Of a stretch of 64,000 nt of DNA, positions 1 to 64,000 are shown in pieces. Position numbers and translations under genes: made by a program. This DNA is from Larus michahellis (Eukaryota; Chordata; Aves; Charadriiformes; Laridae): assembly GCF_964199755.1 (NCBI RefSeq), contig NC_133903.1, positions 53,063,239 through 53,127,238 on the forward strand, given 5' to 3'. Below the pieces are notes generated by a model. That model did no database searches. It was not told where the DNA came from and was given only the letters and a program-made list of their open reading frames with translations. Position 1 is the stretch's first letter. Each line of letters opens with the position of its first letter.

Positions 1-3000
1 ACATAAACTGCAAAGAAGAACATCAAAGCTCTATTTCTTGGTTTTGAATATGTAGAAAGCTAGAGCATTTTTCTAACCTTCTCATAAGAAAAGGTGTTTA
101 TCTATCATGTCCACACTGCGTGTGATCAGTACTAATTTTCTTAATGTAATCTTTATTTCCATTATATGTAACTGATATAACATTGATCCTGTATTCACTG
201 GAAATTAATTCACGTTATACATATTTTCATAGCCCCTCTCATCATCCAGTCCCACAGCATTTTGCAGCAACTAAAGGGTCAATGACGACTGTAAACCAGA
301 ATTTTTTCACTTCACTCTTTTATTGGCATTAAGATTTTTGTTGTAGCAAGTGCATGTAAAAAAATCCAGTGGCTCCCTTAAACTTTTAGGATGACTGTCT
401 TTAAATCTGACATCATCTATTTTGTATGGTGAACAGCCCACAGTACGGAATGTAGACATAAACATTTTCATGCAGAAATCACTCCTTTGCCATGATTATC
501 CCCCATCACAAGTTGCAAATTGCCCTTGATAAATCAAACTAGAAAACATAAATCTGGCCAAATGCTCTCCCTTTTTTCTAAGGGCCAGTGGTAGTTTTCT
601 CAAAAGGTTATTTAGTCATGTAAGTCAGGATCTTCTGGCATATATAATTCATGCAGATTTGGGCAGCCTTGCCCTAGTATATCAGGTTATAGTAAAGCAA
701 ATCAGGACTTGTTAAAACAGCCCTGCTCCTGCAGAGATAAGGAACACATCACAACATCTGGTCTGGGCATCGATTGGGAAATATCAACTGAAGAATGGGG
801 ATGTGCAGCGCTAGTGAAGAGGAAGAGGTTTTATCAGCTCTCTATCTGGTTAAAGAAACACATCCTCCTTATAGTTTCCAGAAAAAAATAAAAGAAAAGA
901 AAAAACAGACAGAAATGAAGAGCATCAAAAGAAGTGGTCCAATCCCTTGAGTGCATAAGGATATCTGTAACTTTTTGCTTCTTTCTAAAGTAGTACTGAT
1001 GGTTTTTCTTTACTAGGGCAAAAATAAAAGCCAAACCAAAGCTGATTCTCTACAGGTCTTTTCAAGCCAAATACACTGGTTTATAAGTAAGCATAGATCA
1101 GGTCACATTCTAAGTTCTTAATGTCCTTACAGAACTTAAGCATTGCAATTTTAAATTTATTTTAATAATCTTCTGAAGATAAAGTCATTATCTGAAGTGG
1201 AATATATATTTCTATTGCCTTGAAAAGTGCTCTGGGTCTACTGGAGTGCATATATTTACTGAACGGCAAAGATAGCCCTGGCTAGTCTGTCATATATTCC
1301 TGAAGCACCATTTCCCAGTTAGCCAGATAAACTGTTTAATTTTTAAACATTTCTCAGACAGGGAAATTAAACCAGTAACAGGCAACAGGACTACCAAAAG
1401 CACTCACTGGAACAGAGGCTTACACAAGCAGGCGGTTTTCTATTTCTTCACAGTTACAACCACTTGTGGTTTTCTTCTCTGAGAGGTTTACACAATAATT
1501 GTAAATAAGAAGGGGTAGCATCCATCTCAAAAAAGATCTGCAAAAATTTAGGAATTCGGAAATTGCATGTGTGTGTCTTAATAGACAATCTAGAAAGAGA
1601 GATCTGGGACAGCAAGAAGATGGTAATAAAAAGACCAGCATGTAAATTCTTACCCTTAAATAGTTTTATTTGCATTTAGAGTTGAGCACTAGGGTATTAC
1701 TATTTACCTGTATGTCTATCCCAATACTGCCTGCAAAAATATGGCTGTATTTTTAAAAACTAAACACAATACTAATGCAATCTCTAGTTCAGGACCTACC
1801 CATGCTGCAGAATGCGGGAAAAGGGATGGCATCTGAAGAAACTATCACCCTATAAATGCTGTTACTTCCTTTACTTTTCCTCTATGTATCTGCTACTGGC
1901 CAGTCACAGACAAGATACGAGCCTAAAGAGACTCTAGATATAACTTATGACCGAGTAGGGTTCCAGATTTGTTATGTTCAATCATTGTCCAAATTTCATT
2001 AATGTATGAGACTTAAAAGTGTCCTCTGTAATTTTTGAGAATTCTATGTGTTTCTTCTTCAGATCAAAAAGTAAAACTATAAGATAATCTGAACCTAAGA
2101 AAACTCAGTCTCTCTTTCACCGTGTGCTTCTAGCCAATGAAGTCTCAGCAGTGGTCACATAAAAAGGGTTCTGAGCCACCTAAAATACAATACTATTCAT
2201 CTCCTACTGAAAAATTAATTTAAAAAAAAAGTAATCTTTTGTGACTGTGCTGGAATGAAAAATTAAATCCTTCAAACTCTGATCTAAAGTCTTTCTCAGA
2301 AACTGGACACAATAAAGAAGATGGATTTGATTTTTCAAATCAATTACCAGAGCTGTCTGTGTATATTAAAGAAAAGGAAGTTCCAGGTAAGTTGACTATC
2401 CAAAATCACTAGTTTCCACATGAAATACAATCTGATGGTGTGAGGTGGACAAGAAAGGCAATATGAAGTACTGTAACTGTACACACTAGCGTGTGTGACA
2501 TGAGTAAAACTCAGAAACACGTTTTGTGCTATTCCAAGAATAATTCCTAGGCTTCAGTTCCCTTATAAAATAACTGCTGCTGTAAAACCAAAGCCAACAT
2601 GTGTCAGTTCAGAAATACATGACTCAAAAACAACCATGAATGAATCCCATAACAGAACTTCACAATTTCTCGAGGCAAGCAAACCTACTAGCTGCAGAGA
2701 AAAAAGCAGAACTGGAGCTAGCATGCCAAAAGGCCTATGAAGAGTCACTGGAAACTACTTATGGTCAATAACAAAGGCCTACGAAAAGGGACTGGAAATT
2801 ACTTATAGTCAATAATAAAAAATAAACAATAGTCAGTAGGGAAAAAAGTTAAGCCTCCGAGGACATAAAAGGAAAACAAATACTGAAAGAGAAGCGAGTA
2901 CTGCAACGTGGCTTAAATAACCCTTTCATGGAGTGGGATGCTAACACTTTAAAAAAATAAAATACAGTTATGGAAGAAGAGGAAAAGAAACATCCTGAGA

Positions 3001-4367
3001 AAACATGCAGAAAGGTTCATTTTCACTTAAGCACAATAGGCAAACGTTGAACAGAGGAAACAAACAGGCATTGCACTCCTTGGTAACTAACAGAAACAAA
3101 AATTTCTATTCAGCATCTTTGGTATATGGAATGAAAGCTTTGCCAGTATTAATCACTTACTTATTCTGCATTACATATGGATACGTTTAATGTTACTGGA
3201 GTTGAGTTTGATCAGTTTTAAACCAGAACATTGCTGTACAATTTTTCATATATGATAGATCTTTTCAGTACCACACTAGGACTATGAGCTTAACTCCAGA
3301 TTCCTTTTGCAACCTAAAACACAACTTCAACGCACGATGCCAAAATAGCAGTTGCAGTTAGCCTAGAAGATGAGAAAGGATGCTGACAGGGAGTTAAATC
3401 TTTGCTGTCTAAATTATGAGCAGTATCAGGATTGATTCACACTTTGCTTTTTCCAAATTCAGCTCTTCAAAATGCTGGCTAGCACTCATCAATGTATTGG
3501 TTTTTAGCTACTTGTACAAATATCCAAGCTCTTTAGAGAGAATTTATGTTCAGAATCCACATGTCTACCAATTAGCATAAGAACCACCCAAAACAGATTG
3601 GTTATGTTTAATTTTATGGTTTTGAGGAACCAGGGGAAATCTCAGGAAAAGCATCAAGAGAAGTCAAAGAAACCAAAGAGCTCTTTCACTTAAATTCAGA
3701 TTCAAGTTTTATGATGTAAGCAAAATTTCTTTTAAAAAGCCCCACTTTTTAAAAAAGAAATGGATCAGTAACTGTCTGGAGGCAGAGAGTAAATTAGACT
3801 GCTGAAGAAAAACGGCACCACAAAGCCTCTGAATTTTACTTTATTGGAATATACGCTGCCTGAAAGTATTACTTAAGTAAGTTTTATTATAGCATGGTTT
3901 ATACTTTTAAAGAATGTTTAGATTCTCGGTTTTCTTATCTTACCACTAACAACGTATTTAAAGAATTCCATATATTTTATTTCATTCAGAAACAATTTAA
4001 CAACTACTCAAAATAAAAACATGGCATTTCAACATATACAATTTTAGAAGATGAGCTACATTTCCAAAATATAATCATCTAACTTAATTGGCAAGCAGGT
4101 TCAGAGCCTGTTCAGCTAAAGAGAGTCATTTAGGGAAATCTAAATTTCTTCAAGATGATAAATGAAAATATATACATCAACTAAAGCAGATGCAGATTTA
4201 TAAAAACATATTTCATTCAAAAATATACTCAAATATTAATTTTTGCTTATAATATTTCTCCTCTCGCCTTTTTCCACAAACATATTATTTAGTGGTACTA
4301 TCTCCCCAAGATTAAAAATGTTTTTCCATGAAACTCAGGAAGAATAACAACAAAACGTCAGTCTTAC
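1..4367 (-). other. OMA1: OMA1 intron, left edge
   Basis: This AT-rich stretch lies 3' of the last visible OMA1 exon. I looked on the minus strand for the conserved downstream OMA1 segment (the Glu-Ala-Glu-Ala-Asp zinc-ligand region and the tail) and did not find it, so I read the whole stretch as intron, with the final exons beyond position 1. The only structure I see is a two-copy tandem duplication near 2.75 kb. Short open frames here look like chance. Confidence 0.7.
2728..2816. repeat. Two-copy tandem duplication, 44-bp period
   Basis: AGGCCT at 2731 and again at 2775 marks two adjacent imperfect copies, each running through ACTGGAAA, a TACTTAT block and a GTCAATAA block. Differences between copies are scattered substitutions, so it is an old local duplication. 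It lies inside the OMA1 intron and has no evident function. Confidence 0.75.
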
Positions 4368-4496
4368 CTCCTGCAACTTGCTCTGAATCCACTGTCCAAC
4401 AACTGCCAAACTATCACGGGGACAGATGGCCCAAATCATAGTGAGAAAGATGAGTGATAGAAAATCCAAGAAGTGAACCAGGCTGGCTTTCTCTGC
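4368..4496 (-). CDS. OMA1: OMA1 coding exon 6
   Basis: Acceptor ttgcag precedes GCAGAGAAAGCC and the donor is gtaaga. The 43 codons read [37 protein letters not shown], very close to the human segment just after the HEXXH helix. It contains a hydrophobic stretch. It is phase 0 at both ends. Confidence 0.95.
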
Positions 4497-7400
4497 CTGC
4501 AAACAAAAATTGTCCCATTTTCATTCTTTACTGTCAGATATTTCTTTAGAACATAACAGAATTCAGAAATACTGTAAAAATCACTATTTTTTTTCTATGC
4601 AGCCATAGGAAATTATATGATTTTATTAACGAGTCTAGGAGTAACAAACCGAGTTGCTGAGTGCCTCTAGTTCCTTATGTCTGTGCTATAGGAGAAAAGG
4701 CATCTCCAGACCAAGTTCTAAATGATTGTTAATAGTGAGCCATAATCCATCCATACAATTATGAAAAAAGTACTGGCAGACTTTGTGCTGACACTGACTA
4801 CTACAGGACTTTTGACAGTTGTTAAGTACTACAGGAGTAATAAGGATATACTGTACCAGAATAGTCTCATTTCAAACTCAATTTTTCTTTAATTAGAAAG
4901 AGTCACACTGAAACTTTGGTTGCTAGCGATCGGGAAAATCTTAATTAATTAGAATTCATTTAAGGATTTTAGACAGCTTTCTTTAAATACTTACTGCATG
5001 TTCCAACACAGCGTGAGCTATTTCATGTCCCAAAATGAAAGACAGCTGATGAATATCAGAAACTGCATTTAGCAACCCAGTGAAAACAAACACTTGTCCA
5101 TTCTGTAAACAAAAAAAAGAGTCAAAATTAAGTAAATAAATAAAATACTGTTTCAATATTACTACTAATTTTTGCATTGGGTTCAACTTACTGGAAGCAC
5201 AAAAGCATTTACACCTGGTTCATCAACCACATGGATAACCCACTTGAGCGCTGAGACCTGTGGGATATCCTTATTGCTTTCAGATAAATGACCAACAACT
5301 CTCTCCACAACCTGATAGCGCGCATCTGTCTCAGGTAACATTTTACTTTTGAATTCTTCCATCCACTAAAAAAAAAATAAATTAAAAAATCATTGATTGC
5401 CATGCAGAACAAACACACAGTAAATGACTAACTGGTAAACCAATTTAGCAGCTACACATGCCCTAGTTAAATCTAAGTTTTAATACATTTTCCTTTCATA
5501 TACCCAAAGCCGATATATTAGATTTAGGCTTTCAGACCCACAAGTTAAGGATTAATAAACTTAAAAGGAAGTAAACTGACCACAAATGAAAAATAAGATA
5601 GTATAAACTTGTTCTTACAGCCTCCTATATCTGGCGTTTCCCTAATATACAGTTAAGCTCAGCATCACAATTTGACAAACCTTTCTATACCTTCCTGAAT
5701 TTATAATTTTTCTCTGTCTGTACACTTCTACTGTAATTTGTAAGGTGGACAAATTTATACAAAAGATGTAATTTGAATATATCCTTGTACTTCTTTTGCT
5801 ATGTTCTTATCTCGCATTCTCCATCTGCTGGAATAGTGACATTTGGATATGGCTGGATTATCAACTTTTACTGACTTTGGAACAGAAAAATCACAGAACT
5901 CAAAGTTACAGAAATTAATACAATGGACAGTTTAAAAGAAAGCAATTAAAGAAAAATCATAGAATCATAGAATCATTTAGGTTGGAAAAGACCCTTGGGA
6001 TCGAGTCCAACCATCAACTCCACTCTACAAAGTTCTCCCTTACACCATATCACTTAACATCACATCTAAACAAGTCTTAAAACACATTCACCACCACCTC
6101 CCTGGGCAGCCTATTCCAGTGTCTGACCTCTCTTTCTGGGAAGAATTTTTTCCTAATGTCCAGTCTAAAACCTACCCTGCTGCAGCTTGAACCCATTCCC
6201 TCCTGTTCTATCGCTAATTACCTGTGAGAAGAGACCAGCACCAACCTCTCTACAGTGTCCTTTCAAGTAGTTGTAGAGAGTGATGAGGTCTCCCCTCAGC
6301 CTCCTCTGCCTCAAACTAAACAGTCCCAGCTCCTTCAAAATGAGCTGATCCAATGGAAAAAAAAAAAGTACAACTGAATGCAGGTGGAGAGCACTACCGT
6401 AGGAAGTGACAGCTTGGAGGAAAGGATCTTAATGAGACAGACCTGAGCATGTACCTATTATCTAGGCTTTTATTGCTTCTACCAGATTTTTATATTTCTT
6501 GTTATATTACAATAACGCAGTTAGAAATGTTTGCTACACACGTTATATGTGTTCTTTAACCATCATGTGTCCCTGAATGGTTTGCTGATGGAAAGGGAAC
6601 TCTTAAAAAGAATGGGGACAAGAGGAGGGGGTAACTGATGGGGGTGCTCTGCACAGTTCTGAGCATGAAATTCAAAACGAATTAGGACACAACTAGCTTT
6701 GTTTGCCCATCTCATTAATTGGACTATCTCATCACTAAAAAAAAGCATTAACAATTTTAGAGTATTTTGAATTTTTTTTTAATCTTACCATATCATATTC
6801 TATCTGTGACAGTTCTCTGAAATGCTCTTTTCCAAACACCAACAGTCGAGCGCGTCCAGTGACAGGTGTCTCCTCCAAGTGAGTAAAATAAAACATGACA
6901 AATAAAACTCCTAAGCTACTAACACCCAGGAGTATCTTCCATTTATTTCTCCTTGCACTTTCTTTAAAAAGTTCCCGTTTATTAGGAGGAAGTGCCTTCC
7001 ACCAATTTCTTATGCTCCTGTAAGATACAAACATTGTCAACTTAGGACACAGTTAAAAAGGAATTTGTTGGTGTCCACCCTTGCTGTATTCTATATTACA
7101 GCCTCACCTCAGGTAAGAGCTTATGGAAGGTTATACTGTAATTGGCTTCTACTCCATTCCATTTCTTCCCTCCCAAAGGAAAAAGAATGCCCCTTAGTGT
7201 CTTGGTTCATCTCCCTTTACCACATGTAAATGAGAACGAGAAGAGCAAACCATACATCTAACACCTCTGATAACAGAAATAACTTATTGTTGAGCAAACT
7301 GTCAGTCTAGGCCCCAGTCCTATAAAATTTTGCAGATACTAAAATGAAAACGCTACAAATACACCTACCACTCTCCACCAAAACCAACGAACTCATGCAC

Positions 7401-7964
7401 ACATCCTTGTGTAATGGGGTCTTACACTGAGAGGGAAAGTGAGATAGTATTTTACCTGCCAAGAATGATAGCAAATAATTTCTGAGCTGGCTTAACAATA
7501 ATCCAGAAAAGAGGAACTGGTGCAGCCTGAAATGATGGTGATGTGTGAAAAGACCTGATGATCTCAGCGTTCCAAGCAGAAAAACGATGTGGGAATTGCC
7601 CTAAAGAACTGATCTGGAGGGATGTGGTCTTCTGCCCCAACGGCTGAGAAGACTGGAAGCAAAACCTTCCCGAACTGTGGAGAACATTCTTGTATACCTC
7701 TGTATTGGAGATAGTCAAAAGACACCTCTGTCCTTTACCAATGAAGTTTCTATACGACTCAGGGCTTCCAGTCAAAAAACAGTTTCTAGTAGTTCCACTG
7801 AAATCCAGCCTTTGGCATCTCTGTTGTGTACAACTGACTTGAGTTCGGCAATATCCTGCGTAAGACCTATAGAGATTATTGCAGTTCCTGTGCTTTGTCA
7901 AAGAAGCCAAATGAAAGAAAATACAGTTCCTGCCTGGCAACTTTAGACCACAGATGATATTCAT
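4368..7964 (-). CDS. OMA1: OMA1 zinc metallopeptidase, coding exons 2-6 (C-terminus off window)
   Basis: OMA1 is an M48-family metalloprotease of the mitochondrial inner membrane. On membrane stress it cleaves OPA1, and also DELE1, linking mitochondrial damage to fission and the integrated stress response. Five coding exons join in frame: 7456-7964, 6789-7017, 5192-5365, 4995-5102 and 4368-4496, giving 383 codons. The start at 7964 opens MNIICGLKL, matching the human N-terminus in style. Visible features are a presequence-like N-terminus, the conserved [13 protein letters not shown] segment, a membrane helix in exon 3, and the HEIAH zinc site in exon 5. Human OMA1 is 524 residues, so about 140 C-terminal residues, including the third zinc ligand, lie left of position 1. 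All splice sites are GT-AG and phases are consistent. Confidence 0.95.
4995..5102 (-). CDS. OMA1: OMA1 coding exon 5, HEXXH catalytic exon
   Basis: This exon has 36 codons and is phase 0 at both ends. It reads [12 protein letters not shown], then a stretch ending [18 protein letters not shown] is the HEXXH motif: the two His bind zinc and the Glu activates water. The donor is gtaagt and the acceptor tttacag. The intron to exon 4 is only 89 bp. Confidence 0.96.
5192..5365 (-). CDS. OMA1: OMA1 coding exon 4
   Basis: This exon has 58 codons, begins WMEEF and ends [18 protein letters not shown], the start of the peptidase fold. Acceptor is ttttag and donor gtaagt. Homology runs straight on from exon 3 (EYDM) and into exon 5 (NGQVF). 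Confidence 0.95.
5956..6350 (-). mobile_element. CR1 LINE 3' fragment
   Basis: The plus strand opens with TCATAGAA repeated twice and then a TTTAGGTTGGAAAAGACCC block. This is the reverse complement of an avian CR1 3' end, whose terminus carries ATTCTATG-like octamers. The following 390 bp show the usual CR1 untranslated-tail phrases: GGGCAGCCTATTCCAGTG, TTTTTTCCTAATGTCCA, CCCTCCTGTTCTATC and AGGTCTCCCCTCAGCCTCC. It is 5'-truncated, oriented minus, and lies inside the OMA1 intron 5366-6788. It supports a sauropsid, probably avian, source. Confidence 0.93.
6789..7017 (-). CDS. OMA1: OMA1 coding exon 3, membrane segment
   Basis: Acceptor cttacag and donor gtaaga bound 229 nt. It opens with the end of a split Arg codon, then [15 protein letters not shown], a basic RRNKWK stretch and the membrane helix [20 protein letters not shown]. 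It ends [11 protein letters not shown]. The WWxALPPNK block is characteristic of vertebrate OMA1. Confidence 0.95.
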
Positions 7965-7984
7965 AACTTCTTTGGTTGGTTACC
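7456..7984 (-). CDS. OMA1: OMA1 exon 2 with start codon
   Basis: Acceptor ctttgtttcag ends at 7985, so exon 2 spans 7456-7984 with 20 nt of 5' UTR before the ATG at 7964-7962. It encodes 169 codons plus two bases of the next Arg. The N-terminus is basic with Ser, Thr and aromatic residues, as expected for a mitochondrial presequence, but poorly conserved. Conservation rises at [17 protein letters not shown] and FAIILGR. The donor is gtaaaa. Confidence 0.93.
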
Positions 7985-8936
7985 CTGAAACAAAGAAAAA
8001 AAAAAATAGCAGAGAGATTTTAAGAAAACCACCCAAACACGAAACTCAGAAATGTTTCTTCATTTCAGCTGAACAGATACCATGTATTTGTTTGCCAACA
8101 CTTGAATTGCACAAGAATTCTCATAACAACTACATACATGCAGTTACAACCGCATCCTGTTGGAGTTTTAAGGTACCGATCTGCTTTCAACTGTGAAAAA
8201 GTCAATTTCTTTTACTGCTGAGAATAAAACTGTGATTTTTTTTTTTTTCTTTCACTTTTATTACCACCAGAATGACTGCAGGTGTCCCTTGTGGAAGACG
8301 TGTGCATCATCACCTTTCTGTGCTGGGCTCCTTGACACAGGTGCCATTCATACACACTGAGGAAAACCGGCATCTATTGAGCATTTTGCCGATACTTTGC
8401 TGTTGAACGCAGGGCGCAGATCTGCTACACCCGGCCTAGAAACAAAACGACTCCACGCAGCGAAACCGAGTGTCTCCCAGACAGTAGCCCCTGATTTACG
8501 GGGTATGGAAACACCTTCCCGCCGGGAGGGGCAGGCCCCAGCACCGGCATTTTCACCCGCTGGCTCTAACGGCGGACTCTGCTCCCCGGTCAGGGCGAGG
8601 AACCGCCGGTTCCCCCCGCCTTTCCTCCCTTTCTGGCAGCGGCCCGACACCCCGAGCCGCCCTCGGGGGTTGACCGCGACTGCCGCCACTCAAAATCCCG
8701 CCGCGAGCACCCCCCCGCCCTCGGTGCTGGCGACTATCGTGATATGGGCAGACGTGAGGAGACGAAGGAGGGGAAGAGAGGGAGACGCGTCACTCTGCGG
8801 CGCCCGTCCGGAGCGGGGCGGGGGGGAGTGGGGGCCGGCGCGCGGGAGGGAAAGAAGAGCCCCGGCCGCCCTCACAGATGAACGTCCTTGGGATCTGCTC
8901 CGGGAAAGACCTCCTCTATGGGGCTCCCCTACTCAC

Positions 8937-9138
8937 CACGCCGGGAGGCGGCGGAGGAGGAGTCAGACCGGGCCGCCGCTGAGCCGCCGCCGATGCCGGG
9001 CCAAGGCGGGACGGGCCCGGCGCCGCGCGCGCCCCCCTTCCCTCAGGCGCCGGCTCCCGCCCCGCGGAGGCTCCGCCCGCGGCCTCGAGCCCCGGCACGC
9101 GACATGCGGGAGGAGGCCGCGGCACCCCCAGCCGCCAT
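8937..9138 (-). other. OMA1: OMA1 non-coding exon 1 (5' limit uncertain)
   Basis: Minus-strand sequence ending GGCGTG, followed by gtgagtagg, is a strong donor at 8936-8931 that can join the exon 2 acceptor at 7985. The transcription start is not visible; I set the 5' limit near the YY1-type box. Were the transcript to start further upstream, an upstream ATG at 9138 would open a 31-codon frame. Confidence 0.6.
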
Positions 9139-9142
9139 TTTG
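9131..9142 (+). promoter_or_regulatory. YY1-type box
   Basis: GCCGCCATTTTG is a near-perfect YY1 motif, a box often found just downstream of transcription starts in CpG-island promoters. It lies in the OMA1 first-exon area and, read on the minus strand, contains an ATG. Confidence 0.6.
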
Positions 9143-9330
9143 TGTTAGTCAGGGCGGCCGCGGCTCGGCCGTGGAGGGAAGCGAGCGGGGATCTTCCTTC
9201 CTTCAGGAGGCGTCGTGCCGCGCTGGTGCTGTTCCTTCTCCTGTGTTGCCTTTCCTCACGGTTCTGCTGTGAGGTCTCGGCGTGGCGCTGCCTCACCTTG
9301 CGGCGGGGCTGGCCCTCATCCTGAAGTTCC

Positions 9331-12300
9331 GGGGCCTGGCTGTTAAAGAGGCCCCAAACTAGACTTTTAGGCCCCTTCAGCTTTCAGAGCTCGTGGGTGT
9401 TATGCCTTGGCGTTGCTTGCTGGTTTTGGAGATCTGAAGTCTCAAGGTGCTTCCTGGTCTCAGAGGGCTGGTGATGCTCCTGTGGAAGGGAGCAGTCAGC
9501 TGTACTGCGACAGTGGTAGGTGGAGAGGTGGTTTGGCTTTTCCCAAATGCAAGAAAATGGCAAGCTGCTAACCTAATATGTAACTTTTGGCCTACTCGTG
9601 TAGCTGATCAAAGTACATCTGAAATGATGTGATGCAAAAACCAGATTATATGCTGCATGAAAGGATGAGACTAGGATGTATGGTAATGACAAGGCACCCC
9701 AGGCTTCATACAAGCCCTGGGGCTTTGCATGTAAACAAAGGCCCTCTCATTGCAAAATGTGAAGAAACACAGATCTTTGCCGTCACCAGTCACATATTCT
9801 GTGTATGAGCACATTCAAATATGGTTCATTGTTTGCTGAGATACTCACTAGTCTATGCCTTTTTATTACAGAGGCTCTCTCCTGTGACAGTGTTAAGCAT
9901 TGATGCCAAGGAAAATATATACTGACCAGATCTTGAAGTCCAGGCCAAGAAGTAACTTTATGTAGTGACGGGTAGAAAGTCTGTTTTCAGCAGACACGGT
10001 TCCGTTAAGGCTGCCCAGCCTCCATTATCATGGGAGGCATGAGGAGTAAAATCTTGAAGTCAATTAGCAGGGCATTGATTTTTGTGACTGTCAGCTCCAG
10101 TCACAAAAACAGCTGAGCTGTAGCAGCAGAAAAGCACTTTGTCTAACCTCAGGCGTGTGTTTCTCCCAGCTGTGACGAAACGAAGAACTGAGGTGGAAGC
10201 TTTCATTAATGTCTCCTGATGCTTAATGTCCTGATCTCTTAGACTTAGTATTTACCTGCTTTTCTTGCTGCCTTTATGTAGAATTTTCTGTTCCTAAGCT
10301 AAGCGTGAAAGCTTTCTAGCATTTCTTCTGTGGAGCAAATGCCATTCTTCCACCTCACGGAGTCTCCACTTTATTTCAAGTTTGCTGAAAATGTTTTTTC
10401 ACTTTGCATACTTCTTTTTGCTGTTATTTGTTTCTCCCGTTGCATTATTTAACTCTGTTTGCATAGAGGGTATAGGAGCTATTTCTGCATTCCTGACTTG
10501 CTTAAATTCCTGTTAAACTCAATGGATATTTTGAGTGTGCAAAGATGGGGCTAAAAGTTGCGTTCTACATTCTGCACTTCTAAAATCTCCCCAAGTGGCA
10601 TCAGTTATAATTAAAACTTCAAAGCAGAGAGGCAACAAATACAGCACAGGTAATTATAGGATATCTCTATCAGATACCAACGTTAAATGTCTCTATATGA
10701 AAATCTGTCAAATAGTTGAGCAATCAGATAGTTACAAAGTGGTGCTTTTCTCTAAACAGACATACAGTAAGAAAAACAACATTCTAACTAGTCACTTATA
10801 CCAGGGCTCCTCTTGAATTCTAATGAATATATATATACATAGAACTTTTTTTTTTCTGAGGAAATAAGGAAGTTCTGTGCTTTAGAGAGACTCGTTTTGT
10901 AGCCGAGATTTTGCTTTCTGGCCTCATCTCTTCTTGAAAAAAAGACTGTAATTCACATTTCTGAAGAAGACCAGAAGGCAAGCTTTCATGCCTTAAGACT
11001 GCGTAAGACCCACTTAGAGGTCATAAGTGATGTATAGGTTTTCTGATGAACCTCAGCACGGCACTGAATTTCATTGCTGAAAAACTGATCTGTAGAGTGA
11101 GTTCAGATCATGAAGCATTTTCACAGCTGTCTTTTTTTTTTTTCCCCAAAGATGAAATGCATATGAAACACCTGTGAACTCTGTACGTGGTAGGATGGAG
11201 CTCACAGAGTCATTTATCATTGCCTGTCCCCAAATCTTTGCTTCAAGTTGCAGTGGAGGAAACCACTTAATATCAAAACCCCTTGACTGAGTAAATATGA
11301 GTTTATCAAAGCTTTTGCTGTCCACATATACTGTACAGATACACTATGCTGTAGTCCTTAGCACAATTAAGCAATTAACTCTTTAACAGGTAGAATTTTC
11401 CCGTGTAGCCGTGTCCATTAGTATTTGTGTATCTCAGTATAAGTAGTTGTACTGAACTGGATGAGATTTTGTACATGTATGAAATTATTTACGCAAGCAA
11501 ATGTCCAATCCAATAAAAGTAATGAAAAACAGTTTAAATAGAAAATATTTTTCTGTATATCCAGGTGGAAACAATTTGATATTAAAGTCTCCTGCTACCA
11601 ATTTTGATCATCACAATTAAAAAGCTGACAGTTAAAATGTACAGTCTTCAGCTTCAAATGAAAATCTCCTTATAAAATATTTGGCTTTTATATAAATCCA
11701 AGCAAAAACTAAGTATTAATTGAGAGTACAGCCCTTTACAAAACATCTGTGAAGAGGTTGTAAGGAAGGAGTGGTCTTGTCTTTGCTCGCTATTTTACAA
11801 TATTTTAATGAAAGACTTTCAGTAAAAGACTCAGAAGATCCCTCGCTACTGGGGAATTGATTTTGATGTCCCAGATGTCCAGTTTGTTAGTGCGTTTATT
11901 CAGCACTGGCATTCCTGGGAATCACTTAGTGCTGCCAGTCCTACATTGACTTGCACTAGTGATGTGTACCTTGCTGGCCCAGGACACTCCTCAGCCTAGG
12001 GTTAAGTGCATTAGCTATTTTTCTGTTTTTCTTCTTCTCGGGGGCAAGAGGAATATAGACGAGATACTGGGACTTAAGGAACCACGTGTACAAATATTCA
12101 GATTAAATACACTTGAGGAGCTTCTCATTTTGAGGGCCCTAAGGTGAAGTAATGAAAATGAACTCCAGCATTAGGTATTGCTTTCGGCTTGCCACATCTG
12201 ACAACCATTGCGCTGTAGAGGGCAACTTGAATGCTAAGTTGCAAAACTGGCAGAAATTCTGAAACTCTATCACTGAATGATTTTGTTATTTTTATTATTT

Positions 12301-15300
12301 TTATTATTAATTTTATTTTTTATTCTTCTAGCTTCTAATTCTAGCACATACTTTGTAAACTTTTAAAGAAGCCGACCTGCTTAAAAACATCAGTGAAAAT
12401 AGTAAATATCACAGAATTTTTCTACTAGCGCTCTAAAATGCAAAATTTACTTGGAGAGACTGAAAAAAGGAAGCATTAATTAACTTTCTATATTCAAGAG
12501 ATTTTGCTTAAGTCCTTCAGCAGAATTGAGATAATTATAAAGCTGTCTTATTTCCAACAACAGAAAAGAGCACATGAAGATAGGAAGAAAAAAAGGAGAA
12601 CTCCACAGACCTGTGCTAAAAATGAGTGTGTCTGCACTGCAGAGTGCCATGGCTACAGCATAGCTACATCCAGTTCCTTTCTTAGTAAGTTGCACTTTGC
12701 TTTCCTGGGTGCAACCAGACTAGCAAAAATGCTGAGATTTCTCATTTCAAGCCTTTTAAGGACAGATGTTTATTTGGGAAAAAAAAAAAAAGCCGCAAAA
12801 GGTTGGGTGCATATGCCACCAGTACTGTTGGACCCACATGTGAAAATCTCAGTGGAAAATTAGAAATTTATTCTCATTCAGTCTTTCATTTAGATAATAC
12901 AAAGTCTCCCTAATTGTTTCTGTGGCGCTTGATTTGTGCTGGAGTAGGACTGTAAGAGTGTTACTCCTCGGAGAATAGGGATCGTCATGAAAACGAGATG
13001 TGAATCTTGTCAGGCTGTCTGGCGTGTATGAAATTTTAACTAGATAAATCCTGGTACAAGGAATTTTGTTAGAACTGCTGAATAATAATTGTAAAAGTTC
13101 TGTAAGTTGATTTTTCCTGCTTTAATAGTAACTGTAATGACTTAAGATTAATTTTAGCATTTAAAAAAAAGAGGTAATTGCAGTACTTAAAACCCTGAGG
13201 CAAATCAGTGGAAATGCTTTGGAAAGGATAATTATACCTGCACGAGGAAGACTATCTGCTTAATAGCATTAACTGGTCCAATTAAGGAGAAGTGGATGAA
13301 GGGCCAATTTGTTACTTCTTTAACTATTCAATGAAAAAATGGTTTTGATACGCAAGCAATAAATTAGTTTGTTTTTTCTAAGGTGATTCCCCAAATTTTA
13401 AATATTTTAAGGACTGTTGAGGGGATCTTGTCTCTAGTTGTCATTAAGTGCTTAACATCACAGACATGCTGGTGTTTTACCATCTAAACAAGAAGAGAGG
13501 GGTTGGGTGTTTTTATGTGGCAGGCATTTTGTTCCACATCGTTAACCTAATCTGGTCATAATCCCAGTCTAAACATCCATAAAGAGATTATTCTTAATCG
13601 GGGGAAGGTGGGACCAGGAGAGGATTCTTTTTTGTTCCAAAACAGCAGCAGGTTTGTGTTATTTTGCCACTGATAAGGGCTAGAGCAGGCTGCAGGCTGG
13701 CTGAATGCAATGTAGGATCTGCTGCCACAAAGCTTTCCCTGGGGCTTGCCTGCTCTAACATAAATAGTCACGTGTGTGTCCTTAAGTATAGGTGTGGGAA
13801 TGGACGTGTGTGTACACACACCAGTCATTTGCAAACTAATGCAGGGATTTTATGTCAATGCGTTCAAGAATACATACTTGCATATATAAGCAGGCATGGA
13901 TTTTACCAGGGGGAATAGAGGGAACAGAGTTTAAGAGGGTTTTAATCCTTCCATGAGTCCTTATCTTTCATTTCCTTGCTGTAGTGCTGGCATTGCTTCT
14001 GGCACTTGCCTCAGATCTTGAGCGGTTAAAAAAGTTTTAATTAAAAGTTAAAAGCAAAGGCCCAAACCCACTTTGTGCAGTTGCACGAAGGTGGCAGCAC
14101 TGTCCTCTTCAGAGCCCTAGCACAGAGACAGGATTTTTGTTCTCTACCAGTGGTTATTTTGAGCTTTCTAAGGCAGCCCTTCAGCAGTTGGAATTGCAGA
14201 ACGTAATTTAGACAGCAGACAGCTCTACTGTGGTTAAAGCAAGCATAGCCACTGTTACCTCATACAGGTGGGTGACAGCAGAAAGGCATCTTTCATATCA
14301 GCTACGGGTTTATTTCTGTATCTACCCACAGATAGATGCATAAATACATATGCTTTTATACATACAGAGTATTAAAACAGTATTCTAAAATAAAACGTTC
14401 CCCTGAATGCGTTTATGCCGGAGCAGACCCCACAGAAACTGACAGAAGACTGATGTTAATCACGCTGTTCAGGGCACTACTTAAAAGCTGTCGGCCAACG
14501 CTGTCTACAACAGAAAACCACCGTCACTGTCACCATGCTGGCTGTACCCACAGAGCCTACTGCAAAGAGTATAAAGCCTAATTAAAGACAATGAACAAAC
14601 ACACCATTAAAACAGGATGATGTAATCAGGAAAGGGATAACTAGAAATTTCTAAATTAGAATGAATAATAAAAGAGAACTTTAAATTTTCAAAATTTAAA
14701 GCTGACAAGGAACTCATTTTCTCCTTTTCAGTGAGAACAGCACTGGACAGAAAGTCAAACCAGCTGAACGTCATGGACTGTTACAGTAAAATACTTGATT
14801 TACCACGTGCAAAAAAGATACTAATACATAGCCCAAGAGGTGGTACGACTGGAGCAGCAGGAGAGGAATGAGTATGTAGCAGGAGCAACGGGTATGTTTG
14901 GTTTATTAAAGTCCAGATTCTACAGTAGCTTTACAAAGCTTTATTCAAGTAGAATGCTCTAATCCAAAAGAGAGGGTCTCTGAGCTCTGCACAGCCATTA
15001 ATCTTCTCATTCTTTTGACTAATTGCAGACACATACATTATCACATACTTTATCACTCCTATTAAACAACCTATTAAACAACCCTAGTGCATTTCCAGTC
15101 CCCTAGCAGTACGCACTCTACTGGTGCTTCATGACCAGCAAGGAAATAACTGGCCACAACACAGGATTTTCATGGAGCAGTCCTTTAATGATTAACAAAA
15201 ATATGAATGGCACCACAACAGCCTCTCTTCTCAATCTCCGCTTCTAAAAAGAAAGGCAAGAGCCAAAGAAATGCTGAAACTCTTACCTGTTTTTTTTCAA

Positions 15301-17364
15301 CAGTTAGTCACTTTTGCCTCTCCTAATCAAAACACGCCTACATGTTTAATACAAAATCTCATCATTCACCTTGAATATTTTTTTTATTTCTTATGACAGA
15401 AATAAGAAAAATGCAGCAATTTTAAAAGAATGTTGAAAACCACAGTAGATCCCTAGAAAAGATAGCACAGCTCATGATCTTCCCTGATGGAAGGAAAGCA
15501 CCAACCTCTCAAGCACATAGCTTTTATCAGCTCTGCATAAGTTACGGAAGTGGTTAAGCACTGTACTTACTTGGAAAATTTTCATTCTGATGCTACATTT
15601 CTTCAGCACTAAGGGCTGCTCAGCTCTAGATTTTTAATTTAATCCATTTTATAAAAGCTTAATTGCAAAATTGCGTGGAGTGAGGCTGAGTTCTCTATTT
15701 TCCTATGACTTGGGAAAATTCAACCTCGATATTAAATTCTCACTTCATCTTCTATCAGTACTAATGTATATACTTGACTGATACACAACCAGCTTGGGCA
15801 CGTTGCCATAAGGCACACAGTAAATTATAGACCCCGCTCCAAAAGTTGTTGAGTTCATTAATACTGCTGATGCAATTGCATAAAAATCTAATTTTGGGGA
15901 AACGTGATGCATCCACCCCATCCTATGTAGCCAAAGCCCAAGTGTTTCCAGCAGGTAAGTGAACAAGAATGAGATTAAATGGAGATGGTGGATGTTGAGC
16001 TAAAAAAATATTAAACAAACACTCCTACCCCTACGAACAGCAGATCTCTTCGATATGAACAAAGGCAGAAACAGAATCAAAGCATCTTCACTTTTTTTCC
16101 TGGTTTCCGATTCATTGAGTAGAATCAGAGATGCATATTTAATAGTTTGCCCTAGAAGTAGCTCATTACTGACTGTTATTAGAATTACAAACTAGTAATG
16201 TTGAAACTAATTAGCAAAATAAAAGAGCTGATCCTGGTGCAGTGCCTCTGTGTTGCGGTCTCATTTTGAATGTAAGACGGATGGGACTTCACGACATCCG
16301 TACACCGTACAGAGAATGTAACTGCCAATATTTCAATATTTAACAACTAGAATTATTTTCTTTAAAGTGTCCTTCACGGTGGATATGACCTCCCAAACAA
16401 GGAAAGCAGCAGATGAGTAGGTAGCGAAGAAGTCCAGTTCTAGTGTCTTGGCCAGATTCCACCTTTAGTAATTACACTTTGCTCTTAAATTCCCCCTGCA
16501 GCTCTACTAGAATAAAGCTCTTTTTCAGCTTGTCCTGAAGCATTGTGTAGTACTCCTGTGAAGCTGTACAATACTGAAAAATATCTCCTCCCATTAAAAT
16601 TGCAAGGGGAATTTAGGTAGACAGAAAGCTGTTCCCAGAGTTTGAATTTGGGCAGAACCCCAAGGTGAACTCACTCTTGCAGCGGGATCAAGGGATCTTT
16701 GCTGACGGGGAGTGTCAGACCCTTGTTAAAGAGCACAAGTGGGAATAGCTCACGGTGCTGCCTGAATACAAACTCGGAAACTTGGGATCCCCACACCTGG
16801 AAGAGACCGCAGCGATGTTTCCTAACAAATGACTCTGTATAAAAGCCTCTGGTGCCATTGAGTATCTTATCACAACCTTATTTGGTTATTTAGTAATATT
16901 TCCAAAATTGTTTGTCGATTAAGGAGTTCCAGCAGCTTAAAACAAACAAACCAACCCACCCACCCACATTTAAAAAGTCTTTACCAACAGAAAAGCAGCT
17001 GTATAACCCAATTACACCAAGAACCACTCAAAGATTATTTAAGCAAGCTGAACGAGGCCTGCAGTACAAGCGAAAGCATTCTACGTTATGCTAAATAGAC
17101 AGCTGTAACAGTTTTCCTAGCCTCTAATTTGGGAGTCATTTAAAATATTTAGGTAACTGACACCCAGATTAGTTTATACACAAAAGCCATTCTTACTAAA
17201 CTAGAATAATTTAGAACAATCACTGTATAAATTCCTCTAAAAAGGAAAAAAAACTCTCCAAATCCATCCACACACACTGAGGCCGTTTGCTGTTTGTATC
17301 TTGTGCCTTTTGTTTTTTGGTTGGTTTTTTTTCCCTTCTTGTTGCCTTTCTTTTTTCAGATGCC
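9331..17364. other. Gene-free stretch between OMA1 and TACSTD2
   Basis: I see no exon chain, RNA gene or recognised mobile element here. There is a short ATT-rich simple run near 12285-12325, a CCCA run near 16950, and scattered short open frames without family resemblance. The left part may hold OMA1 regulatory DNA. The right end should include the TACSTD2 3' UTR, whose polyadenylation site I could not fix. Confidence 0.6.
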
Positions 17365-17385
17365 TTTTTTTTTTTTTTTTTTTTT
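17365..17385. repeat. T21 homopolymer (A21 in TACSTD2 sense)
   Basis: A run of 21 T on the plus strand starts seven bases past the TACSTD2 stop codon, so the transcript would read stop, TCTGGGG, then A21. It resembles a retrogene tail, but TACSTD2 is far too old for a tail to stay pure, so a recent slippage-grown tract is more likely. Confidence 0.95.
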
Positions 17386-17392
17386 CCCCAGA

Positions 17393-18322
17393 TCAGGGCA
17401 GCTGTAAGCTTGGTGCTCTTATTTCACCCATTTCTTTCATCTCAATTTTCTCATATTTTCTTGTCCGCAGCTGCCTCAGAATGACCAGCACAGCGATGCC
17501 AAAGCCAGCAGCCATCGTCACCACTGTCACCACAGCACTCGCGCCAGCAGCCAGCTGTTTCATGCAAAACTGCGGGGGCTTTTCATCAATATAGTAAATC
17601 CTTATTTTTTCAATATCCAGAGCATCTCCATTGACAGTTAACGTTCTGTTAGAACGAAATACGGAGTCATCTGTTATATCTTTTTCAAAGTAATAGGCCA
17701 CATCAGCTATATCTACGTCACACCTCGATTTCTCAGAGCCCTGCTGGTTCAGCTGGATTCGGATAAGCGGGAAATTGTACTTCACGGCTGTGATGAACTT
17801 GGGGTGCAGTTTGTATCGGCTCTCAAACAGATGTCTCAGGGCGTCTTCTATGTTGGTAACATTGAAGGCACAGGACCTTTTTTTGTGCTTCATTTCAATG
17901 TAGATCCAGCTTGTTCTAACCAGTTCACCGCAACTCAGGCTTTTGTCACCCTTTTCGGTTCTTCTGACTCCGGCAGTGTTCACACACCAGCAAGTAGCTG
18001 CTTGATTGCACTGCCTGGCTTTGAAGACACCACTGTCCTCGCAGTCTGGATTGTAAATGCCATCAATATCTAACAGCACACGGGGCTGGCCCCAGAAGCG
18101 ATTCTCCTTCAGGGGAGTCATTTCTGCCTTCATCAGCAAGCATTTTGAAGTCAGCGTTGAACAGTCTACCCTGTGATTTGAACCTACCAGCACGCAGGTG
18201 CAGTTCCCAGATCCGTCCTGGGCACACACTGTCCACTTGTTGGTCGCACAGGTACAGTTGTTCTGCGCTGATGAAGCTGCCGCCAGAATCAAACCCAGCA
18301 AAACCCCCAAGAGAGGCTCCAT
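17393..18322 (-). CDS. TACSTD2: TACSTD2 (TROP2), intronless
   Basis: TROP2 is a single-pass cell-surface glycoprotein of epithelia, paralogous to EPCAM, acting in adhesion, calcium signalling and regulated intramembrane proteolysis. The 309-residue frame has a signal peptide (1 to about 19), an N-terminal Cys-rich region (23-61), a thyroglobulin type-1 domain with CWCV at 111-114, the EPCAM-type C-terminal ectodomain, a membrane helix at about 257-282 and a short basic tail ending KYEKIEMKEMGE. Possible N-glycosylation sites are N22, N40, N154 and N225. Human TROP2 is 323 residues. The lack of introns, the tail and the location between OMA1 and MYSM1 point to TACSTD2 rather than the multi-exon EPCAM. 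The start has a strong context (A at -3, G at +4). The tail lacks the serine that human TROP2 carries in its juxtamembrane basic stretch. Confidence 0.95.
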   Translation of the reverse strand: MEPLLGVLLGLILAAASSAQNNCTCATNKWTVCAQDGSGNCTCVLVGSNHRVDCSTLTSKCLLMKAEMTPLKENRFWGQPRVLLDIDGIYNPDCEDSGVFKARQCNQAATCWCVNTAGVRRTEKGDKSLSCGELVRTSWIYIEMKHKKRSCAFNVTNIEDALRHLFESRYKLHPKFITAVKYNFPLIRIQLNQQGSEKSRCDVDIADVAYYFEKDITDDSVFRSNRTLTVNGDALDIEKIRIYYIDEKPPQFCMKQLAAGASAVVTVVTMAAGFGIAVLVILRQLRTRKYEKIEMKEMGEIRAPSLQLP

Positions 18323-18428
18323 ATTGCAGGTGAAAAGCGTGGATGAAGTCCCGGGTGACAGCAGGCAATAGCTGAAGCTTTAATCCATTCATGGAGTTTA
18401 CTCGTTTGTACATGCTGGTGTGCTGCTC

Positions 18429-18436
18429 CCTTTATC
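18429..18436 (-). promoter_or_regulatory. TACSTD2: Possible TATA-like box of TACSTD2
   Basis: The minus strand reads GATAAAGG about 105 bases upstream of the start codon. If it is a TATA-like element, transcription would begin near 18405 with a 5' UTR of roughly 80 nt. This is a position-based guess from one weak motif. Confidence 0.3.
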
Positions 18437-20488
18437 AAGATTCAAATCAGACCCACCAAACAGGTTCTCCTTCAAAAACAACTGGCATCTTGTACCCAAA
18501 TTCTAGAGAAGTCAACAGATTGCACTTTCAGCTCTTACCTGGCAGGGAGCGGCACTGGTGCCTGCCTCCAGCTGCCTGCCATCCCTCTTCCTTGATGAGG
18601 AACCAACAGGGAAAAGACAAAAGCCAACCTGAAGCATAGATCCTACCTTGGGCTTCCCTTCTGGACTAAAGCACAAGCAGCTTGCCCTTTTCCTTCTTTA
18701 GGCTTTGTATGGACTATGCAAATACACGTTTGTGTATGCTGCAACAGAACCCTGGAGTAGCTGCCAACTCCGGAGGAACAGCTGTTCATCAGTTTGATGG
18801 CTGCTCTCCTACTGACAGGGCACAGGAGCGCAGTCTCGCCTTCCAGCACGGAAAGCTTCTCTCGCTCCTTTCCTCTGGCCTGTGCTCATCCCAAGGCAAT
18901 ACTAGGAATGACGATTTTCATGCTTGCATTACCTTTACAGAGTTGTTAGCTGTTTCTGAAAAGATTTTTCAATCTGAACTTTGAGTAATGCCTTTCGCAG
19001 TACACTCCAGTAGCTCCCAAGCGTCCTAATGATCTACAAAGCATGAGTTACCGCTTCCATGTGTTGGGGCAGCTGCTGAAAGATATTTTCCAGTTTGCAT
19101 TAAGCAAGTCCCATTCATCTGATTTGTCAAACACTGTCAGACACTTTATAAATCATTATTTTGGGACCAGTAACGACCATAGAACAGTGTATACATTAGC
19201 TCCTTCTACCTGTGCTGCTGCTTTCCTGAGGGCCTGCCCCGCTTCAAATCAACGCAAGCTGGGCTCCTCGGAGCCATGGCTTGCGTCAGCGTGAACAGTG
19301 GGAACTTATCCTGGCTGCCAGAGAGTATTTGTAACACAGTATCGGTTTAAAATTAAACGCTCCCCAACGTAAATACCCTCTGCCACCAGAGAAGGGCACA
19401 ATCTGGAGCTGAACTTTGCAGCTGGACCTATTTCTAAATAAGCCACGGAAACATACGCCTCTTGAAGGAGCAACGGTGAGGCAAGTTCTTCAAATAATTC
19501 TTGGCTCCTTTATAGTGCGTTATCACACCTCTCCGTTTCCCCTAACAGTAGTTACCTTTCTCAGAAAAGAACTGAGATCTGCAGTTAAAATTATTATTAA
19601 AACTGCTAGGTATTTCAAGTTGTCATATTGATGATTCTTTGATAATAGTCTGGTAACTCTTTTCCCATTTTTAATTTCTAAAAATTAATTACCTATATTA
19701 CCTATAGTAATCTGCTTTTTTAAAAAAATTTTACATCCTTCCTTCAACGTCAAAATCCACTGAACTGTCACCTACATACCCATCTCTTGTCTTTATTTTG
19801 TTTCACATCAAGAACTTCAGAGAGGGTACGTTCTGTTTTTCTTCTCTCTGGAGGAGAGAGCCTCAACTGCCGTAACCTTACAGCCCACAACTGCCTTCAG
19901 TGAAGCGACGGCAACGTCTATACAGCCGAGGGCTGCGCTGCCCTCCTGCCCAGAAAGCCCCGTATGGACGGGCAGTTAACGGGCCTTTTTGGTAATTAGT
20001 ACTTTTCTTGTATGATGTTTACAGACATTCATGTTTGGTCGCAGCCTCGTATTATCATTTGACAGTTTCCCCTTTTTACAGGCACTTACAGGGAAGTACA
20101 GAAAAATTGACTGGTTTGTCAAAAGTAAGATGTGGAAGAAAAAACATGGGTAACTAAACGAGATGGCCTCTTTTCCCTGCTGGCGGAAGATTCTCATTGC
20201 TGTTACCTGAATTAAAATCTGTGTTGTCTCTTCCCTCAAAGGTGGCCAGAAGCATGACGATGGTTTTAGAATATACCCGTCACCAAGCAAAAAGCATAGA
20301 ACAAGAGAACAAGAAAAAGCTCAGGCACGAGAAGGGCAAAGGAAGAATAATTTTAAGTTTCCCTGACAGAGCTGCATAAATTGCCAAAGAAAGTGCACTT
20401 TTCCATTGACTTTTTTTGCACTGGTGGCATTCCCCCTCTGTAAATAAGGGCAGAACAGACGTATTTTAAAGACAAAATTCCAAATACC

Positions 20489-20520
20489 TATATACATATA
20501 TATATTTATATATATATAAA
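20489..20520. repeat. TA-rich microsatellite
   Basis: An imperfect TA dinucleotide run with a TTTATA interruption, in intergenic DNA between TACSTD2 and MYSM1. Confidence 0.8.
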
Positions 20521-21860
20521 AATATGTGTCTGTGACACTAAAAAAATAAAAAGTATTATTTCCTTTAATCCATGCTAAGATGTAATGGCACTACAAGAGT
20601 TAATTATTTAGAACAGCAGCCTGTAAAAGGAATAATCCTGTAGGAAATGCGGAGGGCATTATTTCTTTAGTGATCTCTGCTTCCATGGAAACAATTTCTC
20701 AGCACAATTCTAAATCTCATAAAAATAGGGCACTAGGTCTATGTAAAACAGCAAGACATTTCCAATTAAACAACCAGAATGCTTTTATCTAGGCCATTAA
20801 ATACTTTGTTCAGTATCAAATATGACTACAGTGTTCACTGGGATGTTAACATCCAGCTCCTTCCCAAGCGCCGGCTCCGTGGGGGCGGGTGAAGTCACCC
20901 TGCACGCACCCTGATGTCCCTTATCTCCTCGCTGAGGCTGGCAGCGGCAGCACAGCACCGTTCCTTCCCCTTGCAGAGGCCGGGGTGCACTCTACACCTC
21001 CATGCCACTTGTTTGCCACCTCCACGCATCCCTTTCCCTGACACAGCGCAGTCCTCACTGCTCAGTAACGCCCAGCAGACCAAATTCTCACAGCAGGAAA
21101 GGGTTCGCCTGGCTCCTGCTGCTGGCAGAAACAGAGGTAGAACCACCACGTTTGAATCAAATTTGTTTGAAAGGTAATCTGATGATCACCTTCAGAATTC
21201 ACTGGAGTCGCCCACAAAACCAAACCCATTACGTTACTGTAGCGATCCTACAGCCAGGACTCTGAAAACCGTGGGAAATACAGATCTGCCATCCTGGCAT
21301 CCCTGCCACAAAGTACTACGGGATAATTTTCTGAAGGAGACTAAAGCAGAGGGTTCGTAAGAACAAACGAAAGAAACAAATCTATACCAAGGTACACAGC
21401 TACTGCCCGCAACGTGTAATCACTACCCAGAAGTTTACAGGCACTGGTAAGAACAGTTTTCATCTTACTTCAAACCTTTTTGTATCAGCTGTGACAAAGC
21501 CCCCTCTGGTGGTGTTGCACTGAGTTGAATCACCGGGTTATTGTTCCAGACTTGGAGGAAATACCAGATCTGAGCTCAAGAGACAAAAAGCTGTTACAAA
21601 CGTGGAACACACCCTTCCAGGTCCTGCAGGTGCGGCCTTTATTAGCAGACCCTTGCGTGGCAGCAGGAGGGAATGTCAAAGCAGCAACAGAAAGGAAAAA
21701 AAAGTTATTTCATATCAAGTGGCAACAGCGTTAACTTGTTTTGTTTGGCTGGTTTGGGATTTGGTTTTGTTTGTTTTGGGGTTTGTTTGTTATTGGAAAG
21801 TTACTTATTTAAAAAAATAAAATAAGATATAGGCATTTCCCTCCCCTGGAACACAAGGCT

Positions 21861-21890
21861 ATACACACACACATATATATATATGTATAT
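21861..21890. repeat. CA/TA compound microsatellite
   Basis: A short CA run passes into a TA run and ends GTATAT. It is a compound dinucleotide repeat in intergenic DNA. Confidence 0.8.
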
Positions 21891-24778
21891 CTCCCTGTGA
21901 AGAAGCACCGCTGATAACTGGGACAGCAACACTTGACTCAGCCAACAAATGCCCATAAAGGGTATTTGCCAAAAGTTACATCTTCGGGGTTTGGGTTTGT
22001 GGGGGCTTTTTTTGTTTATTTGTTTTTTAGATTGTTGACTCTTCCACTTTAAATTGTATCATTCTACTCGCTACTCAACCCTTTCCCATCTCCTGAGCAA
22101 CAGCTCGGCCAGCTGCAACAGCTGCTCTTGCATAAAGAAATAGGGTGTTAGGCCACAACAGGTACATTACAACAAAGAGAGCATGGAAGGGATTGCTGGA
22201 TGGAAAAAAACCAAACCTCCAGTGAGCTTCCCAATAAAAATATTTAATGCCTTATATGTGTTTGGTAGCAGAACTTGGTAATATTAGTAAGATAGATTTT
22301 TATCTCTTTAGAAGCATGCAACTGCCAAACTCATTATTAATCACACAGTCAAAATAACTTATGAAAAGTAGGTTAGTGATTTTCTTACCATGGCTCCTGC
22401 CAACAAAATTATTGCTTAGCATCACAAATGCGGTATTTCCAGTTCACATGCGTTATCATGTGGTGATGCCGGATTACAGTGGTACCAGCGGTTGTATTTC
22501 CTCGCACAGCACCCTGCCGATGAACTCCCAGACAATCTGGAGTCTTCGTGTGCGTATCAAAGGCTCGATACTGCACCACCTCCTCTTCTCAAGAGACAAA
22601 CTGCTTCAAAAGTATGTTTTACTCAAAATGCTTCTGTAACATCACTGTTAAATCCAATTAATACAACTGTATTACTTTAACGCATTTTAATCATTAAAGA
22701 GAGAAGCAGCCAGCACATCGTTACCTCTACGTGGTAAATACTGACATCCATCCTTAAATGGCTGGAAACGGACCGCGTGTGGACAGAGAACATTATCTAC
22801 TTCATATTGCTGTTACACAAGAGGTTTAGAATTCTCTTCCTACAAATCAGAACTAATTACAGCTTTTAGTACATACATTTATCCTGTGCGATTTTTCTAG
22901 AGAGTAACTTATGCAAAACTGCAAAAGAACACCTTCCACTGCAGACCACTCCACGACTAAGTAGGGAAGGAATGCTTTCTCACCAAAAGCGTCCTTTAAA
23001 CTAGACACAGAGAAAGCCATGCAATCTTTTTAAGTAGGAAGTCCCAAAGATGACATTTTAGGATATATGCAGAGTGAGTCACCATGCCTTACACACATGG
23101 ATCCCCGAGTTTGTTAGTGGGCTCTAACGCTGCGCACCAGCAGGTCTGAACATAGAGGAGAGCAGAGAACATTCACCAATATTTTTAAGTCCACAGCTCT
23201 TGATACCCAGTGATTGCCCCAATGCAGATTCAAGGGCTTACATTTTCGTACGATCGGGTTCTGCACCTTCCACTCGCTAACAGAAAGAGATGAACGTTTT
23301 GCGAGGCATGATAAAAAAGTAACGTTAACTTCCTGTAAAGGAGTTCCTTCCTTGGGACGCAACTCCACAATTTTAAAGCTTTTCAAACTCTTCATACAAA
23401 GGAAAAGCCGAAGTTAAAAATGTAAACATATAAAATCTTAAAATTCCATTTATATTACATAAGACTAGATATATACACACATATATTTTTTTTTTAAAAT
23501 AAGAATTGAGTCCGTTGTCACCCCTCTAGATATAAACCCAAGGTCTCGCTCGATTCATGTTTTCAAATATATTTTAGACCTCTCTGAGAAACTTTGCCCA
23601 AGATAAATTTGTGTAAATATTAATAACTGCATACAAATTCCCTCATGATTTAGAAAGCAAAATTTTAAGCACATTTTTTCTATGAAGATTCACAGTGATA
23701 TAGCTCGTGAAACATTTCCAACTTCCAATCAAAAAAACTTCTCAAGATCAATCTGTTTAGGACTAATTTATCTGAATGTATACTTGTATGAAATTATAAT
23801 TGAAGAACTGATACAAACCAGGACGTTTTCTTATTGAACTGCACATTATAGAGGAGACTCTGAATATAAAACTTGGTGGGTTTTTTTTCTTTAAAAAGGC
23901 AAATACTTTTCTGCTTGTTGCACTAAGGTTGCCATCAATCAAGAGCTCTTGTTTCCACAGGAAACAGTGGCAATTAGAAGAGGACAGATCGCAACAATCC
24001 AGCAGAACAACGTACTCTCTCCCCACAGAATGGAAGACCAGAAAGATTGCAACCTGTAATAAAACAGGAGTTATCATTTCCACTGGAAACAAGCACAACC
24101 GCTACTGAGAAGTCAGGAAAACTTGCCAGCTTTTTCTCCCCAATACAGAAGCGAGATGGCAAAGAACATGCCAAAAAGCCACTTGACCAAAGGGATCAAT
24201 GGGGAAAAAAAAGTAAAAAAAAAAATAAAAATAATCAGATGATGTATCAAACTACAACTGAATAAAACTTCAGACTGGATACCAGGAAAGTTTGAAATCA
24301 ACCAGCTACAAAATTTTAATTTCAGTGAAGTTTCTCTTTTATGAATTCATTCAAACTTACAATCTCTAAAGCGTTAAGAAATAAATTCATTCAGAGTTAG
24401 ATGGGTACTTGTAAATAAAAAATAAGAGAAAATTTCCAAACAGGAAGACATGAGAGAGGACAAAGTCTCCTTGAGAACTGAAGCACAGGATTCTCAACAG
24501 GTTGTCCTTCTTCCCAGGTGGCAGACTGTTGGTCAAGCAATTAATGCTGTAGCACTCGTTTTTTACAAAATGTTAGTATTAAGTGTTTCTCGTGTAGTCA
24601 AGTCACGCACATCACAAATTTTTCAGATTCCCGTTTCATGACAATAAGATGACACCGGATTCTGTAACAGTTCTATTAAAATGGATAATAATTCTGAAAG
24701 AGTTGACATAATGGGGAGGAGGTGAAGAAAATTAAAAAAATAAAATCAAAATTCCATAATTTTGTTTTGTTAAAGCCA

Positions 24779-41119
<16,341 letters not shown>

Positions 41120-41136
41120 GACACCGGCCCCGCCGA

Positions 41137-41146
41137 TCTCGCGAGA
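41137..41146. promoter_or_regulatory. MYSM1: TCTCGCGAGA promoter palindrome
   Basis: A perfect ten-base TCTCGCGAGA palindrome lies 17 bases upstream of the MYSM1 ATG. This element drives many TATA-less CpG promoters, often bidirectionally, and is linked to ZBTB33 (Kaiso) occupancy. Its place within the likely 5' UTR or core promoter is typical. Confidence 0.75.
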
Positions 41147-41700
41147 AGAGGCGGGAGCACCGCCCGGCGCCGGCGCCTGGGCATGCGCGGGGCGCCGCGC
41201 GCGCGCAGCGGCGCTGAGTGAAGCTGCGCCCTGAGGAGAAGCCGGGGCGGAGGCGGAGAGATGGCGCTGGGGTAGGCGGGGCGCCGAGGGGCAGCTGAGG
41301 GCGAGCCGGGCGCCGAGGGGAAGCTCCCAGGGTACGAGCGAAGGGGAAGGGGCTGGCTGTCAGGCAGGGACGGGAGAGCGCGGGGGGCTGAGGGGAAAGC
41401 ACTGGTGTGAGGGGGACGGAGCGGGCCGCGGAGGTCGCAGCCCTCACAGGCCGCGAGTCCCTGTGGCTGCTGCTCCTCCAGGCCGCCCCGCTCCCTGTGG
41501 GGCTGGGAGTGCTCCGAGGGGGGAGGCCGTGTCTCAGGGTGGATGGAAACGCGCCTGGCGATTCGCTTTTCCTCGCTGGCGGCTGCTGAAGCGCGCTGGG
41601 CTAACGGCGGTTTGCGAGCTGGCCCGGGTGAAGCCGGGCCCGCTGAAGTGCGATGCGCTGGCCGAAGAAGGATGCTATTTCGGTGCATCGTCCTGCAGAT

Positions 41701-43180
41701 GTCGGTTTTGCTAACCTCTGTCTGTGTACTCCCGAGCATGCAGTCGTGTCTTTTCATTTAAAAGATGACAGCAGCAGGGTGTTGTGCGAGTCAAGTTAAA
41801 GTGTTGTAACGTGGCTGTAAAAATGACAGGTTTATTCCCGTATATTCTTAAATCTGTGTTTTGCTTCACAAGAAGTATTTGGCCCTTCATGGTGATTGGG
41901 CTTCTAGTCATATACTGAAGGGAAGTGTGAAGAACCATGAGGGTTGATTCTCATTATGTAGAAAATGACCACAGAGAACCTTCCATCGACTCAAGAAAGT
42001 GTTTCTGTTTTAAGAGGTGACCCTGCAAATATTTTGAACCAATAAACTGTTGCAAGCTTTTTATTCTGAACATTTCATCTTTGTGCTGGAATTGATTTAA
42101 AAGTGAAATTAATAAACGGAAAATATGATTGTTTTCATTGTCACTACTTAAAAATGCAAAATCTAGACGTATGGTGTGGAGAAAGACAGAAAGAAAATAA
42201 TTGTTACAGTCTTGGAATTTGTCAATACCATGTCATAGGCTATAATATAGAAATGTCTAAAGCAGGTCCAGTCCAATATTGAATGTCAGTGTCCATAATA
42301 GTGTCCTGAAAACAGCATCATTGTGTTAGCAAAGTTTTGGGCACAGCCTGCTCCTCTGATTGGTTCGTACCCAGCCTCGTCATATGATTTATTACCGCGG
42401 GGAACGAGTCTAGTAACTCTAAAGTAGAGCAACCCCATACTAGTAAATTTGCAGTGAGATGCCTTCTGATCTCCAGTTAGCTCAGAGCAATACTGTAATT
42501 GGCATAAACCAAGCTAATATTACATTATCCTCAGGAGAGCCAGTGCCGTTCAGCTGTTTGCTTCCCTGTGTCTCCCCACGTTCAGTTGTAGCCGTGGAAT
42601 AAGTTGGATCAGCTCACACATACAACCTGGAGCAGGCATGCATGACTGCACTGAAAGGGAGGGCAGATCAGTCTCTTTTGGCAGTGCTCTGCAGTTAGGT
42701 CCGCCTAAGCTAAACAAAACTAGCATTATCTACTCCAACATCTCTGTGCTGTATATCCTTGAGAATACAGATGTTTCCTTATTCATAATAGATGGCTTTT
42801 TAAAAATGTGATTTTCCCGAGCAATGTTTAGCTAAGCTATTCATACATACTAATATTCACAGATATATGAAAGGTTATTTTTTATCTTCTTTTTTTTTAA
42901 AGTCTTAATTTATGCCAGAGGAGGTCATACACAATGTATTTAAGACTGGTGTTTTTTAAATATGTTCCAAGTATGAGATTTGTGAGAGAAGCAGAAGACT
43001 AATCAGTGCTTAGGAGTTTAACAGCGTCTGTAAGATCCTTTTTATCCTTGGCCACCTTTGATTGCTGACTTAATTCTGCCTGCCCTAACATAATCCTCGA
43101 TCATTCTAGGCAACAGCGCTATCCAAATTACATTAAAAGAGCATTCTACATTTAAATTTAGATTTTTTTGCTTAACATCT
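41701..43180. other. Spacer between MYSM1 promoter and CARD-ankyrin gene
   Basis: About 1.5 kb of ordinary AT-rich DNA lies between the CpG island and the CARD-ankyrin stop codon. It should hold the 3' UTR of that minus-strand gene. Candidate AATAAA signals on the minus strand occur near 42387 and 42060. I see no other gene or repeat. Confidence 0.55.
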
Positions 43181-45448
43181 TCATTTTGTTATTAACATTT
43201 TCTTTTTCAAAAGTGTTACAATTTGAGCCTGATTTTCTGTTTTATTAAATTCTGCTACTTGCAATGGGGTCTTTTTGAGACTATTAGCAGCTAGTAAGTT
43301 TGCTTTTTCTCCTCGTGACCAGTTTACAAGGGAAAATGCAGCATTAAAATGACCAGCCTTGCACGCACAATGCAGTGGAGTATCCTTGCTGCTGTCTAAG
43401 GCATTAATGGCTGCCCCGTAGCTCAGTAACAGATGTATCAAGTTGCTGTGTCCATATTCTGCTGCAATATGCAGTGCGGTCTTTCTCCAAATGTTTCTAT
43501 CATCAATATTTTTATTTTTCCCTGATGTCAGAAGGATTTTTACAATCTCTGTGTCTCCTTTGATGGCTGCATAGTGCATTGGAGTACATCCATTCATGTC
43601 CTTAGCTCCAAGTCTTCCTTTTTTAGCTAACAGAACCTTCACGATGCTGAGATGTCCTCTCACAGCTGCAGTGTGCAGGGGAGTCTTTTTCTCCTTGTCT
43701 TGCATGTTGGGGTCAGCGTTAGCCTTTAGAAGCATCTCCACCATTGTTCTGTCTCCCCTTTCAGCAGCAAAATGTAAAGGGGATTTTGACTGCTTGTCCT
43801 TAACATCAACATTGGCTTTGTGGCGCAGCAGCTCTTGGGCAACATCAGTGTAACCTCTTTGACTTGCAATGTGCAGGGGAGTAACAAACTCTTTAGTGAC
43901 AGCATTAATTTTGGCTCCAGCATTAACTAAAAGGCCAACTAATGCGCCTTTATTATGAAGTGCAGCAACATGGAGTGGGGTTTCATCGGCTTGGTTCACA
44001 AGGTTAACTTCCATCCCATCACGCAGGAGCAGATTTGTGATGGAAGCAGCGCCAGCTTGAACTGCCAAGTGCAAAGCTGTGTCTGAAGCAGGAGTCTTTA
44101 TTCCGAAGTTTGCTCCCTTTTTGATTAGAACTTCTGCTGATTCAGCTTTGCCTGTTTCACACGCCAAGAGTAAAGGAGTGTACTGCATTTCATTGTACGC
44201 ATTTATATCTGTACCTCTGTCAATTAAAGCTGCTACAATACCATGCAGATTTTTCTGTACAGCTCTAAAAAGAGCTGACTCCATTATGTCAGACGACAAA
44301 TCTTTAGAATATTCTAGCAGTATTTTGAAGATGGATGGGTGGTTGCCATTGAAGGCTCTTTCGGCCATGTTGGAATCAACACTGGCTCCGGCTTCTAGCA
44401 GTACTTTCGCAGTATTTTCAGACCCTCGAGAAACAGCATAACCGAGAGCAGTCTGTCCCCTTTCATTCTTTCCATCAATGGAGGCACCAGCCTTTAAAAG
44501 CATTTTTGCCAGACTGCTCTCATCTTTAAGAGCTGCCATGTGCAAAAAGTTGTGCTGGTTCCTGTAGCTTCTCGCCTCTTCTTTCAGAAGCATCTTCAAT
44601 ATGTGACTGTGGTTATTCTGTGCGGCCAAATGAAGCGGTGTCTTCCGTTCCGTATCCAAACTGTATATATAAGCACCACATCGGAGAAGCACTTTCACTG
44701 TGTCACCATGGCCTTTCTCAGCAGCCTTGTGCAGGGGTGTTCTTCCTTTCTCGTCCTTCACGTCTATCTTTGCACCTTTGCTGATCAAATATTCCATAAT
44801 TGCTAGATGTCCATTATCGGCTGCAACATGCAGGAGTGTTTCACTTGAAGAGTTTACTGCATTAATATCATTATCTTTCAATGTTTTCTCGAACTCAGAA
44901 AGATAGCCTTTAGCGACTGCATCAAAAATGCCAACGTGAGAATGATCTTTTTTAGGTTTTGCTGCTCTTGAAAGTTGAGTTTCTTTTTCTTTCCTCTTAA
45001 TAGCTCGTTCTTGTTTTTTTCTCCTAGGACTGTCTTTTTTTTCCTGGTGCTTTTCAGTGCTATTTTCAAACCAAACTGTGTCTTTTTCAAGTAAATACCC
45101 TACCAATTGTCTTCTAGCATCTCCAATGCTTTCATTTACTTCAGTGACATATTTTCTCATCTTGCTGTAAAGTTTTGGCTCCACTTGCTTTAGACATGGA
45201 TAAAAAAAGAGCCTGCAGGCTCGTTCACCTTGAGAAATTAGTATGTCTAAAACTCGAGAGTTCTTTTCTGTTCGTGTCCTGTAGAAACTCATGACCATCT
45301 TTTTTTCTGGGGTAAAAATACCATTGTCTATCAGCCAGTTCAGAAGATGGTCTGGGTCATTTATGCCTTCTACTAGCTCTTGCTTTTTGGTCCTTAGGAC
45401 TTCAATTGCGTATGGATTTGTAAACAGGCTAGTTGAATGCATGATCAT
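43181..45448 (-). CDS. CAIAP: CARD- and ankyrin-repeat inflammasome adaptor (Caiap-like)
   Basis: A single open exon encodes 755 residues. Residues about 12-100 resemble a caspase recruitment domain ([20 protein letters not shown], then [19 protein letters not shown]). A basic linker with RRKK and KRKEK follows (131-168). From about 168 to 750 there are 16-18 ankyrin repeats of 33 residues with TPLHxAAxxGH cores; the seventh is degenerate. A CARD followed by about 16 ankyrin repeats is the architecture of zebrafish Caiap, reported to support caspase-1-dependent resistance to bacteria and to be missing from placental mammals. Met1 and Met3 both have A at -3, so the exact start is uncertain. 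An upstream non-coding exon is possible but I could not fix one. The promoter side lacks a CpG island, unlike MYSM1 about 2 kb downstream. Confidence 0.82.
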
Positions 45449-46850
45449 GTTGATAATCCAAAAGTGAATTGAGCGATTGTTTGAAGTTAAATATGAAATA
45501 ACAAAGCAAGATCACATCATTCACACATTCTTTTCATAGAACTATGAACCAGCAACCGTTGTAGTTCAGTGATAAATCTTTAAAGAATGAGAAAGAAATC
45601 AAAACTCCCTCACCTTTGGTTTTCTAGTTGTTAGAAGTCCTTTGATCTTCTCTGTTCTTCCTTAGCAACAAGTGAAGTTTAATAACAAAACAAAAATCTG
45701 TGATATATAAAGATATTCCACTTGGATGACTTCTTCCAGATTTTTCACGCATAACTAGGGAGAAAAAAATGCTTTTGTGAAGCTAATATTTGAATAAAAG
45801 ATATTTGTTTATCGAGTTCCTCTGTTCCTCTCGCCAAGCTGTTTTTTGTAGGTGCCAAAATGACCAGTCTATTAAACATGACAAAAGAAAATCCACAGCG
45901 TAGTTACTGTTGCCATGATTACATACCTTGTATGATCTTAAATGAAAGAGTACACATTGCCAGCTACGTAGGTGAAAGCCCTGTAATGTAATGAAACACA
46001 AACATAAAGACGGAGATAAAAATAAACTGTATAAGTGGCTAGTTATAAAAAGTGATCCAGCCTTTCTAATATGAGTTACAACTTCAGTCTATAAGGTATA
46101 TTTAACTTAAAGGCTATTTAGCTTGTCATTCCTGCTGTAACCTGGAGTCTGTCTGGAATTTAATTCTTTTACGTGAGGTGGATCAAGGTGTGTGATTCAG
46201 TATGCAACATTTAAAGCATAATTAAATAGAGCTTCAAATCTGTGAATATGCATAGTCTTCAGTATGGATGCAGGACCTTTGAATCTAGCTGTAATTAATT
46301 TAACTTATTGGTGTTAAAATTCCTTATGGAGAGAAGGACATAAAATAATAATCATCTACACATTTTGAAACCAATTGAGAGAGAAATTGAGATTACAGAG
46401 TTCTGTAGGAACTTGAAGTAAAATGAGCTGAAAAGCTGAAAGCTTGACCTTATTTAAGCAAGTGGGAAAATTTGCCATCTGTTTCTTAGTTCAGTGAGTG
46501 CCCTTTCTGTTGGACCTGCTGCCTTTGCATGTATTTTCTTTAATAGTATGTACAATGTGACTGATAAGATTTTAAATTTTTTTTCTGTTGACTTTAGCTT
46601 TATAAGCAAGATCGCAAAGCCTATTCTATTAAAAAACAAGATTTATTGAAGAAATAGCTGGGAAAGGCAAGACTTTTAATATATATTTTGAAAGCCAGCC
46701 ATTTACCAAGTCAGCAAATTTGACAGCCAATTTAAGAGCTCAGTAATTCCTCTGAAATGCAAAGGAGGGCACTACACCAAGAACAGCAAAACCTTTGTCA
46801 TTTAGTTAATGATTGTTAACACATAGCATGGAAAACTATGGTTTATTGTA

Positions 46851-47130
46851 GGGAGTCAGGAGGTCTCAATTGTGTTCCCAAATCTGCTAAAGATTCCGTC
46901 TGTGATCTGCAAATTATTTAGTCTTCAGATTTGACAGAACAAAGTACTGAAGATCTATCTGTGTCTTGAGTAAATTGATGGTCCTTACTTAAAGTTTGGT
47001 GAAATGAGGCCTTTGTGTCATCATTATTATTATTTCCATGCAAAATAGAGATAGCAATACTTGATTACCCTCACAGGAAAGTTTTGAGTTCTAGCAATGG
47101 AAAATGTTATGTGAGTGCCGAGCAGTATTG
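46851..47130 (+). mobile_element. Possible MIR-type SINE relic
   Basis: A chain of phrases follows the order of a MIR element: GGGAGTCAGGAGGTCTCAAT, TGTTCCCAAATCTGCTAA, TCTGTGATCTGCAAATTATT, AAATAGAGATAGCAATACTT and ACCCTCACAGGAAAGTTTTG. Divergence is high and the middle is interrupted, so this rests on phrase order alone. Confidence 0.45.
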
Positions 47131-48654
47131 TTAACATAGACAGCACAAGCATTTTTAGAACTGAAACATTTAAAATTTTAAACCAGAAATTTTTATATTC
47201 TTTAAGAGTCTAATGGTGTGGCAGTAGTTTCCTAGTGTGCTGAATACAGTAATTTTACTAGTAAACAGGACAAATTAAAGGCTGCAGTACTCCTAACTGG
47301 CCTTGAGGAGGAACATTTGAACAATATATGCAGGCAGCATCTCTTTCAGAGTCACTGTGGGACTTCGTTTTGGGAAAATACTAGGCAGCAAATTACTTGT
47401 TACTAGATGCAAATCATTGTCTTCAAAATATAGTTATGCATATATTTTTAAAAATGTTCTTCATTATATGTGTGTGACTTATGAGGAAATTCTTAAAACA
47501 AGAATTGCATTTGACAAGAAAATTTTGGAAGCTTGTTTTATGGATTCATTTTTAGAAATTATGTTTTAAAAGCCTTTATTTTTTAATTAGTATTTTAACT
47601 ACTTTTAGAATTAAGCCTTTGTTCCAACAATGACTTCAAAAAAAGAATAAAAACCCAAACAGTTGAGAAGAAAAGAGATTCATAATCAGTTATTTGAATC
47701 ATGCTTTTTGTTTGTGTCTTTTTAACTTATTAACTCTATTCAATGTATATATGTTTTAAAGAAGGGAAATATATTAAGATTCCACACCTCCTTTAATTAA
47801 GTGCAAGAGGCCATATATGCGTAGGATCACCATGAAGTTCATAATTTAAAATAAGAATAGCAAAACTTAGTATTATTCAAGATCTAAGAAAAGAAAGAAG
47901 CTGGAGAGAGGAAGAGGCAAATCCTTGGCCTTCTGTATTATCTTTTACATTTATTTGTTGTCTAAGGGGCATAAAGTAGTTTGTTTTGGTTTTTTTGCTA
48001 AGTATTTCACAGGTCAGCTTTATTTCTGCTGGCTTCTTTAGCTCCAGGTATCCAAGGACTGTTCCTTATTAGGTTATTTTGAAAAGAAAATGCTTCTGTC
48101 TTCTTTGTCAGATAGCCCTTAAGGATCTCTGTGTTCAGCAGTATGCGTATATAGCAGGTCAGCTTATATGAATTGAGGAAATTTTATGTTTTCCTCTAGA
48201 AGGACTTAGTAAAACATTCTGATTGGTACTAGTACAGGTTCACCTTCAATAGTGTCATCAGAGGAACTTCACGCTGTGTGCTAATTAGGTGTGCTAATTG
48301 TGTTTTAATTGTGTTTTGTCAAGAAGCCTGTAGTGAGTAGACATGACATAGAAATACTGAAAATCTTCACATAGGCCACTTAAGCTCTAACATCACTGTT
48401 AAATGCAGAAGTAGGACTCTGTATGTCTAAGATTACCTTAATTCAGATAGACCTATGTATACTCGGCACTGACTTTGTGGGAGGATATCAGCTAAAAACG
48501 ACATGGTAGAGTTTAGAGCAGGCCTTAAAAAGGGCAGGTGATACTATTGACAGGAAAGTTCTCTATTTTGGCCTCTGCCGAATACATGTCCATATAGGGA
48601 ACTGGTTTAACCCAGCTGTAGCTGGGAGGCTTGAGCCAGTTATTTCTGACATGC

Positions 48655-48800
48655 AATCTCAGTTTTGCTACTAACTTGTGTCCTTGGGCAAATCACTTAA
48701 TCTCGGTGCCCTGTTTACACAAGCATTAAAAAAGGAAATTTTTTTCTACCTCACAGACATGTCCTAAGTGTTTATTAATGTTCATGCAGTGCTTTGAAGT
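48655..48800 (+). mobile_element. MIR-type SINE relic
   Basis: The stretch TTTTGCTACTAACTTGTG, TCCTTGGGCAAATCACTTAA, TCTCGGTGCCCTGTTT, CTACCTCACAGACATGTCC and a GTGTTTATTAATG end follows the MIR core and tail in order. Such old CORE-SINE relics are scarce but present in bird genomes. Confidence 0.6.
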
Positions 48801-51800
48801 TACAGAGTGCTTTGAAGTTTTTGTCCTTTGAAGTATTGTTTTCTAACTTCTCAAAGATGAACGTTTATTTCTTAAATTAACACGTGCCCATGTTTTCTAG
48901 CTTATTTTATATTGCTATGTCATCATCAAATATACATTTAATTTTCTCTATTTTAATTTCTCAAAGATGAAAGCAACCCAAACTAACACCTTGCACGTTG
49001 TCAAAGGAACACGTGAGGTGATGTGGCCATGGGAGTGAGGAACCTGCAGAGGTCACCATTTCTCCACGGAGGCTTTCCCAGTGAGCCTGCAGCCTGCAGC
49101 CGGGCTTGCTGTCTTCTGCTGAAATGGCATGTCAGGCAACTGAATGACTTACAGTAACTTCTTATGTTCCCTAGGGCATTTTCTTGATAAAATTGATGGA
49201 AAGCCAAACATTAATAACACGGTTTCACTCACCGTGATATTTTTATGTTTTCTAATGTGTGCTTCAGTTTCATTTAAGACAATTGTTTGTGGTAATGCCA
49301 ACTGTTTATTGGGAACATATCTCGCTGTAGAATAACTAGTCTGTAAGAGATAATAAAGCCAACATCATTATCTAAACATCATGAGGGATGGAGAAATATA
49401 TCTGGGTAATCAAGACATTCTCATTAATAAACATGGCTCAGGAATAAAGCTTTGCTTTGGATAACCAGAAATCTAAGTGTGGCCTCACTGGCTGAGGTTG
49501 AACTATATTTGGGTATAGCTGGATTGAGAAACAGCAGTGTTAGAAGTGTTCATGACAATGATTAGAGTGTACTTGACTTATTATAAGACTGGAAGAGAAG
49601 CTGACTAGTCAGAATGTCTGCAAGAGAGACAAAAAGTAGAGCTTAGTTTTGCCTAAAGATTAACTACAGTAAATTAGGGAAGTGAAGAGGGGAGCTTTGG
49701 CGCTGAGTGATCTTGTTTGTGTTAGTCATAGTTCTGTAGAGAGTAGGCTTGGGGCCTTCCTGGTGCTGAGGAATCTCTACCCTGGCTGGTATTTAAATAT
49801 GAGGTGTTCCCTAAAGTAGTGCCATCCTCTGAGTGGCACTGGCACACACAAAGCTTGTACCATCAGGGGCCTGAGTAGGGGCCTGCTGGAGGGAGGGGAA
49901 AGCTGATCTGTCCAGTCTCACCTTTTGCATCTCAGATGAGCACACAGGGCTCCCATCTTACCCTCTCTGCAGCTCATGCGTAACTCATGTGTAACCATCC
50001 TGCAGAGTCCTGTGCCAGGCCCTGTGCTTGAAAGAGGTACCTCGCAGGAGGCACAGCTCCTAGCCTTGTCCCGTGTTCATGGATGCTTTCAAAATGCTCA
50101 GTAATACAACAGCTGACACCATAATTCAGGTATTTTATTCTATTTGCAATACAAGTCACAATGTTATCCGAACACTACAGTACTGTTTTCTCAAGTATAA
50201 ACAAATGAAGATTGTGCTAAACGCTGCACCCATGCAATGCAAAATGTTCTTTTTTTCTAAAGATTAGTGTGTACTGTCATGAGGTTCCCAACTTGGGGTA
50301 GTTGTAAGTGGATAATACACATCTGCAAAGTGCCACTGATGTCTGTAAATGCTGGCAGAGCAGGCTGTCTATCTGCATTGAACTGTAGAAACGAGGCTTA
50401 ACATACGTAACTCAGCCAAAGTGAGGATTAGGATTGTTTTACAGTTTACCATACATATATTAGTGAAGTTTAAGAAGAGTGACCAAACTACTTAGAAACC
50501 ATTTTTTGCCATTGGGGTTTTTGAATAATTAGATCTATGTATTTTTCCAAAGTTCTCTCATGGACTTACTTGCCAGGTAGTTTTCTGAGAAACTACGTAG
50601 TGGAGGTAAAAGGGAAAAAAGCTTTCTAATTTAGCTTCACAGAACTAAGGAAAATTAATGTTCTTGTTTCAGAACATAACAAATAGAATTTAAGTTGGAT
50701 TGAAACAAACAGAAAAAAATGTTAGTGGTGATATGATGAAATATATATTTAGTTACTGCAATTTTCATAATGCAAAGTACAAAAAAAGAAATATTTCAAT
50801 GTTTGTGTGTAAGTAACGAGTATTACTAGTTACTTGTTTCTATACATATTTATTCTGCAGAAGTCTTTACTGTCACAAGCTTAATTTAATTTTAAGAACT
50901 AATTTGCCTGTTAATCTATTGAGTAAACCTGGACGCTAATACTGATTTCACTAATAAGAAGATACCATTTTCCAGTTCATTGGCTTAAAGTGGTATCACT
51001 GTCATGAATTCTATCTTATAATTTCAGAGGTTTAAATGTGTCCTTTCAGACCAACACTAATAGCAAGCAGTTATGGCAAAATGCTAGCCCTCATATCATT
51101 AGCATAAAATGTAAACGATGTAAAAGTATTAAGTTACTAAATGCTGAGGCAGCTTCAAGGATCAGCAGAACCAAATGGAGAGAGGGCCAGGGTTTTTCTC
51201 CAAAATGGGCAGATTTTTTTTCCATCTTAAACCAAACAAGCCCTTGTGGTTTTGAGTCAGGAACATACACTGTGTCAGTGAAATCTTACAGAAGGAAAAA
51301 CTTTGTAGAAGTTCTTTAACTGTTGAAGACCAAGATCCTCCTTACACCCCCTGCACTCATCGGACTAACCTTACTGGCAGCATTACTCCCAGAAGGTGAA
51401 TGCTGGAGTGCCACTAGATCTCCCACAGAAGCCTCTTGGCCAAATTTGCTTTGTAGATGTAATTTGTGAAAAACTATTCTGAATTTTGTTCTTACTGATT
51501 ATAGAATGCTGTAGATATCACTAGAGACTAATGTGACTTTGAAAGGAAATGATGTTTTGCCACATCATAAACCAGTTTTAATTGCTGTTATGTATTAAGT
51601 TGTTACAGTTAGATGTCAAGCATCAGACATAGTACAGACATTTACCTAAACAATGTCTTGCTAATGAAGTCTCCACACACACACTTCGAAATTTTGCCCT
51701 CTCTGAGGAATCCATTTACAGTAAAGTGTATATAAATTTTATTTATTATGTCAAAATAATTTTCAAATCCATTCATTTTAGTTCCATAGCTGATGTTTGG

Positions 51801-54297
51801 GGTTTTTTTTCTGAACTTGAAGAAATCTAAAACTTATTTCAGTCAGTGTGTAAAACAATATCCATATTTTTTTATTCCGGTAAGAATTAAATTATGTTAT
51901 GTTATAATTACTCTATAAAAAATGCAGTATGTCTTCTGAGTTAACAAGGGTAAGCTTTAGTTTCCAGTAACATCGCCAGCAGCAAAAAGATACTGTGGTC
52001 TTGCAAGTGGGAGAGCAGATAGTAGTGAATAGGGGCTCAGTTAACTCCTTCTTTAGACTTGTTATAGGGGAATTGAAGCAGTTGGGCTTGGCTGAGTCTA
52101 ATTGGTCTTCCTGGTAGGTTGCTTGTAATACATCAGAGAAGACTCCCTGCATCAGTTGCCTTCTCCACAACTGTCATTTCAGGCCTCCATAAACTTTATT
52201 TATTTTCTTTTTCCTTAATATTCTAGCTTTGTTTCTTCTTTGTCTCTCTGTTTACGTTGAAAATGGTTCCTGTATTCCCTGCTCTCTGAGCTTGGGAAGG
52301 TGGCTTTTACATTGTGAGTCCTTTAGAGCTTTTTTATTCCCATAGTTCTACAGAAGACTGATAATAATTAGCACCATTTAAAAAAAATTCCATGCAAGCT
52401 TATTTGTGACCCTTGGGTGACTGTAATTCCTGCATTACTTCTTTGCTTTTCAATTTTTCAGTAGCATTGTTCACTGCGGTACACAAAAGCCAGGCAACTC
52501 AGGATCAAGAAAGATTGCCTAGCATGTTGGTTTAGCTTGTCTTCCTTTTTCTTTGTCTAGAATTCTATATTTAGAGAATTAGTAAGTTGATTTCATTTAT
52601 TCATCTTACATGGCTAAAATATAGCTTGCACTTAAATTCTACTTGTCTTACTGTTCAGATATCTGTCACCAGTTCATCTTCACTGTTCTATCTATCTAAA
52701 GCACTTTCCTAGTCTTTAGACAATTCAAATTACTCAAGGGGCTTGCTTGTAAACACATTTTTTTAAAATTGGTATTTTTTCCTTCCTTCTTCTGGAAGAA
52801 GACAGGGAATCATTTAGTTGTGGTTTTTTTTTTCCTGGTTACCTTTATTATCATTCAGTTGACTCCATCCTGATCAACTAGTTAAAATCATCTTGAATTT
52901 TTAGTTGCATTCAGTTTATGTTTGTTGTACATCAAAAAGATTCATTTTCCTAGTATAGCAACGTTAGAAAATCATAGGCATGTAATTGTTTCTTTCTTAT
53001 TTGTGTTTTAATCTGTTTACAATTCTGTAATTTAGTGAGTATGTTTTGTTCAGTTTCACAGTATTTCTCATTGCTAGAGGGTGTTTTGAGGCATAGAGTT
53101 GATTCTTTCACGTTATCTCCTCTTTCCAGTTCTGACAGCTTCCCCTGTCTTCTGTTTGAATCCTCTGGCTTTGACTGACTGTTTTAGGTCCCACAGAATG
53201 TGTGTGTCTTCTTGTTTGTCAGGATCTGGATTCCTGCACCTCACATTAGTTCCAATTCAGCAAAGTATATAATTACACTTCTATCTAGAGAAGTGCCTCA
53301 GTGGTGTGTAAGTTTGACTCTCAGAAACTAAGTAGGACATTAGCACCTCCTATCTTTTTCTGAATTCTGAATTATGCTTTAGCGTTAAGGAATTGATTAA
53401 TTGGAGCACTGAATCGGGACCGCAACTATTTTCCTGTCTGTTTGAGTCCGTGAGAAGTACTCTTGTTGATTTGGATAGCTCCCTAAATCACAAAGTCCTG
53501 ACAACTCCTCCAGATTCATGGTGTTTGCTTTCCTTGGCATAGCCCAAAACATCCTTCCCTGCTCAGCTGCACCTGTGATATTCCAGCAGCTCTCTTTGTT
53601 CCCAAGCCATTATGTCTTCCTACTCAAATTTCCATTCAAAGAGTGATTCATGCAGCAGGGGAAAGGCATGACCTAGCTGCCCCCTCAGTTTCCATCGCTT
53701 TGCAAATCATGTGCAGTCTTATCTGAACTGGAGCTTTCATTTCAGAATCTGTATTCCCATTCCTGGAACTAACACTTTTATTCCTTACTCCTGTAGTCTG
53801 CACTGTGGGGAGAGAAGTGTTTACTGCATAAAGAGGCTTTTTTTTTTAACTAGCTTTGGTCACAGGAGCAATGAAAACACATCAGCATGGGTTTTCTTTC
53901 CCCTAGGAATGCCTTTTCTCACAGCAGATGAATCCATATGGTTGTTACCTGTGCCGTAGCTGCTCTGTGGACAAAGCACAAGCTTGACTCACTATACCAG
54001 CATCCGTTTGTTTTTTTTTTTTTAATAATAGCTTTCATACTGTGAATGTTTGGTTCTGATGTCCAGCTGGAGAGAATTGCACACCTCCACCAACAGCCTT
54101 TACAAGAGTTGCGTGCTCTTCAGTCATTCTTTGTAATGATCTTGATTCCTTTGTCCCCTGTACTACTTTTCTCTTCATCCTTTGAATAATACTATGTTAT
54201 GCCTTTTTGAGTCTCCTCTTCCAACAGTATTCCCCTATGATCAAACCCACCCATTTACAACTACAGTCTCCTTTACTGTGCAGTAGAAACATTCCCT

Positions 54298-54327
54298 GTT
54301 TGTTTTGTTTTGTTTTGTTTTTTTTTC
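54298..54327. repeat. Short (TGTTT)n run
   Basis: A few TGTTT units pass into a T tract. It is a minor simple repeat in intergenic DNA, about 600 bp left of the long ATTTT tract. Confidence 0.8.
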
Positions 54328-54921
54328 CTTGCCTAAAGAGCAGTTCTGGGTTTACAAGACTCTCAGGATTAAGTTGTGCTTTCTGAGACTTCTGTGACTG
54401 CTGCCGGGTGACATGGAAGATGCTGAAGAGGCATCTAGACCCACTGTAGTCTACCTGTAGGTATATTTTCTGCTGTTACGGTTCCCAGCGTAGCAAACTC
54501 TTTGGCTCAATATGTATAGCATAATAGCACACAGAATAGTAATATATGCTCACTAGGGATTTTAGAAGACCCAGATTAAGGAAAGAATAGTGATTTTTAA
54601 CAAGTACTTGTGCAGTGAATTAGCTACAATAAGTAAAGAGATGAGCTAGGGAATCAACCTTCTTTTCCCCTTGTGTCACAAGACATAGGGGAAGCTTAGT
54701 TTCAGCTAAAAGTTAATATAGCATCATGAAAATGGAATCAACATGACATTAAGAAATGAAAGAAGGGATATTGTAGTGACAGCTCAAGCTTTATTAGCAC
54801 CTTCATGTTTAATTCAATAAAATATCACTATTTAAAATTTATCTGAAGCAGACAGAGCTTGCAATAGAATTCAGAGCAAACCTAATAAGAGTATAGATGG
54901 CCATTGCATGCTTGCAAATTC

Positions 54922-55053
54922 ATTTTATTTTATTTTATTTTATTTTATTTTATTTTATTTTATTTTATTTTATTTTATTTTATTTTATTTTATTTTATTT
55001 TATTTTATTTTATTTTATTATTTTATTTTATTATTTTATTTTATTTTATTTTA
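54922..55053. repeat. (ATTTT)n pentanucleotide tract
   Basis: About 130 bp of ATTTT repeats. The left part, roughly 54922-55018, is about 19 uninterrupted units; the right part carries ATT interruptions. An open frame across it is an artefact of the five-base period. A tract this long and pure is likely length-variable between individuals. Confidence 0.97.
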
Positions 55054-58000
55054 AATTGGCACATTTACCTTAATTGTAGCAAATTACATCTCAGGTTTGC
55101 ACTTTCCATGCTGTTTTCATTTCATACCTGTATTAATTTCTTTTTGAATCTTTCAAACCAAAAACTATTAAACATCTTTTGTGCTCTGTAGGCTTGCTTT
55201 TTGTCAGTTTGTTTTACAACAGGTTGCATTAATGTTATCTAGATGTGACTTTCAGTTTTGCATGGATTGGCACCAAAACCACCAGGATGGTAGTTTGTTC
55301 CCCCTTCCCCTCTTTTACTCACTGGCATAATTTCCATCCAACAAAGCTTTTCAAAAATAAGGAAGGAAAAGGCCTTCCTGTACAAGCTTCCTGTGAATCC
55401 TATCCAGATATAAAAGACTTGTGTAAAAGCTTGGCAGGCAATCCCGGCATATGCCACTTAGTAACTTCCTTATTTTATGCTATCATTCCACGTACAGCAA
55501 ATGAATCTGAAAATCAGAGTAATTTCCATTCATTTTCGAATAAGAAATTTTAAATGGTAAATTTCCTATCTGTGTATAACGCCCACATTTCAAATTAAAA
55601 GTTTTGAATGCTGACAGCATTAGTCATAGGAAATCCTGTATGAACATCCAGCACTTAAGTTGGACCTTCCCCTAGATCACACCACAGAAGGAGTTTACAG
55701 GAAAACGTTCCGTTACTCTTAAATACTGCCTTGATTTTTAACCCTTTACATGCCATTGCATCTGATATGACAGTGCTTTTTTTCTAGAGCCCATTTCCCA
55801 TTTTCTTGTGATTGAAATGGTATTGAAAAACTATAAAGTTCAATGCTATTTTTTCTGTATTTTAATAATATACCAGTAGCATTCTATAGATACGTATGTA
55901 TACATATACACCCTCCCCCATGAACACCAACAGTCTTCAGTGTATGTTACTCAGAAGAAAATTAATTAGAAGAAAAAAATATTAGTTTAGAATATTATAT
56001 TGAATATAAGGGAACCTCTACATAGCAGGATGTAGAATTTATTTATCGTTATTTATAGGCATATATATTGTTATATATATATGGTTAATTCTCATATGAA
56101 TATATTGCATAAAATACAATATACAGTATAAGTATTTTAAAATATTTGGTGCAAAAAACCCCAGGGTGTTCACAGAAGCCCAGTAAGAGCTTTGACAAAT
56201 AGGCTTTGCTGCGTGTGGTTATGCTGGTTAACCCATTACTTTTTCCACCTTTCTGCCCCTACCACTCCTACAGACGGGGCAGTAGCTGGGATACGTGTAC
56301 CCGGCTCAGCCGATCCACAGCACAGTGTGCTGGCACAGGACGCTACCATCAGTGTGCGACCTTATGGAGGGGATAGTATAGACCTGTCATCCATCCTCTT
56401 CTGCAGCTGTCGCTAGAGAAGTGGCCATCACTGTCAAGTAACCTAATAAGCAATTGGCAAAGGTAAAATTTAACGTTAGGTGTATCAACTTACATTCATT
56501 CTCTGTTCTTGAGATACATACTGTCTTGGATAAAAGTGAGGCAAAATAGCAGGTTCCCACAGACCGCAGTTCAGCTTAGGCACTATGGTAGTAGTCTGTG
56601 AATGGCAGTGGGACATAAGGTCTCACATTGATTTACAAAGTTACATTGGCTGGTTTAGTTTTTAAGGTAGTAACATACTGCAGACCCCGAAGTTCACGTC
56701 CAGTAAATCCTCCCCTGAGCACCTTCAAAAACAGACTTATACCATGATGCTGAAAGGGAAAATATATTAATATTCACATGTTAATTCTCAGCATGAAACA
56801 AACTGTATAGCTCAGTAAAAATGGAAAACTAAAACAGCCAATGTAATTTTGTAAATTAAACCATAACATGAAAGTAGGCATGCAAGTGAAATATGCAGCT
56901 ACGTTGCACAGGATCATTTTTGCCAGTCTGGCATTTCCTGTCCCGTGAGAAACACAGGAGCAATTTCTGCACGTAAGAATGATAATGCAGTGAACAGAGG
57001 GGGCCAAGGAAATAGCTTGAAACTAATTTTGGGTGGGATGGTATATTTTGTAAGTAAATTCAAAACAGACATGGAAGCCAATATCAGGAACATGTGCGAG
57101 AAATTCCATTTATAAGATTTTGAATAATAACCTCACTGCCCTCTTAAATAATTTGAAATATATATGCGTAAAGTTAGTCATCTAACAAAAACAGTTTCAT
57201 AAGCAGGTATACTAAGGACTCACAGTTCTCATTCAAGTTAATGGGTGCACGAAAAATGTTCAGTGTGAAAGTCAAACCACGTTTTATAGGTTTGTCCACA
57301 TGGGACATTGAGCTTGTTTAACCAAAAGTGTGAATTCAAATTAAGTTAGTTAAACTGGTGCAAAATCTGCCTGGGCGCTTTTGTAGTGTAATTTAAATTG
57401 GGATGAATGAATTTAAGAGTTCTGACTCAGTCTCTGGTAATTTCAAGATTGCTGGTGAGCATTTCTTTCAGAAGATGCCACATCCCTACTGCTTGTACCT
57501 GCATTTATGTTCCACCTCTCCTATTGCTCCCCATTATTTCAGGTGTTTGTAGAGCTGCATGGTTAAAACTGAATAAGGGAAGCAATGCAGATTAAAATAA
57601 GTATCCTGCAATATTCCAAAAAGTGCTTCCAGCACAAATTAGGGAGTGGAAAAGAAGAGGCAAAGGAGAAGGGAAAAGGTGGCTGCTCAGGCTGGCACCA
57701 GTGTGAAAAACCTGCTTACACACACCAAAGCTGAGCTCCCTTCGGCCAGGAGGCGGATGTGTCAGTGCTCGCCTGGCAGCAGCAGCCCTTGGAGCAGTAG
57801 CGGCCAACTGTTCAGCTACTGCAGTCCACAGACTGGCATGTAAACCTAGACTGCTTTCTTGGTAGCTTCTTAAAACACCACTGCTAAAGCTACCTGAAGT
57901 CATGCAGCAAGGCCCCATATCAAAATCACTGAAGTAAAACTGTGCGTACTTGTGTACCGCTTTGAAATAATCAACTTGAAAAAGCTAGAGCCATGTAACT

Positions 58001-61000
58001 TTCTTATGAAATGAAAAGTTTGGTCCAAGGCTAAGCAAATTCCTGATAAGAAAAAAAGTCTCTTGGGACAAAATGTTTTGCCCTTGCTCACTTTTTTTTT
58101 CTTCTCTGGAAATTCTCCCTGTTTCCCAACATAAGAAAATACTATGATTTTTAAACACTTTTTCTTCCCCCTATTCATCAGTGGCCTGATTTCCAAAACT
58201 GGTATATCCAGCATCTTTAGGACTTCTGCTACCTTCTGGTAACTGTCAATCAGTATTTTGAGAAAGAATCAAATTGGTTAACTTTACTGTTACTTTTGCA
58301 AAATGACGCAGAAGCAAAAGCTGTCAGTAGTTGTGACACTTAATCAGGGGCACTTCCCTAAGTATACTAAGATTAGGTGGTTTTGGGAGTGCAGAAGTGG
58401 GAAATAAAATTCAGAAGTCTCTAACCAAGCCAATGTATTAAAATAATAGATTAATCTGCATAGAGAAAAGCAGCCTGCCTCTTCACAGGTCACAGCCCTG
58501 AAAACTCATGTAGTAGGAAATTAGACAAAGATGTGCTGCTACCTGCAGTGCCACACTGGAAAGATACTGGTTAGAAATCTCTGGTGCAAGAAGAAGGAAC
58601 CTGGGCAAAGATCACTGAATTCTGTTTACATTCCATCATTTAAAGAAGGAAAGTTTGCTGTTAGGTTTTCAAGGGCTAGCTTTGGTCAGTAACCTTGCTG
58701 GAGACTAACTGTAAACTCTTGTGCTGTCAGTCCTGAAGTCAGCTATACTTACTGTATAACTTCACGTGGTTTTTCTGTAATTTTGCATAGAAAAGCACTT
58801 TGTTAGAAATACTTTATGTGGTTCAGTCAGGAAGCAGGGAGAACAGACAATCTGTATGACAGCAAATCCAATCAAGAAATCTAGAGATGGATTTTGCCTT
58901 GAGAATTTGGGTTCTTTTTCTCCCTTTCAGGTATTTGGGTCAGGCATTTGGTGATTATTTAGCATGATAAGGATCATGTCTTGACTGGGGCCCTGAGACA
59001 CCCCTGGAGGGTTCATAGTAAGTCTTACTTGTAATGACTTCTTGTAAGGAGTTTCGAACATTTAATGTTTGGGGATACCTTAGTGTTCGTATAGGTAAAA
59101 GAGAGTGTACATTGTGTATATGGTGCAGTAGAGTAAAGCTTTGCAGATGGAAATTTGTTCGTCACTAACACATGGTGGATGTTTGCAGATTTCTTTTTAG
59201 TAAAAGGAAGTGTCTCCTGATTCTAATCAGGTAATCATTACACCCTGGTTTCATCCTATCTGACTAGAACCTAACGAGAATGAAAAAAAAAAAGTAGACT
59301 GCTGAGGCATAGGCACTTCCAATTAGCAATTCAGTTTACCCAAACTTTACTGTTAAACATAAGAAGAACCTGTGGTGCCTTCTAACCTAGTTAACTTAAT
59401 TAGGTGTCAGATGTTAAACTGAATAAATCCTGGGCTTTATCTTTACAATGTTATGGCTTCATTTAAAAAGGAACTTTTTGTGCGTAGCATCTCAAGGTGA
59501 AAACAAAACAACTGCCAGAGCTTGCAAGTTGGGTGCAGCAGCTCACAATTTTTACTACTGTTAAAAGTTCTAAAACTACTTTTGGACACAGATTAAAATG
59601 AACTTTTCATAGTTGCTAAGGTGCTTTGATTTGTGGTTGCGCGGAGGTCAGCAGCTTTGAGAATTGCATCTCTTCAAATAGGTAGGCTTCAATTTTGGTA
59701 GTGTTAGGCCATGCTTTTAAACCTACCAGTAATCCGTTCAGTGGAGATTCAAAACTTCTTAAATTATCCCTTTGCAATATGAGTGCTAGTGAATGGCTTT
59801 GTGAGTTTAAAGAGCGATGTTCACTGGATTATGCCTGTTTTCATGACTAGTTATCTGAGACATGCTAACAGCAGACAACTAAAAGTCATCCCCATTAATT
59901 CATCATTGTGGATGAGAATTCGGAGAAATACACATGGATGCTCGGTTTTCAACCCTTAGCGTCCTCTGGAATAACTGTGGTTATTCTATGATTGAAATGA
60001 TGCAGGATCTCCCTACTCATTGCAGTGATTATTTTAAGAATTCAGGGAAGCTATTAAAATTAATCTTTTTTTAGTAAGTTTGCATGATAGCGGGTTTCGT
60101 CTGAAGACTTTTCTGGCTACTACACCATCTGAGCAAAGGCTCCTGTTGCAGGCATCTGTGCAGCTTGTTCCAGGACTGTTTGCTTTTGAGCTCCATCTGC
60201 TGGAATTGTGTCCTGTTTCCCACATCTTTGGTGTTACTATGCTGCCAGGTTTCAGGGGAATTGGTTTTAATTTAAAAGAGAATAAGGAACAAAGTTCACA
60301 GTTCAGAGGAATTTCTAGAAAGTCACTAGTCCTTTTGTTTAAGGACTCAACCAAACGATTGCTTGGAGAATACAAGGCTCAAAACATGAAATAGTTGTGA
60401 GACTGGGGAGAAGAAATGCTATTTCTTCCTCCACTTCTGTTTACAGAGTTAGTTTCTAGGTATTTTGTAGAGATTTGGATTAATCAGGTCAGTCATAACC
60501 TATCGAGTTCTGTATGAGATTTCAAAAATAAGTTACTCGCTTTACTCATTTTTCTGAATTATGTTTTTGTTTTGTTTTCCCCTAGTGTCTGTTGTTACTC
60601 TATAACTAGGAAAATTAGCAGTGTTTTCAGTATTTAATTAACTTTTAAAAAAGCCATTCTTCCCCATTGTAACTGTGTTTCTAGTATTTCAGAATATTTA
60701 AGGACAGAAGGGACCGTGATGAACATCTAATTTGATTTTTGTAGTTCCATTGTTCCTTAACAAAAATGTACTGCAAAGAATAATGTGCAAAATTGGAAAA
60801 GAGGGCCCTGCTGTGCAAAACCACTCTAAAACTGTTTAAGTAGTCAGAGGCTTTCACGGTAAATTATATGATGACTTTCTGCAAGTTTTCTTTGTAAGAA
60901 GCACCATTCTCTGTTCCGAGGATATATTATAATGTTCGTGTCAACAATAATGTATATGTGTATTAGGATTGCCACCAGTCCTTGGGTGCAGACACTGGTG

Positions 61001-64000
61001 TTAGCAGTGTGTGTAATTCTAAAGAACAAGCACTCCTCTGGAAGAATTACCTTCTTGAAAAACAAACCACCTACATTTTGAATTTTCCTTTTCTTTAGTT
61101 GGAAGGCTAAAACTTTCCTTCTCTCTGTCCCTAAGCTAATTCTAGATGTTACTAAGGTATATTCTGTTTCATAATGGGTTTGTGTATATGGTAATTTCAA
61201 ATATTATTCCCTTGTTGTCCATCTGCCTGTTAGCAATATTTTGTGTTTACTTATGATGTTTGCAATGTTTTTTTCTACACAGCAAACTTTGCCTGAACTG
61301 GTTTTAGTTTCTTGATGTGGGAAACTCTATGCTGTTATACCTAAGTCTTGGGAATAGGGGTAGAGAGGAAGAGATGCAGAACAGAGAAAGCGCTTAGCTT
61401 GATATTAAAGATAAGTAAGTGTTCTTTTTTTACAGTTCTGCCTTGTATTTCTCATGGACATGGTACACCACACTCCGTGGTGTGCTCCACAGATGCCCAA
61501 GCTTGTTCCAGCCTGAGCTGGTCCATCTGCTTCTGCAGTCTATTCAGTAATGCTGCCCGGGCTGATAACCCCATAGCCTCAGTCAGGGTTATTCACTCAG
61601 GCAGAGCACTGTGCCGATCCAGATCTATAACTTCCAATTTTGCCACTGGTTCAGGCTCCACACTCCACTGTGCAGTGTCTGTATGTGCAGTGTGATACCA
61701 GATAAATGGTGTCAGCCTGCTGTACAGTAACCTGGGTGTCTGTGAGTTAGATTCTTTGGTTCGTGCAGAGTTGTGGGGATAAGATCATGAATGCGTATGC
61801 AGCAATGTACTTCATTGAAAGGCCTGTTTACTTTTTCGTAAATTAATTATTACAATGGATTTCTTAGGACAAAACTTGGGACAAAACTGTCAGTCATTTT
61901 TCACATAGGTTTGGAGAGATATTATCTGTATTTCTTGACAGCTTCCTATAAAATGGAAAGATAGCTAAGGCGTCTCTTGGTCGCTAGACTTCATTATTAA
62001 ATGGGTATACGCTGCCTTAGGCTGGTATTTAAAGTGCCATGTTTTGAGGTCAGTGTTTTTTAGACCTACAGAGATGTAGGCAATTCAAGGGTGGGAACTC
62101 TGCTGTGTTCTGAGATTGAAACTGGCGGGTATGTTACTCTTTCCCACTGCAGAATAAGTTAGATTGTTATTGTTATTTCTGTAATGACATGTACTTTGGA
62201 TTTAAAATTATTCGGTGAGTAATCATGGTCAACCCCCTCCCCTTGTAGCTCACTTTTGTTCATGGGATAGAAGTGTGAGGGTTTTGTTGGTTTTAGTATG
62301 CACCCGAATTCTAATTAATATTTCTGTGTCCCAAACATATTGTTCTGATTAGAGGCTCTTTGCCTAGGCATTTCTGTGTAGCCTGCCCTGTTTGAAACCC
62401 TGCCTTTTTCTGACTTCACTTCCTGAATCCGTTGACAACACTCACAGCCAAACAAAATACATGTTCACAATGCTGTTATTTGCAAAATATTCCCCTGTGA
62501 GTACAGCTGGGGCAACAAAAAGAGAGTTTCTCTCTGAATCTCAGAGAGAAATGACTATTCCTTATAGAAGTAAGGCACATTGTGCATTAGGCAATTTTAA
62601 TCTTGGCAGTTAAGTGTTAAAACTTTGCATTTCACCACATACAAATGCACGCACGTCTTTCATTACAGTTGTGTGTATAGATCACCAAGTGATCTAGTAA
62701 TATAATGAGTGCTGAATTTTAATCTATGCTGAAGCGAACCAAATAACAAGAGGCTCATAGCCCACCACGCCATTTACCGCTGGAGGTGGAGGGCATATAA
62801 ACTTACTTTGCCCTGGTTTTGGCCTGATCCTTAAACCAGATGTGGTACCAAAGAAAGGGTTCATCTAAATCACCCTTCTCCTTGTGAAGCTGCGTAACTG
62901 GCACTAAAACCCACCTTGCTTGATGGTAGGTTCTCTGACTGGACACCAGTACCTCCTAAGCTGGACCGAATTGAGTAACTGGTGTCACAGAAGCCAACCC
63001 GTCCGCCGATGCCACATAACGAGCAGAGCTATTACTCAGTAACTTTTTTTGCCTGTGCTACAGAATGTCGTACTTGAGAGAGAAAACACATAACTGCAAT
63101 GCTAAATGTCTGTGTGTGCGTATTAGAATAGGGTGGAGCAGACTGTCACTCAGCTGTATTTAATTAACATAGTATTTTATATAATGTATTTATTTTTTAC
63201 GTAATTAGGTGATTAAGCAAAATGCTTGCTAGTAACATCTATTCCATAACCCAGCACTGTTGAGAGTTAAACATGCACCTTTGCATGTAATTAATCTCCT
63301 TGCCCTGCTTATTTTGCTAGTTGGCACTTGCTAAATCCCTGTAAAACCACACCCAGCAGTGCTGTGTATTATCCCTCTGCTGTCTATTCCTACATATGGT
63401 CAAAATCAACTTACCTTCCGGGTTGCTGACATCAGCAAAATGTACTCTTGGCAAACTACAGTATCCTCCTAGTAACCCTTTGTTTGGTTGGTGTTATTAC
63501 AATTGTATTCCTCTGACAGCAGCAAACACCATCTAAACAGTGCACACCTTGACACTTGGATTATCATGTGGAAGGAGATTACCATGTTATCATATTTTAA
63601 ACATTAAAACAACCCTTCATACAATAAAATATTTATAATATGGGGGGAAAAAAGAAAGAAAGATACTTCTATGCTTCCTGTCAGGAACTGACCCGCAAGT
63701 AGTTGCAAGTTTCAGGGTATCAGTAAAGGTGTATATATCCACTTACCTAGTCATCTTGTGAAGTGACCTTAAACAAGACTGTCACTTCAGTTAAAGTTAT
63801 GCCTATTCCTATTTTAAGAAAAAAAAAGAAATTTTAAAGACTACCTGCTCTAAAACATTAGCATTCACTAATAATATATATTATATAAATTTTTTGGCTG
63901 TCTTTTGATAGCATCTATTTCCTCTTAGATGTTTGGCTCTAAACAGCAAGCAGGAAACGATCTGGCCTCCCTCCCTTCAAATATATATGCTTACAAAATG
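55054..64000. other. Gene-free right flank
   Basis: I see no exon chain, RNA gene or clear mobile element. Two patches stand out as richer in GC and CpG than their AT-rich surroundings, at about 56225-56420 and 61435-61740. Open frames of about 100 residues on opposite strands overlap at 60034-60394, with no family resemblance. JUN coding sequence is not present up to position 64000. Confidence 0.55.

Follow-up and report, generated by a model that had tools for sequence, protein, structure and literature searches.

The CAIAP locus between MYSM1 and JUN

The window, i.e. the whole stretch of 64,000 nucleotides of Larus michahellis DNA that was analysed, carries on its minus strand, in order along its length, an OMA1-like exon, TACSTD2, MYSM1 and a long open frame read as the bird CAIAP gene. 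A Jun-family gene follows on the same contig (C12) and strand, 1.8 kb past the window end. The features are (window positions unless a contig is named):

4986..5219, minus strand: OMA1-like exon with a peptidase M48 motif (Pfam M48, E 4.5e-11)
17393..18322, minus strand: TACSTD2 (TROP2), one open frame (Pfam EPCAM-Trop-2_C, E 4.4e-42)
28407..28679, minus strand: frame with a JAMM-like HSHP...D motif found by eye, read as a MYSM1 exon
35068..35880, minus strand: MYSM1 exon region with the start of the SWIRM domain (Pfam SWIRM, E 4.3e-8)
42388..42393, minus strand: first AATAAA 3′ of the CAIAP stop, a possible poly(A) signal (pattern only)
43181..45448, minus strand: CAIAP coding frame, 755 aa plus stop, single coding exon (open reading frame and Pfam)
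43298..44854, minus strand: CAIAP ankyrin array, residues 199-717, with 14 clear 33-residue repeats and divergent ones between and beyond them
44933..45136, minus strand: CAIAP basic linker, residues 105-172 (19 K/R versus 12 D/E)
45155..45403, minus strand: CAIAP CARD, residues 16-98 (Pfam PF00619; best PDB match the NOD1 CARD, E 1.2e-5)
C12:53129065-53129718, minus strand: Jun-family gene, read as JUN (311.9 bits)

The M48 exon presumably belongs to OMA1, and the HSHP...D motif, which we take to be JAMM-like, to an exon of MYSM1. The Jun-family gene is separated from the start of CAIAP by about 20 kb and is the best of three Jun matches in the genome. With the SWIRM exon on one side and this gene on the other, CAIAP indeed sits between MYSM1 and JUN, where an earlier note on this DNA, made from the letters of the window, had placed it. 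The interval is a plausible synteny marker for the loss of Caiap in mammals; MYSM1 does not occur in the main text of the zebrafish Caiap study (PMC5662874). As for the other Jun-family matches, the second is full-length and lies on C27, while the third (C41:54537815-54538408, plus strand) reaches 107 bits, covers profile positions 57-226 only and falls in a 613-codon open frame. A long TTTTA-type microsatellite at 54889-55070 of the window is visible as frames of FILFY repeats. In addition to the MYSM1-JUN region at 53 Mb, contig C12 carries at 16.4 Mb three globin matches that we interpret as the alpha cluster, and since the two regions presumably sit on separate chromosomes in chicken, C12 is likely to be a fusion. 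In the PDB, the alpha-A globin of this genome reaches 255-289 bits with the first 15 single-copy alpha chains, among them those of goose, ostrich and duck, and 226 bits with the next, a turtle chain (3at5); six higher rows (399-408 bits), haemoglobin constructs of 283-285 residues taken for two fused alpha copies, were set aside. A non-avian reptile was accordingly rejected as the source of the DNA.

The CAIAP frame comprises 755 sense codons followed by a stop, with no interruption, the start being taken as the first ATG in frame. In a simple model of base composition, a run of this length has a probability of about 10^-22, which rules out a chance open reading frame. The coding part forms one exon here, to which a 5′ non-coding exon may be added; two exons would be expected for Caiap. 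The CARD profile PF00619 (cut-off 23.9) scores 43.7 bits (E 2.9e-11) on residues 1-172 and 38.8 bits on the whole protein, and five general Pfam ankyrin-repeat models lie above their cut-offs (Ank_2, E 1.5e-111). Scoring the protein register by register against the textbook consensus yields the 14 clear repeats, and an AlphaFold model predicted from the single sequence (mean pLDDT 68, pTM 0.52) displays 17 helix pairs in succession and a degenerate end, so that the 16-18 repeats counted in the earlier note are a fair estimate. The uninterrupted frame, the N-terminal CARD and the basic linker that it had described were all recovered.

In a Foldseek search with the whole model, the three top-ranking structures are ankyrins B and R, which lack a CARD; this likeness is generic to long ankyrin arrays, with DARPins and other ankyrin-repeat proteins close behind. 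A CARD-free ankyrin family was ruled out as the identity of the protein, since the Pfam CARD is above its cut-off. A search of the same genome with CAIAP, in which scoring covered 59 of the 264 first-look candidates, gave one full-length match among at least 61, the other matches (at least 60) being confined to the ankyrin part (best E 1.3e-27).

Likeness to Caiap and affinities of the CARD

Caiap was described in zebrafish as a protein of 744 aa with an N-terminal CARD and 16 ankyrin repeats, and was reported from cartilaginous fish through marsupials, including six birds (turkey, chicken, budgerigar, golden eagle, barn owl and white-throated sparrow) with 48.0-49.6% identity to the zebrafish protein (PMC5662874). 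With an N-terminal CARD, 16-18 repeats and 755 aa, the window protein has the Caiap architecture recognised in the earlier note, and nothing in architecture or length, as tested here, sets it apart. Its reading as the bird CAIAP gene is well supported, the putative orthology drawing on architecture, length and locus. Bird CAIAP is therefore a gene of a kind already known, given the six birds previously listed (PMC5662874). In the same study Caiap was not found in placental mammals and was divergent in marsupials (35.3-35.7% identity to zebrafish), which would fit a gene that is intact yet functionally marginal and heading for the same loss (PMC5662874). However, all 755 codons are open, the CARD scores above threshold and the repeats are regular over most of the array, and we regard such a relic as very unlikely.

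The affinities of the CARD bear on the pathway in which CAIAP might act. Eighteen PDB matches to the N-terminal part were obtained, with no Caiap among them, and the best six are all the CARD of NOD1 (CARD4; E 1.2e-5 to 1.3e-4), a protein that carries a NACHT domain and LRRs instead of ankyrin repeats. When 11 of the 23 other CARD matches in the genome were compared, the nearest was a RIPK2-like CARD (E 9.8e-6), followed by CRADD, both named by eye. The CAIAP CARD was closest to caspase-1, ASC or NLRC4 neither in the PDB nor among these 11. A Foldseek search with the CARD model returned three matches, none of them a CARD (best E 3.7), and is uninformative, since the confidence of the model is too low (pLDDT 58). 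Because the nearest relatives are NOD1 and a RIPK2-like CARD, CAIAP could belong to NF-kB signalling of the NOD1/NOD2-RIPK2 type and not to the inflammasome, its CARD pairing with that of a NOD protein or RIPK2. Both likenesses are weak, however, and at such a level of similarity it is difficult to assign a CARD to a class; moreover, knock-down of caiap in zebrafish reduces caspase-1 activity (PMC5662874). A role in NOD-type signalling thus appears improbable, and a role in the inflammasome is preferred.

A PYCARD/ASC gene on a small GC-rich contig

The earlier note had assumed that birds lack ASC. A profile search of the genome gave 24 CARD matches at E 0.1 or better, one of which lies on contig C34, a small, microchromosome-like contig of 1.04 Mb, and belongs to the following gene, separate from CAIAP and the more valuable result of the two:

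C34:569913-572193, plus strand: PYD-CARD gene, read as bird ASC/PYCARD (Pfam PF02758 and PF00619; PDB matches)

The CARD (PF00619, 57.5 bits) matches NLRP1 (E 3e-8) and ASC (E 6.5e-8) in the PDB about equally and on its own does not separate the two. Upstream of it on the same strand lies a PYD (PF02758, 62.0 bits), which in the PDB is matched best by ASC (E 1.7e-9) and next by NLRP6 (E 1.2e-8). The same PYD was recovered at 61.7 bits in a genome-wide PYD search, in which seven of nine matches were above the cut-off. The two domains can be joined in a two-exon model of 277 and 353 nt with a consensus donor (AGG|GTGAGG), a CTCCAG acceptor and matching phases, which encodes 209 aa with no internal stop and has a GC3 of 0.94. 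Residues 5-197 of the predicted protein are colinear with residues 5-193 of human ASC (E 1.4e-20), while the best NLRP1 match reaches E 4.1e-11 and the 21 NACHT matches listed genome-wide all lie on contigs other than C34, so that NLRP1 was rejected as the identity of the gene.

As in human ASC (PDB 9wz4, 2kn6), a PYD is followed by a proline-rich linker and a CARD. The predicted protein is longer than the human one (209 versus 195 aa), with three extra residues in a PYD loop and a C-terminal tail of 12 residues instead of 2. The human gene has three exons, in contrast to the two of the model, and the bird gene may contain a further small linker exon. Among the residues that we take to be required for filament formation by human ASC (PYD E13, K21, R41 and D48; CARD R119, D134, R160, W169 and Y187), E13, R41, D48, R119, D134, R160 and W169 are identical, K21 is replaced by Arg and Y187 is not kept. 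The gene is accordingly described as an intact-looking bird PYCARD/ASC, a reading based on its predicted product.

The 30 kb around PYCARD contain 66% GC, and repeat-like frames were seen by eye. A fragment upstream on the opposite strand matches the I domains of integrins alpha-M and alpha-L (PDB, E 4.1e-7), its VWA score of 22.2 being just below the Pfam cut-off of 23.8; a second integrin-like fragment on the contig had no Pfam match. Downstream, SSF-family transporter exons are located at 586 kb and again at 592 kb, followed by a P-type ATPase (610-615 kb); a short SLC5A-like first exon near PYCARD matched no Pfam family, whereas the SSF exons at least 11 kb further on did. In human, PYCARD presumably lies together with ITGAM/ITGAX and SLC5A2 on 16p11.2, and the leukocyte-integrin fragment and SSF exons near the bird gene, which are assigned to family, may correspond to this arrangement.

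In the literature, ASC is stated to be absent from chicken (PMC12724324; PMC13185645; PMC13076529), and Pycard was not found in turkey or zebra finch either, which was called a potential loss (PMC13076529). ASC-independent NLRP3 signalling has consequently been suggested for chicken (PMC12724324; PMC13185645). Elsewhere, colocalisation of ASC with NLRP3 was reported in PBMCs infected with duck reovirus, with no gene given in the passage concerned (PMC13367899), and another paper counts ASC among the components of the NLRP3 inflammasome and says nothing of chicken at that point (PMC12383568). Neither PYCARD nor ASC appears in the main text of a paper on missing avian genes (PMC12954441). Among the papers listed from an open-access library, none was seen to report a bird PYCARD gene; an NCBI-annotated PYCARD may exist for some birds. 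Assemblies, of birds or others, have been reported to cover GC-rich sequence poorly (PMC9516821; PMC5470226).

Further inflammasome genes and the proposed role of CAIAP

The same genome contains further genes of the pathway, which are known here from exon and domain matches:

C11:12349601-12352154, minus strand: compact caspase-1 gene (CARD and catalytic exon matches)
C3:40940612-40942907, plus strand: NLRC4-like CARD and NACHT locus (CARD PDB match, E 5.5e-26)
C4:94455012-94456397, both domains on one strand: PYD and NACHT locus, NLRP-type (profile matches)
C4:93193518-93195381, both domains on one strand: PYD and NACHT locus, NLRP-type (profile matches)
C13:21566277-21568137, both domains on one strand: PYD and NACHT locus, NLRP-type (profile matches)
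C596:1116891-1120351, both domains on one strand: PYD and NACHT locus, NLRP-type (profile matches)

The caspase-1 CARD matches human caspase-1 (E 6e-12), and the catalytic exon matches caspase-4 (E 3.8e-25) and caspase-1 (E 6.1e-25) about equally. This exon has the SHG and QSCRG motifs with the catalytic His and Cys present; QSCRG stands in place of QACRG, the usual caspase active-site pentapeptide. At the NLRC4-like locus the NACHT match lies 1.6 kb beyond the CARD, and the sensor of the flagellin pathway may be intact in Larus michahellis. At the four NLRP-type loci PYD and NACHT are 0.7-2.7 kb apart, and the encoded sensors would be expected to need ASC. Gasdermin exons occur at three places, on C2, C11 and C22 (four matches).

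In view of the intact-looking PYCARD on a GC-rich, microchromosome-like contig and of the PYD-NACHT loci, we consider it quite probable that birds are not devoid of ASC, that a canonical PYD-ASC-caspase-1 inflammasome exists in birds, that the absence recorded for chicken, turkey and zebra finch is at least partly due to sequence drop-out, and that CAIAP has been kept alongside ASC as a second CARD adaptor. The architecture, intact frame and MYSM1-JUN position given in the earlier note stand, but its premise of ASC loss fails in this genome. The proposal that CAIAP serves as a substitute platform for caspase-1 is thereby left without its basis, since CAIAP need not be one when the same genome has an intact-looking PYCARD/ASC. 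Work on the chicken inflammasome rests on the statement that ASC is missing (PMC12724324; PMC13185645), as also reported in PMC13076529; with ASC, PYD-NACHT loci, caspase-1, NLRC4 and CAIAP in one bird assembly, the ASC question becomes directly testable. For CAIAP, the question shifts from replacement of ASC to cooperation with it.

The CAIAP gene, its domains and its locus are direct observations, as are the exons of other pathway genes that co-occur with it; what CAIAP does can be proposed from zebrafish. There, the CARD of Caiap self-oligomerises, the ankyrin repeats bind the caspase Caspa only if it is catalytically active, and Asc is needed genetically, yet is not bound (PMC5662874). By analogy, the CARD of bird CAIAP would mediate self-association of the protein and its ankyrin solenoid would hold active caspase-1, so that caspase-1 complexes would be stabilised. 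CAIAP would do so in cooperation with ASC, which is our own extension to birds, and beside a canonical set of PYD-NACHT sensors, ASC, NLRC4, CARD-caspase-1 and gasdermins. Since the loci for ASC, CARD-caspase-1 and the sensors are all present, bird CAIAP seems rather likely to serve active caspase-1 as an accessory scaffold beside ASC, and not to replace ASC. The caspase-1 of Larus michahellis differs from zebrafish Caspa in having a CARD prodomain instead of a PYD, which makes the transfer from zebrafish uncertain. For species with such a CARD-caspase-1, recruitment by Caiap independently of ASC has already been raised as a possibility (PMC5662874), and, together with the reported absence of ASC from chicken, turkey and zebra finch, this would suit a platform that took over in birds after ASC was lost. 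The PYCARD gene, the PYD-NACHT loci with their expected need for ASC and the dependence of zebrafish Caiap on Asc (PMC5662874) all speak against such a takeover, which we hold to be highly doubtful; the accessory scaffold remains our preferred reading.

Two further groups of matches were noted in the genome. Contigs C39 and C54 carry five NACHT matches of equal extent, each of them interrupted by a TGA and two TAG codons, possibly a broken and recently amplified NLR. On the plus strand of C11 (28348152-28388842), four caspase-domain matches, in each of which a single exon covers the greater part of the domain, lie within 41 kb and presumably correspond to the CASP8/CASP10/CASP18/CFLAR group.
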